In this document: positions 1 through 64,000 of the stretch, in pieces
How the letters are laid out: each line of letters starts with the position of its first letter
Position numbering within the stretch: the stretch's first letter is position 1
Assembly (NCBI RefSeq): GCF_007997155.1
Contig: NZ_VORT01000006.1
Coordinates: 62,001-126,000, forward strand
From: Aequorivita antarctica
GTDB taxonomy: Bacteria; Bacteroidota; Bacteroidia; Flavobacteriales; Flavobacteriaceae
Length of the DNA stretch: 64,000 bases
Direction of reading: 5' to 3'
Made by a program: the position numbers and the translations under genes
Notes under the pieces: model-generated
Told to the model about the DNA's origin: nothing
Database searches by the model: none
Seen by the model: only the letters and a program-made list of their open reading frames with translations

Positions 1-323
1 ACGTTGATGAAACACATGTTTTTTCTTCAGTGGAAGGCATGAACATTTACCGCATTATTCAAGAGGCTGTAAACAATTCCTTGAAGTATTCCTCGGCAGA
101 TGAAATTGAGGTGAATATTTCTGAAAAAGAAAACCACTATCATATTGAAATCGCAGATAACGGTAAAGGTTTTGACCAAGATAACATTGACCCAGGCAAT
201 GGTTTGAACAATATGAAAAAACGCGCTCGTGAAATTAAGGGTACACTTCAAATAAAGTCTTCAAAAAAGGGAACTTCCATATCGCTAAAAGCGCCAAAAT
301 TCACTTCAGAAAAAATTAATTAA
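1..323 (+). CDS. Sensor histidine kinase, C-terminal fragment (cut by window edge)
   Basis: This is the C-terminal end of a sensor histidine kinase whose 5' part lies outside the window; the frame is open from base 3. What remains is the HATPase_c domain: an N-box (YRIIQEAVNNSLKYS), a G1 box (DNGKGF) and a G2-like stretch (GNGLNNMKKRA). The RIIQEAVNN and GLxxMxxRA wording is typical of NarX-like kinases with a HisKA_3 dimerisation domain, which phosphorylate LuxR/NarL regulators. Such a regulator begins 77 bases downstream on the same strand, so the two probably form one two-component system. The sensor domain is not visible, so the signal cannot be inferred. Confidence 0.88.
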   Translation, partial: VDETHVFSSVEGMNIYRIIQEAVNNSLKYSSADEIEVNISEKENHYHIEIADNGKGFDQDNIDPGNGLNNMKKRAREIKGTLQIKSSKKGTSISLKAPKFTSEKIN

Positions 324-400
324 TACGTCAATTGCCCTATTTTCTCTGTAATTCTTAATATGTATTTTTAGTATCTTTATAAACAACTAACCAACCGAAG

Positions 401-1048
401 ATGCTTAAAATTGCAATAGTTGACGATAACACATTCCTCATAAATGCGATAAAGGAAAAACTTTCCTTTTTTGACGACGTTACCGTAAAGCATACTTCAC
501 TAAATGGCAGCGATCTTCTTACCAAACTTGAGGAAAAGCACAATCTCGATTTAATTTTGATGGATATTGAGATGCCCGTTCTTAATGGCATTGAAACCAC
601 GCAGATAGTAAAACAGAAATACCCGCACATCAAAATAATTATGCTCACTGCGTTTGATAACGACGAACATATTTTTAATGCCATAAAAGCTGGCGCTGAT
701 GGTTATTTGCTAAAAGAAATCAATCCAAAAGATTTATACGAAGGAATCGTTGAAACCTTAAATGGCGGTGCAGCGATGAATCCTTCCATAGCAATGAAAA
801 CATTGAAATTGCTTCGGAATCCAATCGATATTCAAAACCCTCGAGACCAAGAGGAAATTTCACTTTCCACCCGCGAAGTTGAAGTTTTGGAACAGCTCAG
901 CAAAGGGTTGAGTTATACTGTGATTGCAGATCATCTATTTCTTTCCCCGAGTACCGTTAGAAAACACATTGAAAATATCTACAAAAAACTTCAAGTGCAC
1001 AGCAAAATTGAAGCGGTTCAAAAAGCGCGAAACCACAATATTATTTAA
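401..1048 (+). CDS. LuxR/NarL-family response regulator
   Basis: A 215-residue two-domain regulator. The receiver (about residues 1-120) has the acidic pair D8/D9, the phospho-acceptor D55 in LILMDIEMP and the conserved lysine K105 in YLLKE. The C-terminal LuxR helix-turn-helix (about 150-210) starts at LSTREVEVLEQL and carries the recognition segment SPSTVRKHIENI. It is the expected partner of the NarX-like kinase that ends 77 bases upstream. Its targets cannot be read from this sequence. The A+T-rich gap before the start has only an imperfect promoter-like match, so cotranscription with the kinase is likely. Confidence 0.93.
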   Translation: MLKIAIVDDNTFLINAIKEKLSFFDDVTVKHTSLNGSDLLTKLEEKHNLDLILMDIEMPVLNGIETTQIVKQKYPHIKIIMLTAFDNDEHIFNAIKAGADGYLLKEINPKDLYEGIVETLNGGAAMNPSIAMKTLKLLRNPIDIQNPRDQEEISLSTREVEVLEQLSKGLSYTVIADHLFLSPSTVRKHIENIYKKLQVHSKIEAVQKARNHNII

Positions 1049-1124
1049 GGTTTATCTTTTATAAAAATAGTTGTAGTTTTAGGGTTTGTTTCAAAAAAAA
1101 TCTTCAAAAGATTAAACTATCCCT

Positions 1125-2675
1125 ATGAAAAAACTACTCTCCTTTACACTTTTATTTCTTTTATTTTCATCGCTTTCAATGTTTTCACAGGAAAAAAATC
1201 CTGTAATTGAAAACATTCAAAAAGAAGCTTATGAAAATTCACAACTTGAAATCCTAGGTCACGAATTACTTGATGATATTGGCCCCCGATTGGTGGGAAC
1301 GCCACAAATGCAACAGGCTCATGATTGGGCCGTAGCCAAATATAAAACTTGGGGTATTTCCGCAGAAAACCAGCAATGGGGCGAGTGGAAAGGCTGGGAG
1401 CGAGGCATTACGCATATTGATATGGTTTCGCCCAGAGTGCAAACTTTGGATGGAACCCAATTAGCTTGGAATCCTGGCACGTCTTCAAAAGGAGTAACTG
1501 CTGAATTGATTGTTATTCCCGAAATAAAAGATTCTATTTCTTTTAAAAATTGGTTGCCGAATGTAAAAGGTAAAATTGTGATGATCGCGATGAATCAACC
1601 CACCGGAAGACCTGACGAGAATTGGAAGGAATTTGCCACACCCGAATCTTTTGAAAAAATGAAGAAGGAAAGGGATGAACAGACTGAAACTTGGAACGAA
1701 AATATAAAACGAAGCGGTTACGACAGAAGAAGTATAATTCCCGCTTTGGAAGAAGCTGGCGCAGTTGGGATTGTTGATTCTTATTGGTCAAAAGGTTTTG
1801 GTGTGAACAAAATTTTCAGTGCCCGTACCAAGAAAATTCCAACGGTAGATCTTGAATTGGAAGATTACACGATGCTTTACAGAATGGTAGAACACGGTGA
1901 CAAGCCGAAAATCCACGTAGTGGCGGAATCGAAAGATTTGGGAAGAGTGCCAACTTTTAATACAATAGCAGAAATAAAAGGAACTGAAAAACCCGAGGAA
2001 TATGTAATACTTTCAGCCCATTTTGATTCTTGGGACGGCGGAACGGGTGCCACTGATAACGGCACTGGAACTTTAGTTATGATGGAAGCCATGCGAATTC
2101 TGAAAAAAGTATATCCTAATCCAAAACGTACTATTTTAGTAGGCCATTGGGGAAGCGAAGAGCAAGGTTTGAACGGATCATCTTCGTTTGTTGCAGACCA
2201 TCCCGAAATTGTCAGCAATATTCAAGCAGTTTTCAATCAAGATAATGGAACAGGAAGAGTTACTAGCATCAATGGTGCGGGCTTTCTGCAATCGTATGAT
2301 TATATGTCAAGATGGTTAAGAGCAGTGCCAGATACAATCAGAAAAAATATTGAAACCACTTTTCCGGGTGGACCAGCGCGTGGTGGCTCGGACAATGCTT
2401 CATTTGTAGCAGCTGGAGCACCCGCTTTCAGCCTAAGTTCTTTGAGCTGGGATTACTGGAATTATACTTGGCACACCAACCGCGATACCTATGATAAAAT
2501 AGTTTTTGACGATGTGCAAAGCAATGTAATTCTTACTGCAATTTTAGCTTATATGGCTTCGGAAGATGATTCTAAAACCTCACGGGAGCAAGTTATTTTG
2601 CCAATCGACGATAAAACCGGAGAGCCCCAAACTTGGCCTACGCCAAGGGTTCCTGAAAGAAAAGGCGGTCAATAG
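1125..2675 (+). CDS. Secreted M28-family zinc peptidase
   Basis: A 516-residue protein with an N-terminal signal peptide (KKLLSFTLLFLLFSSLSMFS) and a C-terminal M28 aminopeptidase domain. The cocatalytic zinc ligands are all apparent: His in LSAHFDSW, Asp in ATDNGTG, the Glu pair in GSEEQGL, Asp in FNQDNGTG and His in YTWHTNRDT. The insert between signal peptide and catalytic core resembles the PA-like region of this family. It probably trims peptides in the periplasm or at the cell surface as a nutrient-scavenging enzyme; the substrate is not determined. Its stop codon directly abuts the stop of the opposing amidase gene, with no room for a terminator between them. Confidence 0.9.
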   Translation: MKKLLSFTLLFLLFSSLSMFSQEKNPVIENIQKEAYENSQLEILGHELLDDIGPRLVGTPQMQQAHDWAVAKYKTWGISAENQQWGEWKGWERGITHIDMVSPRVQTLDGTQLAWNPGTSSKGVTAELIVIPEIKDSISFKNWLPNVKGKIVMIAMNQPTGRPDENWKEFATPESFEKMKKERDEQTETWNENIKRSGYDRRSIIPALEEAGAVGIVDSYWSKGFGVNKIFSARTKKIPTVDLELEDYTMLYRMVEHGDKPKIHVVAESKDLGRVPTFNTIAEIKGTEKPEEYVILSAHFDSWDGGTGATDNGTGTLVMMEAMRILKKVYPNPKRTILVGHWGSEEQGLNGSSSFVADHPEIVSNIQAVFNQDNGTGRVTSINGAGFLQSYDYMSRWLRAVPDTIRKNIETTFPGGPARGGSDNASFVAAGAPAFSLSSLSWDYWNYTWHTNRDTYDKIVFDDVQSNVILTAILAYMASEDDSKTSREQVILPIDDKTGEPQTWPTPRVPERKGGQ

Positions 2676-4316
2676 TTATTCTTTATATTCCGAAGGACTT
2701 TTTCTAACTGGGTTTTTTATTTCGAAGGCACGTGCCAATTGTAGCAATTTTGCTTCTTGAAAAGGCGCTCCAATAAACGTAAGTCCAAACGGTTCGCCAG
2801 AAGAATTATAGCCCATAGGTATCGTTAAGCAAGGGTATAAAGCAACCGCTGCATAGGCCGAGTGATAATTGTTTATGGATAAAACCGCATCAAGCTTGTG
2901 TTCTTTCATCGGTTTTTGAAAGAATTCCGTGCCGTTTATTTTCAACGTTTCTTTGATTTTCTGAAAATCTTCTTCGGAAGTTTCGTCTGCAATAATTCCA
3001 TCAAAAAGCTCTTGATTATAAGGCATTCTATTTAGGCTATCCTTGGCGTTGAAGGTCATGATTTCTTCAAGATTTTTGAATTTTATATTTTCTGAAGCAT
3101 TCATTTTCAGATAAACCGGCAGGTCTTCTTTCATATCGAGATTTAGCAACGTCAAAAAACTGGGCAGGTCTATTTCTTCGGGAGTATATTCAATAATAAT
3201 AGCTCCTTCTTTTTGCAATTTTTTTACTGTGGCTGCATAAATAGAATCAGAGAGTAATGACTTCATAACGCCCAAACGTTTTCCTTTTAAAGTGGCATTT
3301 TTTATTTCCTCAACATAATTTGTAGATACAGCAATGGAAGCCGCATCTCCATTATCCTTGCCTTTCATAGCATTTAGAAGGATTGCATTATCAATCACGT
3401 TTTTGGTCATTGGGCCCGGAGTGTCAAGTGTGTGCGAAATTGGCACAATCCCCGAACGGCTCAAAACGCCCACAGTAGGTTTTAGCCCCACCAAAGAGTT
3501 TTGGCTGGAAGGCGAGATAATGGAGCCCGCAGTTTCGGTTCCTACTGCAGCCACGGCGTAGTTTGCCGCCACTCCCGTTCCGCTGCCTGCACTACTTCCG
3601 CCAGTTTCAAAAATCATTCTACCGTATGGATTAAGTGTTTGTCCGCCCACCGCGCTGTAACCAACCGGACAGCCATCACAGAAAAAATAAGCCCATTCAC
3701 TCAGGTTTGCCTTTCCTATAATCAAAGCTCCGTTTTCTTTCAATCGCTGTACTATAAATGCATCTTCTGAAGGAGTATTGTCAATTAGCGCAGCAGCACC
3801 CGCAGTGGTTTTTATCTCTTTTGTGTCAATATTGTCCTTCAATAGAATTGGCATTCCGAAGATTGGATTGTTCTTTGAACTTTTATTTTTGTCGCACTCG
3901 CGAGCTTCTTTTAGTACATTTGGATTTAGCGCAATAATTGTATTTAACGTCTTTTCCGGATCCAATTCATATTTGTAAATACGTTTTAGGAAAAACAACG
4001 TAAGTTCTTCATAAGAAAATTTTCCTTTGGAAATTTCGCTCTGTAACGTTGGAATATCTTTATCCAAAATCAGCGGCAACAATGCATTATAACGTTTTTC
4101 AGAAAAAACCTGCACTTCAGAATATAGGGGTTGAAAAACTTGATTTTTATCTAAATATTTAGAAGCTATCAATTTGTATCGCATCCTTTCAATAGGATGG
4201 TTTTGTTGTTTTTGAATTGTTTCGGTTTCATCCTGTGGCTTCCAAAGCGTTTCCTGCGAATACGATTGAAAGGTTACTATGGTAGTAAAAGCAAAAAGAA
4301 TTGCGATATTTTTCAT
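2676..4316 (-). CDS. Amidase signature family protein, exported
   Basis: An amidase signature enzyme of 546 residues when started at the ATG at 4316. That start gives a signal peptide (MKNIAILFAFTTIVTFQSYS); an in-frame start at 4379 would place the first codons inside the metK terminator and is rejected. The Ser-cisSer-Lys triad is visible: Lys in ILLKDNIDT, Ser in ETAGSIISPSS and the glycine-serine motif GGSSAGSGTG. The family hydrolyses amide bonds in varied substrates and also includes GatA, but the export signal and the absence of gatB/gatC neighbours argue against a tRNA role. It is likely a periplasmic amide or peptide-amide hydrolase, convergent with the M28 peptidase. Confidence 0.88.
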   Translation of the reverse strand: MKNIAILFAFTTIVTFQSYSQETLWKPQDETETIQKQQNHPIERMRYKLIASKYLDKNQVFQPLYSEVQVFSEKRYNALLPLILDKDIPTLQSEISKGKFSYEELTLFFLKRIYKYELDPEKTLNTIIALNPNVLKEARECDKNKSSKNNPIFGMPILLKDNIDTKEIKTTAGAAALIDNTPSEDAFIVQRLKENGALIIGKANLSEWAYFFCDGCPVGYSAVGGQTLNPYGRMIFETGGSSAGSGTGVAANYAVAAVGTETAGSIISPSSQNSLVGLKPTVGVLSRSGIVPISHTLDTPGPMTKNVIDNAILLNAMKGKDNGDAASIAVSTNYVEEIKNATLKGKRLGVMKSLLSDSIYAATVKKLQKEGAIIIEYTPEEIDLPSFLTLLNLDMKEDLPVYLKMNASENIKFKNLEEIMTFNAKDSLNRMPYNQELFDGIIADETSEEDFQKIKETLKINGTEFFQKPMKEHKLDAVLSINNYHSAYAAVALYPCLTIPMGYNSSGEPFGLTFIGAPFQEAKLLQLARAFEIKNPVRKSPSEYKE

Positions 4317-4340
4317 ACGAGGAAATTTTCCTAAATGTAA

Positions 4341-4370
4341 AAAACCATCCTGAAATATCAGGATGGTTTT
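4341..4370 (-). terminator. Rho-independent terminator after metK
   Basis: A perfect 13-bp inverted repeat (4341-4353 with 4358-4370, core CCATCCTGA/TCAGGATGG) with a 4-base loop. Read on the minus strand it ends in a T run. It lies 28 bases past the metK stop and just upstream of the amidase start, so it separates the two same-strand genes. Confidence 0.9.
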
Positions 4371-4397
4371 CAATTTCATTTTAAATGGAACGGTACT

Positions 4398-5651
4398 TTA
4401 TAGACCGAAAGCTTTTTTCACGGCATCAACATGATCCAACTTTTCCCAAGTGAAAAGCTCAACTTCTTTTTCTATTCTTCCGTTGTAGGGGCTTTCAAAA
4501 GTTTTTGTTACTGTTTTCGGTTCGCGTCCCATATGCCCATAAGAAGCAGTTTCAGAATAAATAGGGTTTCTCAATTTCAACCTTTTTTCAATTGCTGCTG
4601 GGCGCATATTGAATATTTCTGAAACCTTTTTAGCGATGTCGCCATCAGAAAGTTTTATGTTTTTGGAATTGTAAGTATTTACCAAAATTGAAGTTGGTTC
4701 CACAACACCGATCGCATAAGAAACCTGCACTAAAACTTCATCTGCAACACCTGCTGCAACTAGGTTTTTCGCAATATGTCGCGAAGCATACGCAGCACTT
4801 CTGTCAACTTTACTCGGATCTTTTCCGCTGAAAGCACCCCCACCGTGGGCACCTTTACCGCCGTAAGTATCTACGATTATTTTTCTTCCAGTTAAACCAG
4901 TATCACCGTGAGGTCCACCGATTACGAATTTTCCAGTTGGGTTTATGTGATAAACAATATCGTCATTGAATAATTTTTGAACATATTCCGGAAGTAATTT
5001 TTTAACTCTTGGAATTAAAATCTCAACAATATCTTTTTTGATTTTTTTCAGCATCGGTTCATCCGCATCAAAATCATCGTGTTGCGTGGAAACTACGATT
5101 GCCACAATTTTCTGTGGAACATTATCGTCGCTATATTCAATAGTAACCTGGCTTTTTGAATCTGGGCGCAAATATTTTATTTCATCCTCTTCCCGACGTA
5201 AAGCGGCCAATTCAATTAAAATTTTATGCGAAATATCCAACGCCAACGGCATATAGTTTTCGGTTTCATTGGTAGCGTAACCAAACATCATTCCTTGGTC
5301 ACCGGCGCCTTGTTCCTCTTTGTTTTCACGGTCAACACCTTGGTTAATATCTTGTGATTGCTCGTGAATCAACGAAATAACCCCACAGGAATCACCACTA
5401 AATTTATAGGCTCCTTTGGTATAACCAATTTTGTTGATTACATCGCGAGCAATAGTTTGTACATCGAGGTAAGTATTGCTTTTAACTTCACCCGCCAATA
5501 CAACCTGGCCAGTGGTAACCAACGTTTCGCAAGCCACTTTTGATTCGGGATCGAAAGCTAAAAAGTTATCTAAAAGCGCATCGCTAATTTGATCCGCAAC
5601 TTTGTCTGGGTGTCCTTCAGAAACACTTTCCGAAGTAAATAAATAGGCCAT
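4398..5651 (-). CDS. metK: S-adenosylmethionine synthase
   Basis: This gene makes S-adenosylmethionine (SAM) from methionine and ATP. The 417-residue protein shows the family signatures: [18 protein letters not shown] near the N terminus, [12 protein letters not shown] (about residue 115) and the phosphate-binding [19 protein letters not shown] (about 270-290). The length is somewhat above the E. coli enzyme (384), as is common in Bacteroidota. It is transcribed alone, with a terminator at 4341-4370 and a promoter at 5779-5807. A leader of about 120 bases contains a SAM-II-like aptamer, so the gene is probably feedback-controlled by its product at the RNA level. Confidence 0.98.
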
Positions 5652-5712
5652 AAAATGGTTTTAAAAATTTATATTTTTCAGAAGATTTGACGAATGCCGA
5701 CGAGGAAGTTTT

Positions 5713-5763
5713 CACTGCCTTTAGCATTTTTTATTGAGGTTGCAATCAGTCAAATCTTTCCTC
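5713..5763 (-). ncRNA. Putative SAM-II class riboswitch in the metK leader
   Basis: Read on the minus strand, this 51-base segment matches the layout of the SAM-II pseudoknot as I remember it. P1 pairs GAGG (5763-5760) with CCTC (5739-5736). The loop holds GATTT (5756-5752) and ATTGCAA (5746-5740), and an A-rich connector leads to GCTAAA (5725-5720) and then CAGT (5717-5714). P2 can form from ACTG with CAGT, TT with AA, and GC with GC. The signature order GATTT..ATTGCAA..AATAAA..GCTAAA is that of SAM-II rather than SAM-I. The position between promoter and metK start supports a SAM sensor. The assignment is from memory and not checked with a covariance model. Confidence 0.72.
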
Positions 5764-5778
5764 TTAATTTGTCTTGGG

Positions 5779-5807
5779 CAAAAGTAAAAAAATTAAATGA
5801 ACCACAA
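5779..5807 (-). promoter_or_regulatory. metK promoter (Bacteroidota type)
   Basis: On the minus strand TTG (5807-5805), an 18-base spacer and TACTTTTG (5786-5779) match the Bacteroidota -33/-7 pattern TTG...TAnnTTTG. Transcription would start near 5772, giving a leader of about 120 bases that contains the SAM-II-like element. Confidence 0.65.
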
Positions 5808-5893
5808 TTTTATTTAAAGTCTTTTGGGGAAAAATTTAGGTATTTGGAATAAAGGTAACAAGAATCAGTTTACTATAATGCGGTAAAGGAGGG

Positions 5894-6268
5894 TCATTGA
5901 AGTGACTCATCTTTGTGTAAAAGATGTTCAATCTTAGAAATGAGATCGCTCATATCAAAAGGTTTAGAGATAAAATCTGATGCGCCCGCCTTCATGCAGA
6001 TTTCCCGGGCGTTATTAAGTGCAGACATCATCAGCACGGGGGTTCTGGAAATGGATCCTTGCCTCCTGATCTTAGCGCACACATCGGTACCGTCCACCCC
6101 GAAAATCAATTTGTCCAACAATACCAATTTTATGTTGTGTTCAATGATATTTTCATTGGTATCGTTAGGTTTTCTTGAGAGCATGACATCATAGCCACTA
6201 AAACCCAGCATGTCCTGGATCATGATGCCCAGGTTGTGGTCGTCCTCTACTATCAGTATTTTGTTCAT
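5894..6268 (-). CDS. Single-domain response regulator (receiver only)
   Basis: A 124-residue stand-alone receiver domain with no output domain. Visible landmarks are the acidic pair in IVEDD (residues 9-10), the phospho-acceptor D52 in LVLLDKLIF and K102 in FISKPF. The usual proline after the phosphosite (DxxMP) is replaced. It follows a very similar receiver (6304-6669) by 35 bases, and both lie directly downstream of the giant CheB-CheR-kinase gene on the same strand. The likely role is a phosphoryl acceptor or relay for that kinase. Upstream of its 3' end, 5652-5893 belongs to the metK leader and promoter. Confidence 0.9.
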   Translation of the reverse strand: MNKILIVEDDHNLGIMIQDMLGFSGYDVMLSRKPNDTNENIIEHNIKLVLLDKLIFGVDGTDVCAKIRRQGSISRTPVLMMSALNNAREICMKAGASDFISKPFDMSDLISKIEHLLHKDESLQ

Positions 6269-6303
6269 CTTGGTTAAGATTGTTTAATTCTTTTTTTGAT
6301 ATT

Positions 6304-6669
6304 TTAATTTTTTTTGCACAAAAGCATTTCAATCTTTTCAAGCAACGTATTCATTTCAAATGGCTTTGCTATAAATGCAGATGCCCCTGCTCGCAAACAT
6401 TCCGTTCTTATCTCAGGTAATGCAGACATCATAATTATCGGAACGTGCGCCGTATGCTTATTTGTTGTGAATGTGTTGCAAAGTGCCATGCCGTCCAGCC
6501 CGGCCAGGAACTTGTCCAAAATTATCAAATCTATCTTGTGTTTGAGGATGGTATGGTATGCATCGCCAGCTTGTATGGTTACAAATACCTCATAGCCACT
6601 AAAGTTAAACATATATTTTAACATTTCGCCTATCATGCGGTCATCATCAACTATCAATATCTTTTTCAT
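6304..6669 (-). CDS. Single-domain response regulator (receiver only)
   Basis: A 121-residue receiver domain resembling its downstream neighbour over its full length (shared FSGYxV, LDKxxxGxDG, MMSAL, RAGAS/KAGAS and KPFxM motifs), so the pair is probably a tandem duplication. The acidic residues in IVDDD (8-10), D52 in IILDKFLAG and K102 in FIAKPF are present. Its ATG overlaps the stop of the large upstream kinase gene by 4 bases (6666-6669), which indicates translational coupling and a shared function with that kinase. Confidence 0.92.
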   Translation of the reverse strand: MKKILIVDDDRMIGEMLKYMFNFSGYEVFVTIQAGDAYHTILKHKIDLIILDKFLAGLDGMALCNTFTTNKHTAHVPIIMMSALPEIRTECLRAGASAFIAKPFEMNTLLEKIEMLLCKKN

Positions 6670-9600
6670 TTCTTTTTTTTATGATTATTTTCGGCAATAA
6701 TGGGAAGGGTAAAAATAAATTCGGATCCTTTTCCTTTTTTGCTCTTTACGTCAACGTATCCATTGTGACGCTCTATAATTTCTTTGGCCAAAAAGAGGCC
6801 GATTCCAAAACCGGAAAAATTTGTTTCGTCTTTTCCGCTGACACGATAGAACTTTTTAAATAGGTGCTCATGGTCCTTTTTGTCGATCCCGATTCCTTTA
6901 TCCTTTATGCTTACCGCACCATTTTCTTCATCTACTTTGTAAATACGAACGAGAATGTTTTTATCAATTGGAGAATATTTGATGGCATTGGTAATGAAGT
7001 TGATCAAGACTTGATTAATCCTGTCCTTGTCGCCATTCACACTAAATGTATCCTCATGGGTTATCTTAATTTTGTATTCGTCGTTGGTATATTTGATGTC
7101 ATTAACACAGTTTTCCACGAATTCGTTTATGCTGAAAGTTTCCTGTTGCAATTCCAGTTTGCTCTCCTCCATACGTGAAAGATCCAGCATTTCTGAAATG
7201 AGACGGGTAAGCCGAGATACTTGGCTGTCTATCCGCTCCAAGCTCGGGATCAATGGAACGGTGCCTATGTTATCCTGCGCCATACTTTTCAGCATGCTCA
7301 ACAACAATTGGGTATATCCTTTAATTGAGGTAATGGGTGTCTTGAGCTCGTGGCTTACCATTTTAAGGAAATCTTCCTTACGTTTTTCCTCATCCTTTAA
7401 TTTCTGTATTTCGGTACTGGCACCTACCCACATAATGATTTTTCCGGTTTCATCTTTAACGGGATTGGCGCGGCTAATATGCCATTTAAAATCCCCATTT
7501 CTGTCAAGAAGTCTAAATTCCATCTCAAAATCATTCCCGGTTTTCACTGCATTCATCCAGTTGTGTTCGACTGTGGGTAACTCCTCTGGGTGCATCAATC
7601 TCCCCCAACCCTCTTTTTTTATTTTTTTCATGGTCAATCCCGAAAAATCGGTCCAGACGTTGTTGAAATAAAATAGTTCCCCATCCACGGTTGCATTGAT
7701 TATCATATCTGGCACCAAGTCGGTCATTTGATGGAACCGAGCTTCGCTTAGTTTTAGTTTTTTATGCAGTTCGGCTTGGATAGTAACTTCGGTCGAGATA
7801 ACGGCAACACCCTCAATTTTTCCATCCAAATCCCGTTGGGCTTGGTAAACAAAATCGAAATAAGGCATTTCCATCTTACCGTTGCGAATAAGGTTCATGG
7901 GCATTTCGTGGGCATGATAGGCTTTGCCAGTTTTTAGAACGTCCAGCAAATGCTTATCAAAACCCTGCCCTTCCAGTTCCGGTATAGCATCCATTAAGGG
8001 CTTGCCGATGGCACTTTTATCTTTGCCCCACGCTTCCAAAATGGCATCGTTGGCCGTGGATATCACTAAATCTTCTCCTACAAAAATAGCGATAAGGGAA
8101 GGCGAAGAATGTATCATTTCATTATACCTGTGCGCACTTTCCTCTACCATTTTTCGGGCAAGTACTTGCTCGGTTACTTCATTTACTATTACCATGATCC
8201 CGGTAATAATATTGTCTTGATCGCGCATGGGTTGGCACACAAAATTATAAAATCCCGGTTCGGCTTTCTTTTCCCTGCCCATCTTCACTTCCATTTCGTT
8301 ACCGTAGTAAGGTTCCCCGCTTTTTAGTGAGTTGTAAAGAAGTTTTTTGAGACCGTGTTCTTTAAGTTCGGGCAAGGCTTCAAAAATGGGCTTACCCACA
8401 AAGTTTTTCCCTTTTTCAACCAACTGCAAGAAAAGATCGTTGGCCAGTTCTACTTTATAATTTTTACCTTTTAAAAACATGATGGCCACGGGGGCCTGCA
8501 TTACCAAGTTTTTAAATTTCTCTAAAAGTTCTTGTTTTCTTTTCCAATGAAGCTTTTGTACCGTAATATCCTTAATTGCCAAGAGGATCAAATTCTTAGA
8601 TCGGTCCTCGCGTTTAATCTCCGTGGCATTTAAACACATGCTGCGTTCCCCAATGTGTTCAAAAGTATGGACTACCTCAAAATCTTCAAAGCTATTTTTT
8701 TTGGGCAGAATGGTTTCAAGCTGCCTCCGTAATTCGGGGATGTCCCATTGCTTGTTGCCCAATTCATAAATCAACTTGCCTTCAGTTTCCTTCTCTTTAG
8801 TATGGAAGGTTTTATAATAAGAATTGTTAGCGGCGCTTACTTTGAGGTTCTTGTCTAAAACCAACAAGGGTTCATGGATGGTTTCCACAATGCTTTCGGC
8901 ATAATTGCGCTCTTCGGTTACCAGCTCGTTTAAGTTGATGAGCTCGTGGTTTATTACTGTTATTTCTTCATTAGTGCTTTGCAGTTCCTCCTTACTGGTT
9001 TCCAGTTCCTCGTTCAGGCTTTGCAGTTCCTCGCCTCCGCTCAGCAGTTCTTCATTTGCACTTTGCAATTCTTCATTGGCGGCCTCTTGATCCTCGGTGA
9101 TGCTGCGCATATCTTCAAGGGTCTGCTCAAGCTCATTTTCCAATTGCCTGATGCGCAGGTCCTTTTCATCTTTTTCGGAATCTTTTTTATTTAGGGTAAG
9201 ATCTTCCTGGGCTGCTAACTGCCGGTGAAATAGTACCAAATAATGCGGTTCAACCACATTTGGAAGCGGCACGGCTTCCAAACAGATTAGCTGCCGGATG
9301 TCATTTTCAACAAAAGGGACATTTTCCTTTGTAACCGAAGTGCCCTCTGTCTTTACTTTATGGATGATGTTTCGCAGTTCAATCGCCAAACTCCCTTTAG
9401 CCATTTTGAACAGGTTATGGCTGGGCTTGCCACTTTGCTGCCCTAAATAGCTGTTGGTATTACCATTAAAAAGGATAATGTCCATGGCCTCATTCACCAC
9501 AACACTGGCGGGGGTAAAACGGCTTAACAATAGTTCGTCCGCTATTTTTTTAAAATCGGTGCGCTTTTTTTCGGTTTCTGGCTCAGATTCTTCATTGGTA

Positions 9601-11120
9601 TGCAACCTTTTTTCGCTATATCTCGTGGAGGACTTTATAACGGAAGTCGCCGAGTTTTTCCGCATAAATAGCTTGTCTTTCTTGTTTACTGGGCTATATT
9701 GCTCAGGCAAACTATTATTGGCCTCCGATTTCCCAAGCAACAGATACCCACTTTCATTTAAGGAGTAATGAAACGTGGCAAGGGCCTTTTTCTGCAAGTA
9801 TGGCTGCATATAGATGAGTACGTTTCTGCAGCTTATTATGTCCATATTGCCAAAAGGGGGATCGCTCAGGAAATTATGTAACGCAAATACGCACATTTCC
9901 CTGATTTCCTTATTAATCTGGTAGCCTGTTTTGGTTTTGGTAAAGAATTCCTTCAGCCGCTTTGGGCTTACATTTTCCAATTCACTGGTTGTGTAGATCC
10001 CTTTTCGCGCCTTTGCTATGGCGGGTTCGCTGATATCCGTAGCAAATAATTGTATTTTAATACCTGTCTTAGTTGCGGAGTCGCCAGTTAGCACCTGGTT
10101 TCCATTTAAGTATTCCTTCAAGCAAATAAGAAGGGAGTATGCTTCTTGGCCGGTACTGCATCCTACCGACCAAAGGCGTAAGGATTCATTGCTTTTTTTT
10201 TGCTGTAGCATTGGTATTATGCGTTCACATAGCGTATCAAAAACATCAGCATCCCTGAAAAATGTTGTTACGGGAATCAGCAAATCTTGGTATAACAAAT
10301 CCTGTTCATCCTTGTTTTCCCTTAAATAGGTAAGATAGGTTGCTGTCTTTTTAATTTTATTGAGAGCCATCCTGCGGAGTATCCTTCGGCGGATGGTGGT
10401 CTGTTTGTAATAGGTAAAGTCTGTACTCTTGCGTATGCGCAACAACGAAAGGATTTTCCTGAAGACCTCTTCTTCCTGATGCGAAATATCCTCTTTCTCA
10501 AACCCATTTCTATCCAAGGCGCTTACCAGTTCCAAAATTTTGGCTGGTATTTCCTCGGGCTTGAGTATAAAATCGACCGCGCCAGAATCTACTGCGTTCC
10601 GTGGCATATCGTCCCACTCGGCCGATTGTTGGTCTTGCGCAAAGGTAATGCCGCCCACTTCTTTAATTGCCTTTAGCCCCGCAGTCCCGTCAGCACCCGT
10701 ACCGGAAAGTACCACGCCCAGGGAATGGCTTTGGTGCACTGCTGCCAGCGAACTGAAAAAAAGGTCTATGGGCAGGTTTAGCTTGTTTTTTTCAGGGCCA
10801 GGGCGGGGGCTAAGCTTCAAGACCCCATCATTGGCCAGCAGCATTTTGTTGCTGGGGATGATGTATATGTGATCGGGTTCTACTTTAATATCATCTGCGA
10901 TTTCCAGCACCGGGACTTTTGTGACCTTTTGCAGCAGATCGGACAATACACTTTCGTGGTTGGGGTCCAAGTGTTGCACAAGTACGTAGGCCATGCCCGA
11001 ATATTCAGGGATGGCTCCCACTAATTTTTTAAATGCTGCCAAGCCACCTGCTGAGGCGCCGATGCCCACTACTGGGAAATTGTTGGCAGATTTTATGAGT
11101 TTTTCTATTGGTTTGCCCAA
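6666..11120 (-). CDS. CheB-CheR-PAS hybrid sensor histidine kinase
   Basis: A 1484-residue multidomain signalling protein without predicted membrane segments. Order: CheB methylesterase domain (about 10-200; triad S23 in GIGASAGG, H50 in VQHLDP, D144 in GTGADGT); CheR N-terminal and methyltransferase domains (about 215-490; SAM-binding WSVGCSTGQEA near 320); a long coiled coil of repeated NEELxS/EELQS units (about 655-740); about four PAS domains (about 740-1245); HisKA with H1257 in SHELKTP; and HATPase_c with NFITNAIKYSP, DKGIGID and GFGIGLFLAKE. Similar fusions are common in environmental bacteria and not tied to flagellar chemotaxis. Two receiver-only proteins follow directly and are the likely phosphate acceptors. 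The ligand and the methylated target are unknown. Confidence 0.95.
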   Translation of the reverse strand: MGKPIEKLIKSANNFPVVGIGASAGGLAAFKKLVGAIPEYSGMAYVLVQHLDPNHESVLSDLLQKVTKVPVLEIADDIKVEPDHIYIIPSNKMLLANDGVLKLSPRPGPEKNKLNLPIDLFFSSLAAVHQSHSLGVVLSGTGADGTAGLKAIKEVGGITFAQDQQSAEWDDMPRNAVDSGAVDFILKPEEIPAKILELVSALDRNGFEKEDISHQEEEVFRKILSLLRIRKSTDFTYYKQTTIRRRILRRMALNKIKKTATYLTYLRENKDEQDLLYQDLLIPVTTFFRDADVFDTLCERIIPMLQQKKSNESLRLWSVGCSTGQEAYSLLICLKEYLNGNQVLTGDSATKTGIKIQLFATDISEPAIAKARKGIYTTSELENVSPKRLKEFFTKTKTGYQINKEIREMCVFALHNFLSDPPFGNMDIISCRNVLIYMQPYLQKKALATFHYSLNESGYLLLGKSEANNSLPEQYSPVNKKDKLFMRKNSATSVIKSSTRYSEKRLHTNEESEPETEKKRTDFKKIADELLLSRFTPASVVVNEAMDIILFNGNTNSYLGQQSGKPSHNLFKMAKGSLAIELRNIIHKVKTEGTSVTKENVPFVENDIRQLICLEAVPLPNVVEPHYLVLFHRQLAAQEDLTLNKKDSEKDEKDLRIRQLENELEQTLEDMRSITEDQEAANEELQSANEELLSGGEELQSLNEELETSKEELQSTNEEITVINHELINLNELVTEERNYAESIVETIHEPLLVLDKNLKVSAANNSYYKTFHTKEKETEGKLIYELGNKQWDIPELRRQLETILPKKNSFEDFEVVHTFEHIGERSMCLNATEIKREDRSKNLILLAIKDITVQKLHWKRKQELLEKFKNLVMQAPVAIMFLKGKNYKVELANDLFLQLVEKGKNFVGKPIFEALPELKEHGLKKLLYNSLKSGEPYYGNEMEVKMGREKKAEPGFYNFVCQPMRDQDNIITGIMVIVNEVTEQVLARKMVEESAHRYNEMIHSSPSLIAIFVGEDLVISTANDAILEAWGKDKSAIGKPLMDAIPELEGQGFDKHLLDVLKTGKAYHAHEMPMNLIRNGKMEMPYFDFVYQAQRDLDGKIEGVAVISTEVTIQAELHKKLKLSEARFHQMTDLVPDMIINATVDGELFYFNNVWTDFSGLTMKKIKKEGWGRLMHPEELPTVEHNWMNAVKTGNDFEMEFRLLDRNGDFKWHISRANPVKDETGKIIMWVGASTEIQKLKDEEKRKEDFLKMVSHELKTPITSIKGYTQLLLSMLKSMAQDNIGTVPLIPSLERIDSQVSRLTRLISEMLDLSRMEESKLELQQETFSINEFVENCVNDIKYTNDEYKIKITHEDTFSVNGDKDRINQVLINFITNAIKYSPIDKNILVRIYKVDEENGAVSIKDKGIGIDKKDHEHLFKKFYRVSGKDETNFSGFGIGLFLAKEIIERHNGYVDVKSKKGKGSEFIFTLPIIAENNHKKKK

Positions 11121-11343
11121 AATGTTGGTTTAGATTGTTTTTTTGTTAATTCTCTTTTAGGGCTTTTAGGGTAGGAGGGGGACAAATTAACTTTGAAATA
11201 TAAGTGAATAAATATAGGTTTATTAATAATTATATGTTAATTAATTCATTGAAGCGATTGAATTACTAATGTTTTAATAACTGTAGAATTTGAAGGAGAT
11301 CCATTTTATATTTGAATGCCAATCCTAATTTTTTTAAAAATAG
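11121..11343. other. Intergenic region between the kinase and methionine loci
   Basis: A+T-rich divergent spacer. Upstream of the kinase start I see no clear TAnnTTTG box on the minus strand; the best piece (CAAATTAA at 11182-11189) does not fit. I see no ORF or hairpin worth annotating. The rest of the gap up to 11643 holds the promoter, riboswitch and palindrome listed separately. Confidence 0.5.
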
Positions 11344-11375
11344 TTGGTTTTTAAATATTTCTAACGCTATATTTG
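11344..11375 (+). promoter_or_regulatory. Promoter of the first SAM-I riboswitch/metB unit
   Basis: TTG at 11344-11346, a 21-base spacer and TATATTTG at 11368-11375 fit the Bacteroidota consensus closely. The predicted start near 11382 lies about 25 bases before the riboswitch P1 stem. Confidence 0.75.
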
Positions 11376-11405
11376 CGCTCACAAAGTTCAAAACTTTATT
11401 GAAAT

Positions 11406-11520
11406 GTTATCAAGAAAGGCCGAGGGATTAGACCCTATGACGCCTTAGCAACCCTTTCTCAGGAAAGAAGGTGCTACATTCTACAACAGTTCTGAAAAAT
11501 CAGAATTGACGATAGATAAC
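11406..11520 (+). ncRNA. SAM-I riboswitch (S-box) upstream of metB
   Basis: The P1 stem is formed by GTTATC (11406-11411) and GATAAC (11515-11520). Between them are the S-box core blocks: AAGAAAGGCCGAGGGATTAG, the pseudoknot partner GACCCTATGACGCC, AGCAACC and GGTGCTACATTCT. This is the SAM-I aptamer family. It sits in a leader of about 260 bases before the metB-like gene, where SAM binding would shut off methionine synthesis. Downstream, 11528-11553 forms an A/T-rich 10-bp hairpin (CAATTTTTTC/GAAAAAATTG) followed by a T-rich stretch; it may be part of the expression platform, but it is weak and I cannot show a switch. Confidence 0.95.
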
Positions 11521-11582
11521 GACAAGACAATTTTTTCATTCCCGAAAAAATTGCTTTCATTCTTTTTAACGTTTTTCTATTG

Positions 11583-11596
11583 TCCGCCGCGGCGGA
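11583..11596. repeat. Perfect 14-bp GC palindrome TCCGCCGCGGCGGA
   Basis: A self-complementary 14-mer in an otherwise A+T-rich leader, 47 bases before the metB start. I recall similar GC-rich palindromes as dispersed repeats in flavobacterial genomes. It has no clear T tract (TTGATCTTTT follows), so I do not call it a terminator. Confidence 0.6.
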
Positions 11597-11643
11597 TTGA
11601 TCTTTTGGTTTAATCTATTTATTAACTCAAAAAAATTAGAAAA

Positions 11644-12813
11644 ATGAGTGCAACAAAAATTATCCATTCCATTCCAAGTGATCCGTTAACAGGCGCTATT
11701 GCCGTTCCTGTTTACCAAACATCAACCTTTATCCAAGAAGCGCCGGGCGTCAACAAAGGTTTTGATTACGCCCGAAGTAACAATCCCACCCGCAAAGTGT
11801 TGGAAGACGTAGTTGCCCAACTTGAAAATGGCCATTCAGGCTTTGCCTTTGCAACCGGTTTAGCTGCCATTGATTCAATTTTAAAATTGCTTTCAGTTGG
11901 TGACGAAATCGTCGCAGTGGACGATATTTATGGCGGCGCGTACCGACTTTTCACTCACGTTTACGAAAAACTGGGAATCAAGGTTAACTACGTTGATGCC
12001 ACCGAAGTTGAAAACGTGGCAAATGCTGTCTCCAAAAAAACAAAGCTTATTTGGATTGAATCGCCAACCAATCCAACCTTAAAAATTTCCGACATCGAAG
12101 CAGTTTCGAAAGTAGCTAAAAGTGTAAATGCATTATTGGTTGTCGATAATACTTTCGCTTCTCCAATCGCACAAAAGCCAATCGAACTGGGCGCTGATAT
12201 TGTTATTCACAGCGGCACAAAATACATCGGCGGCCATTCCGATTTGGTTGCTGGTTTGGTGGTTACAAAAACGCCGGAACTTTCAGAAAAAATAAAATTC
12301 ATCCAAAATGCTTCTGGCGGAATTTTAGGTCCGTGGGATTGTTTCTTGACTATTCGTGGGATTGAAACTCTTGACATTCGGTATAAAAGGCAATGTGAAA
12401 ATGCTTTAAAAGTTGCGTTGTTCTTGGAAAGTCAAGATGCGGTTTCAACAGTGCATTATCCCGGTCTAAAAACCCATAAAAACCACGAAATCGCCAAAAG
12501 GCAACAAAACGGGCTGTTTGGAGGTATTGTTTCTTTTAGTTTGAAAAACGACACCCAGGAAGCTGCGGTAAAATTTGTAACCAATACTAAATTTTTTAAG
12601 TTGGCTGAAAGTCTTGGGGGTGTTAAAAGTTTACTGTGCCATCCCGCACAAATGACGCACGCTTCCATTCCGCGTGAAATCCGTCTGAATGCTGGAATCA
12701 ATGATTCGTTAATCCGTCTTTCCTGCGGAATTGAAGACGCCGAAGATTTGATCAACGATCTTTCCGAAGCTTTCAAAACCATTGAAAATTCAAAAGAAAT
12801 CCTAACCTATTAA
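11644..12813 (+). CDS. metB: Trans-sulfuration PLP enzyme (cystathionine gamma-synthase/lyase type)
   Basis: A 389-residue Cys/Met-metabolism PLP enzyme. The Schiff-base lysine is K193 in HSGTKYIGGHSD; YARSNNPTR (about 42-50) and the C-terminal SLGGVKSLLCHPAQMTHAS are family signatures. The family includes cystathionine gamma-synthase (metB), cystathionine lyases, methionine gamma-lyase and O-acylhomoserine sulfhydrylases, and sequence alone separates them poorly. Control by a SAM-I riboswitch and linkage to homoserine dehydrogenase and methionine synthase favour a biosynthetic step from activated homoserine. The gene that activates homoserine (metA or metX) is not in this window. The next gene starts 11 bases downstream, so they are probably one operon. 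Confidence 0.85.
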   Translation: MSATKIIHSIPSDPLTGAIAVPVYQTSTFIQEAPGVNKGFDYARSNNPTRKVLEDVVAQLENGHSGFAFATGLAAIDSILKLLSVGDEIVAVDDIYGGAYRLFTHVYEKLGIKVNYVDATEVENVANAVSKKTKLIWIESPTNPTLKISDIEAVSKVAKSVNALLVVDNTFASPIAQKPIELGADIVIHSGTKYIGGHSDLVAGLVVTKTPELSEKIKFIQNASGGILGPWDCFLTIRGIETLDIRYKRQCENALKVALFLESQDAVSTVHYPGLKTHKNHEIAKRQQNGLFGGIVSFSLKNDTQEAAVKFVTNTKFFKLAESLGGVKSLLCHPAQMTHASIPREIRLNAGINDSLIRLSCGIEDAEDLINDLSEAFKTIENSKEILTY

Positions 12814-12823
12814 AACGAAAACG

Positions 12824-13972
12824 ATGAGTGCAGCAACGGTAGAAATTCCTTTGGAACAATTGATAAATCTGGAAAAGATTAAAAAGAAAAAGATAAACAT
12901 CGCCATTTTCGGCCACGGAAATGTGGGACGCCATTTGGTGAATCAAATAATTTCATCAAAAGAAGAAATCTCCCGACGACGTGATTTGGAGTTAAATATT
13001 TTCGCAATAGCCAATTCAAAAACCGTTTTGCTCCAGCAAAAAGGATTGGGTGAAAATTGGTTAGAAGAAAAGATAGAAACTGGAAAATCATATAAACCCG
13101 AAGAAGTTATTTCCTTCGCGAAAAACAATAATCTTCAAAATCTGATTTTGGTTGACAATACGGCCGATTCCGACTTTGTTCAAAATTATTCACATTTTGT
13201 TGAAAATGGATTTCATTTGGTTTCTTCGAACAAAATCGCCAATACGTTGGATTTGAATTTTTATAAAGAACTTCGCGAAAAACTAACCTCAAAAAAGCGT
13301 CAATATTTATATGAAACAAATGTAGGTGCTGGATTACCATTGATTGATACCATAAAACTTTTGCATCTTTCGGGAGAAAATATCACGAGAATCCGTGGTG
13401 TGTTTTCAGGATCATTAAGTTATATATTCAATACTTTTTCGGAAGAAGATAGAACTTTCAGTTCTGTATTAAGATCGGCAATTGACAAAGGATTTACAGA
13501 ACCCGACCCGCGTGAAGATCTTTGCGGAAACGACGTTGGAAGGAAATTACTTATCTTGGCCCGTGAATTGGATTTGCACAACGAGTTTGCAGATATTTCC
13601 ATTCAAAACCTGATTCCAAAGGATTTGCGCAATGTATCAAAAGAAGAATTTTTAGAAAGATTGCAGGAATTGGATGTTCCGTTTCAAATCAAAAAGAAAA
13701 ATCAGCCGCACGATTGTGTGCTACGCTACGTAGCAGATTTGCACGGAGATCTTTCAAAAGAAACGGGTGCAATTTTAAATGTAAATTTGGTGTCAGTTCC
13801 CAAAAATAGTATGTTAGGAATTTTAAAAGGGAGCGACTCACTTTTTGAAATTTATACTGAAAATTATGGCGATAATCCAATCGTTATCCAAGGTGCAGGA
13901 GCCGGAGCAGCCGTTACTGCCCGTGGTGTTTTTGGAGATATTTTGCGAATAAGCGACAAAGACTATAATTAA
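12824..13972 (+). CDS. hom: Homoserine dehydrogenase, monofunctional
   Basis: This enzyme reduces aspartate semialdehyde to homoserine. The 382-residue protein has an N-terminal Rossmann motif (IFGHGNVGRHL, about residues 28-38) and the catalytic-domain signatures GVFSGSLSYIFNTF and GFTEPDPREDLCGNDVGRK, which resemble the C-terminal half of bifunctional ThrA. No aspartokinase domain is attached. It sits 11 bases after the metB-like gene in the same SAM-I-controlled transcript. That suggests a dedicated isoenzyme directing homoserine to methionine rather than threonine, while a ThrA-like copy probably exists elsewhere (inference). Confidence 0.93.
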   Translation: MSAATVEIPLEQLINLEKIKKKKINIAIFGHGNVGRHLVNQIISSKEEISRRRDLELNIFAIANSKTVLLQQKGLGENWLEEKIETGKSYKPEEVISFAKNNNLQNLILVDNTADSDFVQNYSHFVENGFHLVSSNKIANTLDLNFYKELREKLTSKKRQYLYETNVGAGLPLIDTIKLLHLSGENITRIRGVFSGSLSYIFNTFSEEDRTFSSVLRSAIDKGFTEPDPREDLCGNDVGRKLLILARELDLHNEFADISIQNLIPKDLRNVSKEEFLERLQELDVPFQIKKKNQPHDCVLRYVADLHGDLSKETGAILNVNLVSVPKNSMLGILKGSDSLFEIYTENYGDNPIVIQGAGAGAAVTARGVFGDILRISDKDYN

Positions 13973-13986
13973 TTATAAATAAAGTT

Positions 13987-14028
13987 CCTCCCCTTTTTTC
14001 AAGGGGAGGTGCCGAAGGCGGAGGGGTT
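13987..14028 (+). repeat. Flavobacterial dispersed repeat with 9-bp hairpin
   Basis: The segment starts with CCTCCCCTT (13987-13995), a 5-base loop and AAGGGGAGG (14001-14009), followed by TGCCGAAGGCGGAGGGGTT. I recall this G-rich wording as a common interspersed element between flavobacterial genes. It lies between hom and osmC and could act as a weak transcription or processing signal, but its base composition is unlike the surrounding sequence and it is more likely a repeat-family member. Confidence 0.65.
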
Positions 14029-14051
14029 AAGCTTCACCAAAAATTGAATTT

Positions 14052-14471
14052 ATGAAAGTACAAATCAACAGAATAAACGACAACTATCTTTTTGAAGCAA
14101 TAGGTGCTTCCGGTGTGCCCGTTTTAATCGATAATAAAACTGATGAACAACCAAAAGGATCAAGTCCGATGGAACTTTTGTTGATGGGCGTTGGCGGTTG
14201 CAGCGCAATTGATGTGGTTTCAATTTTGAAAAAACAGCGGCAGGAAATCATTTCCTATAAAATGGAAGTGGAAGGCCAGCGCAAGGAAGTACGTGATGCG
14301 AAACCTTTCGAGGCAATTCACGTAAAACTGTATTTGGAAGGCAAAATTGATGAGGCAAAAGCCATCCGTGCGGCGCAACTTAGTTTTGAAAAATATTGTT
14401 CGGTTTCCATTACCATGGAAGCTTCGGTGAAAATTACTTACAGTATAATTCTCAACGGAAAAACGCTGTAA
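14052..14471 (+). CDS. OsmC-family protein
   Basis: A 139-residue OsmC/Ohr-fold protein. Both family cysteines are visible, one in LLMGVGGCSAIDVV (about residue 56) and one in FEKYCSVSITM (about 115). These thiols reduce organic or acyl peroxides in characterised members. The gene lies between the metB-hom pair and the second riboswitch, flanked on both sides by dispersed repeats. Linkage of an OsmC protein to methionine genes may reflect sulfur-redox metabolism, but this is inference. It may be read through from the metB-hom transcript. Confidence 0.88.
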   Translation: MKVQINRINDNYLFEAIGASGVPVLIDNKTDEQPKGSSPMELLLMGVGGCSAIDVVSILKKQRQEIISYKMEVEGQRKEVRDAKPFEAIHVKLYLEGKIDEAKAIRAAQLSFEKYCSVSITMEASVKITYSIILNGKTL

Positions 14472-14473
14472 AT

Positions 14474-14504
14474 TTTGCAGTCACACTTTTATAGTGTTAC
14501 TTTG
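14474..14504 (+). promoter_or_regulatory. Candidate promoter of the second SAM-I riboswitch/metH unit
   Basis: TTTG (14474-14477), a 20-base spacer and TACTTTG (14498-14504) resemble the Bacteroidota promoter, with the -7 element one base short of TAnnTTTG. It starts just after the osmC stop and ends 25 bases before the riboswitch, the same distance as in the metB leader. Confidence 0.5.
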
Positions 14505-14529
14505 TGTAAGTTCATATTCATAGTTAAAA

Positions 14530-14637
14530 GTTATCAAGAAAGGCCGAGGGACTAGACCCTTTGACGCCTTAGCAACCTCCCGAACTTTCGGGGAAGGTGC
14601 TACATTCTATCCCGAAATAAATTCAGGAATAGATAAC
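14530..14637 (+). ncRNA. SAM-I riboswitch (S-box) upstream of metH
   Basis: P1 is GTTATC (14530-14535) with GATAAC (14632-14637). The core is nearly identical to the first copy: AAGAAAGGCCGAGGGACTAG, GACCCTTTGACGCC, AGCAACC and GGTGCTACATTCTAT. The two copies differ mainly in the P3 and P4 arms (here CTCCCGAAC...GGGGAAGG and TCCCGAAATAAATTCAGGA). It controls the metH-metF unit. No strong terminator follows at once; 195 bases including a compound repeat separate it from the metH start. Confidence 0.95.
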
Positions 14638-14685
14638 AAAAAACAGGTTTTTCCTTCACCTTTTCTTGATATAATTTTTTTTATG

Positions 14686-14803
14686 GCGTGCCCCGCGAAA
14701 AACGGGTCGGGCTTTCCGCTGCAATCTTTTTAATTTGTCACCTTGAGCGCAGTCGAAAGGTCGCTGACAAATTAAAAAGGATTTCCGCTGTAATCCCTCA
14801 CGC
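14686..14803. repeat. Compound inverted-repeat element before metH
   Basis: About 118 bases of nested symmetry. Outermost are GCGTG (14686-14690) and CACGC (14799-14803). Near-direct copies TTTCCGCTGCAATC and TTTCCGCTGTAATC flank a perfect 15-bp inverted repeat (14726-14740 with 14765-14779, arms reading TTTTTAATTTGTCA and its complement). Inside the loop sits CCTTGAGCGCAGTCGAAAGG. I remember both the GAGCGCAGTCGAAAGG and the TTTCCGCTGCAATC motifs as frequent dispersed repeats in Bacteroidota. It probably is a small non-autonomous mobile or REP-like element lodged in the riboswitch leader. Confidence 0.7.
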
Positions 14804-14832
14804 AAATTTGAACTTTAATCAAAAATCAAGAA

Positions 14833-15846
14833 ATGAATAAAATACAACAAGCACTTCAAAACCGAATATTGATCCTCGATGGCGCAATGGGCACGATGCT
14901 TCAGCGCTATAAATTTTCGGAAGAAGATTTTCGTGCCGAACGGTTTAAGGATTTTCATAAATCGGTAAAAGGAAACAACGATTTGCTTTCAATCACCCAG
15001 CCACAAGCAATTGCGGAAATCCATTCAAAATATTTTGCAGCAGGCGCTGATATTGTTGAAACCAACACATTTTCCAGCACCACAATCGCAATGGCAGATT
15101 ACGATATGCAGGATTTGGTTTACGAATTGAATTACGAATCCGCCAAAATCGCTAAAAAAGTTGCTGATGAATTCACGGCAAAAGAACCGCATAAGCCACG
15201 TTTTGTAGCGGGAGCCATAGGCCCGACAAACAAAACGGCAAGTATGAGCCCCGATGTGAATGATCCTGGATTTCGAGCCATTTCTTTTGAACAATTGCGA
15301 GTTGCATACAAGCAACAAGCAGAAGCATTGATAGACGGTGGCGTAGATCTTCTTTTGGTTGAAACTATTTTTGACACTTTGAACGCAAAAGCTGCACTTT
15401 TTGCAATAGATGAAATAAAGGAAGAACGAAATCTCGAAATTCCAATAATGATAAGCGGAACAATAACCGATGCTTCCGGCAGAACGCTTTCTGGCCAAAC
15501 TGCTGAAGCTTTTTTAATTTCAATTTCGCATATTCCACTGTTAAGTGTAGGTTTCAATTGTGCTTTGGGCGCCAAACAACTCACTCCTCACCTTGAAGTG
15601 ATTGCAAGCCGCACCAATCTTGCGGTGAGTGCCTATCCAAATGCCGGATTGCCAAACGCTTTTGGGGAATATGACGAAAGCCCCGCACAAATGGCTGAGC
15701 AAGTAAAAGAATATTTAGACAAGCAATTGGTAAATATAATCGGCGGTTGTTGCGGCACCACGCCCGAACACATCAAAGCAATTGCTGAAATCGCTTCCCA
15801 ATACAAACCACGACCTGTTTTTCAATCTGAAAATAGTACAGTATGA
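14833..15846 (+). CDS. metH: Methionine synthase N-terminal half (homocysteine S-methyltransferase module)
   Basis: A 337-residue protein equal to the homocysteine-binding module of cobalamin-dependent methionine synthase. The N terminus ILDGAMGTMLQRY and the three zinc cysteines (VGFNCALG and GGCCGTTPEH) are present. Flavobacteria usually encode MetH as two polypeptides, and the C-terminal half lies at 16785-19487. It is the first gene after the second SAM-I riboswitch. Unexpectedly, a PLP dehydratase gene (15843-16784), starting with an ATGA overlap, separates the two halves. Confidence 0.95.
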   Translation: MNKIQQALQNRILILDGAMGTMLQRYKFSEEDFRAERFKDFHKSVKGNNDLLSITQPQAIAEIHSKYFAAGADIVETNTFSSTTIAMADYDMQDLVYELNYESAKIAKKVADEFTAKEPHKPRFVAGAIGPTNKTASMSPDVNDPGFRAISFEQLRVAYKQQAEALIDGGVDLLLVETIFDTLNAKAALFAIDEIKEERNLEIPIMISGTITDASGRTLSGQTAEAFLISISHIPLLSVGFNCALGAKQLTPHLEVIASRTNLAVSAYPNAGLPNAFGEYDESPAQMAEQVKEYLDKQLVNIIGGCCGTTPEHIKAIAEIASQYKPRPVFQSENSTV

Positions 15847-16784
15847 TTCCCACAAAACAAGAAGTTGAAGAAGCGTGTAAGCGCATAAAACCATACGTTC
15901 ACAATACGCCAGTATTGAAATCTACCTATTTAAATGAACTTTCCGGCGCTGAAATTTTCTTTAAATGTGAGAATTTCCAAAAGATGGGTGCTTTCAAAAT
16001 GCGGGGCGCAACCAATGCAATTCTTCAACTTTCCGAAGAGCAAAGAAAAGCAGGTGTCGTAACGCATTCCTCTGGAAATTTTGCACAGGCACTTTCTTTG
16101 GCAGCGAAAAATTTGGGTGTAAAAGCATACATCGTAATGCCAGAAAATGCACCGCAAGTGAAAAAAGAAGCGGTAAAAGGTTACGGCGGAATTATTACAG
16201 AATCGGAATCAACACCAATAGCCCGTGAAACTGAAGCAGAAAGAATTCAAAAAGAAACAGGCGCGACTTTTATTCATCCTTCAAATGATAGAAATGTTAT
16301 CCTCGGGAATGCAACTTCCGCTGCAGAATTGCTTCAATCGCACTCCGATTTGGAGTATGTTTTTGCTCCCGTGGGCGGTGGCGGCTTGATTGCTGGCACA
16401 TCGCTTTCGGTAAAATATTTCGGCACTGATTGCAAAACAATCGGCGGAGAACCTTTTGAAGTTGATGATGCTTATAGAAGTCTTCAATCTGGAAAAATTG
16501 AATTCAACGAAACCACAAACACTATTGCTGACGGATTAAAAACGTTTCTTGGAGATGTCAATTTTCCAATCATAAAAGAATTGGTTTCAGAAATTATAAG
16601 GGTTGAAGAAACCAAAATTATTTCAGCAATGAAAATTATTTGGGAACGAATGAAAATTATTGTGGAACCGAGCAGTGCGGTTGCATTTGTAGCCTTGCTT
16701 CGGGAGAAAGAGCGATTTAAAAATAAAAAAGTTGGAATAATTATTTCCGGCGGAAATGTGGATCTTTCAAATCTTCCTTTTTAA
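15843..16784 (+). CDS. Threonine/serine dehydratase-like PLP enzyme
   Basis: A 313-residue fold-type II PLP enzyme. K52 in MGAFKMRGA is the Schiff-base lysine; SSGNFAQALS binds the substrate carboxylate, VGGGGLIAG the phosphate, and IISGGNVD lies near the C terminus. It lacks the C-terminal ACT-like regulatory domain of biosynthetic IlvA (about 500 residues), so it resembles catabolic threonine dehydratase or serine racemase; the two cannot be told apart here. It overlaps the metH N-half by 4 bases and its stop codon abuts the metH C-half start, so it is fully embedded in the SAM-regulated operon. A link between serine or threonine breakdown and one-carbon/methionine metabolism is inferred. 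Confidence 0.9.
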   Translation: MIPTKQEVEEACKRIKPYVHNTPVLKSTYLNELSGAEIFFKCENFQKMGAFKMRGATNAILQLSEEQRKAGVVTHSSGNFAQALSLAAKNLGVKAYIVMPENAPQVKKEAVKGYGGIITESESTPIARETEAERIQKETGATFIHPSNDRNVILGNATSAAELLQSHSDLEYVFAPVGGGGLIAGTSLSVKYFGTDCKTIGGEPFEVDDAYRSLQSGKIEFNETTNTIADGLKTFLGDVNFPIIKELVSEIIRVEETKIISAMKIIWERMKIIVEPSSAVAFVALLREKERFKNKKVGIIISGGNVDLSNLPF

Positions 16785-19487
16785 ATGGAAAAGACCCAAC
16801 CAAAATACCTAAAACTAAGTGGTCTCGAACCCCTTATTATTACCCCCGAAAGCAATTTCATAAACGTGGGCGAACGCACCAATGTGGCGGGTTCAAAGAA
16901 ATTTCTACGGTTGATAAAGGATAGGAAATTTGAAGAAGCCCTTACCGTAGCAAGAGAACAAGTTGAAAACGGCGCACAGATCATCGATATTAATATGGAC
17001 GATGGTTTGATTGATGGCAAAGAAGCGATGGTGAAATTTTTAAATCTCGTGATTGCCGAACCCGATATTTCCCGCGTTCCAATTATGATTGACAGTAGTA
17101 AATGGGAAATCATTGAAGCTGGATTGCAGGTTGTTCAAGGGAAATGCGTTGTGAATTCTATAAGTTTAAAAGAAGGCGAAGCAGAATTTATCCACCACGC
17201 AAAATTAATAAAGCGTTACGGCGCCGCGGTAATTGTGATGGCTTTTGATGAAACTGGACAAGCCGATAATTATGATCGAAGAATAGAAATCGCCAGTCGA
17301 TCTTATGATATTTTGGTGAATCAAGTAAAATTCGCTCCAGAGGATATCATTTTCGATTTAAATATTTTCCCAGTAGCAACTGGAATGGATGAGCATCGAA
17401 AAAATGCAATCGATTTTATAGAAGCTACGCGATGGGTTCGTGAAAATTTACCGCACGTGAGTGTGAGCGGCGGTGTTAGCAATGTTTCTTTCAGTTTTAG
17501 AGGGAATGATCCTGTTCGCGAAGCAATGCATTCGGTGTTTTTGTACCACGCCATTCAGGCAGGAATGAATATGGGTATCGTAAATCCAGCTATGCTCGAG
17601 GTGTACGATGATATTCCAAAGGATCTATTGGATCGAGTGGAAGATGTAATGTTCGATCGTCGCGAAGATGCTACGGAGCGATTACTGGATTTTGCAGAAA
17701 CCGTCATCGGAAAATCAAAAGAAAGTAAAATTGATTTGTCTTGGCGTGAAGAACCTTTACAAAGCCGCATTACCAGAGCATTAGTAAAAGGAATTGATGA
17801 ATTTATTTTAGAAGATATTGAAGAAGCACGACAAAAAGCCGATAAGCCAATTGAAGTAATTGAAGGCAATTTAATGATTGGAATGAACGTGGTTGGCGAC
17901 CTTTTCGGGAGTGGAAAAATGTTCTTACCGCAAGTTGTGAAAAGCGCTCGGGTTATGAAAAAAGCGGTCGCGTATCTACTTCCGTATATTGAGGAAGAAA
18001 AATTGAAAAACCCTCAAGCTGGGGATTCAAAAAACGCTGGAAAAGTTTTAATGGCTACCGTAAAAGGCGATGTTCACGACATTGGAAAAAATATTGTTGG
18101 TGTTGTCTTGGCGTGCAATAATTATGAAATAATCGACTTGGGAGTGATGGTCCCGCCAGAAAAAATAATCGCCGTAGCGAAAGAAGAGAATGTTGATGCC
18201 ATTGGTTTGAGCGGTTTGATAACACCGTCCTTGGACGAAATGGTCTTTTTGGCGAAAGAAATGCAGCGACAAAATTTTAAAGTTCCATTATTGATTGGTG
18301 GTGCAACGACAAGCAAAGCACACACAGCTGTAAAAATAGATCCCGAATATGAATGTGCTGTTGTACACATAAATGATGCATCCCGCGCGGTAACAGTAGT
18401 TGGCGATTTACTGAAAAGGGAAACTGGAGGTTCATATAAAGAGAATTTGAAAAGAGATTACGATACTTTCAGAAAAGATTTCCTGAAACGCCAACGTGTA
18501 AAAACCTATTTATCTCTTTCTGAAGCACGGAGGAACAGGTTTCAAATTGATTGGAATACTTCAGAAATAGTTAAACCGAAACAACTTGGAGTTCAGGTTA
18601 TAAAGGATTTCGATTTAAATCTATTAGTGTATTATATAGATTGGACGCCGTTTTTCAGAAGTTGGGAACTTCACGGAAGATATCCCGATATTTTGAAAGA
18701 TGAAATTATTGGTGAACAAGCTTCTGAATTATTTGAGGACGCAAAAAAAATGCTTCAAAAAATAATTTCCGAAAAACTATTGAATGCGAGAGCTGTTTTC
18801 GGAATTTTTGAGGCAAATACAATTAATGATGACGATATTTTATCGAAGGTTCCAAATTCCAAATCCCAAATTCCAAATCCCATTTTTAGAACCCTCCGCC
18901 AACAATCCAAAAAAGCAGAAGGAAAACCAAATATAGCATTGGCAGATTTCATAGCACCAAAAGAAAGCGAAATCCAAGATTATATTGGTTGTTTCTGCGT
19001 GAGTACGGGTTTTGGTACGCAACAATTAGCTTCAAAATATGAAAAGGAGCACGACGATTATAATTCCATAATGGTAAAAGCCCTTTCAGACCGATTGGCA
19101 GAAGCATTTGCGGAATATCTACACAAAAAAGTGCGGACAGAATATTGGGGCTATGCTTCCGAAGAAAAACTTTCCAATGAAGATCTAATTTCAGAAAAAT
19201 ACAAAGGAATTCGTCCAGCGCCTGGCTATCCCGCCTGTCCGGATCACTTGGAAAAACTTACAATTTGGGAAATTTTAAAAGTGAAAGAAAACATAGGCGT
19301 TGAACTCACCGAAAGTTTAGCAATGTGGCCGGCTTCATCTGTTTCGGGATATTATTTTGCAAATCCACAAGCGCGCTATTTTGGGCTCGGAAAAATTAAG
19401 GAAGACCAAATTGAAGATTTCGCAAAGCGGAAAAATATGGATATAGAAGAAGCCACAAATTGGCTAAAAACAAACCTTGCAGATTAG
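16785..19487 (+). CDS. metH: Methionine synthase C-terminal part (pterin, B12 and activation modules)
   Basis: A 900-residue protein with the remaining three MetH modules: methyltetrahydrofolate-binding (about 15-270; [12 protein letters not shown]), cobalamin cap and binding (about 310-560; axial histidine H431 in DVHDIGKN, then GLSGLITPS and [11 protein letters not shown]) and the SAM-dependent reactivation domain (about 570-900; [20 protein letters not shown]). It works with the N-half at 14833 to methylate homocysteine. Residues around 689-700 ([13 protein letters not shown]) are encoded by a TTCCAAAT-type tandem repeat at 18850-18881 and look like an insert in the activation domain. The ATG immediately follows the dehydratase stop, and metF starts at the base after its own stop. 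Confidence 0.96.
18850..18881 (+). repeat. Short tandem repeat inside metH
   Basis: Units of TTCCAAAT/CCCAAATTCC are repeated about twice over 32 bases in frame, coding for [11 protein letters not shown] remember this wording as a dispersed low-complexity repeat between genes of flavobacteria; here it is inside a core enzyme gene. Confidence 0.7.
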
Positions 19488-20444
19488 ATGAAAGTAACAG
19501 AACACATAAAAAACGGAAACGGAAAGACCCAGTTTTCATTCGAGATTTTACCGCCTTTGAAGGGGGAAAACATACATTCCATTTTCAATAATATTGATCC
19601 CTTGATGGAGTTTGAGCCACCTTACATAAACGTTACCTATCATAGGGAAGAATATGTTTTTAAGGAATTAAAGGATGGTTTAATTGAAAAAAAAATCGTT
19701 CGCAAACGCCCAGGAACAGTTGGTATTTGTGCGGCAATTCAAAACCGTTATCAAGTGGATGCAGTTCCCCATATACTTTGCGGTGGATTTACAAAGGAAG
19801 AAACCGAGAATTTTTTGATAGACCTTCAGTTTTTAGGAATTGACAATGTGATGGCGCTTCGCGGAGATGCTGTGAAAAGCGAAACCTATTTTACACCAGA
19901 AAAGAACGGCCATAAATACGCTTGCGACCTCGTTTCTCAAATAAATGCTTTGAACAAAGGAACTTATTTGGACGATGAACTTCAAAATACATTTCCAACA
20001 GATTTTTGTGTGGGTGTTGCTGGCTATTCAGAAAAACATATGGAAGCTCCGAGCAGCGAAAGCGATATCCATTTTCTGAAAAAGAAAATAAAAAATGGGG
20101 CGCAATACATTGTTACGCAGATGTTTTTTGACAATGATAAATTCTTTCAATTTGAAAAAAAGTGTAGGGCGGAAGGAATAACTGTTCCCATTATACCAGG
20201 TTTGAAACCAATAGCGGTAAAGTCTCATCTCAATTTAATTCCGCATAGATTTAAAGTGGATTTGCCCGACGCATTAGTAATGGAAATTGTGAAAGCGAAG
20301 GATAACAAAGCCGTTAGGCAGATTGGGATTGACTGGTGCGTTAAGCAAAGTCAGGAACTTGTAAAAGCTGGCGTGCCTTTTCTTCATTATTATTCTATGG
20401 GAAAAAGCAGTAATATAAGGGAAATTGCTTCGCAGGTATTTTAG
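19488..20444 (+). CDS. metF: Methylenetetrahydrofolate reductase
   Basis: This flavoenzyme makes 5-methyltetrahydrofolate, the methyl donor for MetH. The 318-residue protein has the family signatures FSFEILPP near the N terminus, FEPPYINVTYH (about 41-51), MALRGDAV (about 122-129) and QYIVTQMFFD (about 205). It starts on the base after the metH stop codon, so it is the last gene of the SAM-I-controlled unit. No clear terminator is seen in the 70 bases that follow. Confidence 0.96.
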   Translation: MKVTEHIKNGNGKTQFSFEILPPLKGENIHSIFNNIDPLMEFEPPYINVTYHREEYVFKELKDGLIEKKIVRKRPGTVGICAAIQNRYQVDAVPHILCGGFTKEETENFLIDLQFLGIDNVMALRGDAVKSETYFTPEKNGHKYACDLVSQINALNKGTYLDDELQNTFPTDFCVGVAGYSEKHMEAPSSESDIHFLKKKIKNGAQYIVTQMFFDNDKFFQFEKKCRAEGITVPIIPGLKPIAVKSHLNLIPHRFKVDLPDALVMEIVKAKDNKAVRQIGIDWCVKQSQELVKAGVPFLHYYSMGKSSNIREIASQVF

Positions 20445-20489
20445 CATAAAAGAATATATCTGCATTTCTTCATTATTTAAAGATTAGTT

Positions 20490-20497
20490 TATCTTTG
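20490..20497 (+). promoter_or_regulatory. -7 element TATCTTTG
   Basis: TATCTTTG lies 18 bases before the ATG at 20515. No TTG is seen at the usual distance upstream, so support is only for the -7 element. Confidence 0.45.
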
Positions 20498-20514
20498 CCG
20501 GCGTTGAAAAAAAT

Positions 20515-21624
20515 ATGAAGTACTTTCTTTCCGTATTCACAGCTATACTTTTAAGCTTTCCGCTTTTTTCGCAGGAAAAAGAATTGAAGCCCGTTTCGCT
20601 AGAAGCAGATTTTTTCTACGGAAGTGTTTTGGAGCACAATCCAGATATTGAACATTTAATATCGGGTCACCCTACTGGCTTTATTTTTTCATTTAATAGA
20701 AAAACCTACGGTTTTAATGAATGGGAGCGCCGTTATAATTATCCCGATTGGGGTTTTACAGTTGCTTATCAGAACTTGCACAACGAGTATTTAGGAAATG
20801 TGGTAGGTGCTTACGGACACTTTAACTGGTATTTTTTAAACAGAAATCTTATGGTTAGGATAGCGCAGGGAATTGCCTATTCAGGAAACCCTTTTGATAC
20901 AGAGTCTAACTATAATAATAACGCATATGGCACCCAACTTTTAAGTACTACTCTTTTAAAAGGAAATTATGTGCGTGAAAATATATGGAAGGGACTTGGT
21001 GTTCACGCGGGGTTTACAGTGATTCATTATAGTAACGCCAATTTTAAAGCACCAAACAACAGTACAAATTCCTTTTTACTGAATGCTGGCGTAAGCTATC
21101 AATTGGATTACAAAGAATTTCCAGAATATATCCATAAAGAAGATTCGCTGAGCAAAACTCACGCCGAAAGGTTTAAATACAACATTGCTTTTAGAACTGG
21201 CTTAAACGAAAGTGATGTTGTTGGCCTCGGTCAAGAGCCATTTTACGAATTGTCTTTTTTTGTAGATAAACGCATTAATTACAAAAGCACATTTACGGCC
21301 GGGGTAGATGTTTTCTTTTCCGCTTTTTTGAAGGAATTAATCACCTATCGCTCCATTGCCTATCCTGAAGATGGTCTTTCTGGCGATGAAGATTACAAGC
21401 GCGTTGGTCTGTTTATAGGTCATGAGTGGCGTTTTAATAGAATAGCGTTTGTTTCACAGGTTGGCTATTATGTTTATTGGCCTTATGATTTTGAAAACCG
21501 CGTTTATAATCGTTTGGGGTTGAAGCGTTATTTCTTTGATGATAAAATATTCGCTTCGGTAACCGTTCATGCGCATTGGGCCAAGGCAGAAGCCGTAGAA
21601 TTTGGTGTAGGGTATCGATTGTGA
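20515..21624 (+). CDS. Outer-membrane acyloxyacyl hydrolase / lipid A deacylase-like protein
   Basis: A 369-residue protein with a signal peptide (MKYFLSVFTAILLSFPLFS) and repeated aromatic, alternating segments of a beta-barrel, ending in an aromatic-rich strand (VEFGVGYRL). The motif IHYSNANFKAP with H171 and S173 matches the HxSN catalytic motif of PagL-type lipid A 3-O-deacylases; Bacteroidota proteins of this kind are named acyloxyacyl hydrolase. It may trim lipid A acyl chains in the outer membrane. The barrel is longer than Pseudomonas PagL (about 150 residues), so activity is uncertain. The following lipoprotein gene starts 18 bases downstream. Confidence 0.72.
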   Translation: MKYFLSVFTAILLSFPLFSQEKELKPVSLEADFFYGSVLEHNPDIEHLISGHPTGFIFSFNRKTYGFNEWERRYNYPDWGFTVAYQNLHNEYLGNVVGAYGHFNWYFLNRNLMVRIAQGIAYSGNPFDTESNYNNNAYGTQLLSTTLLKGNYVRENIWKGLGVHAGFTVIHYSNANFKAPNNSTNSFLLNAGVSYQLDYKEFPEYIHKEDSLSKTHAERFKYNIAFRTGLNESDVVGLGQEPFYELSFFVDKRINYKSTFTAGVDVFFSAFLKELITYRSIAYPEDGLSGDEDYKRVGLFIGHEWRFNRIAFVSQVGYYVYWPYDFENRVYNRLGLKRYFFDDKIFASVTVHAHWAKAEAVEFGVGYRL

Positions 21625-21642
21625 TTCAAAATAAAGGAAAAA

Positions 21643-22455
21643 ATGAGTAACAATATAAATATCGAATTTTGCAAAAGGACTTTGAAGTTGTTCCGAACAA
21701 CCTTTGTTCTAGGTTCTTTCAGCGCAGCGGTCTTGTTTCTTTTTGCAGGATGCGATTCAGACTCAGGTTGGGACTGTACACAAAAGGCTGGTAATATTGT
21801 TGAAACAGAATTCACTGTGCAGCCTTTTACAAAAATCCTGGTTTGGGAGCGTATCAAACTTTTTGTTAAACAAGGTGAAGAACAAAAAGTTGTTGTGGAA
21901 ACTGGTGAAAATTTAATGAGCGATATTGAAGTTTCTGTTACTGATGGAAAACTTGAAATTCACAATAATAATGGATGCAATTTGGTTCGGGATTACGGGT
22001 TGACAAAAGTGTATATAACTTCTCCGAATATTACCGAGATTAGGAGTAGTACAGGGCTTGCTGTTGAAAGTATTGGGGTGCTTCGGTATCCATCCTTAAC
22101 GCTTCTGTCTGAAGATCAACTAAACGAAGACGAATACCATACTGACGGCGATTTTAAAATGGAACTGGAAGCTCAAAGTTTGAATATTGTTGCTAACGGC
22201 CTTTCAAAATTCTATTTAAGTGGAACTGTCAATAGTGCAAGTTTCGGTCTGTATGCTAGTGATTGCAGAATTTACTCTGAAGATTTAATTGTTCAGAATT
22301 TATATGTTTTCCATAGAAGCACTGGAGATATTGTTGTTAATCCACAACAAAAAATCCGAGGGAAAATAGTGAGCTTAGGTAATGTAATTTCAAAAACAAG
22401 ACCTCCAGTTGTTGAGGTTGAAGAATTATATCGCGGCAAACTTATTTTTGAATAG
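21643..22455 (+). CDS. DUF2807 (GIN-domain) lipoprotein
   Basis: A 270-residue putative lipoprotein with an N-terminal hydrophobic segment and lipobox FLFAGC (C37). The rest looks like a GIN/DUF2807 right-handed beta-helix: many short strands with regularly spaced hydrophobics (ITEIRSSTGLAVESIG, SLNIVANGLSKFYLSGTV). The function of DUF2807 proteins is not established; they are common in Bacteroidota envelopes. It is probably cotranscribed with the barrel protein 18 bases upstream. Its last 14 bases overlap the end of the opposing gldA gene. Confidence 0.75.
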   Translation: MSNNINIEFCKRTLKLFRTTFVLGSFSAAVLFLFAGCDSDSGWDCTQKAGNIVETEFTVQPFTKILVWERIKLFVKQGEEQKVVVETGENLMSDIEVSVTDGKLEIHNNNGCNLVRDYGLTKVYITSPNITEIRSSTGLAVESIGVLRYPSLTLLSEDQLNEDEYHTDGDFKMELEAQSLNIVANGLSKFYLSGTVNSASFGLYASDCRIYSEDLIVQNLYVFHRSTGDIVVNPQQKIRGKIVSLGNVISKTRPPVVEVEELYRGKLIFE

Positions 22456-23341
22456 TTAATTCAGAAAACAACTTTTCTAATGTTGTATTTTTTTGGTGCA
22501 ACTGAAGTATTTTTAAACCATTGTCGTGAGCAAAATCGAAAACCTTTCCGCGCATATCTTGCTCAGTTTCAAAATATAGCTGATAAACAAAACCCACCGA
22601 GTTTTCAATCTTTTCAATCTTCGGAAGTTTTTGCAACGCCACTTCTTCAACACGATAATCAAACTCTACTTCAATAATTTGTTGCTTGCTATTTTTTAGT
22701 TCTGAAAGCTTTTTATCAAGAACAATTTCGCCTTTATTTATAATAATTACGCGATCACAAATGGCTTCAACTTCTTGCATAATATGAGTGGAAAGCAGCA
22801 CTGTTTTTTCCTTCCCAACATTTTTAATGAGTTGCCGGATTTCAATCAACTGGTTTGGATCTAAACCAGTTGTTGGCTCATCGAGAATCAAAACTTCGGG
22901 ATTGTGAAGCAAAGCATTTGCAAGCCCAACACGCTGGCGATACCCTTTGGAAAGCTGACCAATTTTCTTGTTGGCTTCAGGCATTAAACCTGTTTTTTCA
23001 ATAACATTTTCAACTTCACTTTTTGGAATATTGTATATTCCAGCATTGAAAAGCAAATACTCCCGAACATACATATCTAAATAAAGTGGATTGTGCTCCG
23101 GCAGATAGCCCACACTTTTTTTCACTGCAATATCGTCTTTGTTCACTTCAAAACCATTCACAATGGCAACTCCTTGCGAAGCGGGAATAAAAGTGGTCAA
23201 AATCTTCATCATCGTAGATTTTCCGGCACCATTCGGGCCTAAAAAACCAACTATTTCACCTTTTTCAATGGAGAATGAAACCTTGTTAAGCGCTTTTTGT
23301 TCGCCGTAGGTTTTACTGATATTTTCTACTTGTATGGACAT
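22442..23341 (-). CDS. gldA: Gliding-motility ABC transporter ATPase GldA
   Basis: A 299-residue ABC ATPase: Walker A GPNGAGKST, signature LSKGYRQRVGLA, Walker B VLILDEPTTGLDP and the H-loop LSTHIMQEVEA. Length and the C-terminal extension after about residue 220 match GldA, the ATPase that acts with GldF and GldG in flavobacterial gliding. gldF/gldG are not next to it, so other ABC ATPases of the same subfamily remain possible. A -7-like box TAACTTTG lies on the minus strand at 23365-23358, 17 bases before the ATG. It overlaps the DUF2807 gene tail to tail by 14 bases. Confidence 0.85.
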   Translation of the reverse strand: MSIQVENISKTYGEQKALNKVSFSIEKGEIVGFLGPNGAGKSTMMKILTTFIPASQGVAIVNGFEVNKDDIAVKKSVGYLPEHNPLYLDMYVREYLLFNAGIYNIPKSEVENVIEKTGLMPEANKKIGQLSKGYRQRVGLANALLHNPEVLILDEPTTGLDPNQLIEIRQLIKNVGKEKTVLLSTHIMQEVEAICDRVIIINKGEIVLDKKLSELKNSKQQIIEVEFDYRVEEVALQKLPKIEKIENSVGFVYQLYFETEQDMRGKVFDFAHDNGLKILQLHQKNTTLEKLFSELTIQK

Positions 23342-23412
23342 ATATTAAAAAGTTGAACAAAGTTAAGCAAATAAAAAACTGAAAAAAGTCTTTTCCGTTT
23401 TTAAGAATTCAT

Positions 23413-23420
23413 TACTTTAG
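23413..23420 (+). promoter_or_regulatory. Candidate -7 element of the pheA operon
   Basis: TACTTTAG differs from TAnnTTTG at one position and lies 18 bases before the leader peptide ATG. It is the best candidate for transcription through the attenuator. Confidence 0.4.
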
Positions 23421-23437
23421 CAATCTATTAAAGAACA

Positions 23438-23509
23438 ATGAACACAGTTTTTACTTTCAACAATTTTTGGTTTTTCTATTTTAAAAATAGAACCAGGATT
23501 GTTGTATAG
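23438..23509 (+). CDS. Phe-rich leader peptide of the pheA attenuator
   Basis: A 23-codon ORF with the peptide MNTVFTFNNFWFFYFKNRTR followed by IVV. Six of 23 codons are Phe, with one Trp and one Tyr, clustered at positions 5-15. It ends with TAG 22 bases before a strong terminator and 74 bases before pheA, whose product makes the phenylalanine precursor. This is the hallmark of ribosome-mediated attenuation: shortage of charged Phe tRNA would stall the ribosome in the codon run. It is too short for standard gene calling and has no function beyond its translation. Confidence 0.88.
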   Translation: MNTVFTFNNFWFFYFKNRTRIVV

Positions 23510-23565
23510 TTAATCGAACCATAAAACATTTAAAGTCCTGGAAATTTTTCCAGGACTTTTTTTTT
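23459..23565 (+). terminator. Transcription attenuator of the pheA operon
   Basis: The terminator hairpin is AAAGTCCTGG (23532-23541) with CCAGGACTTT (23550-23559), extended inside by AAA/TTT and followed by a T run to 23565. An upstream hairpin pairs CAACAAT...TGGTT..CTATTTT (23459-23482) with AAAATAGAACCA..ATTGTTG (about 23484-23503). The CCAGGA at 23493-23498 belongs to the 3' arm of this first hairpin but is also complementary to TCCTGG at 23536-23541, giving an antiterminator. A ribosome stalled at the Phe codons would melt the first hairpin, free CCAGGA and prevent termination. All pairings are seen directly; the regulation is inferred. Confidence 0.85.
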
Positions 23566-23583
23566 AACCTAATTTTAAAAAAT

Positions 23584-24456
23584 ATGAGCTTAAAAGTAGT
23601 AATGCAGGGAATTGAAAGTTCGTTTCACCACCAAGCCGTCGAAAAAATTTTTCCGAATGAAGAAATAACACTTTTAATGTGTGATTCGTTTGAAAAAGTA
23701 ACCAATGCTGTTAGCAAAGCAATAGCAGACTACGGCGTAATAGCCATTGAAAACACGATTGTGGGTTCTATTTTGCCCAATTACGGATTGATAGATACTG
23801 GCAATTTTGAAATCTTGGCCGAAACAATTTTAGACATTCAAATGTACGTGATGGCGTTGGAAAGTGAATCCATTCACGACATAAAGGAAATACATTCACA
23901 TCCTGTGGCCTTGCTTCAATGCAGAGATTATTTACAAAAATTTCCACCCCAATTCAAAGTTATTGAAGGAAAAGACACTGCTTCCGAAGCAAAAAAAATT
24001 AAAGACCAAAATCTAAGGGGTGTCGCAGCCATTGCTGGAAAGCAGGTTGCCGAAAGGTTCGGACTTAAAATTTTGGATAGTAATATTCAAGATATAAAGG
24101 AAAACCATACGCGCTTCGTACTTTTGGGCAAAAAAGAAAAGCAAACAATTCAACAGACCGATAAAGCTTCCCTTAAATTTGTACTCGAACACAATGTGGG
24201 AAGTTTGGGGAATGTGCTGAATCTTTTGACAACATTTAATATAAACCTGACCAAAATACAATCTTTTCCCATTGTTGGAAAACCTTGGCAGTATGCTTTT
24301 TTTGTAGATGTGGTTTTTGAGGATGAAAATTTCTTTTTTGAAGTAATGGAAATGCTAAAAAAAACGGTTAAAGAATTAAATATATTGGGCGTATATAAAC
24401 AAGATGTATCACACGCCGAAGTTGAATTTTCAAATGCAATTTTAAATGGAAAATAA
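23584..24456 (+). CDS. pheA: Prephenate dehydratase
   Basis: This enzyme converts prephenate to phenylpyruvate in phenylalanine synthesis. The 290-residue protein has the two-lobed PDT domain with GVIAIENTIVGSI (about 54-66) and the catalytic-site motif ENHTRFVLLG (about 175-184), then a C-terminal ACT domain (about 195-275). The ACT motifs for Phe binding are altered: GSLGNVLNLL for GALxxxL and QSFPIVGKPW where ESRP is usual, so feedback inhibition may be changed. It is monofunctional; the chorismate mutase domain is fused to the next gene, which overlaps by 11 bases. Control is through the attenuator just upstream. Confidence 0.95.
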   Translation: MSLKVVMQGIESSFHHQAVEKIFPNEEITLLMCDSFEKVTNAVSKAIADYGVIAIENTIVGSILPNYGLIDTGNFEILAETILDIQMYVMALESESIHDIKEIHSHPVALLQCRDYLQKFPPQFKVIEGKDTASEAKKIKDQNLRGVAAIAGKQVAERFGLKILDSNIQDIKENHTRFVLLGKKEKQTIQQTDKASLKFVLEHNVGSLGNVLNLLTTFNINLTKIQSFPIVGKPWQYAFFVDVVFEDENFFFEVMEMLKKTVKELNILGVYKQDVSHAEVEFSNAILNGK

Positions 24457-25528
24457 TAAAAATCTTCGCAATTGGCTAAATAAAATGGAACTAGCCCACC
24501 CGATTGTAATTGCCGGTCCTTGCAGCGCAGAGACCGAGGAGCAAGTTCTGAAAATTGCCCATCAATTGAAAGAAACAGACGCCACCGTCTTACGTGCAGG
24601 AATTTGGAAACCTAGAACCCGTCCTGGTAATTTTGAGGGCGTGGGCGCTTTGGGATTGAAATGGCTGCAAAAAGCGAAACAAGAAACTGGATTGATGACC
24701 GCAACCGAAGTAGCAAATGCCAATCACGTAGATTTGGCATTGAAACATGATGTGGATATTCTTTGGGTTGGGGCTCGCACGACGGTTTCACCATTTATTG
24801 TTCAGGAAATCGCCGATGCCTTAAAAGGAACGGATAAAATTGTTTTAATAAAAAATCCAGTAAATCCAGATTTGGCACTTTGGTTGGGCGCTGTGGAACG
24901 TTTTTATGAAAGTGATGTGAAAAACCTGGGCGTAATCCACCGTGGATTTTCAACTTATGAAAAAACGCGCTATCGCAACAATCCCGAATGGCAAATACCG
25001 ATTGATCTTCAAAACAAATTTCCAGATTTGCCACTTATTTTGGATCCTTCACACATTGCAGGCCGCAGGGACATTATTTTTGACCTTTGCCAAACCGCAT
25101 TGGACCTCAATTATGACGGTTTAATGGTTGAAACTCATTTCGATCCTGACAACGCTTGGAGCGATGCTGAACAGCAGATAACACCCAAAACCTTGGATCA
25201 AATAACAGTAGATTTAAAGATTAGGAAACAGGAAGGAGATGAAGTAGAGTTCAAAAATAAGCTGAATACGTTGCGTACAAAGATTGATGTGTTGGACCAC
25301 CAATTGATAGAATCTTTGGGGAAACGTATGAAAATTGCCGATGATATTGGTATGTTGAAAAACAAGAACAACGTTGCAATCCTTCAAACAAAACGGTGGA
25401 ACGAAATTTTAGGAAAAATGATTTTGGAAGGGGAGGAAAACAAGCTGAGCGAGGAATTTATTTTACGAATTTTTAAAGCTATTCACCAAGAGTCTATCAA
25501 TCATCAGAAAAAGGTTATGAATAATTAA
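24446..25528 (+). CDS. Bifunctional DAHP synthase / chorismate mutase
   Basis: A 360-residue fusion. Residues about 15-260 are a class Ib-like DAHP synthase (VIAGPCSAETEEQ, RAGIWKPRTRPGNFEG, LIKNPVNPD, LILDPSHIAGRR, VETHFDPDNAWSDAEQQ), the first step of the shikimate pathway. Residues about 270-355 are an AroQ-type chorismate mutase (LRTKIDVLDHQLIESLGKRM). It therefore catalyses both the entry and the branch step toward Phe and Tyr. It overlaps pheA by 11 bases and would share the Phe attenuator. An internal start at MELAHP (24485) is also possible, but the 24446 ATG gives the usual overlap. Confidence 0.94.
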   Translation: MENNKNLRNWLNKMELAHPIVIAGPCSAETEEQVLKIAHQLKETDATVLRAGIWKPRTRPGNFEGVGALGLKWLQKAKQETGLMTATEVANANHVDLALKHDVDILWVGARTTVSPFIVQEIADALKGTDKIVLIKNPVNPDLALWLGAVERFYESDVKNLGVIHRGFSTYEKTRYRNNPEWQIPIDLQNKFPDLPLILDPSHIAGRRDIIFDLCQTALDLNYDGLMVETHFDPDNAWSDAEQQITPKTLDQITVDLKIRKQEGDEVEFKNKLNTLRTKIDVLDHQLIESLGKRMKIADDIGMLKNKNNVAILQTKRWNEILGKMILEGEENKLSEEFILRIFKAIHQESINHQKKVMNN

Positions 25529-25549
25529 AAAGTTTTGCAACTTTGCGAT

Positions 25550-26500
25550 ATGAAAGGCATTGTCTATAAATCTACAGGTAGCTGGTACACCGTGAAAGCC
25601 GAAAACGGCACTTTTTACGATTGCCGTATAAAAGGCAAGTTTCGTATGGAGGGAATAAAAAGCACGAATCCTGTTGCGGTGGGTGATCACGTAGATTTTG
25701 ATGTTGAAAAAAAGGGGGATGAAACAGTTGGAGTTATTAAACATATTGATGAACGTGAAAACTACATTATCCGGAAATCCGTAAACCTTTCTAAACAAAC
25801 CCACATTATTGCAGCGAATGTTGATATCGCTTTTTTATTGATAACGTTGAACAATCCACCCACTTTCACAACTTTTATAGATCGGTTTTTGGTTACTGCG
25901 GAAGCATATCACATAAAAGCAGTACTTCTTTTCAACAAAATTGACACCTACAATGAGGACGAGCTGCTCGAGATAAAATTTCTCGCTGCTCTTTATAGAA
26001 AGATAGGGTACGAGTGTATTGGGATTTCAGCAATCTCGGGGAAAAACATCGATAAAGTGAAAGCTTTGATGCAGGATAAAGTAACCATGTTTTCCGGTCA
26101 TAGCGGTGTAGGAAAATCTACTTTGATAAACGCAATTGAACCTGGTCTGAGTTTAAAAACCTCAAAAATCTCAGATCAGCATTTACAGGGCCAACACACC
26201 ACGACTTTTGCTGAAATGTTTGATCTTTCTTTTGGCGGACAAATAATAGACACACCCGGAATAAAAGGTTTCGGAGTGGTTGAAATTGACAAAGAAGAAC
26301 TGGGTGATTATTTTCCCGAGTTTTTTGAGCTGAAGGAAAACTGCAAGTTCAACAATTGTCTTCATTTGGAAGAACCGCATTGCGCAGTTAAAGAAGCATT
26401 GGAAAACGAAGAAATAGCGTGGCCCCGCTACAAAAGTTATTTGCAGATTTTAGAAGGCGAGGAAGATCACTTTAGGAAAGATATTTATAACGAAAAATAA
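25550..26500 (+). CDS. rsgA: Ribosome small-subunit GTPase RsgA
   Basis: RsgA is a circularly permuted GTPase for 30S maturation. From the ATG at 25550 the protein is 316 residues: an OB-fold (about 1-70), then the permuted G motifs LLFNKID (G4), SGHSGVGKSTLIN (G1) and DTPGIKGFG (G3), and a C-terminal zinc knuckle with C..C..H..C in ENCKFNNCLHLEEPHCAVKE. A TTG five codons upstream would only add MQLCD and is less likely. It follows the DAHP synthase gene by 21 bases. The TTTGC-rich stretch just before the ATG may hold a local promoter. Confidence 0.96.
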   Translation: MKGIVYKSTGSWYTVKAENGTFYDCRIKGKFRMEGIKSTNPVAVGDHVDFDVEKKGDETVGVIKHIDERENYIIRKSVNLSKQTHIIAANVDIAFLLITLNNPPTFTTFIDRFLVTAEAYHIKAVLLFNKIDTYNEDELLEIKFLAALYRKIGYECIGISAISGKNIDKVKALMQDKVTMFSGHSGVGKSTLINAIEPGLSLKTSKISDQHLQGQHTTTFAEMFDLSFGGQIIDTPGIKGFGVVEIDKEELGDYFPEFFELKENCKFNNCLHLEEPHCAVKEALENEEIAWPRYKSYLQILEGEEDHFRKDIYNEK

Positions 26501-26505
26501 TTTCA

Positions 26506-26958
26506 GTGCGCGTTTTAATCCAAAGAGTAAAAAAAGCATCCGTGACCATTGATGGAAAATTGTTTTCAGAAATAAATCAGGGTCTACTCATTTTATTGGG
26601 AATTGAAACCGAAGATACTCAAGAAGACATTGACTGGTTAGCAGGAAAAATTACTCGTTTAAGGATTTTTTCAGATGAAAATGATGCAATGAATCTTTCT
26701 GTCCAAGATATAAACGGCGACTGTTTGGTTGTAAGCCAGTTCACGCTTCACGCAAATACTAAAAAAGGAAACCGTCCTTCATTCATAAATGCCGCAAAGC
26801 CCGAAATTGCTATTCCGCTTTATGAAAAATTCGTACTTCAGCTTGAAAAAGAAACAAATAAAAAAGTACAAACCGGAAGTTTCGGAGCCATGATGGATGT
26901 GGCTTTGGTCAATGATGGTCCTGTTACAATTTGGATTGATTCAAAAAGAAGAGAATAA
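26506..26958 (+). CDS. dtd: D-aminoacyl-tRNA deacylase
   Basis: This enzyme removes D-amino acids (and Gly from tRNA-Ala) from mischarged tRNA. The 150-residue protein carries the two active-site motifs, SQFTLHA (about 77-83) and DGPVTIW (about 137-143), plus the N-terminal MRVLIQRVKKASV. The start is a GTG 6 bases after the rsgA stop, and the fit to family length (about 145-150) supports it. It is part of the same tightly spaced run as rsgA. Confidence 0.95.
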   Translation: MRVLIQRVKKASVTIDGKLFSEINQGLLILLGIETEDTQEDIDWLAGKITRLRIFSDENDAMNLSVQDINGDCLVVSQFTLHANTKKGNRPSFINAAKPEIAIPLYEKFVLQLEKETNKKVQTGSFGAMMDVALVNDGPVTIWIDSKRRE

Positions 26959-27021
26959 TCTCTTTAACCTTTCCTTAACCTTTCAGGAATTTTATATATT
27001 GCCGTTTTATAATACAGATTG

Positions 27022-28923
27022 ATGAAAAATATTTTTTACCTCACACTTCTGCTTTGTTCGGTTCATATATATTCCCAAAAAGATTATTCCATAGCTTCTG
27101 TAAACAAAGAACTTACCGAATATTCCAACAGTATTTTGATTGATGAATTGGTTGAAATAGACGTCACCGATAATAACAAAATGAAAACCAAAACACATCG
27201 TGCTTTGGCGGTGCTAAATAAAATAGGTGACGGCGATACCCATCTTTGCGAATATTATGACGACAATTCCCGTGTAAAAAACATTGAAGTTTGGATTTAT
27301 GACGCCTTCGGTAAGGAAATAGAGCACTTTAAAAAGAAAGATTTTTTAGATGTAAGCCGAACGGGGATAAGTATTTATAGCGATGACCGAATGCTTGGTA
27401 TAAATTATACGCCTACCACTTACCCTTATATAGTTGTTTATGAAAGCGAGACCGAAAGCGGGGATTCTGCATTTATAAAACCCTGGTACCCTTTGGGTGG
27501 ATATGCCGAAAGCACTCAAAAAAGTGTGTTTAAAATAAAATTCAATCCCGCCAACAAACCAAAATACAACCCCCAAAACCTGAAAGATTTTGATATTTCA
27601 ATATCTGAAACACCAGAGGAAATTATTTTTTCTGCTTTAAATATTAAAGCAATTAGATATGAGGAGCACAGCCCTTCCTATAACAAAGTATTGCCAAACG
27701 TAACCATAGCTCTTAACAATTTTAAATTGAAGGGTACTACAGGCTCTGGCAAGGACTGGCAACAATTTGGAAGTTGGATGGATAAAAGTCTGCTTTCAGA
27801 TGTAAGAGAATTACCAGAAGGAACGTTGGCGCGTGTAAAAAGTCTCGTGGCCAACGAAATCACAAATGAAGGAAAGGCGCGAAAAATATATCAATATGTG
27901 CAAGACAAAGTTCGCTATGTAAGTATAAGTGTTGGGATTGGCGGCTGGAAACCAATGCCCGCTTCAGATGTTGACAAACTCAGCTATGGCGATTGCAAAG
28001 CCTTGACAAATTATACAAAAGCATTGTTGGATGCCGTGGGGGTTCCTTCTTATTACACAGTTATATACGGAGATACTTCAGAAAGAGATATTACTTCAGA
28101 TTTTACATCTTTACAGGGAAATCATATTATTTTGGGAATCCCAAATAACGAAGAGATTACATGGCTTGAATGTACAGATCAAGACAAACCGTATGGCTAT
28201 ATGGGAGATTTTACGGATGATCGTGATGTATTAATAATTACACCTGAAGGTGGAAAAATAGCGCATACCAAAATTTATGAAACCGAAGAAAGTACACAAT
28301 TCACTACTGCAAAAGTAAAAGTGGATGCTAAAGGTGATGTTACGGCAGCTTTTGAAAGTATTTCCAAAGGGCTTCAGTATGACAATAAATATTTACTTCC
28401 GAAGAAAAAGCAGGACGATGTGGATGAATATTACAAAAACAGATGGAGCTATATTAATGGATTTTCATTGAACAATTTTGAATTTAACAATGATCGTGAA
28501 AATATAGTTTTTACCGAAAAGGTATCTGTAACTATTCCCAGTTATGCAAATCCCGTTGGTAATGATTTTCTCTTCTGTGCCAATATTTTTAATCAAAGTC
28601 AGCACATTCCACCCCGTATTGATAACAGAAAACAAAATCTCTATTTAGGTCATGGATATGTGGATATAGACACCCTTGAAGTTGAAATTCCTGAAAACTT
28701 CTCGATTGACGTCTTGCCAGAATCAACCGTTTTGGAAACCAAATTTGGAAAATACCAAATAGGTTTCAGCAAAACTCCTGAAAACAAATTGGTTTACAGC
28801 CGAAAATTGCTCATCAACAAAGGCGAATATCCTCCATCGGAATATGAAAACTATCGTGATTTTTTAAGATCCATCGCGAGGCTGGACAAAACAAAAATAC
28901 TTTTAAAACAAAACGTACAATAA
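27022..28923 (+). CDS. DUF3857 / transglutaminase-like exported protein
   Basis: A 633-residue exported protein (signal peptide MKNIFYLTLLLCSVHIYS; the ATG at 27022 is preferred over the TTG at 27019). It has an N-terminal DUF3857 beta domain (about 40-230), a transglutaminase-like core (about 270-400) with the cysteine in SYGDCKALTNY, His in QGNHIILG and Asp nearby, and a C-terminal beta domain (DUF3858-like). The biochemical role of these proteins is unknown; a papain/transglutaminase-fold peptidase or cross-linking activity in the periplasm is plausible. A paralog starts 13 bases downstream. Confidence 0.82.
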   Translation: MKNIFYLTLLLCSVHIYSQKDYSIASVNKELTEYSNSILIDELVEIDVTDNNKMKTKTHRALAVLNKIGDGDTHLCEYYDDNSRVKNIEVWIYDAFGKEIEHFKKKDFLDVSRTGISIYSDDRMLGINYTPTTYPYIVVYESETESGDSAFIKPWYPLGGYAESTQKSVFKIKFNPANKPKYNPQNLKDFDISISETPEEIIFSALNIKAIRYEEHSPSYNKVLPNVTIALNNFKLKGTTGSGKDWQQFGSWMDKSLLSDVRELPEGTLARVKSLVANEITNEGKARKIYQYVQDKVRYVSISVGIGGWKPMPASDVDKLSYGDCKALTNYTKALLDAVGVPSYYTVIYGDTSERDITSDFTSLQGNHIILGIPNNEEITWLECTDQDKPYGYMGDFTDDRDVLIITPEGGKIAHTKIYETEESTQFTTAKVKVDAKGDVTAAFESISKGLQYDNKYLLPKKKQDDVDEYYKNRWSYINGFSLNNFEFNNDRENIVFTEKVSVTIPSYANPVGNDFLFCANIFNQSQHIPPRIDNRKQNLYLGHGYVDIDTLEVEIPENFSIDVLPESTVLETKFGKYQIGFSKTPENKLVYSRKLLINKGEYPPSEYENYRDFLRSIARLDKTKILLKQNVQ

Positions 28924-28936
28924 ATAACACCAATCA

Positions 28937-30955
28937 ATGAAAACAACTATAATCACGGCAATTGCAGTTTTGTGTTTTCTGAATATTTCAGTTGCTCAAA
29001 ATTATAAATTCGGAAAAGTTTCACAAGAAGAGTTGCTTCAAAAAGAGCATCCAACTAACCCTACAGCAGATGCCGCAGTGCTTTACCGTGAAACCAAAAC
29101 CGAATTTCAATACACGCAAGATGCAGGATGGTATATGGTTACTGATTATTTTGAACGTATAAAAATTTACACAAAAGAAGGTTTCGAAAAGGCAAATGCA
29201 ACCATTAATTTATATAAAGGCGATGGTGAAGACAAACTTCTTGGACTGAAAGGATACACTTATTATTTAGGGGGAGATGGCAAAGTGGAAGAAGTGAAAC
29301 TTAAAAACGATGGTATTTTTGAGGAAGAGACCTCCAAGTATGTTACGCAAACAAAAATTACAATGCCAGACGCTCGGGAAGGTTGTGTTATAGAATACAA
29401 ATACACCATTAATTCTCCTTTCATCTTTAACATAGATGAGTTCAGGTTTCAAGAAACTATTCCGGTTGACAAAGTGAAAGTGCTTTTCACAACGCCAGAA
29501 TATTTTGTTTACAAAACACACCAAAGAGGTTGGATTCCCTATAAAGTTGATTCGGAATCAAGAGAGCGGACAATGACTTTTAGACAAACAGAGCAGATGG
29601 ACACAAGAACTTTTGGAAAAGGGATTCAACAAACAGAAACTAGGGAAATAAAATTTAAGGAAGACACCTACACTGTGGAACTTGATAATGTTCCGGCACT
29701 TCAAGAAGAAGCCTTTGTGGGCAATTTGAATAACTACACCACTGCGCTGCAATTTGAGATGAGCTACATAGATATTCCAGGAGTGCCAATTAAAACTTAT
29801 GCAACTACTTGGGAAGATGTTTCAAAAAGCATTTACCGCATAGATGATTTTGGTACGGAACTAGAACGAAACAACTATTTTGAAAATGATATAGACGCTC
29901 TTTTGAACGGTGCAACCAAACCTGAAGAAAAAGTGGGGCTTATCTTTTCGTATGTTTTGAATAAAATGAACTGGAACGGCTACAACGGTTTTTATACTAA
30001 TGAAGGTGTTAAAACAGCTTATAAAAAAGGTTCTGGAAATGTGGCAGATATAAACCTGATGTTAGTAGCAATGCTTCGCCACGCAAAGCTGGACGCTAAT
30101 CCGGTTTTGGTAAGTACAAAAGAACATGGAGTTCCGCTGTTTCCTACTCGTAACGGCTTCAATTATGTGATTGCGGCAGTAGACTTTCCGCAGGGAACAT
30201 TATTGCTTGATGCAACAAATAAAGATGCTGAGATAGGTGTTTTAAAGTCTAACATTTTAAATTGGCAAGGTCGAGTAATAAAGAGGGATGGAACCTCGGG
30301 TTGGGTTTCTTTGAGCTCAATGGTGCCTGCTGTGAAAAGTACGATGGTTAACGTTGAAATCAAACCGGATATGTCAGTTACTGGAAAAGCTCAAAACCGC
30401 TTCACTGGCAACTATGCTTTTCAATACAGAACTGAATATAAAAACTTAAACGAAGACGCCCAGCGCAAGCAAATAGAGAAAAATACCAACCAAGCCGAAC
30501 TGTCCAATTTGCACTTTGAAAATTTAACGACCCTTGGACAGCCAGTTTCTTTGGAGTATGATTTTGAAGCTCTTGATGCAGTGGAAGAGGTGGCTGGCAA
30601 GCTGTATTTTTCGCCAATGGTTATTTTTGGAACCCAAGAAAACCCATTCAAGTCTGAAACCCGTCAATATCCTATTGATTATGGATATCCACTTAAAAAT
30701 CGGTATATCTTGAACATTGCACTGCCAGAAGGCTATAAAGTGGAATCATTACCCGAGAATGCAGTTTTTAATTTAGGTGAAAAAATTGGAAATTATCGTT
30801 ATCTTATTTCGCAAGTAGGTAACAAACTGCAACTTTCAGTGGAGTTTGCAATTAACCAATCTTTCATCGCGGCTGAAGAATATGCCAATTTGAAAAAATT
30901 CTATGAACTTTTAATTGCGAAGGAAAACGAAAAAGTTGTACTTTCAAAGGCATAA
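28937..30955 (+). CDS. DUF3857 protein with degenerate transglutaminase core
   Basis: A 672-residue paralog of the preceding gene with a signal peptide (MKTTIITAIAVLCFLNISVA), DUF3857 region (about 45-250) and a transglutaminase-like region (about 290-440). Where the neighbour has GDCKALTNY this one has GNVADINLML, and the His position reads FNYVIAA, so the catalytic Cys and His appear lost while the following Asp (LLDATN) remains. It is thus probably a non-catalytic partner or binding protein. It is separated from its paralog by 13 bases and overlaps the next gene by one base (TAATG). Confidence 0.82.
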   Translation: MKTTIITAIAVLCFLNISVAQNYKFGKVSQEELLQKEHPTNPTADAAVLYRETKTEFQYTQDAGWYMVTDYFERIKIYTKEGFEKANATINLYKGDGEDKLLGLKGYTYYLGGDGKVEEVKLKNDGIFEEETSKYVTQTKITMPDAREGCVIEYKYTINSPFIFNIDEFRFQETIPVDKVKVLFTTPEYFVYKTHQRGWIPYKVDSESRERTMTFRQTEQMDTRTFGKGIQQTETREIKFKEDTYTVELDNVPALQEEAFVGNLNNYTTALQFEMSYIDIPGVPIKTYATTWEDVSKSIYRIDDFGTELERNNYFENDIDALLNGATKPEEKVGLIFSYVLNKMNWNGYNGFYTNEGVKTAYKKGSGNVADINLMLVAMLRHAKLDANPVLVSTKEHGVPLFPTRNGFNYVIAAVDFPQGTLLLDATNKDAEIGVLKSNILNWQGRVIKRDGTSGWVSLSSMVPAVKSTMVNVEIKPDMSVTGKAQNRFTGNYAFQYRTEYKNLNEDAQRKQIEKNTNQAELSNLHFENLTTLGQPVSLEYDFEALDAVEEVAGKLYFSPMVIFGTQENPFKSETRQYPIDYGYPLKNRYILNIALPEGYKVESLPENAVFNLGEKIGNYRYLISQVGNKLQLSVEFAINQSFIAAEEYANLKKFYELLIAKENEKVVLSKA

Positions 30956-31281
30956 TGGATATCAAAAACGCACAAAAAGCAGTTGATGCTTGGATACAGG
31001 AACACGGTGTTCGCTATTTTAATGAGCTAACAAATATGGCGCAGCTCACTGAGGAAGTGGGCGAAGTTGCGCGAATAATCGCACGTCGTTATGGCGAGCA
31101 GAGCGAAAAGGAAAGCGATAAAAATAAAGATTTGGGTGAAGAGCTTGCCGATGTTATTTTTGTAGTGCTGTGCCTCGCTAATCAAACGGGTGTTGATCTT
31201 GAAAAAGCTTTTGAAAAGAAATTGGAGCTTAAAACCAAACGCGATCACGACAGGCATCACAGCAACGAAAAACTTAAATAA
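30955..31281 (+). CDS. MazG-like nucleotide pyrophosphohydrolase
   Basis: A 108-residue single MazG-fold domain. The acidic metal-binding motifs are visible: EEVGEVAR (EExxE, about 31-38) and LGEELADVIF (ExxD, about 61-70). Such small all-alpha pyrophosphohydrolases clean up non-canonical or damaged nucleotides; the exact substrate is not determined. It overlaps the preceding DUF3857 gene by one base and abuts the next membrane-protein gene. Confidence 0.88.
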   Translation: MDIKNAQKAVDAWIQEHGVRYFNELTNMAQLTEEVGEVARIIARRYGEQSEKESDKNKDLGEELADVIFVVLCLANQTGVDLEKAFEKKLELKTKRDHDRHHSNEKLK

Positions 31282-31524
31282 ATGTTCAAAAAAGTAATAA
31301 ATACAAAAGGCTTTTGGAAATCAGTGATCTCTTTGGCGGTGGCTTTTGCAGTGTTGTTCGCGTTTATAAAATGGGCGATAGAAGGCTTTGAGATTGCTTA
31401 TTTTACTGAAAGAGATCCTTTGATGTTTATACTCACATTGTTGATTGCAGGCTTTGTGTATGGTTTTTTTGTAACCTTCGGAAAGTTCCGTGCGAAGCTT
31501 AAAGAAAAAGAGTCTGGAAGATGA
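31282..31524 (+). CDS. Small two-helix membrane protein of unknown function
   Basis: An 80-residue protein with two predicted transmembrane helices (about 15-32 and 46-64) and a basic C-terminal tail (KFRAKLKEKESGR). I do not recognise a family. It starts on the base after the mazG-like stop and its stop overlaps the aroA start (31521-31524, ATGA), so translation is probably coupled. The compact packing suggests a real gene, but nothing shows its role. Confidence 0.7.
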   Translation: MFKKVINTKGFWKSVISLAVAFAVLFAFIKWAIEGFEIAYFTERDPLMFILTLLIAGFVYGFFVTFGKFRAKLKEKESGR

Positions 31525-32765
31525 AAGCCATTCTCGAACGCGGAAGTTTTCCTAACAAAAATGTAGAAATCTATATCAGCGGTTCCAAAAGTGAATCGAA
31601 CCGAATATTGATTCTTCAAGCACAGTTTCCCAATATTTCAATAGAAAATCTTTCCGAAAGCGATGATACAAAAGTTTTGCAGGATGGCTTAAAAATTTCG
31701 AGTGGAACGGTCGATGTACATCATGCGGGAACAGCAATGCGTTTTCTAACGGCTTATTTTGCTGCAAAAAAAGGTGCTGAAATAATCCTTACAGGAAGCC
31801 AGCGCATGCAAGAGCGACCTATTGGTATTTTGGTGAATGCACTAAAAAGTTTAGGTGCAGATATTGAATATCTTAAAAACGAAGGTTTTCCGCCATTAAA
31901 AATAAAAGGGAAGGCACTTCATAAGAATAAAGTAAAGATTAAAGCCAATGTGAGCAGTCAGTACATTTCTGCGTTAATGCTAGTTGCGCCAATGTTTCCA
32001 AAGGGTTTGAGTATTTATTTGGAAGGAAAAACTACATCGATCCCTTATATTGAAATGACGCTTTCATTGCTGAAAAACATAGGGATAAGGGGAGGTTTCA
32101 ATAAAAATGAAATTACTGTTCCTTCAATGAAGAATATTGAAAAAAAGATGTTGGTTGTTGAATCAGACTGGAGTTCGGCGTCTTATTTTTACAGTTTGGT
32201 AGCACTTTCTGAAAATTCTGAAATAACCCTTGGAAGTTTTTATGAAGAAAGTCTGCAGGGCGATTCCGCCTTAGTACAGATTTATGATTCTTTGGGTGTG
32301 ATTACTGTTTTTAATACTTCCGAAGGCACTATTTCACTTTCAAAAAAGAACATGGAATTGCCAGATTCTTTGCTTCTCGATTTATCGAACACTCCAGATT
32401 TAGCGCAGACAATTGCAGTAACTTGTTTCGGATTGGGCATAAGTTGCAAACTTAGCGGTCTTCACACATTAAAAATTAAGGAAACCGACAGGCTTTTGGC
32501 TTTAAAAAATGAATTGGAAAAACTGGGCGCTACAATTCAAGTTGATACCAATTCATTGAACCTTGAAAAAACCCCAAAAATCAATTTCAACAAAACCATC
32601 AAAACCTACCAAGACCACCGAATGGCTATGGCTTTTGCACCACTCTCGTTAAAAACAAACCTTACAATAAGCGATGCCGAAGTGGTTTCAAAATCATATC
32701 CCAATTTTTGGAAAGACATACAAAAAGTTGGAATTACATGCGTTTTGGACAATTCATCAAAATAG
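31521..32765 (+). CDS. aroA: 3-phosphoshikimate 1-carboxyvinyltransferase (EPSP synthase)
   Basis: This enzyme catalyses the sixth shikimate-pathway step, joining PEP to shikimate 3-phosphate. The 414-residue protein has the S3P-binding GSKSESNR (about 22-29), the PEP-site motif HAGTAMRFLTAYFA (about 73-86; the family consensus is NAGTxxR), SQRMQERPI and the C-terminal KETDRLLAL and YQDHRMAMAF. The N-terminal G96 region has the flavobacterial form HAGTAMR instead of GNAGTAMR, so herbicide-site inference is not possible. It is the second shikimate gene in this stretch but is 6 kb from the DAHP synthase gene. Confidence 0.94.
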   Translation: MKAILERGSFPNKNVEIYISGSKSESNRILILQAQFPNISIENLSESDDTKVLQDGLKISSGTVDVHHAGTAMRFLTAYFAAKKGAEIILTGSQRMQERPIGILVNALKSLGADIEYLKNEGFPPLKIKGKALHKNKVKIKANVSSQYISALMLVAPMFPKGLSIYLEGKTTSIPYIEMTLSLLKNIGIRGGFNKNEITVPSMKNIEKKMLVVESDWSSASYFYSLVALSENSEITLGSFYEESLQGDSALVQIYDSLGVITVFNTSEGTISLSKKNMELPDSLLLDLSNTPDLAQTIAVTCFGLGISCKLSGLHTLKIKETDRLLALKNELEKLGATIQVDTNSLNLEKTPKINFNKTIKTYQDHRMAMAFAPLSLKTNLTISDAEVVSKSYPNFWKDIQKVGITCVLDNSSK

Positions 32766-32846
32766 CAACTTTCCTTCATTAATCATCCTTCATCCCGCAC
32801 CCAGTATCCAGCATAAAATATTTCCAAATAATAAACCCCCATTTAC

Positions 32847-32878
32847 TTGACAACGCCTGTTTTGAGGTTGTATATTTG
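32847..32878 (+). promoter_or_regulatory. queA promoter
   Basis: TTG at 32847-32849, a 21-base spacer and TATATTTG at 32871-32878 form a perfect Bacteroidota promoter with the same spacing as the metB promoter. The ATG follows 32 bases later. Confidence 0.75.
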
Positions 32879-32910
32879 CGCCCTTGTAAAATATAAAGAC
32901 ACAACGAATT

Positions 32911-33966
32911 ATGGGAATGAAACTTTCAAATTTTAGCTTTAATCTTCCAGAGGAATTATTAGCCGAATATCCAGCTCCAAACCGCGATGAATCCCGCTTA
33001 ATGGTACTTAACCGAAAAGATAAAACCATCGAGCACAAAATGTTCAAGGATATTATTGATTATTTTGAGGAAGACGATGTGCTAATAACAAACAATACCA
33101 AGGTTTTTCCTGCACGTTTATTCGGTAATAAAGAAAAAACTGGAGCTCGTATTGAAGTTTTCCTATTAAGAGAATTGAACCCAGAAACCCGTCTTTGGGA
33201 TGTTTTGGTAGATCCTGCTCGAAAAATCAGGATTGGCAACAAGTTGTATTTCGGCGATGACGAAACACTTGTAGCTGAAGTTATAGACAACACAACCTCC
33301 CGTGGAAGAACGCTTCGTTTTCTTTTTGACGGTTCTTATGAAGAGTTCAGAAACAAATTGACAGAATTAGGCGAAACCCCACTTCCAAAATACATAAAAA
33401 GAGAAGTTGAGCCCGAAGATGCAGAACGTTACCAGACTATTTTCGCTAAAAATGAAGGAGCTGTTGCTGCGCCAACTGCTGGTTTGCACTTTTCAAAACA
33501 TCTTTTAAAACGCTTGGAAATTAAAGGTATAAACATTGCTGAGGTCACACTACACGTAGGTTTGGGGACCTTTAGCTCTGTTGAGGTTGAAGACCTTTCA
33601 AAACACAAAATGGATTCGGAAGAAATGAGTATTCTCCAAGATTCTGTAGATATAATAAATACAGGAATTAAACGTAAAAAACGCGTTTGCGCTGTGGGAA
33701 CAACCGCAATGCGCGCTGTGGAAAGCTCGGTTTCTTCAAACCATACACTGAATGCCTATACAGGATGGACAAATAAATTTATTTTTCCTCCTTATGATTT
33801 CAGTATTGCTAATGCGATGATAACAAACTTCCACACACCAAAATCTACGTTGTTGATGATGGTTTCAGCCTTTGCGGGTCACGATTTTATAAAGGAAGCC
33901 TATGCCGAAGCTATTAAAGAAAAATATAGATTTTATACATACGGAGACGCAATGTTGATAATCTAA
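32911..33966 (+). CDS. queA: S-adenosylmethionine:tRNA ribosyltransferase-isomerase
   Basis: QueA transfers the ribosyl part of SAM to preQ1-tRNA in queuosine synthesis. The 351-residue protein shows the family signatures [13 protein letters not shown] (about 11-23), [12 protein letters not shown] (about 62-73), [20 protein letters not shown] (about 171-190) and [11 protein letters not shown] (about 264-274). The start could be either of two Met codons (MGM). It has its own promoter and a strong terminator at 33986-34015, so it is monocistronic. Confidence 0.96.
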
Positions 33967-33985
33967 TAAATTTCATATAAACCCT

Positions 33986-34015
33986 AAAAAATCCTGATGA
34001 AAATCGGGATTTTTT
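33986..34015 (+). terminator. Rho-independent terminator after queA
   Basis: A 13-bp stem (33986-33998 with 34003-34015, AAAAAATCC..GAT / ATC..GGATTTTTT, one T-G pair) with a GAAA loop and a T run built into the 3' arm. It lies 19 bases past the queA stop. Confidence 0.9.
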
Positions 34016-34096
34016 AATTTATAAGGGTTTGGTTTTCAAATGTCAAAATAAAAATTTACCTTAGTCTTCCTTTTTAAAAGCTAACTATCAATTGGA

Positions 34097-35755
34097 ATGA
34101 AAAAAACTACGATTTTCTTCATTTTCTTCTTCACCTTTTTTACTGCCTTTCCACAAGGTGGAGGAGGTGAGTTGCCCGAAAGTTGGGATTTGAATTTAGC
34201 AACAGTTCCCAATATTATTCGGCTTCCAACTTTGGACTTTGAGAATATAACACTTCAAGATAGTATCAATGATTTGGATAAGAGTCTTCCTTGGCGCTAT
34301 GGAATTGAAATGCCGGTAAGTGTGAATATGCAGCACGGCGGTCTTTGGACTGTTTTGCCCGATGGCGGAAAAATTTGGCAAGCAACCATTCAATCAGCTG
34401 GCGCATTAAATTTAAGTATCAATTTTGATGATTTCTTTTTGCCAAAGGGTTCGCGACTTCAACTTTATAATGATGACCACACCGATATTATTTCAACGAT
34501 TACAAACAATCAAAACAGTAATGAAGGCCAACTGGGTACTTGGTTTGTAGAAGGCGATATTATTTGGATAGAATATTACCAGCCGCCAATAGTCCAAGGT
34601 TCACCGAAGTTAAATATTGAAACCGTTATTCACGGTTACAGAATGGGAAGGGTGAATGTGCTTATTGATGGTAATCGCGGATTGAATGATTCTGGAGAAT
34701 GTAATTACGACGTTAATTGCCCCATAGGAAATGATTTTGACCAAAAGAAAGATTTGGTAAAGAAAGCGGTTGCATTACTCAATTTGGGTAATGGCCATTT
34801 GTGCTCTGCTTCACTTATTAATAATACATTAAACGATAAAACACCCTATTTATTGACTGCAAACCATTGTTTGGATAATAGCAATCCGGCGCTTTGGTCT
34901 GTGCGTTTTAATTGGGTAAGTCCAACACCAGTTTGTGCTACGGGCGGGGATAGTGGCGATTTACAGACAAATTTTACAGTAAGTGGTGCCGAATTAAGAG
35001 CAAAAAACAGTTTGAGCGATTTCGCATTGGTTGAACTTTTAAACCCCATACCTGAATCCTGGGATGTTGCCTTTGCAGGTTGGGATAATTCTGACACCAA
35101 TCCGCAGTTTGAAGTAGGAATACATCATCCAAACGGTGATATTATGAAAATATGCCGCGATGATTCCGGAGCGCAGAAAGTTGATGCCAATGGTACTCAA
35201 GCATGGTTGATTGGAGGTGGTACGCACGGCCCTGGAAATGGTTGGGAAATAGGTACTACCGAAAGTGGTTCTTCTGGCTCTCCTCTTTTTGACCAAAACG
35301 GAAGGCTCATCGGACAATTATATGCTGGACAATCCGCTTGCACTGGCTTGGAAAACAATCAAGATTATGATATTTATGGAAGGTTGGGCATTTCCTGGAA
35401 CAACGGAAATTCACCCGAAACACGTTTGAAAGATTGGTTGGACCCAACAAATACAGGGCACACGACAATTGAAACGCTTCAGAATTTATTGAACACACCC
35501 GATTTTCAACTAATAGGTGATCTTAAAATTTATCCAAACCCAGCAAGTACGCTCATCACCGTGATGAACAATAGGTATCCACATTTGTCTTACATATTTT
35601 CTAATGCGATGGGTCAACGAATTCATTCAGGTTCTTTGTCCAATACAATGAACACCATTGCTGTCGATAACCTTTCAGAAGGCGTTTATTTCCTTCGTTT
35701 AGTGGATGAAGACAGTAAAGACTCCATCACCAAAAAGATAATTATTAAAAAATAA
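34097..35755 (+). CDS. T9SS-secreted trypsin-like (lysyl endopeptidase type) serine peptidase
   Basis: A 552-residue secreted peptidase: signal peptide (KKTTIFFIFFFTFFTAF), a pro-region (about 20-195), an S1-type catalytic domain and a type A T9SS sorting domain. The triad is visible: His in LLTANHCLD (about 255), Asp in LSDFALVEL (about 305) and Ser in ESGSSGSPLF (about 395). The domain is of the lysyl-endopeptidase kind. The last about 85 residues start IYPNPAS and end VYFLRLVDE...TKKIIIKK, the usual C-terminal signal for type IX export. It probably digests protein outside the cell and is transcribed alone. Confidence 0.9.
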   Translation: MKKTTIFFIFFFTFFTAFPQGGGGELPESWDLNLATVPNIIRLPTLDFENITLQDSINDLDKSLPWRYGIEMPVSVNMQHGGLWTVLPDGGKIWQATIQSAGALNLSINFDDFFLPKGSRLQLYNDDHTDIISTITNNQNSNEGQLGTWFVEGDIIWIEYYQPPIVQGSPKLNIETVIHGYRMGRVNVLIDGNRGLNDSGECNYDVNCPIGNDFDQKKDLVKKAVALLNLGNGHLCSASLINNTLNDKTPYLLTANHCLDNSNPALWSVRFNWVSPTPVCATGGDSGDLQTNFTVSGAELRAKNSLSDFALVELLNPIPESWDVAFAGWDNSDTNPQFEVGIHHPNGDIMKICRDDSGAQKVDANGTQAWLIGGGTHGPGNGWEIGTTESGSSGSPLFDQNGRLIGQLYAGQSACTGLENNQDYDIYGRLGISWNNGNSPETRLKDWLDPTNTGHTTIETLQNLLNTPDFQLIGDLKIYPNPASTLITVMNNRYPHLSYIFSNAMGQRIHSGSLSNTMNTIAVDNLSEGVYFLRLVDEDSKDSITKKIIIKK

Positions 35756-35780
35756 CGAATAATTCTATATATTTATTAAG

Positions 35781-35811
35781 CCTCTATTCTTAAAAGGAAA
35801 GGGGTTTTTTT
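35781..35811 (+). terminator. Probable terminator after the serine peptidase gene
   Basis: CCTCTATTCTT and AAGGAAAGGGG can form an imperfect hairpin with T-G pairs and one mismatch, followed by seven Ts (35805-35811). It is 26 bases past the stop codon. Confidence 0.55.
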
Positions 35812-35825
35812 ACTTTAAAATACAG

Positions 35826-35833
35826 TAGTTTTG
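35826..35833 (+). promoter_or_regulatory. -7 element TAGTTTTG directly before rlmN
   Basis: TAGTTTTG ends 4 bases before the rlmN ATG. With the usual 6-7-base distance from this element to the transcription start, the mRNA would begin at or next to the start codon, i.e. be leaderless. Confidence 0.5.
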
Positions 35834-35837
35834 CACG

Positions 35838-36878
35838 ATGGTTTCAGAAAAAAAGGACATACGAGCACTTTCAAAAGAAGAACTTAGAAGTTTTTTTGTT
35901 AATATTGGTGACAAAGCCTTCCGCGGAACGCAGGTTTATGAATGGCTTTGGGGGAAGGGAATTCACAGTTTTGACGATATGACCAATCTTTCCAAAGAAA
36001 CCAGGGCACATCTGAACGAGAACTTCGTAATAAACCATATAAAAGTTGACCATCTTCAAAAAAGTAATGATGGCACCATTAAAAACGCTGTAAAACTTCA
36101 CGATGACTTGATTGTGGAATCGGTTTTGATTCCTACCAAGAAAAGAACCACAGCTTGCGTTTCCTCGCAAGTGGGTTGCAGCTTGGATTGTACTTTCTGC
36201 GCAACAGCCAGATTGAAAAGAATGCGTAACCTAAACCCCGATGAAATTTACGACCAAGTGGTTGCCATTGATAGAGAAAGCCGCTTATATCACGACAAAC
36301 CCCTTTCCAACATCGTTTTTATGGGAATGGGCGAACCGCTGATGAATTATAAAAACGTATTGGAATCCATAGAGAAAATCACTTCTGATGAAGGTTTAGG
36401 AATGTCTCCAAAACGAATTACGGTTTCAACTTCCGGAGTCCCGAAAATGATTAAGAAATTAGCAGATGATGAAGTGAAATTCCATCTTGCGGTTTCATTA
36501 CATTCTGCCATCCAAGAAACACGAGAGCAGATTATGCCTTTTGCCAAAAATTTTACTTTGGAAGACCTCCGCGAATCGTTAGAGTATTGGTACAGCAAAA
36601 CAAAACGCAAAATAACATACGAATACATCGTTTGGAAAGGCATCAACGACAAGTGGGTAGATATTGAAGCACTCGTTACTTTCTGTAAATACGTGCCATG
36701 CAAAGTAAATATTATTGAATACAATCCTATTGACGATGGCCACTTTCAGCAAGCTTCTTCAACGGTTGTTGATGATTATATTGAAGCCTTGGAACACGAC
36801 CGAATTCCTGTAACCGTTCGCCGCAGCAGAGGGAAAGATATTGATGCTGCTTGTGGACAGTTAGCAAATAAGCAATAA
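35838..36878 (+). CDS. rlmN: Dual-specificity 23S rRNA/tRNA adenine-C2 methyltransferase
   Basis: A radical-SAM enzyme that methylates A2503 of 23S rRNA and A37 of some tRNAs. The 346-residue protein has the CxxxCxxC iron-sulfur motif in GCSLDCTFCATA (about 114-125), VFMGMGEPLMNY (about 159-170), the SAM-contacting VSTSGVP and the C-terminal methyl-carrier cysteine in DAACGQL (about 339). The -7 box ends only 4 bases before the ATG. A hairpin at 36881-36907 terminates it. Confidence 0.97.
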   Translation: MVSEKKDIRALSKEELRSFFVNIGDKAFRGTQVYEWLWGKGIHSFDDMTNLSKETRAHLNENFVINHIKVDHLQKSNDGTIKNAVKLHDDLIVESVLIPTKKRTTACVSSQVGCSLDCTFCATARLKRMRNLNPDEIYDQVVAIDRESRLYHDKPLSNIVFMGMGEPLMNYKNVLESIEKITSDEGLGMSPKRITVSTSGVPKMIKKLADDEVKFHLAVSLHSAIQETREQIMPFAKNFTLEDLRESLEYWYSKTKRKITYEYIVWKGINDKWVDIEALVTFCKYVPCKVNIIEYNPIDDGHFQQASSTVVDDYIEALEHDRIPVTVRRSRGKDIDAACGQLANKQ

Positions 36879-36880
36879 AA

Positions 36881-36907
36881 AAAAGAGCGGCTAAAGGCCG
36901 CTCTTTT
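36881..36907. terminator. Bidirectional terminator between rlmN and the surface protein gene
   Basis: AAAAGAGCGGC (36881-36891) pairs with GCCGCTCTTTT (36897-36907), an 11-bp stem with A and T runs on both sides. It stands 2 bases past the rlmN stop and 21 bases past the stop of the opposing gene, so it can serve both. Confidence 0.9.
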
Positions 36908-36928
36908 CAATTCAATATAAATCGTAAA

Positions 36929-37813
36929 TTAGTTCTTTACGATTTTGAAGGATTTGTTTGCTCCGTCAATAGAAACAGTAGCAATGTAAATTCCAGATTG
37001 TAATCCAGAAATGCTAACAGTTTCGTTAGTGCTAGTTAGTTTTTGTGAAACTACTTGCTGGCCTAACATATTGTAAAGCGCAATTTTGTCCATTGAAGTG
37101 TTTGCGGAAAGGATCAATTGGTTGTTAGCAACAAAGTATTTAAAACCTTTGAAAGCTAAATCATTAACACCTAAAACATCAGCAGTAACTTTATAGTCAT
37201 CTACTTGGAACCCAAATTGGTCTGCACCTACGTGATTGATAGCGATGTAAACATCCTGTCCAGCATAAGCATCAAGGTCAACTGTGAATTCTTCCCAGTC
37301 AATTGCTTGAGGAACTAAACCAGTTTCTAAAAGAATAAAACTACCTGTATCGGTATCAGTTGTTGAAACACCGATATTAAAGGTTTCTTCAGAATAGGTT
37401 GCATCTGCTGCTTTAGCCCAAAAAGAAAGAAGGTTTCCAGAAATACCCAAAGTTATTTGTGGAGAAATAAGCCAATCATTATTAGCATTTGTTGTTCCAT
37501 CTGGCACAGCTGCGAAAGAAGTCATTGCTTTTTCACCACCACGTGCAGCCCAATTAGAATCAGCAGTAGGATCTAATGGTGGGTCAGTTGTGGTAGAATT
37601 AAAAACGATAAAAGAACCTGTGTAACCTGAATTAAGGAAAGTAATACCAGTAAAACCGTAAGTTGGTAAAAGATCAAGATCAGTCAAAGTCCAATCTCCT
37701 ACATTGTCAATAAGGAAATCATCATAAGCTTCAAAGTCATCTTCAAAAATAGTAGTTTGTGCATTCATAGCAAAGCCAGCAAATAATGCGGCCAATAATG
37801 TAATTTTTTTCAT
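36929..37813 (-). CDS. T9SS-exported surface protein with choice-of-anchor J-like domain
   Basis: A 294-residue protein with signal peptide (MKKITLLAALFAGFAMNAQ), a middle beta-sandwich of the choice-of-anchor J / MAM-like type (about 20-210; EDDFEAYDDF, ANNDWLISPQI, FQVDDYKV) and a C-terminal T9SS type A sorting domain (about 215-294) ending SGIYIATVSIDGANKSFKIVKN-like strands. It is probably displayed on or released from the cell surface; ligand unknown. The surface sheet is rich in Asp and Thr. It has no neighbours on its strand. Confidence 0.85.
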   Translation of the reverse strand: MKKITLLAALFAGFAMNAQTTIFEDDFEAYDDFLIDNVGDWTLTDLDLLPTYGFTGITFLNSGYTGSFIVFNSTTTDPPLDPTADSNWAARGGEKAMTSFAAVPDGTTNANNDWLISPQITLGISGNLLSFWAKAADATYSEETFNIGVSTTDTDTGSFILLETGLVPQAIDWEEFTVDLDAYAGQDVYIAINHVGADQFGFQVDDYKVTADVLGVNDLAFKGFKYFVANNQLILSANTSMDKIALYNMLGQQVVSQKLTSTNETVSISGLQSGIYIATVSIDGANKSFKIVKN

Positions 37814-38136
37814 TGTAATTATTAATTAAGGGATTAAAATATGATTTCCTCAAAAATATGTTTTAGCCTTTTATTATCAGTCGTTACAGAAGATTTTAAC
37901 GCCTTATTGAAGATTCTAATAATATAATCGAAATAGCAGATTATCTCTATTATTATTAACAGGCTTTTTGAGCAATTCTATTATTAGAAGCTCATTGTTT
38001 GTCTTTCTCGTATTAGGGAGTAAGACTGGTTTTAATAAAACTTTGTTAAATCAGTTTTTGTAATTCAAAGAACAATCTATTCTACTTGTCAAATGGGTTA
38101 AAACCGTCATTCAATTTTAACTATCTTTGAGCCTTT
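37814..38136. promoter_or_regulatory. Divergent intergenic region with two -7 elements
   Basis: On the minus strand TATTTTTG (37858-37851) lies 38 bases before the surface-protein start. On the plus strand TATCTTTG (38122-38129) ends 7 bases before the polyprenyl synthase ATG. Neither has a TTG at the ideal spacing. In the middle an 11-base inverted repeat (TTCTAATAATA at 37914-37924, TATTATTAGAA at 37979-37989) spans 54 bases; no gene or RNA is recognised. Confidence 0.5.
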
Positions 38137-39114
38137 ATGAAGATAGTTTCGCGCATCAAACTCCCCATTGAAAAGGAAATGGAGCTTTTTGAAAAAAAGT
38201 TCTCAGCTTCCATGTCTTCCAAAGTTTCCCTTCTTAACAGAATTACACATTATGTAGTAAACAGAAAAGGCAAACAAATGCGCCCCATGTTCGTTTTCCT
38301 CATCGCAAAAATGACTGGTGATGGTGAAGTAAATGAAAGAACCTATCGAGGCGCTTCCGTCATAGAGCTTATACACACTGCAACTTTGGTACATGACGAT
38401 GTGGTAGACGACAGCAACCGTCGCCGTGGTTTTTTCTCCATAAATGCGCTTTGGAAAAACAAAATTGCCGTTCTGGTTGGCGATTATCTACTCTCAAAAG
38501 GATTGTTGCTTTCTATTGACAATGATGATTTTGACTTATTGAAAATAATTTCCGTCGCCGTGCGCGAAATGAGCGAAGGCGAACTGCTTCAAATTGAAAA
38601 AGCCCGCAAGCTCGATATTACTGAAGAAATATATTTCGAAATAATCCGCCAAAAAACTGCCACCCTCATAGCTGCTTGTTGCGCAATGGGAGCTCGCTCC
38701 GTAATGGCTCCCGATGAAGAAGTTGAAAAAATGCGCAAATTCGGTGAGCTCATTGGGACTGCCTTTCAAATAAAGGACGACCTTTTTGATTACGGTAATG
38801 AACACATCGGCAAACCCACAGGCATCGATATTAAGGAGCAAAAAATGACACTCCCTTTAATATATGCTTTGAACAACTCTTCTTCCACAGAAAAAAAATG
38901 GCTGATCAATTCGGTTAAAAACCACAACAGAGACAAACAGCGCGTAAAGGAAGTCATCACTTTTGTGAAAGACAACGGCGGTCTAGATTATGCCGTAACA
39001 AAAATGAAGGAGTTTCAACAGGAAGCACTTCTGCTTTTGGAAACCTATCCCGCTTCTCCCTTCAAAGAATCGCTGGAGTTGATGGTGAATTACGTTATTG
39101 ACCGGAAGAAGTAG
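38137..39114 (+). CDS. Polyprenyl diphosphate synthase
   Basis: A 325-residue trans-prenyltransferase. The first aspartate-rich motif is HDDVVDDS (about 87-94) and the second is KDDLFDYG (about 212-219); the GKQMRP motif (about 45-50) and the basic R after FARM (NRRRG) are also present. It extends isoprenoid chains for the menaquinone side chain; chain length (hepta or octa) cannot be set from motifs alone. Undecaprenyl synthesis uses a different family. The -7 box 7 bases before the ATG implies a very short or absent leader. Confidence 0.92.
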   Translation: MKIVSRIKLPIEKEMELFEKKFSASMSSKVSLLNRITHYVVNRKGKQMRPMFVFLIAKMTGDGEVNERTYRGASVIELIHTATLVHDDVVDDSNRRRGFFSINALWKNKIAVLVGDYLLSKGLLLSIDNDDFDLLKIISVAVREMSEGELLQIEKARKLDITEEIYFEIIRQKTATLIAACCAMGARSVMAPDEEVEKMRKFGELIGTAFQIKDDLFDYGNEHIGKPTGIDIKEQKMTLPLIYALNNSSSTEKKWLINSVKNHNRDKQRVKEVITFVKDNGGLDYAVTKMKEFQQEALLLLETYPASPFKESLELMVNYVIDRKK

Positions 39115-39252
39115 CGGTAGGCATTAACAGTTTGAAGTAAAGGCCACATACACCGATGAAACTCTGCAACCTGAAACTTTTTCACCCTTAGGCAACCATT
39201 CTTCAGAAACCTGCGTCTATTAAAATAGAAGCATCTAACAGCGAAGCGTATT

Positions 39253-39819
39253 TTGAAAATTATACCATTACATAAAAACTATTCCAAATTAATTGAAAAA
39301 GCGTCTAAATCCGACCGCCGCTCACAGCATCAATTGTTTGAAATGTTTTCGCCAAAAATGCTCGGCGTGTGCAGACAGTATTTAAAAAATAACGACTTAG
39401 CTGAAGAAGTGATGCTTTCAGGTTTTCTGAAAATGTTTACGCATTTAAACGATTTCAAAAATGAAGGCAGTTTTGAAGGGTGGATACGCAGAATAATGGT
39501 GAACGAAAGTATTTCGCAACTTCGTAAAGACAAGAAACTGCATTTCATCACCGAAGCTGAAATAGATAACACCGCAGAACATTCCACCTTTATTGAAACG
39601 GAGCTAGAAGTAAATGAAATTCAAAAAATGATAGACAGCCTACCCGACGGTTATAAAACGGTTTTTGTGCTCTATGCGGTGGAAGGTTATAAACACGGTG
39701 AAATTGCAGAACTATTGCAGATAAGTGAAAACACTTCAAAAACACAACTTTTTAAAGCACGCAAAATGCTTCAAAATATGGTCAAACAACAAAATAACAT
39801 TAGCTATGGCACCCTATAA
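39253..39819 (+). CDS. ECF-type RNA polymerase sigma factor
   Basis: A 188-residue sigma-70 family ECF factor with region 2 (about 20-90; DLAEEVMLSGFLKMF, FEGWIRRIMVNES) and region 4 (about 125-180; LPDGYKTVFVLYAVEGYKHG and the HTH ISENTSKTQLFKARKML). The start is a TTG; no ATG gives a full region 2. It overlaps the next gene by 14 bases, and that gene codes for a one-helix protein likely to be its anti-sigma factor. The regulated promoters are not identifiable here. Confidence 0.92.
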   Translation: MKIIPLHKNYSKLIEKASKSDRRSQHQLFEMFSPKMLGVCRQYLKNNDLAEEVMLSGFLKMFTHLNDFKNEGSFEGWIRRIMVNESISQLRKDKKLHFITEAEIDNTAEHSTFIETELEVNEIQKMIDSLPDGYKTVFVLYAVEGYKHGEIAELLQISENTSKTQLFKARKMLQNMVKQQNNISYGTL

Positions 39820-40597
39820 ACTAGAAGATAATATTCGCGAAAAGCTGGAAATGAGGGAGCTTAATCCTTCTGCAGAGGCTTGGGAAAAACTCGAAGCAAA
39901 ATTGGATTCCCAACAGCCCAAAAAGAAAACTGTTCTTTGGTATTATGTTGCCGCGAGTTTTGTTGGTTTCTTAATTCTTGCTTCGGTTTTTTTTAGCAAT
40001 AATAATACTGAAGTGAACCATAAAATAGTAGATGAAACTATAGTGCCGAACAGTACTGAAAGTCGACCTGAGATAATTCCAAACAATATAGAGGTTGAAG
40101 AGATTGCTTCTGAAGAAAACAGTTCAGAAAAAGTTGAAGCTATAAAATCGAATAGCGAAGGCAAGCAAAAGCAAAATTCAAAAATACTTAAACCCCTATC
40201 TCAGAAAAAATCTGAAATAGACAAAAAAGTTGATAATACAGATGTTATTGCCAAGGTCACTTATAAAGAAGAGAAACAGCCTTTAAATGCAACAACACAA
40301 AAACCCAAAGGAGAGAACAAGCTTTTCAATCAAAAAATAGACGAAGTAGTAGCATCCGTAAAAAAACTTCAAGAAAAGAACACCGAAGTTAATGCAACAG
40401 ACATAGATGCATTACTGAACAATGCCCGAAGCGATATCCAGACCCAGCAAATCCTTAATAGTCCAAAAGTTGATGCCACCGCACTGCTCGAGGACGTAGA
40501 GTGGGAGGTAGAAAAAAGTTTCCGAGACAAAGTTTTCGACGCTCTTGGCGATGGTTTTCAAAAAGTGCGCACTGCTGTTTCCGAGCGCAATGACTAA
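39806..40597 (+). CDS. Putative membrane-anchored anti-sigma factor
   Basis: A 263-residue protein (ATG at 39806, inside the sigma gene end). The cytoplasmic N-terminal segment (about 1-45) resembles anti-sigma leaders (NIREKLEMRELNPSAEAWEKLEAKLD), followed by one transmembrane helix (about 50-70) and a Lys/Glu/Ser-rich periplasmic part with low complexity. I recognise no named family. The 14-base overlap with an ECF sigma gene and one-pass topology are the basis for an anti-sigma role; it is an inference. A second start 27 codons upstream in the same frame is inside the sigma gene and is rejected. Confidence 0.68.
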   Translation: MAPYKLEDNIREKLEMRELNPSAEAWEKLEAKLDSQQPKKKTVLWYYVAASFVGFLILASVFFSNNNTEVNHKIVDETIVPNSTESRPEIIPNNIEVEEIASEENSSEKVEAIKSNSEGKQKQNSKILKPLSQKKSEIDKKVDNTDVIAKVTYKEEKQPLNATTQKPKGENKLFNQKIDEVVASVKKLQEKNTEVNATDIDALLNNARSDIQTQQILNSPKVDATALLEDVEWEVEKSFRDKVFDALGDGFQKVRTAVSERND

Positions 40598-40654
40598 AAA
40601 TTAAAAAAAAATTCATCAATAAATCATCATTCATTAATCAAAAATCGAACAGTT

Positions 40655-41725
40655 ATGAAATTAATTACAATCACAATTGCCCTTTCTTTATGGCTCTTTG
40701 CGGTAATGTACGCACAGGCACAAGAAGTTGATCACGACACCCAGACATCCATAGAGCAGCTCACTGAGCTAAAAGAAAAAATAATACAAGAAGAAAAAGA
40801 AGCCCTAAAAAGAGGTGTTGAAAACATCAATGCCCGTTTAGAGAATGAAGCAATTACCGAAACCGAAGCCGAAACCCTAAAACAAGCCGCCGCAGAAAAA
40901 CATGCGCTTAACATTGAAAACCGCCTTGCTATAATAGATAATAAAGTAGCATTGCTTAAACGAAATGGAAACGTTGAAGACGATGAAGACAATGGAATGG
41001 TTATTCGCATTGGCTCTTCTGGAAAGGATAATGAAAACGATAATGTACTCTACATTGGTCCCAAAAACAAACAACGCAAATACGATCGCCGCACCACATC
41101 TGACCTCGTTTTAGCCTTCGGCCTCAACAACGTAATCACAGAAGGCGAATCAATGCAAGATTCAGACTTCAAAGTAGCCGGAAGCCGCTTTGCAGAAATA
41201 GGCTGGGCTTGGAAAACCCGCGTGTTCCAAAACACAAACTGGTTGCGTGTTAAGTACGGAGTGTCCTTTCAGTTCAATAGTTTAAAACCAACAGACAACC
41301 GCTTTTATGTAGACACTGGAGAACAGACCGAACTGCAAACTTATCCACTAAACCTAGATAAATCAAAATTCAGAATGGACAACCTAGTAGTGCCAATCCA
41401 CTTTGAATTTGGCCCTTCCAAAAAAGAAGAACACGACGGCTACTTTCGTTATAATACAGAAAACCAAATAAAAGTGGGCCTCGGTGGTTATGCAGGTATC
41501 AACCTCGGCGCACGCCAAAAACTAAAATTTGAAGAAGAAGGTGAAGACCAAAAACTAAAGTTAAAGTCAGATTACAATACAAACAATTTCATCTATGGGC
41601 TTAGTGGTTACATAGGTTGGCAAGGTGTCGCTGTCTATGCCAAATATGACCTCAACACCATATTCAAGAATAACCCCATTGAGCAACGTAACGTTTCCCT
41701 CGGTCTCCGTTTTGATATAGATTAG
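40655..41725 (+). CDS. Outer-membrane beta-barrel protein with N-terminal coiled coil
   Basis: A 356-residue exported protein: signal peptide (about 1-22), a Glu/Lys/Ala-rich helical segment likely to be coiled coil (about 28-105), then a barrel-like domain with alternating aromatic strands (about 140-356), ending VSLGLRFDID. I do not recognise a specific family; it resembles the PorT/OmpA-barrel class of Bacteroidota proteins. It follows the sigma/anti-sigma pair by 57 bases and may be a product or sensor of that regulon. A terminator at 41755-41796 closes the group. Confidence 0.7.
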   Translation: MKLITITIALSLWLFAVMYAQAQEVDHDTQTSIEQLTELKEKIIQEEKEALKRGVENINARLENEAITETEAETLKQAAAEKHALNIENRLAIIDNKVALLKRNGNVEDDEDNGMVIRIGSSGKDNENDNVLYIGPKNKQRKYDRRTTSDLVLAFGLNNVITEGESMQDSDFKVAGSRFAEIGWAWKTRVFQNTNWLRVKYGVSFQFNSLKPTDNRFYVDTGEQTELQTYPLNLDKSKFRMDNLVVPIHFEFGPSKKEEHDGYFRYNTENQIKVGLGGYAGINLGARQKLKFEEEGEDQKLKLKSDYNTNNFIYGLSGYIGWQGVAVYAKYDLNTIFKNNPIEQRNVSLGLRFDID

Positions 41726-41754
41726 CCATAAACTCTTTCATTATTCGTTGTTTT

Positions 41755-41796
41755 AAACCTGCATAGATTTTTTAAATCCGTGCAGGTTTCTTTTTT
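41755..41796 (+). terminator. Rho-independent terminator after the barrel gene
   Basis: AAACCTGCA (41755-41763) pairs with TGCAGGTTT (41781-41789), with an inner GATTT/AAATC stem, followed by CTTTTTT. It is 30 bases past the stop and separates the sigma group from dnaG. Confidence 0.9.
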
Positions 41797-41856
41797 AATA
41801 TCCCTATTTTTACATCACAAAATAACTGACAACCCACAACAGATAACTTAAAAGTC

Positions 41857-43815
41857 TTGATCTCCAGAACTACCATAGACAACGTTTTTGAAACCGCCAG
41901 AGTAGAGGAGGTGATTGGCGATTTTGTACAACTAAAGAAATCGGGAAGTAACTACAAAGGACTAAGTCCGTTTACCGATGAGCGTTCTCCGAGTTTTATG
42001 GTTAGTCCCGTAAAACAAATTTGGAAAGATTTCAGTAGTGGTAAAGGAGGCAACGTAGTCGCCTTTTTGATGGAGCACGAACACTTCACCTACCCCGAAG
42101 CCATAAAATATTTGGCGAAGAAATACGCAATAGAAGTAGAAGAAACCGAACAAACCCCTGAAGACAAAGTACAAGCCAACGAGCGCGAAAGCCTTTATTT
42201 AGTAAGCGAGTTCGCCAAAGACTATTTTCACAGCACCCTCCTAAAAACCGAAGAGGGAAAGGCCATCGGGCTTTCCTATTTTAAAGAAAGAGGTTTTACT
42301 GATGAAACCATCAAAAAGTTTGAACTCGGTTATTCGCCAGATTCCTGGGACGCCTTTACCAGCCACGCCATCAAAAAAGCCTACAAATTAGAGTTCCTCG
42401 AAAAAACTGGATTGTCAATTGTAAAAGAAGAAAAACAATTCGACCGTTTTAAGGGGAGGGTAATGTTCCCAATCTTGAGTATGAGTGGTCGCACGCTTGG
42501 TTTTGGTGGTCGGATTTTAACTTCGGATAAAAAAGCAGCGAAATACTTAAACTCTCCCGAAAGCGATATTTACCACAAAAGTAAAGTGCTTTACGGTATT
42601 TTTAACGCCAAACAAAGCATCGCCAAAGAGGATAATTGCTATTTGGTGGAAGGATATACAGATGTTATCCAGTTTTATCAAACGGGTATTCACAACGTGG
42701 TTTCCTCTTCGGGAACTGCCTTGACTTCAGAGCAGATTCGCCTAATAAACCGGCTTACCAAAAACATTACCGTTCTTTTTGATGGTGATGCAGCGGGACT
42801 TCGTGCTTCTCTTCGCGGTATCGACTTGATTTTGGAACAGGGGATGAACGTAAAAATCTGCACCTTCCCCGAAGGCGAAGATCCTGACAGTTTTTCGCGT
42901 AAAAATTCTTTGGAAGAACTCACGCTCTATTTAGAGGAAAACGCCAAAGATTTCATAACCTTTAAGGCCTCATTACTTGCCAATGAAGCAAAAAATGATC
43001 CTGTAAAAAAATCAGAAACCATTCACGATATGGTCAACAGCATCGCTAAGATCCCAGATGTTATAAAGCGTGAAGTGTATATTAAGGAATGTTCGCGGAT
43101 TATGGACATTTCAGAACAAGTACTTTTTAATACGCTTGCGCAGATTTTTCAAAAGGAACGGAAAGATGCTTCCAAAAAAGCTGTTGTTCCGCAAGAAGCA
43201 TTTCAGGTTATCCCTTCAGAAAAAAAGATTGAAAAGGTAGATGTCCAATTCCAGTTGGAACATAAAATAATTGAACTGCTGCTTTTGTATGGCAACGTTG
43301 AGGAAGATTTTGAGGAATTAATATTGGAAGCTGACGAAAAAGGAGAAATTATTTTGAAACCCGAAATCCACAAGTCGCGTGTGTTTGAAAAAATATATCT
43401 CGATTTACAGGAAGACGAAATTGAATTTATGAATCCAGAATTCAAGGGATTATATTTTGAAGTAATTAATCGTTTCAATCAAAATCCAGAAGCCAAGGCC
43501 GAAACTTTTATTAATGAATTGGATCCAGAAATGGCATCTTCTGTTACCCACATATTGATGGAAGAAGAAAGATATTCGCTCAGTAATTGGGAACGAATGG
43601 AAATATATGTGAAGGTAAAAGAGCAAACCATTGCCCAAATAGTAAGTGAGACCATCCTCAATCTGCGCCGTCATTTGGTTTCGCAGAAAATCAATGAGCT
43701 TTCTGAAGCAATGAAGCAGGAGGACAACCTAGAAAAAGAGTCTGGTTTACAAGAAATTGTGGACTATATAAGCCTTAAAAAAGTGCTTTCCAATAAATTA
43801 AACAGAGTGCTTTAA
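41857..43815 (+). CDS. dnaG: DNA primase
   Basis: DnaG makes RNA primers for replication. The 652-residue protein has an N-terminal zinc-ribbon-like domain (about 1-100), an RNA polymerase core with TOPRIM (about 255-345; LVEGYTDVI, FDGDAAGLRA) and a C-terminal helicase-binding region. The zinc ligands of the usual CHC2 motif are replaced: S37, T40, D58 and S61 stand where Cys, His, Cys, Cys are expected in LSPFTDERSPSF and WKDFSSGKGGN. Catalytic acidic residues look intact. Translation begins at a TTG; no ATG fits. It ends 1 base before the opposing regulator gene. Confidence 0.95.
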   Translation: MISRTTIDNVFETARVEEVIGDFVQLKKSGSNYKGLSPFTDERSPSFMVSPVKQIWKDFSSGKGGNVVAFLMEHEHFTYPEAIKYLAKKYAIEVEETEQTPEDKVQANERESLYLVSEFAKDYFHSTLLKTEEGKAIGLSYFKERGFTDETIKKFELGYSPDSWDAFTSHAIKKAYKLEFLEKTGLSIVKEEKQFDRFKGRVMFPILSMSGRTLGFGGRILTSDKKAAKYLNSPESDIYHKSKVLYGIFNAKQSIAKEDNCYLVEGYTDVIQFYQTGIHNVVSSSGTALTSEQIRLINRLTKNITVLFDGDAAGLRASLRGIDLILEQGMNVKICTFPEGEDPDSFSRKNSLEELTLYLEENAKDFITFKASLLANEAKNDPVKKSETIHDMVNSIAKIPDVIKREVYIKECSRIMDISEQVLFNTLAQIFQKERKDASKKAVVPQEAFQVIPSEKKIEKVDVQFQLEHKIIELLLLYGNVEEDFEELILEADEKGEIILKPEIHKSRVFEKIYLDLQEDEIEFMNPEFKGLYFEVINRFNQNPEAKAETFINELDPEMASSVTHILMEEERYSLSNWERMEIYVKVKEQTIAQIVSETILNLRRHLVSQKINELSEAMKQEDNLEKESGLQEIVDYISLKKVLSNKLNRVL

Positions 43816-43816
43816 A

Positions 43817-44449
43817 TTAATTGAATTGAAACATTCTGGCTTGGTTTATTAATTCGGCCAAGCTTGTTACTTTCAATTTTTTTAGCAAACGCGTTTTATA
43901 GGTGCTCACGGTTTTTTCGTTTATTTCTAAGAGCGTAGCTATGTCTTTGTTGCGTTTTCCATTGGAAAGTAAGTTCAAAACTTCAATCTCCCTTGCAGAA
44001 AGCTTTTTATAGCGTCCCATAATTGTATTGTCATTTATAGACTTGTTGTTGAAGGCGGCCGTAAGTTCGTCGTTCAAAAACACGCCGCCTGTTGCGATGC
44101 GTCTAATGGCTTGAAGAAAAACTATTTCTGAAGATGTTTTTGGAATATACCCGGCAGCACCTGATTTTATAGAGCGCAATGCATAAATTTCTTCTGGATG
44201 TGAAGAAAAAATAGCAATCCGTGTTCTTGGAAATTCTTCCCGAATACTACGAAGGGCATGAAAACCATTGATTTCAGGTATGTCTAGTTCCAATAATAAG
44301 ATGTCGGGGCGCTCCTTTTCTAAACATTTCAGTAATTCTGATCCGCGTGAAACTTTTCCGACTATTAAATATTCATGTGTGCTATCGAGTAAAACTTCTG
44401 CACCTTTTCTCGTTATGGGGTGATGGTCTGCAATTACAACTTTTTTCAT
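43817..44449 (-). CDS. LuxR-family regulator with Glu at the phospho-acceptor site
   Basis: A 210-residue receiver plus LuxR helix-turn-helix protein. The HTH (about 145-205) has LSAREIEVLNLLSNGKRNKD and NEKTVSTYKTRLLKKLKV. In the receiver the acidic pocket is reduced to one Asp (IADHHP) and the segment LLLELDIPEINGF has Glu where the acceptor Asp should be (canonical LLDxxMP). It therefore may not be phosphorylated or may be locked in an active-like form. No kinase lies next to it; it is an orphan. A palindrome at 44519-44534 lies upstream. Confidence 0.88.
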   Translation of the reverse strand: MKKVVIADHHPITRKGAEVLLDSTHEYLIVGKVSRGSELLKCLEKERPDILLLELDIPEINGFHALRSIREEFPRTRIAIFSSHPEEIYALRSIKSGAAGYIPKTSSEIVFLQAIRRIATGGVFLNDELTAAFNNKSINDNTIMGRYKKLSAREIEVLNLLSNGKRNKDIATLLEINEKTVSTYKTRLLKKLKVTSLAELINQARMFQFN

Positions 44450-44518
44450 CTTATTGAATTTATAGATTTTTGAATGTATAAAAACTTCAGATCTGGGGAG
44501 AAACTCTGTTTTAACAAC

Positions 44519-44534
44519 GTAATATTAATATTAC
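44519..44534. promoter_or_regulatory. 16-bp palindrome upstream of the orphan LuxR regulator
   Basis: GTAATATTAATATTAC is a perfect palindrome 70 bases upstream of the regulator start on the minus strand. It could be a dimer-binding site (perhaps autoregulatory), but A/T-rich palindromes arise by chance and it has no second copy seen here. Confidence 0.3.
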
Positions 44535-44613
44535 ATTTTGAATATATATAATCTTAAGAGTAAGAATAATAAACCTTTCGTTTAATGGTTAAAATATTCG
44601 GTAAATAACAAGC

Positions 44614-45402
44614 CTATTTCAGTTCGGTAGGAATTTCACAAACAGGAATTGGCATCATTTTGTGTTGGTTGGCTTTATTGAGTCGGTTATAAATATTAAA
44701 GACCACTTGTTGTCTTCCAGAAAAATCGGAGCTGCTTTTGCCTTTTTCAGTCATTTTCATAGCCCACTCCAATTCGTCATAACTTGCACCAAGTTGGTCT
44801 TCATCGGTTCGGTCATCGCCCCATAACCCATCGGTTGGTGCTGCTTCAATTATTTCTTTATTTATTCCTAAATGCCGAGCAATTTGGTAAACTTCACTTT
44901 TCATCAAATCGGCTATCGGGCTTAAATCCACCCCGCCGTCACCATATTTTGTATAAAAGCCCACTCCAAAATCCTCCACTTTATTACCGGTCCCTGCCAC
45001 CAAATATTTGTTGAGGGCAGCAAAATAATAAAGTGTTGTCATACGCAAACGAGCGCGGGCGTTTGCTAGGGACATAAAACGATCTTCTTCTTTTTCAACT
45101 TTTGGCAAAGCATCAATCATGGAGTCAAAAACAGGCGTAAGGTTTACGTCAATTTTTTTAACGCTCTGAAAATTTTCTTTTAGCCAAGATATGTGGTTAT
45201 AGGCCCGACTAACCTGAGAAGGAGCTTGGTGTATGGGCATTTCTAAACATAAAAGGTCGAGCCCTGTTTTTGCGCATAAAGCTGAGGTTACGGCAGAATC
45301 AATACCCCCGCTGATGCCAATTACAAAGCCGTCCATTTTTGCGTTTACTGCATAGGTTTTTAACCAATTTACAATATGATTTATTACTTTTTCGGTTTGC
45401 AT
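44614..45402 (-). CDS. nadE: NAD+ synthase, ammonia-dependent
   Basis: This enzyme amidates nicotinic acid adenine dinucleotide to NAD+. From the ATG at 45402 it has 262 residues, the length of the ammonia-dependent form without a glutaminase domain. ISGGIDSAVTSAL (about 31-43) is the ATP-pyrophosphatase P-loop; GTGNKVEDFGVGFYTKYGDG (about 142-161) and DLSPIADLMKSEVY are family signatures. An upstream in-frame ATG at 45441 would run into the divergent promoter and is rejected. It is divergent to gldB with an overlapping promoter. Confidence 0.95.
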   Translation of the reverse strand: MQTEKVINHIVNWLKTYAVNAKMDGFVIGISGGIDSAVTSALCAKTGLDLLCLEMPIHQAPSQVSRAYNHISWLKENFQSVKKIDVNLTPVFDSMIDALPKVEKEEDRFMSLANARARLRMTTLYYFAALNKYLVAGTGNKVEDFGVGFYTKYGDGGVDLSPIADLMKSEVYQIARHLGINKEIIEAAPTDGLWGDDRTDEDQLGASYDELEWAMKMTEKGKSSSDFSGRQQVVFNIYNRLNKANQHKMMPIPVCEIPTELK

Positions 45403-45430
45403 TTTCTGTGTTTTTAATCTTTTATAATAA

Positions 45431-45451
45431 TACCTTTGCACTGCAAAAGTT
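45431..45451. promoter_or_regulatory. Overlapping divergent promoters of nadE and gldB
   Basis: On the plus strand TACCTTTG (45431-45438) points toward gldB. On the minus strand AACTTTTG (45451-45444) points toward nadE. Together they make the near-palindrome CCTTTGCACTGCAAAAG, so the two polymerases would compete for the same DNA. Confidence 0.5.
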
Positions 45452-45510
45452 GTTAAAGATAAAATTAATAAAAAGGAATGGCGTTAACCAACAATAACAT
45501 TTTTTCTGCT

Positions 45511-46467
45511 ATGAAGTATTGCGTATTGGTTCTTTTCGGGGTTTTCCTTCTTTCGTGCAACAATGAAAGCAAAGTTGAAAAGGAAATTGAAAAAATTCCT
45601 ATGAATGTTGAAATAATTCGTTTCGACAAAGAATTTGCGGCGGCAACTCCAGCAGACCTTCCTAAACTGAAAGCAGAATTCCCAGCCTTTTTTCCGAAGC
45701 AATACAACGACAGTGTTTGGGTTGAAAAGTTGACCGATACGCTTCAGGACCAACTGGAAAGTGAAGTGCTCAAAACGTATCCAAAGGAGGAAGGATTGGA
45801 AGATTTATTAGTTCCTCTTTTTCAGCACATAAAATATTATTTCCCAGAATTTATAACACCAATGGTGGTAACTGCGACTTCGGATGTAGATTACCGCAAT
45901 AAAGTAATTCTTGCGAATAGTATGCTTGTGATAGGTTTGGACAATTACTTGGGAAGCGACCATCGGTTTTACGAAGGCATTGATAAGTATATTACCAAAG
46001 AAATGAAGCCTTCACAAATTAGTCCAGATGTGGCCGAAATCTATGCTAGACAATATATAAGACCTCCAGCTAAAGCTTTATTTTTAGGTCAGATTATATA
46101 TTACGGAAAAGAACTTTACTTAAAGGATTTATGGCTTCCAAATATTTCTGATGCAGAAAAAATGGGATATACAGAAGCAGAATTTCAATGGGCCGAGGAG
46201 AATGAAGAATATATGTGGCGCTATTTTATTGAAAAAGAATTGCTTTATAGCACAGACCCAAAGCTTGGCGCGCGGTTTATAAGCCCTGCACCATTTTCAA
46301 AATTTTATCTCGAAATAGATAACGAATCTCCAGGAATGTTGGGTCGCTATTTAGGTTGGAAAATTGTACGTGCCTATATGGAAAACAACGACACAGACGT
46401 TCAGCAATTGATGGTTGCTGATGCTGATGAAATATTTAAAAATTCAAAATACAAACCAAAGAAATAA
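45511..46467 (+). CDS. gldB: Gliding-motility lipoprotein GldB
   Basis: From the ATG at 45511 the protein has 318 residues with a short lipoprotein signal (KYCVLVLFGVFLLSC, lipid-attachment C16). Sequence character and the immediate overlap with gldC match the gldBC pair needed for gliding and for type IX secretion in flavobacteria; the biochemical function of GldB is unknown. A start at 45478 would add 11 residues before the lipobox and is less likely. It overlaps gldC by one base (TAATG). Confidence 0.88.
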   Translation: MKYCVLVLFGVFLLSCNNESKVEKEIEKIPMNVEIIRFDKEFAAATPADLPKLKAEFPAFFPKQYNDSVWVEKLTDTLQDQLESEVLKTYPKEEGLEDLLVPLFQHIKYYFPEFITPMVVTATSDVDYRNKVILANSMLVIGLDNYLGSDHRFYEGIDKYITKEMKPSQISPDVAEIYARQYIRPPAKALFLGQIIYYGKELYLKDLWLPNISDAEKMGYTEAEFQWAEENEEYMWRYFIEKELLYSTDPKLGARFISPAPFSKFYLEIDNESPGMLGRYLGWKIVRAYMENNDTDVQQLMVADADEIFKNSKYKPKK

Positions 46468-46805
46468 TGGCAGTAAAACATACTTCTGAAATAAAACTAA
46501 ACGTAGGTCTTGACGAAAACAAAATTCCTGAAACCATACATTGGACTGCCGAAGACGGCGGTATTACAAACGAAGTAACCAAAGCGGCTATGCTCTCGGT
46601 TTGGGACCCTAAAAGTAAGGAGTCACTTCGAATTGATTTATGGACAAAGGATATGCCCGTGGACGAAATGAAAATTTTCTTTCACCAAACCTTAAGTGCG
46701 ATGGCAGATACATTTCAGCGCGCTACCAATGATGATAAAATGAGCGATACTATGCGCGATTTTTGTGATTATTTTGCTGAGAAGTTAGAGCTAAAGCGGG
46801 AATAA
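46467..46805 (+). CDS. gldC: Gliding-motility protein GldC
   Basis: A 112-residue soluble protein. It matches GldC in length and in the N-terminal KHTSEIKLNVGLDENKIPE and IDLWTKDMPVDEMK segments. GldC has no signal peptide and is thought to act from the cytoplasm in gliding. The one-base overlap with gldB supports a joint transcript. It ends 7 bases from the opposing engB gene. Confidence 0.9.
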   Translation: MAVKHTSEIKLNVGLDENKIPETIHWTAEDGGITNEVTKAAMLSVWDPKSKESLRIDLWTKDMPVDEMKIFFHQTLSAMADTFQRATNDDKMSDTMRDFCDYFAEKLELKRE

Positions 46806-46811
46806 TTAAAT

Positions 46812-47423
46812 TCAGAATTCAGAAGTAGGAATTGAAGCATTAAGCTCATCTATATATTTCAAAACTTCATCCCTTCCCATTGAATCGCTGGCTGAGGTAA
46901 TGAAATAAGGAGGCATTTCTTCCCAAGTTTCTAGCATTTTTTCGGTGTAAGCAGCAATGTTTCGTTCCAAAGCTTTTGGTTTCAATTTATCCGCTTTGGT
47001 GAAAATTATATTGAAAGGAATTCCGCTTTCGCCCATCCATTGCATAAATTCCAAATCTATTGGTTGCGGTTCGTGGCGACAATCTACCAAAACAAAGGCG
47101 AGCACCATCTGTTCTCGTTTTTCAAAATAATTGGTAATGAATTTTTGGAAAACCTTTTTGCTGCTTTTAGAAACACGAGCGTAGCCGTAACCTGGCAAAT
47201 CGACCAAATACCAATTTTTATTGATAAGAAAATGATTGATAAGCTGTGTCTTTCCAGGTCTACCCGAAGTTTTTGCTAAACTTTTACGCAGCATAAGCAT
47301 ATTGATAAGGGAAGATTTCCCCACGTTGCTGCGCCCAATAAAAGCATATTCTGGCAAACGGTCTTTTGGGCATTTGGCAACTTCGCTGTTGCTCATCATA
47401 AATTCCGCCGATTTGATATGCAT
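46812..47423 (-). CDS. yihA: Ribosome-biogenesis GTPase EngB/YsxC
   Basis: A 203-residue GTPase that assists 50S assembly. The G motifs are [12 protein letters not shown] (G1, about 31-42), [12 protein letters not shown] (G3, about 75-86), TKADKLK (G4, about 142-148) and TSASD (G5). It lies in a convergent arrangement with gldBC and upstream, on the same strand, is an alpha/beta hydrolase gene. No clear promoter box is visible in the 60-base gap. Confidence 0.96.
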
Positions 47424-47484
47424 GGTTTTAAATTTTAAGAGAAAATTTATTTAGTTAGACGCGTAACGAATAACCTACTGCCTT

Positions 47485-48249
47485 TCAATACCCACGCTTC
47501 TCTAGCCAAGCGTAAAGTAATTGGTTGAATTCATCGGGATGTTCCATCATTGCGGCGTGGCCACATTTATCAATCCAATAAAGCTCAGAATCTGGCAAAA
47601 GTTCATCAAACTCTATAGCAACTTCTGGAGGTGTAACATTGTCGTTTTTCCCCCATATAATACAAGTTGGCGTGTGCATTATTGGCAAATCTTTCGCCAT
47701 ATTATGCCTAATAGCGCTTTTGGCAATGGCAAGTGTGCGTATCAATTTGTTTCGGTCGTTTACGGTTTCGTAAACATCGTCCACAATTTCTTTGGTGGCA
47801 ATTGCTGGGTCGTAAAAAACGTTTTCGGCTTTTTGTTTTATGTATTCGTAATCGCCTCGTTTTGGATAACTTTCACCCATGGCACTTTCATAAAGACCTG
47901 AACTTCCTGTGATTATCAAAGCTTTAACTTTCTCAGGATACATTTTTGTACAGAGCAAGCCAATGTGCCCGCCCAGGGAGTTTCCCAAAAGAATAACTTC
48001 CTCATAGCCCAAATGATCAATGAACTGTGCTGCGTATTTCGCGAAATTTTTCACGTTTGTACGTAATAAAGTCATTTTATAAATGGGTAGCTCAGGAATT
48101 AGGATTTTGTAGCCTTTCGGTGGAAAGAAATCTGCAACCCCATCAAAATTACTCAACCCACCCATAAGCCCGTGAAGGATGATTATTGGAGTGCCTTCAC
48201 CTATTTCAAAATATGAAAATTTTCCTTCTTTCTTTAAGTTTTCCGACAT
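47485..48249 (-). CDS. Alpha/beta-fold hydrolase
   Basis: A 254-residue alpha/beta hydrolase (from the Met at 48249; a start at 48264 would add MHEPS). The nucleophile elbow is GNSLGG, the acid is Asp in GKNDNVTPP and the His is in CGHAAMMEHP. The oxyanion region LHGLMGG is near the N terminus. Substrate unknown. The minus-strand -7 box TACTTTTG (48282-48275) fits both starts but leaves a usable leader only for 48249. Confidence 0.82.
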   Translation of the reverse strand: MSENLKKEGKFSYFEIGEGTPIIILHGLMGGLSNFDGVADFFPPKGYKILIPELPIYKMTLLRTNVKNFAKYAAQFIDHLGYEEVILLGNSLGGHIGLLCTKMYPEKVKALIITGSSGLYESAMGESYPKRGDYEYIKQKAENVFYDPAIATKEIVDDVYETVNDRNKLIRTLAIAKSAIRHNMAKDLPIMHTPTCIIWGKNDNVTPPEVAIEFDELLPDSELYWIDKCGHAAMMEHPDEFNQLLYAWLEKRGY

Positions 48250-48274
48250 GCTTGGTTCGTGCAATTTAGATTGA

Positions 48275-48282
48275 CAAAAGTA
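48275..48282 (-). promoter_or_regulatory. -7 element of the hydrolase gene
   Basis: CAAAAGTA on the plus strand, i.e. TACTTTTG on the minus strand, 25 bases before the start at 48249. Confidence 0.5.
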
Positions 48283-48357
48283 AACAAAATTATTTCATAA
48301 GGTCTATTTAAAATCCGGCTTTGTTGATTACTGTTTTGATTTTACTTTATCTACAAA

Positions 48358-48404
48358 GTGGTAAAACTTATCAACAAAGTGGTAGAATGTGGTAAAATGT
48401 GGTA
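48358..48404 (+). promoter_or_regulatory. Four GTGGTA boxes, probable MraZ operator
   Basis: GTGGTA occurs at 48358, 48379, 48389 and 48399, i.e. spaced 21, 10 and 10 bases, on one face of the helix. MraZ of other bacteria binds short tandem G-rich repeats before its own gene (E. coli TGGGN, spaced about 10). The last boxes overlap the -33 region of the promoter at 48414-48421, so binding would block transcription. Assignment to MraZ is by analogy and position. Confidence 0.75.
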
Positions 48405-48413
48405 AAAGTTATA

Positions 48414-48421
48414 TATATTTG
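48414..48421 (+). promoter_or_regulatory. dcw cluster promoter -7 element TATATTTG
   Basis: TATATTTG 33 bases before the mraZ ATG, immediately after the GTGGTA boxes. It is the only strong promoter box before the cluster. Confidence 0.65.
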
Positions 48422-48453
48422 AAACAACAAATTGCAAACAGAGAATTTCCACA

Positions 48454-48927
48454 ATGCTCAATCTAATAGGCACATACGAATGTAAAGCAGACGTAAAGGG
48501 ACGGGTCATGGTGCCTGCGCCTTTAAAAAAGCAGTTAGCTTCGGTAGCGCCAGAGGGGTTTGTGATTAAGCGTGCCGTATTTCAGCCCTGTTTGGAAATG
48601 TATCCAATGAAAGAATGGGACGCCTTAATGCAGAAAATGGGCGAACTCAACCGATTCAGTAGAAAGAACAACGATTTTATTAGAAGGTTTACAGCTGGTG
48701 TAAAAACCGTAGAGCTAGACGCCACAGGTCGTTTACTAATCCCCAAAGATCTTCTTTCTTTCGCTGGAATCAATAAGGAATTGGTGATTTCTTCAGCTAT
48801 AAACATTGTAGAGATTTGGGATAAAGACAAATACGAACAGGCCATTGATGACGCCGCAAACGACTTTGCTGATTTGGCCGAAGAAGTAATGGGAAACAAA
48901 AGCAATGATGGTGATGGAGTATCATAA
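48454..48927 (+). CDS. mraZ: Transcriptional regulator MraZ
   Basis: A 157-residue AbrB-like DNA-binding protein, the usual first gene of the dcw cluster. It has two SpoVT/AbrB-type repeats, the first with CKADVKGRVMVPAPLKKQL (about 10-28) and the second with ELDATGRLLIPKDLLSFAGI (about 87-106). It probably represses its own operon through the boxes at 48358-48404. It overlaps rsmH by about 20 bases. Confidence 0.95.
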   Translation: MLNLIGTYECKADVKGRVMVPAPLKKQLASVAPEGFVIKRAVFQPCLEMYPMKEWDALMQKMGELNRFSRKNNDFIRRFTAGVKTVELDATGRLLIPKDLLSFAGINKELVISSAINIVEIWDKDKYEQAIDDAANDFADLAEEVMGNKSNDGDGVS

Positions 48928-49810
48928 TCCAGTTTTACTAAATGAAACTGTCGAGGGGCTCAACATAAAACCAGACGGTGTATATGTTGATGTTACTTTC
49001 GGCGGCGGTGGGCACTCCCAGGAAATTCTTAAACGTTTGGGGCCAAATGGAAAATTGATAGCTTTTGACCAAGATAAAGATGCTTTGGAAAACGCTATTG
49101 ACGATGAGCGATTTCTGCTTATCAATCAAAACTTTCGACTTCTCAAGAAGTTTTTACGCTTTCACGGTTATAAAACGGTTGACGGTATTTTGGGTGATTT
49201 CGGAGTTTCGTCACATCAGTTTGACGTTGCCGAAAGAGGTTTTTCAACCCGTTTTGAAGCCGATTTGGACATGCGAATGAATCGTGACAGTAATTTTTCG
49301 GCATATACGGTTGTCAATAAATATGAAGAAGCCCAATTGCGAAATGTTCTTTCGAATTATGGCGAATTACGCAGCGCGGCCGGAATGGCGCGAATTATTG
49401 TTGAGGCCCGTGAAAGTGGAAAAATAAAAACTAGCGAACAACTTAAAAAAGTGCTAAGAAGGTTTCTTCCGCCGCACAAAGAAAATAAAATTCTTGCCCA
49501 GATTTATCAAGCTATCAGGATTGAAGTGAATCAAGAACTAGAAGCGTTGAAGGAATTTTTACTTCAAACTAACGAAGTTTTGGAGCCGGGCGGACGCATC
49601 AGTTTGATAAGTTACCACTCTTTGGAGGATAGATTGGTGAAAAGATATATCCGCAGTGGAATGTTTGAGGGCGAACCGGAAAAGGATGTCTTTGGAAGAG
49701 TTGAAGTGCCTTTTAAGGCAATTGGAAAATTTATTATTCCTTCAGAAGAAGAAATAAAATTGAACAACCGAGCCCGAAGTGCCAAGCTTCGGATAGCAGA
49801 GAAATTATAG
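48905..49810 (+). CDS. rsmH: 16S rRNA (cytosine1402-N4)-methyltransferase
   Basis: Formerly mraW. The 301-residue protein has the SAM-binding DVTFGGGGHSQEIL (about 28-41), FDQDKDAL and the signature LISYHSLEDRLVKRYIRSG. Three in-frame Met codons (48905, 48908, 48914) precede EYHNPVLLNETV; 48914 gives the start most usual in relatives. It overlaps mraZ and ends 1 base before ftsL. Confidence 0.96.
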   Translation: MMVMEYHNPVLLNETVEGLNIKPDGVYVDVTFGGGGHSQEILKRLGPNGKLIAFDQDKDALENAIDDERFLLINQNFRLLKKFLRFHGYKTVDGILGDFGVSSHQFDVAERGFSTRFEADLDMRMNRDSNFSAYTVVNKYEEAQLRNVLSNYGELRSAAGMARIIVEARESGKIKTSEQLKKVLRRFLPPHKENKILAQIYQAIRIEVNQELEALKEFLLQTNEVLEPGGRISLISYHSLEDRLVKRYIRSGMFEGEPEKDVFGRVEVPFKAIGKFIIPSEEEIKLNNRARSAKLRIAEKL

Positions 49811-49811
49811 C

Positions 49812-50132
49812 ATGAAAGAAGGTTTTTACAATATAATAAAAGGAAAATTCTTGGTAAGCGATGACGCGTTGAAGAACTGGCGTTTCATCATTTTTCTTTC
49901 ATTTTTGGCTTTGGTAATGATCGGCAGTTCACACAGTGCAGACAAAAAAGTGCACAAAATATCAAAACTGAACGCACAAGTAAAGGAGCTGAAAAGCGAA
50001 TACGTTGATGTTCGGATGCTCTTGATGCAGGCCAGAATGGAAAGCAAAATTATAGCCGCAATGGAAAGCCGCGATTTGCTGCCTTCCGGAACACCGCCAA
50101 AAAGAATTCGAATTATCGAGAAAAAAGAATAG
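49812..50132 (+). CDS. ftsL: FtsL-like divisome protein
   Basis: A 106-residue bitopic protein: cytoplasmic N terminus (about 1-22), one transmembrane helix (about 24-42, FIIFLSFLALVMIGSS) and a short coiled coil (about 45-85). Its identity rests on topology, size and position between rsmH and ftsI, as FtsL is poorly conserved. It would link FtsB/FtsQ-type partners to FtsI/FtsW at the septum. A 42-base gap follows before ftsI. Confidence 0.82.
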   Translation: MKEGFYNIIKGKFLVSDDALKNWRFIIFLSFLALVMIGSSHSADKKVHKISKLNAQVKELKSEYVDVRMLLMQARMESKIIAAMESRDLLPSGTPPKRIRIIEKKE

Positions 50133-50174
50133 AGAAAAAAGAAAAGACACACACCAGACAATAGATAACCACGC

Positions 50175-52175
50175 ATGGCTTTCGAAGAAAAACACATATT
50201 AAACCGTTTGTACATCGTTGCTGGATGTATGTTTTTCTTCGCCCTTGCCATAAGTGTCAAGTTGATGAATATCCAGTTTGTGCATGGCGAACAATACAGA
50301 GAACTTGCCAAAGAAAATACTACCAAAAATTTTATAATTCCAGCAAATCGAGGCAATGTTTATGCGGATGACGGCAGCCTTTTGGCTACTTCGGTTCCAA
50401 AATATGACATCCGTTTTGATGCAGTTACGGTTACTTCCGAAGATTTCAATGAAAACCTAAAGCCACTTTCCGAAGGCTTAAGCAAGATGTTTGGAAAGCC
50501 TGTATCCTATTATCAGGAAATGTTCAGAAAGGCTCGAGCTGATAAAAACCGTTATCAGTTGGTTGTTAAAAATTTGGGCTATTCCAATTATATTAAAGTG
50601 AAGAATTTGCCCCTTTTCCGAAAAGGACCTTATAAAGGAGGCCTTATCGTGGAACAACGCACAGTTCGCGAACATCCCATTGGGCTAATTGCACAGCGTA
50701 CCGTAGGCGATGAGGCTTTTGACCGTCCCGGCTATTACGCCGTAGGTCTTGAGGGTGCCTTTAATGATTTATTGACTGGGAAAGAGGGGCATCGACTTAA
50801 ACAAAAAATTGCTCAAGGCCAATGGAAACCAATTTCTGATGACAACGAAATTGAACCCCAAGATGGTTACGACATTGTTTCAACCATAAATGTAAATATC
50901 CAAGATATTGCGCATCACGCGTTGTTGAAGCAGTTGGAGTACTACGAAGCTGAACACGGAAGCGTAATAGTGATGGAAGTTGCCACTGGAGAGATAAAAG
51001 CTGTTTCAAACCTTGGTAGAACTTCAAGCGGGACTTATTATGAAAAACTAAATTACGCTATCGGCGAATCCCATGAGCCGGGCTCTACTTTTAAAGTAAT
51101 GGCAATGATGGCCGCTTTGGAAGATAAAGTGATTGATACTAGTACAGTAATTGACACAGGCAATGGTGTAAAAGTTTTTTACGGAAGAAAAATCTACGAT
51201 TCCCATCGTGGTGGTTACGGAAAAATTTCGGCGGCAAAAGCGCTTGAAGTTTCTTCAAACATCGGTTTGGCTACAATTATCAATGACAATTATTCTAAAA
51301 ACCCAAATAAATTCATCGACCGCTTAAAAAGCTGGAATCTCACCGAAAAGACTGGGGTTAAAATTAAAGGAGAAGGAAAACCTATGATTCCACAGCCAGG
51401 TGACAAAAAATGGAGCAAGAATGCCTTGCCGTCCATGGCCTATGGCTACAATTTACGGTTAACACCTTTGCAAACGCTCACATTCTATAATGCTATTGCG
51501 AACAATGGAGTAATGGTAAAACCTCGTTTTATAAAGGAAGTAAGGGCTTGGAATGAAAAGGTAACTACTTATGATACGAAGGTTATAAATCCTAAAATTT
51601 GTTCAGATAAAACCTTGAGTGAAATCAAGGAAATAATGAAAAACATTGTAAAACGAGGTACTGGAAAATCACTCTATTCCCCTGATTTCTCAATGGCGGG
51701 AAAAACTGGAACAGCACAGACTGAATACTGGATGCCAGACTGGAAAAGCAACCGACGTTATATTTCTTCGTTTGCGGGGTTTTTTCCAGCTGAAAACCCA
51801 AAGTATTCCTGTATTGTGATTATTCATAAACCAAGTACAAAAAAAGGGTTTTACGGCGCCGATGTTTCTGGTCCGGTTTTTAAAAGAATTGCTCAAAAAA
51901 TCTTTACCGATTCTCAAATAATCGATTCTGTGGAAGATGTTGAAAAAACCGATCCAGTGATTGAAAAGGATTATGAACAGTATTATGCTAAGTTGCAGCA
52001 AACTGCCAAAATCATTCCCAATGTAACCGGAATGGCGGGTATGGACGCAGTTTCTCTGCTAGAAAATCTTGGGCTTAAAGTTCAAGTTGTTGGGAATGGA
52101 ACAGTTTCCAAACAATCCCTAAAATCTGGGGAAATTTTGAAGAAAGGTCAACAAATAATCTTGAATTTATCGTGA
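50175..52175 (+). CDS. ftsI: Septal peptidoglycan transpeptidase FtsI (PBP3) with PASTA domain
   Basis: A 666-residue class B penicillin-binding protein. It has an N-terminal membrane anchor (about 15-38), a dimerisation/pedestal domain, the transpeptidase domain with S304 in GSTFK, SSN in VSSNIGL and K510 in GKTGTAQ, and one C-terminal PASTA domain (about 610-666; IPNVTGMAGMDAVSLLENLG). PASTA on this enzyme is usual in Bacteroidota but absent in E. coli FtsI. Its stop overlaps the murE start by 4 bases. Confidence 0.96.
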   Translation: MAFEEKHILNRLYIVAGCMFFFALAISVKLMNIQFVHGEQYRELAKENTTKNFIIPANRGNVYADDGSLLATSVPKYDIRFDAVTVTSEDFNENLKPLSEGLSKMFGKPVSYYQEMFRKARADKNRYQLVVKNLGYSNYIKVKNLPLFRKGPYKGGLIVEQRTVREHPIGLIAQRTVGDEAFDRPGYYAVGLEGAFNDLLTGKEGHRLKQKIAQGQWKPISDDNEIEPQDGYDIVSTINVNIQDIAHHALLKQLEYYEAEHGSVIVMEVATGEIKAVSNLGRTSSGTYYEKLNYAIGESHEPGSTFKVMAMMAALEDKVIDTSTVIDTGNGVKVFYGRKIYDSHRGGYGKISAAKALEVSSNIGLATIINDNYSKNPNKFIDRLKSWNLTEKTGVKIKGEGKPMIPQPGDKKWSKNALPSMAYGYNLRLTPLQTLTFYNAIANNGVMVKPRFIKEVRAWNEKVTTYDTKVINPKICSDKTLSEIKEIMKNIVKRGTGKSLYSPDFSMAGKTGTAQTEYWMPDWKSNRRYISSFAGFFPAENPKYSCIVIIHKPSTKKGFYGADVSGPVFKRIAQKIFTDSQIIDSVEDVEKTDPVIEKDYEQYYAKLQQTAKIIPNVTGMAGMDAVSLLENLGLKVQVVGNGTVSKQSLKSGEILKKGQQIILNLS

Positions 52176-53635
52176 TACTTTTAAAGGACATATTGTATAA
52201 GGTTACCATCGAAAGTGTTGTTGGCAGTACTTCTGTGGCTATAAATAATCTTGAGTTTGATTCGCGAAATGTATCATTGAACGATGTTTTTGTGGCCATA
52301 AAAGGAAACGTTTCCGATGGACACCAATTTATTAAAAAAGCTGCAGACCAAGGTGCTCTGGTCATTATATGTGAAACCTTGCCAGAAAACATCGTAAACG
52401 GAATAACCTACGTTCAAGTTTCAGATTCACATAAGGCATTGGCGATAATGGCGGCCAATTATTACGGCAATCCTTCTGAAGAATTGAAACTGGTAGGAAT
52501 AACCGGAACCAACGGAAAAACAACAGTTTCTTCATTGTTGTATCAACTTTTCAAAAAAGCCGGAATGGAAGCAGGTTTGCTTTCTACAGTAAAAATAATG
52601 GTGGGTGATGCCGAATATAAGGCTTCGCACACAACACCGGATTCATTGACCATCAATAAATATCTACGTGAAATGGTAGATACTGGTGTGGAATTCTGTT
52701 TTATGGAAGTGAGTTCTCATGGAATCCATCAAAAACGCACAGAAGCTTTGCGTTTTGTGGGTGGTGTTTTTACCAATCTTTCCCATGACCATTTGGACTA
52801 TCACAAAGATTTTGCAGAATACAGAGATGTAAAAAAATCATTTTTTGATGAATTACCGAAAACAGCTTTCGCATTGGTAAATGTAGATGACAAGAATGGT
52901 GTGGTAATGCTTCAAAACACTAAAGCCGAGAAGAATACATATGCACTAAAAACCTACGCTGATTATAAAGCACAAGTTTTGGAGAGTCAATTTACAGGAC
53001 AGCTCCTTAAAATTAATAATCAGGAATTATGGGTAAAATTAATTGGAGGTTTCAACGCCTACAATTTATTGGCAATCTACGGAACAGCTCAACTTCTAGG
53101 TTTAGAGGAACTCGAAATCCTTCAAATAATGAGCACTTTGGAAAGTGTGGACGGTAGGTTTCAGTATTTAATATCAGAAAAGAAAATTACCGCAATTGTT
53201 GATTATGCACATACACCCGACGCTTTAAAAAATGTATTGGAAACTATAAATAGTATTCGCACCGGTAATGAAGAAGTGATAACAGTTGTTGGCTGCGGTG
53301 GCGACCGTGACGCACAGAAACGTCCGGTGATGGGAAACATCGCCGCTTCATTGAGCACGAAGGTGGTTTTTACTAGCGACAATCCGCGAAGTGAAAACCC
53401 TGAAAAAATCATTGAACAAATAGAAGCCGGCGTACCTGCAGAACATTATAAAAAAACGATATCGATAACAAATAGAAAGGAAGCAATTAAAGCCGCTTGC
53501 CAAATGGCGAAGGAAAACGACATCATTTTAATTGCCGGAAAAGGTCACGAAACCTATCAAGAAATCAAAGGCGAACGTTTCGATTTTGATGATTTTAAAA
53601 CGGTGAACCAACTTTTAACAACCCTAAACAAATAG
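52172..53635 (+). CDS. murE: UDP-MurNAc-tripeptide synthetase (meso-DAP adding)
   Basis: A 487-residue Mur ligase. ATP-binding [14 protein letters not shown] (about 108-121), the lysine-carbamate region [10 protein letters not shown], and the DNPR motif in [12 protein letters not shown] (about 405), which marks meso-diaminopimelate rather than lysine as substrate. Start is GTG in a GTGA overlap with the ftsI stop. It lies 4 bases before mraY. Confidence 0.96.
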
Positions 53636-53639
53636 CTCA

Positions 53640-54872
53640 ATGCTCTATTACCTTTTTGAATATTTGGATAAAACGTACGATGTACCAGGCGCGGGGCTGT
53701 TCAATTTTATTACTTTCCGAGCGATTTTGGCAGTTATCCTTTCGCTATTTATCGCCACTGTTTATGGTAAAAAAATAATCAAATATCTACAGAAGAAACA
53801 AGTAGGTGAGTCCATCCGCGACCTCGGTTTGGATGGTCAAAACGAAAAAGCAGGAACGCCAACAATGGGTGGTATTATCATAATTTTAGCAACATTGATT
53901 CCCGTACTGCTCTTCGCCAAACTGGAAAATATTTATGTGATTCTTTTGATAGTTACTACATTATGGATGGGGACTATCGGTTTTATTGATGATTATATCA
54001 AGAAATTCAAAAACGACAAACAGGGCTTGCCGGGAAAGTTTAAAATAATTGGGCAAATAGGTTTGGGACTTTTCGTTGGGGTTACAATGTACTTACATCC
54101 AGACATTGTGGTTCAACGTAATATCGAAAACCCTGGAACGGAAACTGAAATAATTGCCAAGGGGCCAACCAATGAGTTTTATGTGAAGGATAAAGCGATG
54201 CTTACTACCATTCCTTTTGTAAAAGAAAACGAATTCAATTATTCAGAACTCATAAGTTGGGCGGGCGAAAACTATAAAAGTTATGTGTGGCTTATTTTTA
54301 TTCCAATTGTAATTTTTATAATCACTGCGGTTTCAAATGGCGCCAATCTTACCGACGGAATTGATGGACTCGCCGCGGGAACTTCAGCAATTATTGGACT
54401 TACGCTGGCGCTCTTTGCATGGGTTTCGGGCAACGTTATTTTTGCTGATTATTTGAACATAATGTACATCCCAAATACAGGGGAGATGACCATTTTCATT
54501 ACTGCATTTGTGGGATCTCTCATTGGGTTTTTATGGTATAACACCTATCCAGCGCAAGTATTTATGGGCGATACGGGTAGTTTGACCATTGGTGGAATTA
54601 TAGCTGTCATTGCAATTGCCGTTCGGAAAGAATTGTTGATTCCAATTCTCTGTGGAATCTTTTTGATGGAAAATCTTTCTGTGGTTTTACAGGTAAGTTG
54701 GTTCAAGTACACAAAAAAGAAATTTGGTGAAGGAAGGCGCATTTTCAGAATGGCGCCACTTCATCACCATTATCAAATAAAGGGTTTTCACGAAAGCAAG
54801 ATTGTAACACGATTTTGGATTGTAGGGATATTCTTGGCAATCATCACGATTGTAACGCTAAAAATTAGATAA
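53640..54872 (+). CDS. mraY: Phospho-MurNAc-pentapeptide translocase
   Basis: MraY makes lipid I at the inner membrane. The 410-residue protein has about ten helices and the catalytic motifs [30 protein letters not shown] and [11 protein letters not shown] periplasmic-type insert (about 155-215, rich in Asn/Glu) makes it about 50 residues longer than E. coli MraY, as is common in Bacteroidota. murD starts 1 base after its stop. Confidence 0.97.
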
Positions 54873-54873
54873 A

Positions 54874-56211
54874 GTGAAACAGCGGCTGGTGATTTTAGGA
54901 GGAGGCGAAAGCGGAGTGGGAGCAGCCATTTTAGGAAAAAAGAAGGGGTTTGAAGTTTTTGTATCAGACTTCGGAAAAATAAAGGAGAAGTACAAACAAG
55001 TTCTTATAAATAATGAAATTGAGTGGGAAGAGGATGGTCATTCCGAAGACAAAATTCTTGCTGCAAGTATAGTAATGAAAAGCCCGGGAATACCTGATAA
55101 GGCGCCAATCGTTAAAAAATTGCACGAGAAAGGAGTGAAGGTGATTTCTGAAATTGAGTTTGCGTCAAAATATACAAAAGCGACAATCGTAGGAATCACA
55201 GGAAGTAACGGAAAGACTACCACCGCGAGCTTGATACACGAATTGCTAAAAAACGGCGGATTGAACGTCGCTTTAGGAGGGAATATAGGAAAGAGTTTTG
55301 CGGAGCAGGTTTCTGAGGAAAAGTATGAAAATTTCGTATTGGAACTCAGCAGTTTTCAGCTTGATGGAATTGAAAATTTTGCCCCACACATTGCAGTTTT
55401 GACAAATTTGAGTCCGGACCATTTGGATAGATATGATTACAAATATGAAAATTATATCGCTTCAAAATTCCGGATAACAATGAACCAAACTTCGCAAGAC
55501 TATTTCATTTACGATGCTGATGATGGAGAAATAATAAAGTGGCTATCGCATAACCCTATAAAATCGCAGCCACTGCCTTTTTCGGTTAAAAAAGAACTGA
55601 ACCAAGGAGCATACAAAAAAGACAATCAAATAATAATAAAAATAAATAATAAAGAATTCAATATGCCAATCGCAACAATAGGAATCCAAGGAGAACACAA
55701 TGTAAAGAACGCAATGGCAGCCAGCATGGTAGCCACATTATTGAGAATTAGGAAACAGACCATACGTGAAAGTTTAGAAGGGTTTCAAGGTGTGGAACAC
55801 AGATTGGAAAAAGTTTTGAAAATCAATAACGTGATGTACATCAATGATTCCAAGGCCACGAATGTGAATGCTACTTTCTACGCTTTAGACAGTATGGAAA
55901 ACCCAGCTGTTTGGATTGTTGGTGGGGTGGACAAAGGAAATGATTACAGCGAGCTTTTACCTTTGGTAAATGAAAAAGTGAAAGCAATAATCTGTCTAGG
56001 TGTTGACAACCAAAAAATTATAAATGCCTTCGGAAATATTGTAGATACCATTATTGAAACAGATTCAATGGTAATGGCTGTGCAAATTGCATACAAATTG
56101 GCTGAGCGCAATAATACCGTTCTGCTTTCTCCCGCCTGCGCAAGTTTCGATTTATTTGAAAACTACGAAGACCGCGGCAGACAGTTTAAAGAAGCGGTGA
56201 GAAATTTATAA
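54874..56211 (+). CDS. murD: UDP-MurNAc-L-alanine:D-glutamate ligase
   Basis: A 445-residue Mur ligase that adds D-glutamate. N-terminal UDP-binding VILGGGESGVGAA (about 6-18), ATP-loop GITGSNGKTTTASL (about 106-119), and NHRxE-type region VEHRLEKVLKINNVMYINDSK-like stretch near 310. Start GTG. It follows mraY by one base. A 47-base gap follows before ftsW. Confidence 0.96.
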   Translation: MKQRLVILGGGESGVGAAILGKKKGFEVFVSDFGKIKEKYKQVLINNEIEWEEDGHSEDKILAASIVMKSPGIPDKAPIVKKLHEKGVKVISEIEFASKYTKATIVGITGSNGKTTTASLIHELLKNGGLNVALGGNIGKSFAEQVSEEKYENFVLELSSFQLDGIENFAPHIAVLTNLSPDHLDRYDYKYENYIASKFRITMNQTSQDYFIYDADDGEIIKWLSHNPIKSQPLPFSVKKELNQGAYKKDNQIIIKINNKEFNMPIATIGIQGEHNVKNAMAASMVATLLRIRKQTIRESLEGFQGVEHRLEKVLKINNVMYINDSKATNVNATFYALDSMENPAVWIVGGVDKGNDYSELLPLVNEKVKAIICLGVDNQKIINAFGNIVDTIIETDSMVMAVQIAYKLAERNNTVLLSPACASFDLFENYEDRGRQFKEAVRNL

Positions 56212-56258
56212 TTACGAAATCGAAAATATTAAATTTTAGAAACAACAAACAATAAACC

Positions 56259-57449
56259 GTGCGAAACATCTTCCATTACATACAAGGCGATAGAGCAATT
56301 TGGGGAATAGTAGGTCTTTTGGCGCTATTTTCCTTTTTGCCGGTTTACAGCTCAAGCAGTAATCTGGCTTATCTGTATGGAGATGGAAGCACACTTCCAT
56401 ATTTATTTAGGCATTTTGCACATTTGGTATTGGGTTTTGCGATTTTGTATGGCGTACATAAAATTCCTTACAATTATTTTAGAGGGCTTTCTATTATTGC
56501 GATTCCTGTTGTAATTCTACTTTTAATTATAACAATGGCCGAAGGAACCACCATTGAAGGCGCAAACGCTAGTCGTTGGATTCGTGTCCCATTTGTGGGA
56601 GTAACTTTTCAAACTTCAACATTGGCGGGAGTGGTTTTAATGACGTATGTGGCTCGTTACCTTTCACGAATTAAGGACAAGACCGTTACCTTCAAAGAAA
56701 CAATTTTGCCACTTTGGGTTCCTGTGTTTATTGTACTTGCCTTAATTCTGCCAGCCAACTTTTCTACGACTGCTATTTTCTTTTCAATGATTGTAATGTT
56801 GGTTTTTGTTGGTGGCTATCCGTTGCGGTATTTAGGTATAATTCTAGGCGCAGGTTTAATATTTCTTACGCTATTTGTGTTAGCTGCAAAGGCATTTCCA
56901 GGCGTATTTCCCAATCGTGTGGATACTTGGATTAGTAGGGTTGAAAATTTCAGTGATAATAAAGACACGGAGGCTGACTATCAAATAGAAAAAGCGAAAA
57001 TAGCCATCGCCTCTGGTGGCGTAACTGGTTTAGGCCCGGGCAAAAGCGTTCAGAAAAACTTTTTGCCACAGTCTTCCTCAGATTTTATTTATGCCATAAT
57101 TGTAGAGGAATTTGGCCTTATTGGCGGACTGTTTTTAATGGTACTATATCTGTTTTTACTTTTCCGAATAGTGATTGTGGCACATAAGTCAACTTCAGTT
57201 TTTGGAAAATTATTGGTCATTGGCGTAGGTATGCCCATAGTTTTTCGGGCGTTGATAAATATGGCAGTTGCTGTGGAGCTGTTTCCTGTAACTGGACAAA
57301 ACCTCCCATTGATAAGTAGTGGAGGAACTTCAATCTGGATGACGTGTTTAGCGTTGGGAATGGTTTTAAGTGTGAGTGCAAAACGAGAAGTGTCTGTAAA
57401 AGAAGAGAAGGAGGAAAACCCATTGGATATTTTAAGCGAAGCAATTTGA
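56259..57449 (+). CDS. ftsW: Septal peptidoglycan polymerase FtsW
   Basis: A 396-residue SEDS glycosyltransferase with about ten transmembrane helices. Signatures include [17 protein letters not shown] (about 246-262), [15 protein letters not shown] (about 277-291) and [15 protein letters not shown] (about 348-362). It works with FtsI in septal wall synthesis. Start GTG at 56259. Its stop codon overlaps the TTG start of murG (TTGA). Confidence 0.95.
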
Positions 57450-58540
57450 AATATAAATTCATCATATCAGGCGGCGGAACTGGGGGTCATATTTACCCTG
57501 CGGTTGCCATTGCGAACGAGTTAAAAGCCCGTTTCCCAGATGCTGAATTTTTATTTGTTGGCGCAGAAGATAGAATGGAAATGGAGAAGGTGCCACAAGC
57601 AGGTTATAAAATTAAAGGTCTTTGGATTTCGGGTTTGCAAAGAAGTTTATCACTTCAGAATTTGGCCTTTCCCTTAAAACTTGTTTCCAGTTTGCGGAAA
57701 TCTCAAAAAATTCTGAAAGATTTTAAACCAGATGTTGCAATAGGTACGGGTGGTTATGCCAGCGCACCCTTGTTGCGGATGGCTGCTTTGCGGAATATTC
57801 CGTGTTTAATTCAAGAGCAGAATAGTCATGCAGGGATAACAAACAAATGGCTGAGCAGTAAAGTCCAAAAAATTTGTGTGGCTTATGAAGGGATGGAAAA
57901 ATTCTTCCCTAAGGAAAAATTAAAAATTACGGGCAATCCGGTTAGGCAAGATTTACTGGATATCTCCTCAAAAAAGGAAGAAGCCATTTCTTTTTTCAAA
58001 TTAAAAAAAGAAAAGAAAACATTGTTGGTTTTGGGGGGAAGTTTAGGTGCTAGACGCATCAATCAATTGATGGAAAAATCACTTTCGTTTTTCGAAAAGC
58101 AAAATCTACAAGTTATTTGGCAGTGCGGAAAATATTACGAAGAAACCTATAAAAACAAAGGAAGCGAAACAGTTCAAATCCACACTTTTTTAAATAGAAT
58201 GGATTTGGCATATGCAGCAGCTGATTTTATTATATCAAGAGCTGGCGCACTTTCGGTTTCGGAACTTTGCTTGGTTGGAAAACCTGTTGTTTTCATTCCA
58301 TCGCCCAATGTGGCTGAAGACCACCAAACCAAAAACGCGTTGGCAATTTCTGAGAAAAATGCCGCATTGCTGATTAAGGAAAGTGATTTGGATATAAATT
58401 TTGAAAATGAATTTTCAGAAATGATTTCTTCCGAAGAAAAACAAAAGTCACTTTCAGAAAACATAAAGAAACTAGCAAAACCAAACGCCACTAAGGATAT
58501 AGTTGAAGAAATTGAAAAATTATTAAACACCAAAAATTGA
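57446..58540 (+). CDS. murG: UDP-GlcNAc:lipid I N-acetylglucosaminyltransferase
   Basis: MurG makes lipid II. The protein is 364 residues from the TTG at 57446; family motif [18 protein letters not shown] at the N terminus (about 8-25), later GSLGARRIN and [17 protein letters not shown]. An upstream extension to 57344 would be encoded inside ftsW and would precede the Rossmann motif, so it is rejected. The start overlaps the ftsW stop and the end overlaps murC by 4 bases. Confidence 0.96.
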
Positions 58541-59892
58541 AAGATTTAAACCAAATACAAACCTTTTACTTCGTCGGCATTGGCGGCATTGGGATGAGTG
58601 CGCTTGCGCGTTATTTCAAAATGCAGGGTAAAGCAGTTTTTGGTTACGACAAAACCCCAACTGATTTGACAGATGAATTGATTGCCGAAGGAATTCCGGT
58701 GTCTTTTATTGATGAAATTTCTGAGATTCAAAAAGAAGTCATTTCAAAAGAAAATATTTTGGTGGTTTACACGCCTGCTATTCCTAAGGGTAACAAGATT
58801 CTAAATTATTTTGTTACGAAAGATTTTCACATCGTGAAACGCGCTGAACTTTTAGGTGAAGTTTCAAAAAACACACTTTGTCTTGCGGTTGCTGGAACGC
58901 ACGGCAAAACAACAACTTCGGCCATTTTGGGTCATTTGTTGGCGGAATGTAATATGCCCGTCACAGCATTCTTGGGTGGAATTGCAGAAAATTACAATTC
59001 AAATTTTATTTACAAAGGCAGTGAAATAACTGTGGTGGAAGCAGATGAGTTTGACCGTTCGTTCCTTCAGCTTCGTCCAGACATTGCCTGTATAACGTCT
59101 ATGGATGCGGACCATTTAGACATTTATGGCGATGCAGCGGAAATAGAAAATGCGTTTAGAACGTTTGCGCAATTGGTTCAAAAAGAGGAAAATGTTTTCA
59201 TAAAAAGGGATCTTCCTTTGGATGGGATGACCGTTGCCATTGAAGAATCAGCCGATTATGAAGCGCAGAACGTGAAAATTAAAGACGGCGCATACCTTTT
59301 CGACTTAAAAACCCCGAATGGAATTTTGGAGAATTTAATTTTCCATCTTCCTGGACGACATAATCTTTCAAATGCCATTATGGCTTTGGGCATGGCAATT
59401 TTAGCAGGATCCCCAACCGATTGTCTGCCCAAAGCGTTGGCATCTTTTAAAGGTGTGAAACGTCGTTTTTCATATAAAATTAAATCTGAGGAATTGGTTT
59501 TGATAGACGATTACGCACATCACCCCACAGAGATTGATGCGCTGTTTCAGGCAGTAGATGAAATGTACCCGAATGATCACAAACAGATTGTTTTTCAGCC
59601 ACATCTTTTTAGCAGGACACGCGATTTTGGAGAAGGCTTTGCTAAAAGTCTTTCGCAGTTTGACGAAGTGGTGTTGCTGGATATTTACCCTGCTAGAGAA
59701 GAACCTATTGAGGGAATTACATCAGAATGGCTTTTAAATCAGATAGATGCGCGGCAAAAGAGAGTGGTGTTCAAATCTGCTTTAACAGAAGTATTGTTGA
59801 AATCGAAATGCCGAATAAAACTACTGGTAGGTGCTGGAGACATTGGTGCCGAAGTAAATAAAATAACCCAAAAATTAAAAAATGAAGCGTAG
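58537..59892 (+). CDS. murC: UDP-MurNAc:L-alanine ligase
   Basis: A 451-residue Mur ligase that adds the first L-alanine. [14 protein letters not shown] (about 12-25), ATP-loop [14 protein letters not shown] (about 113-126), [10 protein letters not shown] and the C-terminal [10 protein letters not shown]. Start TTG in a TTGA overlap with murG. It overlaps ftsQ by 11 bases. Confidence 0.97.
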
Positions 59893-60598
59893 TCTCGAAA
59901 TCATAAAATTTATATTTCTGCTTAGTTTGATGGCGTTCCTTTTCAGCTTTACAAAAAAGCGAAATGATGCTAGAAAAATCACGAAACTAGATGTTGTGTT
60001 TGTAGATGAAAACAGCCCTTTTATTACCTATAATACAGTTAATAAATTGTTGATACAAAATCATGACAAGGTTACGAGCATAGGTAAAGAAACTTTAGTT
60101 TTGAAGGAGATGGAGCAAAGACTGCTTGAAAACCCTATGGTTCGTGATGCTCAGGTCTATGTATCGGTTGACGGTACGTTAGGGGCAAAAATTGAACAAC
60201 GCAAACCAGTGGGCAGGGTGTCTGCTTCGCCAGATTATTACTTGGATGCAGATGGTAAAAAGATGCCGTTGTCTGATGTGTACTCGGCAAGAGTGCCCAT
60301 AATTACGGGAACTTCGAAAAATAATTTTACTGAAGTTACCTCTTTGTTGATTAAAATAAATGAAGATGAATTTATGAAAAGCAGCGTGGTAGGTTTAAAT
60401 CGAAAAGCAGATGGCGACATAGAATTGGAGCTTCGAAAAATGGATTTTAAAGTGCTTTTTGGGATGCCAGAGGATATTGAAAAAAAGTTTCAAAACTTTA
60501 AAGCATTTTATAAAAAAACAAAACAGGACAGTACACTGTATGGGTACAACATGGTAAATCTGAAATTTGAAAGTCAGGTAATTGCCACAAAAAAGTAA
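59882..60598 (+). CDS. ftsQ: Cell-division protein FtsQ
   Basis: A 238-residue bitopic protein with one N-terminal transmembrane helix (about 7-24) and a periplasmic POTRA/FtsQ-like domain (LVLKEMEQRLLENPMVRDAQ, about 76-95; later ARVPIITG). FtsQ is poorly conserved; position between murC and ftsA supports the name. It ends 4 bases before ftsA. Confidence 0.9.
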   Translation: MKRSLEIIKFIFLLSLMAFLFSFTKKRNDARKITKLDVVFVDENSPFITYNTVNKLLIQNHDKVTSIGKETLVLKEMEQRLLENPMVRDAQVYVSVDGTLGAKIEQRKPVGRVSASPDYYLDADGKKMPLSDVYSARVPIITGTSKNNFTEVTSLLIKINEDEFMKSSVVGLNRKADGDIELELRKMDFKVLFGMPEDIEKKFQNFKAFYKKTKQDSTLYGYNMVNLKFESQVIATKK

Positions 60599-60602
60599 GA
60601 CC

Positions 60603-61967
60603 ATGGAAAACGATAATATTGCTGTAGGATTGGATATAGGAACTACCAAGATAGTTGCTATGATTGGTAGGAAAAATGATTATGGCAAAATGGAAATATT
60701 GGGTATAGGAAAAGCGAAGAGCCTTGGTGTACACCGAGGTGTTGTTAACAACATTACCCAAACCATTCAGTCTATTCAGCAAGCGGTGCAGGATGCTGAA
60801 ACTTCTTCGGGAATGAAGATAAAAGAGGTTGTTGTTGGTATTGCTGGCCAGCACATTCGAAGCCTCCAGCACAGTGATTATATTACCCGTCCCAATGGAG
60901 AAGATGTTATAAAGGAAGAAGATATTGATAGGCTTTGCAACCAAGTTCACAAATTGGTAATGCTTCCCGGGGAAGAAATATTGCACGTTTTACCACAGGA
61001 TTTTAAAGTTGATGGTCAGGCCGAAATAAAAGAGCCTATCGGAATGTATGGCGCTCGTTTGGAAGCTAATTTTCACGTTGTTGTTGGGCAGGTTTCTTCT
61101 ATCAGAAATGTGGGTAGGTGTATAAAAAGTGCAGGACTTGAACTTTCTGCAATCACTTTAGAACCTTTAGCATCAGCAAAAGCGGTTTTGAGCCAAGAGG
61201 AAAAAGAAGCAGGTGTAGCCTTGATTGACATAGGAGGTGGTACTACAGATTTGGCAATTTTTAAAGATGGCATCATTCGTCATACCGCTGTAATTCCTTT
61301 CGGTGGAAATGTGATTACTGAAGACATAAAAGAAGGCTGTTCCATCATTGAAAAGCAAGCAGAACTTCTAAAAATAAAATTTGGCTCCGCTTGGCCCGGT
61401 GAGAACAAAGACAATGAAATTGTCTCCATTCCAGGCTTAAGAGGAAGAGAGCCGAAGGAAATTAGTTTAAAAAACCTTTCAAAAATTATCCATGCACGTG
61501 TTATTGAAATCATCGAGCAGGCGTATATGGAAATAAAAAATTACGGACACGAAGATCCAAAAAAGAAGCTTATTGCAGGAATTGTACTTACTGGAGGTGG
61601 AGCGCAGCTTCAACATATAAAACAGCTAGTTGAATACATCACGGGAATGGACACTCGCATTGGTTATCCCAATGAGCATTTGGCGGGTGATAGCGATTCC
61701 GAAACCACTAGCCCAATGTATGCAACCGCAGTTGGCTTGGTGTTAAATAGTTTGGAAAGCAAAGAAAAATCTTCATTGATGAAACGTTTCCCTCATCCGG
61801 AAACAGAGCAAGTGATAGAAGGGGAATCAGACTCGACAGAAACTGAAACTGAAACGGAAACTGGAAAAAAGGAAAGAAAAATTAAAGAAAAAGATACAAA
61901 AACCTCAAAACGGTTTTTTGACAAATGGGCCGAGAAGTTTAAGGAGTTTTTGGACAACGCCGAATAA
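60603..61967 (+). CDS. ftsA: Cell-division protein FtsA
   Basis: An actin-like ATPase that tethers FtsZ to the membrane. From the ATG at 60603 it has 454 residues: VGLDIGTTKIVAMIG (phosphate 1, about 8-22), ALIDIGGGTTDLAIF (phosphate 2, about 205), VLTGGGAQLQHI (about 328-339), and a C-terminal amphipathic helix FFDKWAEKFKEFLDNAE. A start at 60582 would add seven residues from the ftsQ end and is less likely. A linker rich in Glu/Thr (about 400-430) is present. Confidence 0.96.
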   Translation: MENDNIAVGLDIGTTKIVAMIGRKNDYGKMEILGIGKAKSLGVHRGVVNNITQTIQSIQQAVQDAETSSGMKIKEVVVGIAGQHIRSLQHSDYITRPNGEDVIKEEDIDRLCNQVHKLVMLPGEEILHVLPQDFKVDGQAEIKEPIGMYGARLEANFHVVVGQVSSIRNVGRCIKSAGLELSAITLEPLASAKAVLSQEEKEAGVALIDIGGGTTDLAIFKDGIIRHTAVIPFGGNVITEDIKEGCSIIEKQAELLKIKFGSAWPGENKDNEIVSIPGLRGREPKEISLKNLSKIIHARVIEIIEQAYMEIKNYGHEDPKKKLIAGIVLTGGGAQLQHIKQLVEYITGMDTRIGYPNEHLAGDSDSETTSPMYATAVGLVLNSLESKEKSSLMKRFPHPETEQVIEGESDSTETETETETGKKERKIKEKDTKTSKRFFDKWAEKFKEFLDNAE

Positions 61968-62008
61968 TAAAAAATTGAAAAAAGAAAAGGACAACAAATA
62001 GAAAAGAT

Positions 62009-63979
62009 ATGAGCAGCAAAACAGAATTTGACAACATTTCATTCGACCTGCCAAAGAACCAATCCAATGTGATTAAGGTGATTGGAGTAGGCGGTGGAGG
62101 GAGTAACGCCATTAACCATATGTTCAGCCAGGGCATAAAGGGAGTTGACTTTGTAATATGCAACACAGACGCACAAGCTTTGGAAAACAGTCCAGTACCA
62201 GTCAAAATCCAGTTAGGTGTTTCCCTGACCGAAGGTTTGGGCGCTGGTGCAAACCCTAAAGTTGGTGAACAATCTGCCGTGGAGAGCATGGAAGAGATTC
62301 GGAATATGCTTACCACCAATACTAAAATGATTTTCATCACTGCCGGAATGGGTGGTGGTACCGGAACTGGTGCAGCGCCAATTATTGCAAAAATGGCAAA
62401 GGATATGGATATTCTGACTGTTGGTATCGTCACTATTCCATTTCAATTTGAAGGAAAAACCAGAAACGACCAAGCTCATATTGGGGTAGAAAAACTACGT
62501 CAAAATGTGGATTCGTTGGTGGTTATCAACAATAATAAATTACGTGAAGTTTATGGAAACCTTGGTTTTAAAGCTGGATTTTCAAAAGCTGATGAAGTGT
62601 TGGCTACCGCTGCTCGTGGCATTGCCGAAGTAATCACACATCATTACACCCAAAACATTGACCTTCGCGATGCTAAAACCGTGCTTGCCAACAGTGGCAC
62701 TGCCATTATGGGAAGCGCAACCGCTTCTGGGGCAAATAGAGCAAAAGAAGCTATCGGTAGAGCGTTGGATTCACCATTGCTAAACGACAATAAAATAAAA
62801 GGAGCCAAAAACGTATTGCTGCTTATCGTTTCCGGCTCTGATGAAATCACCATTGATGAAATTGGCGAAATCAGTGACCATATTCAAGATGAGGCTGGGC
62901 ACAGTGCAAATATCATTATGGGGGTGGGCGATGAGGAAAGTCTGGAAGGGTCAATTTCTATTACTGTTATTGCAACGGGTTTTAATGTTGAACAACAAAA
63001 CGAAATAGTAAACACTGAAACAAAAAAGATAATCCACACTTTGGAAGACGAGCAAAAAGCGGAACATCACCTTACTCCAAAAGCGACTGCTACTCCCGTA
63101 AGACTGCCTGAAGAACCATTGCCCTCACAGCCAAAAGCTGAAGCAAAAGTGGTAAAGCATACTCTTTTTGATGATGCTGAAGTTGAAGAAAAACTTCCGT
63201 TTGATGGTTACATCAAAACTTCGGATTTATTGAAAAATCTAAAAGTCTCGTATGACGAAGTTGTTGTTGAAGACATGGAGGAATTCAATCAAGTAGCGGT
63301 AAACAAAATAAACGTAAATGAATTTGTAATTCTTGAAGCACCCAAAAAAGAAGAAGAATTAATCAGACCCGAAACTACTTCTGAAGATGGCGATGAGCAA
63401 ATATTAATGTTCGATCTTCCCATAAATTCTTCTATAAAAAAAATCACTGAAAAAAATAAAAAGGAAGAAACGATTTTCTTTGATTTAGACGAAATAGAGG
63501 TTAGGGATCATATTGAAATAGTTCCCATAACCGAAGTTTCAGGTGATGGAATAAAGCGATATAGCTTAGACGATTACCAAGAAGTGGAAGATCGCCTAAA
63601 CAGCGCAAAGCCTTCAAAAGTAGTTGCAGAAGAAATAGAAGATGAAGAAATTGTTTTTGAAAAAAGAACCCTTTCTGAGCCAAGTATTAAGGAAACAGAA
63701 ACTCAAGAAGACCAAGATCCACTAAATGCACCAATATCAAAAATATTAAGCGATCGTACCGAAGAGCGTAAACGCAAGATGAAGGAGTTTAATTATAAAT
63801 TCAAAAACAGTCCTTCACGTATCGATGAAATTGAAAAACAGCCTGCTTACAAGCGTATGGGTATTGATCTTAACGATACAAAGGACGAGTTTAACATTTC
63901 AAGAACTTCTGTAAATACAGATAATGACGAGATTGAATTACGCAAAAACAATTCTTTTTTACACGATAATGTTGACTAA
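62009..63979 (+). CDS. ftsZ: Cell-division GTPase FtsZ
   Basis: The tubulin homolog that forms the Z ring. GTP-binding domain about 20-220 with VGGGGSNAINHM (28-39) and the tubulin signature GGGTGTG (115-121); T7 loop NNNKLREV-type region follows and the C-terminal domain runs to about 335. The remaining about 320 residues are an acidic, low-complexity linker ending with KQPAYKRMGIDL, the likely FtsA-binding tail, and a short extra end. At 656 residues it is far longer than E. coli FtsZ (383), as is common in flavobacteria. Confidence 0.97.
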   Translation: MSSKTEFDNISFDLPKNQSNVIKVIGVGGGGSNAINHMFSQGIKGVDFVICNTDAQALENSPVPVKIQLGVSLTEGLGAGANPKVGEQSAVESMEEIRNMLTTNTKMIFITAGMGGGTGTGAAPIIAKMAKDMDILTVGIVTIPFQFEGKTRNDQAHIGVEKLRQNVDSLVVINNNKLREVYGNLGFKAGFSKADEVLATAARGIAEVITHHYTQNIDLRDAKTVLANSGTAIMGSATASGANRAKEAIGRALDSPLLNDNKIKGAKNVLLLIVSGSDEITIDEIGEISDHIQDEAGHSANIIMGVGDEESLEGSISITVIATGFNVEQQNEIVNTETKKIIHTLEDEQKAEHHLTPKATATPVRLPEEPLPSQPKAEAKVVKHTLFDDAEVEEKLPFDGYIKTSDLLKNLKVSYDEVVVEDMEEFNQVAVNKINVNEFVILEAPKKEEELIRPETTSEDGDEQILMFDLPINSSIKKITEKNKKEETIFFDLDEIEVRDHIEIVPITEVSGDGIKRYSLDDYQEVEDRLNSAKPSKVVAEEIEDEEIVFEKRTLSEPSIKETETQEDQDPLNAPISKILSDRTEERKRKMKEFNYKFKNSPSRIDEIEKQPAYKRMGIDLNDTKDEFNISRTSVNTDNDEIELRKNNSFLHDNVD

Positions 63980-63997
63980 GTGATATTTATTCACTTA
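63977..63997 (+). terminator. Hairpin at the ftsZ stop codon (possible terminator)
   Basis: TAAGTGA (63977-63983) and TCACTTA (63991-63997) form a 7-bp stem with a 7-base loop, beginning at the ftsZ stop codon. The window ends too soon to see a T run. Confidence 0.35.
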
Positions 63998-64000
63998 AAG

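Follow-up and report, generated by a model that had tools for sequence, protein, structure and literature searches.

RNA elements like the one studied here have been described before, and the nearest is the 'SAM-II long loops' motif (RF01726; PMC2864571), which resembles our element in sequence, in helix P1, in the strands of the pseudoknot and in taxonomic range; a table in this 2010 paper carries the entry 'SAM-II long loops: Bacteroidetes, marine'. Bacteroides thetaiotaomicron is among the SAM-II organisms in a figure legend from 2005 (PMC1273637). The SAM-II riboswitches of Alphaproteobacteria, known from metA and metZ, share the fold, are predicted to be turned off by SAM and have a transcription start near P1; they sit on methionine-synthesis genes, with terminators or Shine-Dalgarno sequences next to the aptamer (PMC1273637, PMC9373788). 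The SAM/SAH riboswitch of Rhodobacterales is likewise a small pseudoknot RNA found directly before metK (PMC2864571, PMC7367207). SAM-I (S box; RF00162) recognizes the same ligand as SAM-II but has an unrelated fold, and a 2007 survey by Barrick and Breaker (PMC2258182) reported both classes in Bacteroidetes and no single species with both. In the open-access papers listed and the passages covered we found no description of an expression platform for Bacteroidota SAM-II, nor of SAM-I and SAM-II occurring together in one species, which in both cases is weak evidence of absence.

The SAM-II class is known, but the expression platform of SAM-II on metK may be undescribed. We lean towards the view that SAM-II on metK in Bacteroidota uses an undescribed platform, in which a near-antisense copy of the 5′ half of the aptamer, placed between aptamer and start codon, would compete with SAM in leaders that have no intrinsic terminator, and that these bacteria routinely divide SAM control between two unrelated folds, SAM-II on SAM synthesis and SAM-I on methionine synthesis, which in some genomes share an intergenic region back to back.

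The window (the whole stretch of 64,000 nucleotides from Aequorivita antarctica that was analysed) has metK and its leader on the minus strand and two SAM-I copies several kilobases away (Table 1). When the whole window was scanned with cmscan against 4227 Rfam families, RF01726 was matched over its full length (model positions 1-60 of 60, E = 5.3e-10), with E = 3.7e-12 in a local scan around the metK leader. The first-pass annotation had proposed a SAM-II-like riboswitch on metK, and both the class and the downstream gene proved right. The helices and core motifs that it named are all in place on the minus strand: P1 is formed by GAGG (5763-5760) and CCTC (5739-5736), P2a by ACTG (5750-5747) and CAGT (5717-5714), P2b by GC (5743-5742) and GC (5725-5724), and the core has GATTTG (5756-5751), TTGCA and AATGCTAAA (5728-5720). 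There is one match to SAM-II in total in the source genome (whole-genome scan).

Table 1. Features of the metK and methionine-synthesis loci in the window
Feature	Coordinates	Strand	Remarks
SAM-II aptamer, RF01726	5769-5710	minus	cmscan 64.0 bits (cut-off 44), together with P1 covariation
metK, methionine adenosyltransferase	4398-5651	minus	TIGR01034, 506.9 bits (cut-off 309.4)
Leader, aptamer to start codon	5713-5652	minus	anti-aptamer in the 5′ part, then A/T-rich up to the ATG
Promoter	5807-5779	minus	TTG (5807-5805), 18 nt, TACTTTTG (5786-5779); read from sequence
Putative anti-aptamer element, GTCAAATCTT	5691-5682	minus	10 bp complementary to AAGATTTGAC (5758-5749) of the aptamer
SAM-I aptamer 1, RF00162	11404-11522	plus	69.3 bits
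Cystathionine-synthase-like PLP enzyme	11644-12813		downstream of SAM-I aptamer 1; best model below its whole-protein cut-off
Homoserine-dehydrogenase-like gene	12824-13972		after the cystathionine-synthase-like gene; best model below its whole-protein cut-off
SAM-I aptamer 2, RF00162	14528-14639	plus	76.9 bits
Split metH	14833-15846 and 16785-19487		downstream of SAM-I aptamer 2
metF	19488-20444		after split metH

Compared with RF01726, the window has an extra base (a G) between GCTAAAG and CAGT and a short loop, and its downstream leader lies outside the Rfam model. One or two extra bases at the GCTAAAG/CAG junction are found in 30 of 112 distinct related aptamers, the window's included, and AATGCTAAA is found in 99 of the 112, which had been selected beforehand for having GATTTG, TTGCA and GCTAAA. 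All our aptamer sets were preselected by the core pattern, which gave 197 core matches (some of them false) that were then filtered. The first-pass annotation had proposed covariation of P1 and P2 in relatives as a test. In P1, 429 out of 448 cells of the 112 aptamers are Watson-Crick (permutation mean 382.9, maximum 394), a clear covariation; its second pair, for example, is A-T in 83 aptamers, T-A in 18, G-C in five and not Watson-Crick in six. P2a is mostly invariant: if the inserted base is allowed for, 75 of the 112 aptamers are fully paired and 37 are not, and a changed 5′ strand that is still paired was seen in two of the 112, i.e. there is little covariation. A P2a count at fixed offset gives 256 out of 448 cells, with 240.7 on average and at most 251 in permutations, but is confounded by the inserted base.

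Small pseudoknot aptamers resemble each other, and the match could in principle reflect chance likeness or a different class of small SAM-sensing pseudoknot (SAM-V, SAM_alpha or SAM/SAH), an explanation we consider extremely improbable. Among the covariance models that the first-pass annotation had put forward, SAM-II matched at full length with 64 bits, SAM_alpha (RF00521, the proteobacterial SAM-II model) reached 16.4 bits and stayed under its cut-off of 36, and SAM-V gave no match at E<=1 in the scan of the leader; the SAM/SAH model, from a different family, had no match at this level either. Chance likeness is also opposed by the gene downstream, since metK follows in 153 out of 160 SAM-II loci (a script assigned 141, and inspection of its hits added 12 in which metK starts beside an Rfam match with a variant core; the 160 are the best matches plus the top of the lists, and not a random sample). 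Sequence comparison thus confirms that the metK leader carries a real SAM-II riboswitch of the known class, normal for Flavobacteriaceae.

The distance from the Rfam match to the metK start is 58 nt, or 62 nt when counted from CAGT. The metK proteins most similar to that of the window, among the matches listed, come from a Bacteroidia bin (86%), followed by Flagellimonas, Euzebyella, Mesonia and similar genera. For the leader tests we kept, from the 197 core matches, 129 metK leaders with an exact core, an identified metK start and distances within set limits. The window leader has a TTG/TAnnTTTG consensus, which we take to be a promoter of the Bacteroidota type. TAnnTTTG precedes GATTTG, by a median of 20 nt, in 118 of the 129 leaders (in mononucleotide shuffles 7.9 on average and at most 15), and 52 leaders have it together with an upstream TTG (0.8 in shuffles). 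Its position just before the aptamer suggests that the metK mRNA begins at the aptamer or close to it. A sigma-70 promoter was rejected as a candidate: the scan gave a single match, which lies inside the aptamer, and shuffles give as many.

Unlike the Alphaproteobacterial SAM-II riboswitches, the one in the window has neither a methionine-synthesis gene nor an intrinsic terminator behind it, but metK and, instead of the terminator, a stretch complementary to the aptamer (5691-5682), which we read as an anti-aptamer, and metK thus as a SAM-repressed switch. In the minimum free energy fold of the window leader, 5758-5749 is paired with 5691-5682 at the expense of the aptamer structure (pseudoknots are outside the fold model), and an inner GCAT (5697-5694) is also able to pair with ATGC (5727-5724). 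The stability of the window leader as a whole is unremarkable (z -1.22; equalled by 20 out of 200 shuffles), and its pairing between aptamer and downstream leader, taken alone, is modest (matched by three of 100 shuffles, p about 0.04). So modest a value would also suit a direct translational control by SAM-II with no dedicated anti-aptamer, the complement being an accident of ancestry or composition. The leaders of the relatives make this explanation unlikely, although their relatedness, which inflates permutation tests, speaks in its favour.

Across the 129 leaders, the duplex energy between the 5′ half of the aptamer and the downstream leader averages -18.8 kcal, vs -13.0 kcal in dinucleotide shuffles, which keep the composition. 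It reaches p<=0.05 in 78 leaders (the sequences being related, the p values of all tests on these leaders are optimistic), whereas a control with the reversed aptamer is flat (12 out of 129, combined p 0.50). A hexamer complementary to the invariant GATTTG, CAAATC, occurs in 58 of the 129 downstream leaders (shuffle mean 6.1, maximum 14), and control hexamers in none or one. A wider set of five anchors, chosen after the leaders had been read and in leaders preselected by the aptamer pattern, is represented in 79 leaders and absent in 50; as shuffled leaders contain it in 27.7 cases on average (maximum 42), some of the anchors are chance, and both the 50 leaders without an anchor and this background fit an accidental complement. 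GTCAAAT is found in 25 out of 26 window-type leaders, but this count is circular, as the group was chosen by GTCAAAT.

An accidental complement is also opposed by compensated pairs. Of 78 anchored leaders, 58 have a Watson-Crick partner for the varying aptamer base beside GATTTG (on average 34.8 and at most 47 in 2000 permutations), while the second base out from GATTTG shows no association (35 vs 34.9) and the bases beyond it are invariant or unassociated. On the metK tree we counted seven joint changes, seven in the aptamer only and 18 in the anti-aptamer only. When leaders with different GATTTG-adjacent bases were paired without overlap in order of tree distance, both partners were Watson-Crick in 22 out of 32 pairs, a raw count in which many pairs are distant. 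On average, a downstream leader also fits its own aptamer better than randomly swapped ones (z -8.7 over the 129 leaders). Compared with the aptamers of the three closest relatives in which the aptamer differs, its own fits better in 72 leaders, worse in 39 and equally well in 18. At the level of sequence, the aptamer, metK, the placement of the promoter and a family-wide, covarying complementarity between aptamer and anti-aptamer are shown. A second, weaker pairing joins the 3′ end of the aptamer to the beginning of the downstream leader; it reaches p<=0.05 in 19 out of 126 leaders, with p 0.04 for the window. In four loci (L212, L208, L017 and L091) the downstream leader, judged by eye, contains an almost complete antisense copy of the 5′ half of the aptamer, e.g. 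about 17 out of 20 nt in L212, with one base missing.

The covarying anti-aptamer is a concrete and mutable element, the less expected part of an otherwise ordinary riboswitch, and is worth an experiment. We propose that the SAM-II riboswitch and the anti-aptamer, at the very start of the mRNA, quite probably reduce the expression of metK at high levels of SAM. In the SAM-bound state, P1 and the P2 pseudoknot would form and leave the strand 5691-5682 free; when SAM is absent, this strand would pair with the 5′ half of the aptamer (5758-5749) and keep the aptamer unfolded, which we take to be the state that expresses metK. SAM binding by the metK leader RNA, the OFF direction and the identity of the expressing state are inferred here from sequence. 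The separate SAM-I switches would govern methionine synthesis.

How a riboswitch with neither an intrinsic terminator nor an obvious ribosome-binding site switches a Bacteroidota gene is a question raised by this leader. No intrinsic terminator was found on the metK strand within 5500-5950 (the sole site found is on the opposite strand), a home-made rule detects a terminator-like site in only two of the 129 leaders, and no Shine-Dalgarno sequence is visible by eye in the window metK leader. We favour control of translation initiation, at about even odds, over Rho-dependent termination. The accessibility of the start region in the two states of the leaders is 0.563 vs 0.539, a mean difference of +0.024 that is positive in 78 of 129 leaders (-0.023 in shuffled leaders); for the window it is -0.03, slightly in the wrong direction. 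Masking of the bases before the AUG is significant (p<=0.05) in 16 out of 126 leaders, and there is none in the window leader (p 1.0). In the leaders with masking (L006, L009, L014, L017, L077, L208 and others) the stretch immediately behind the aptamer forms an arm with the bases just ahead of the ATG and the anti-aptamer sits between both arms, so that a locked aptamer would leave the start masked. As a general readout, however, start-codon masking was rejected, the mean effect of +0.024 being small and the window having none. Pairing of the leader with early metK codons was rejected as well (two of 26 window-type leaders at p<=0.05; window p 0.98).

The genome encodes Rho (649.5 bits) and the leader core of the 26 window-type leaders has more C (0.282) than G (0.137), which makes Rho-dependent termination possible. 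The C-rich strand freed by SAM would then recruit Rho, and in the absence of SAM it would be buried in the anti-aptamer helix. This Rho readout of SAM-II, which would also agree with the unmasked start codon of the window and with a metK strand that has no intrinsic terminator, seems to us a possible but doubtful alternative: part of the excess of C over G follows from the complementarity to the G-rich aptamer strand, and a subset of the relatives has start-site masking instead.

Two RF00162 matches, one before the cystathionine-synthase-like gene and one before metH, agree with the SAM-I aptamers that the first-pass annotation had placed on the nearby methionine genes. The stretch that separates them from metK (5894-11120) encodes a histidine kinase of CheB-CheR-PAS type, together with two response regulators of a single domain each. 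The whole source genome has these two SAM-I matches above the cut-off and a weak one (27.5 bits, cut-off 44.4; G000:C32:199604-199674, locus L004). metH is split into an N-terminal part of 337 aa and the remaining 900 aa, with a threonine-dehydratase-like gene (15843-16784, named from sequence) between them; another locus (L054) has the N-terminal part of metH with the same threonine-dehydratase-like neighbour. On the minus strand between SAM-I aptamer 2 and metH there is also a Flavo-1 RNA (RF01705, 14701-14808, 55.9 bits), the single match of this family in the source genome. The affinities reported in the 2005 paper (PMC1273637) are about 10 uM for a minimized SAM-II aptamer of A. tumefaciens and about 4 nM for the yitJ SAM-I of B. 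subtilis. From these values in other species, it is plausible that SAM-II and SAM-I answer different SAM levels.

The presence of both folds in one genome, which the first-pass annotation hinted was unusual, turned out to be common. Among 249 sampled Flavobacteriaceae genomes 235 have SAM-II (228 above the cut-off) and 199 have SAM-I at E<=0.001, and 193 have both, 42 SAM-II only, six SAM-I only and eight neither (the large genome searches used stricter filters, and weak matches may be missed). Co-occurrence of SAM-I and SAM-II is the rule in Flavobacteriaceae, and for this family our sample shows the opposite of the 2007 survey: both classes in one genome are common. Across the class, SAM-II occurs in 44 of 295 genomes (above the cut-off in 38) and SAM-I in 210; 38 of the 44 with SAM-II also have SAM-I (29 out of 35 without the family of the window). 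Among 20 whole genomes hand-picked from 80 listed metK loci, SAM-II is found in 17 (one below the cut-off), SAM-I in 16 and both in 13, including genomes of Flavobacterium, Polaribacter and Winogradskyella. This raises the question of why a lineage should maintain SAM sensors of two unrelated kinds for two steps in the same pathway.

The genes next to the two classes differ. Among the 30 best-scoring SAM-I loci, none has SAM-I before metK in the same direction; the N-terminal part of metH adjoins SAM-I in 23, metB/metY-like genes in five (in two cases with an osmC-like gene in between), and the downstream gene is unnamed in two (genes were found by tblastn with the window proteins and their positions read by hand). 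In one of the latter two (L060) metK lies on the other side of SAM-I and points away from it. Of the seven SAM-II loci out of 160 not followed by metK, two reach contig ends and five precede other genes: an O-acetylhomoserine-sulfhydrylase-like (metY-like) gene (L022 and L199), the N-terminal part of metH (L261), a DUF6580 membrane protein (L196) and a QueF-like protein (L197). The four genomes that contain these five loci (G004, G239, G055 and G052) have no SAM-I match at E<=0.001, and SAM-II may possibly have taken over further targets in SAM-I-free genomes; a role of DUF6580 related to SAM or methionine is likewise possible.

In some genomes the two classes are immediate neighbours. A genome of the same genus (G027) has the SAM-II and SAM-I cores in divergent orientation about 144 nt apart, and the gene that follows its SAM-I is only 37.7% identical to the window counterpart. 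With a SAM-I core pattern that recovers 29 of 30 strong positive controls, 10 out of 139 SAM-II/metK loci have a divergent SAM-I core within 590 nt and none has one on the same strand. Five further divergent SAM-II/SAM-I pairs were found outside the 139 loci (G005, G144, G190, G196 and G206).
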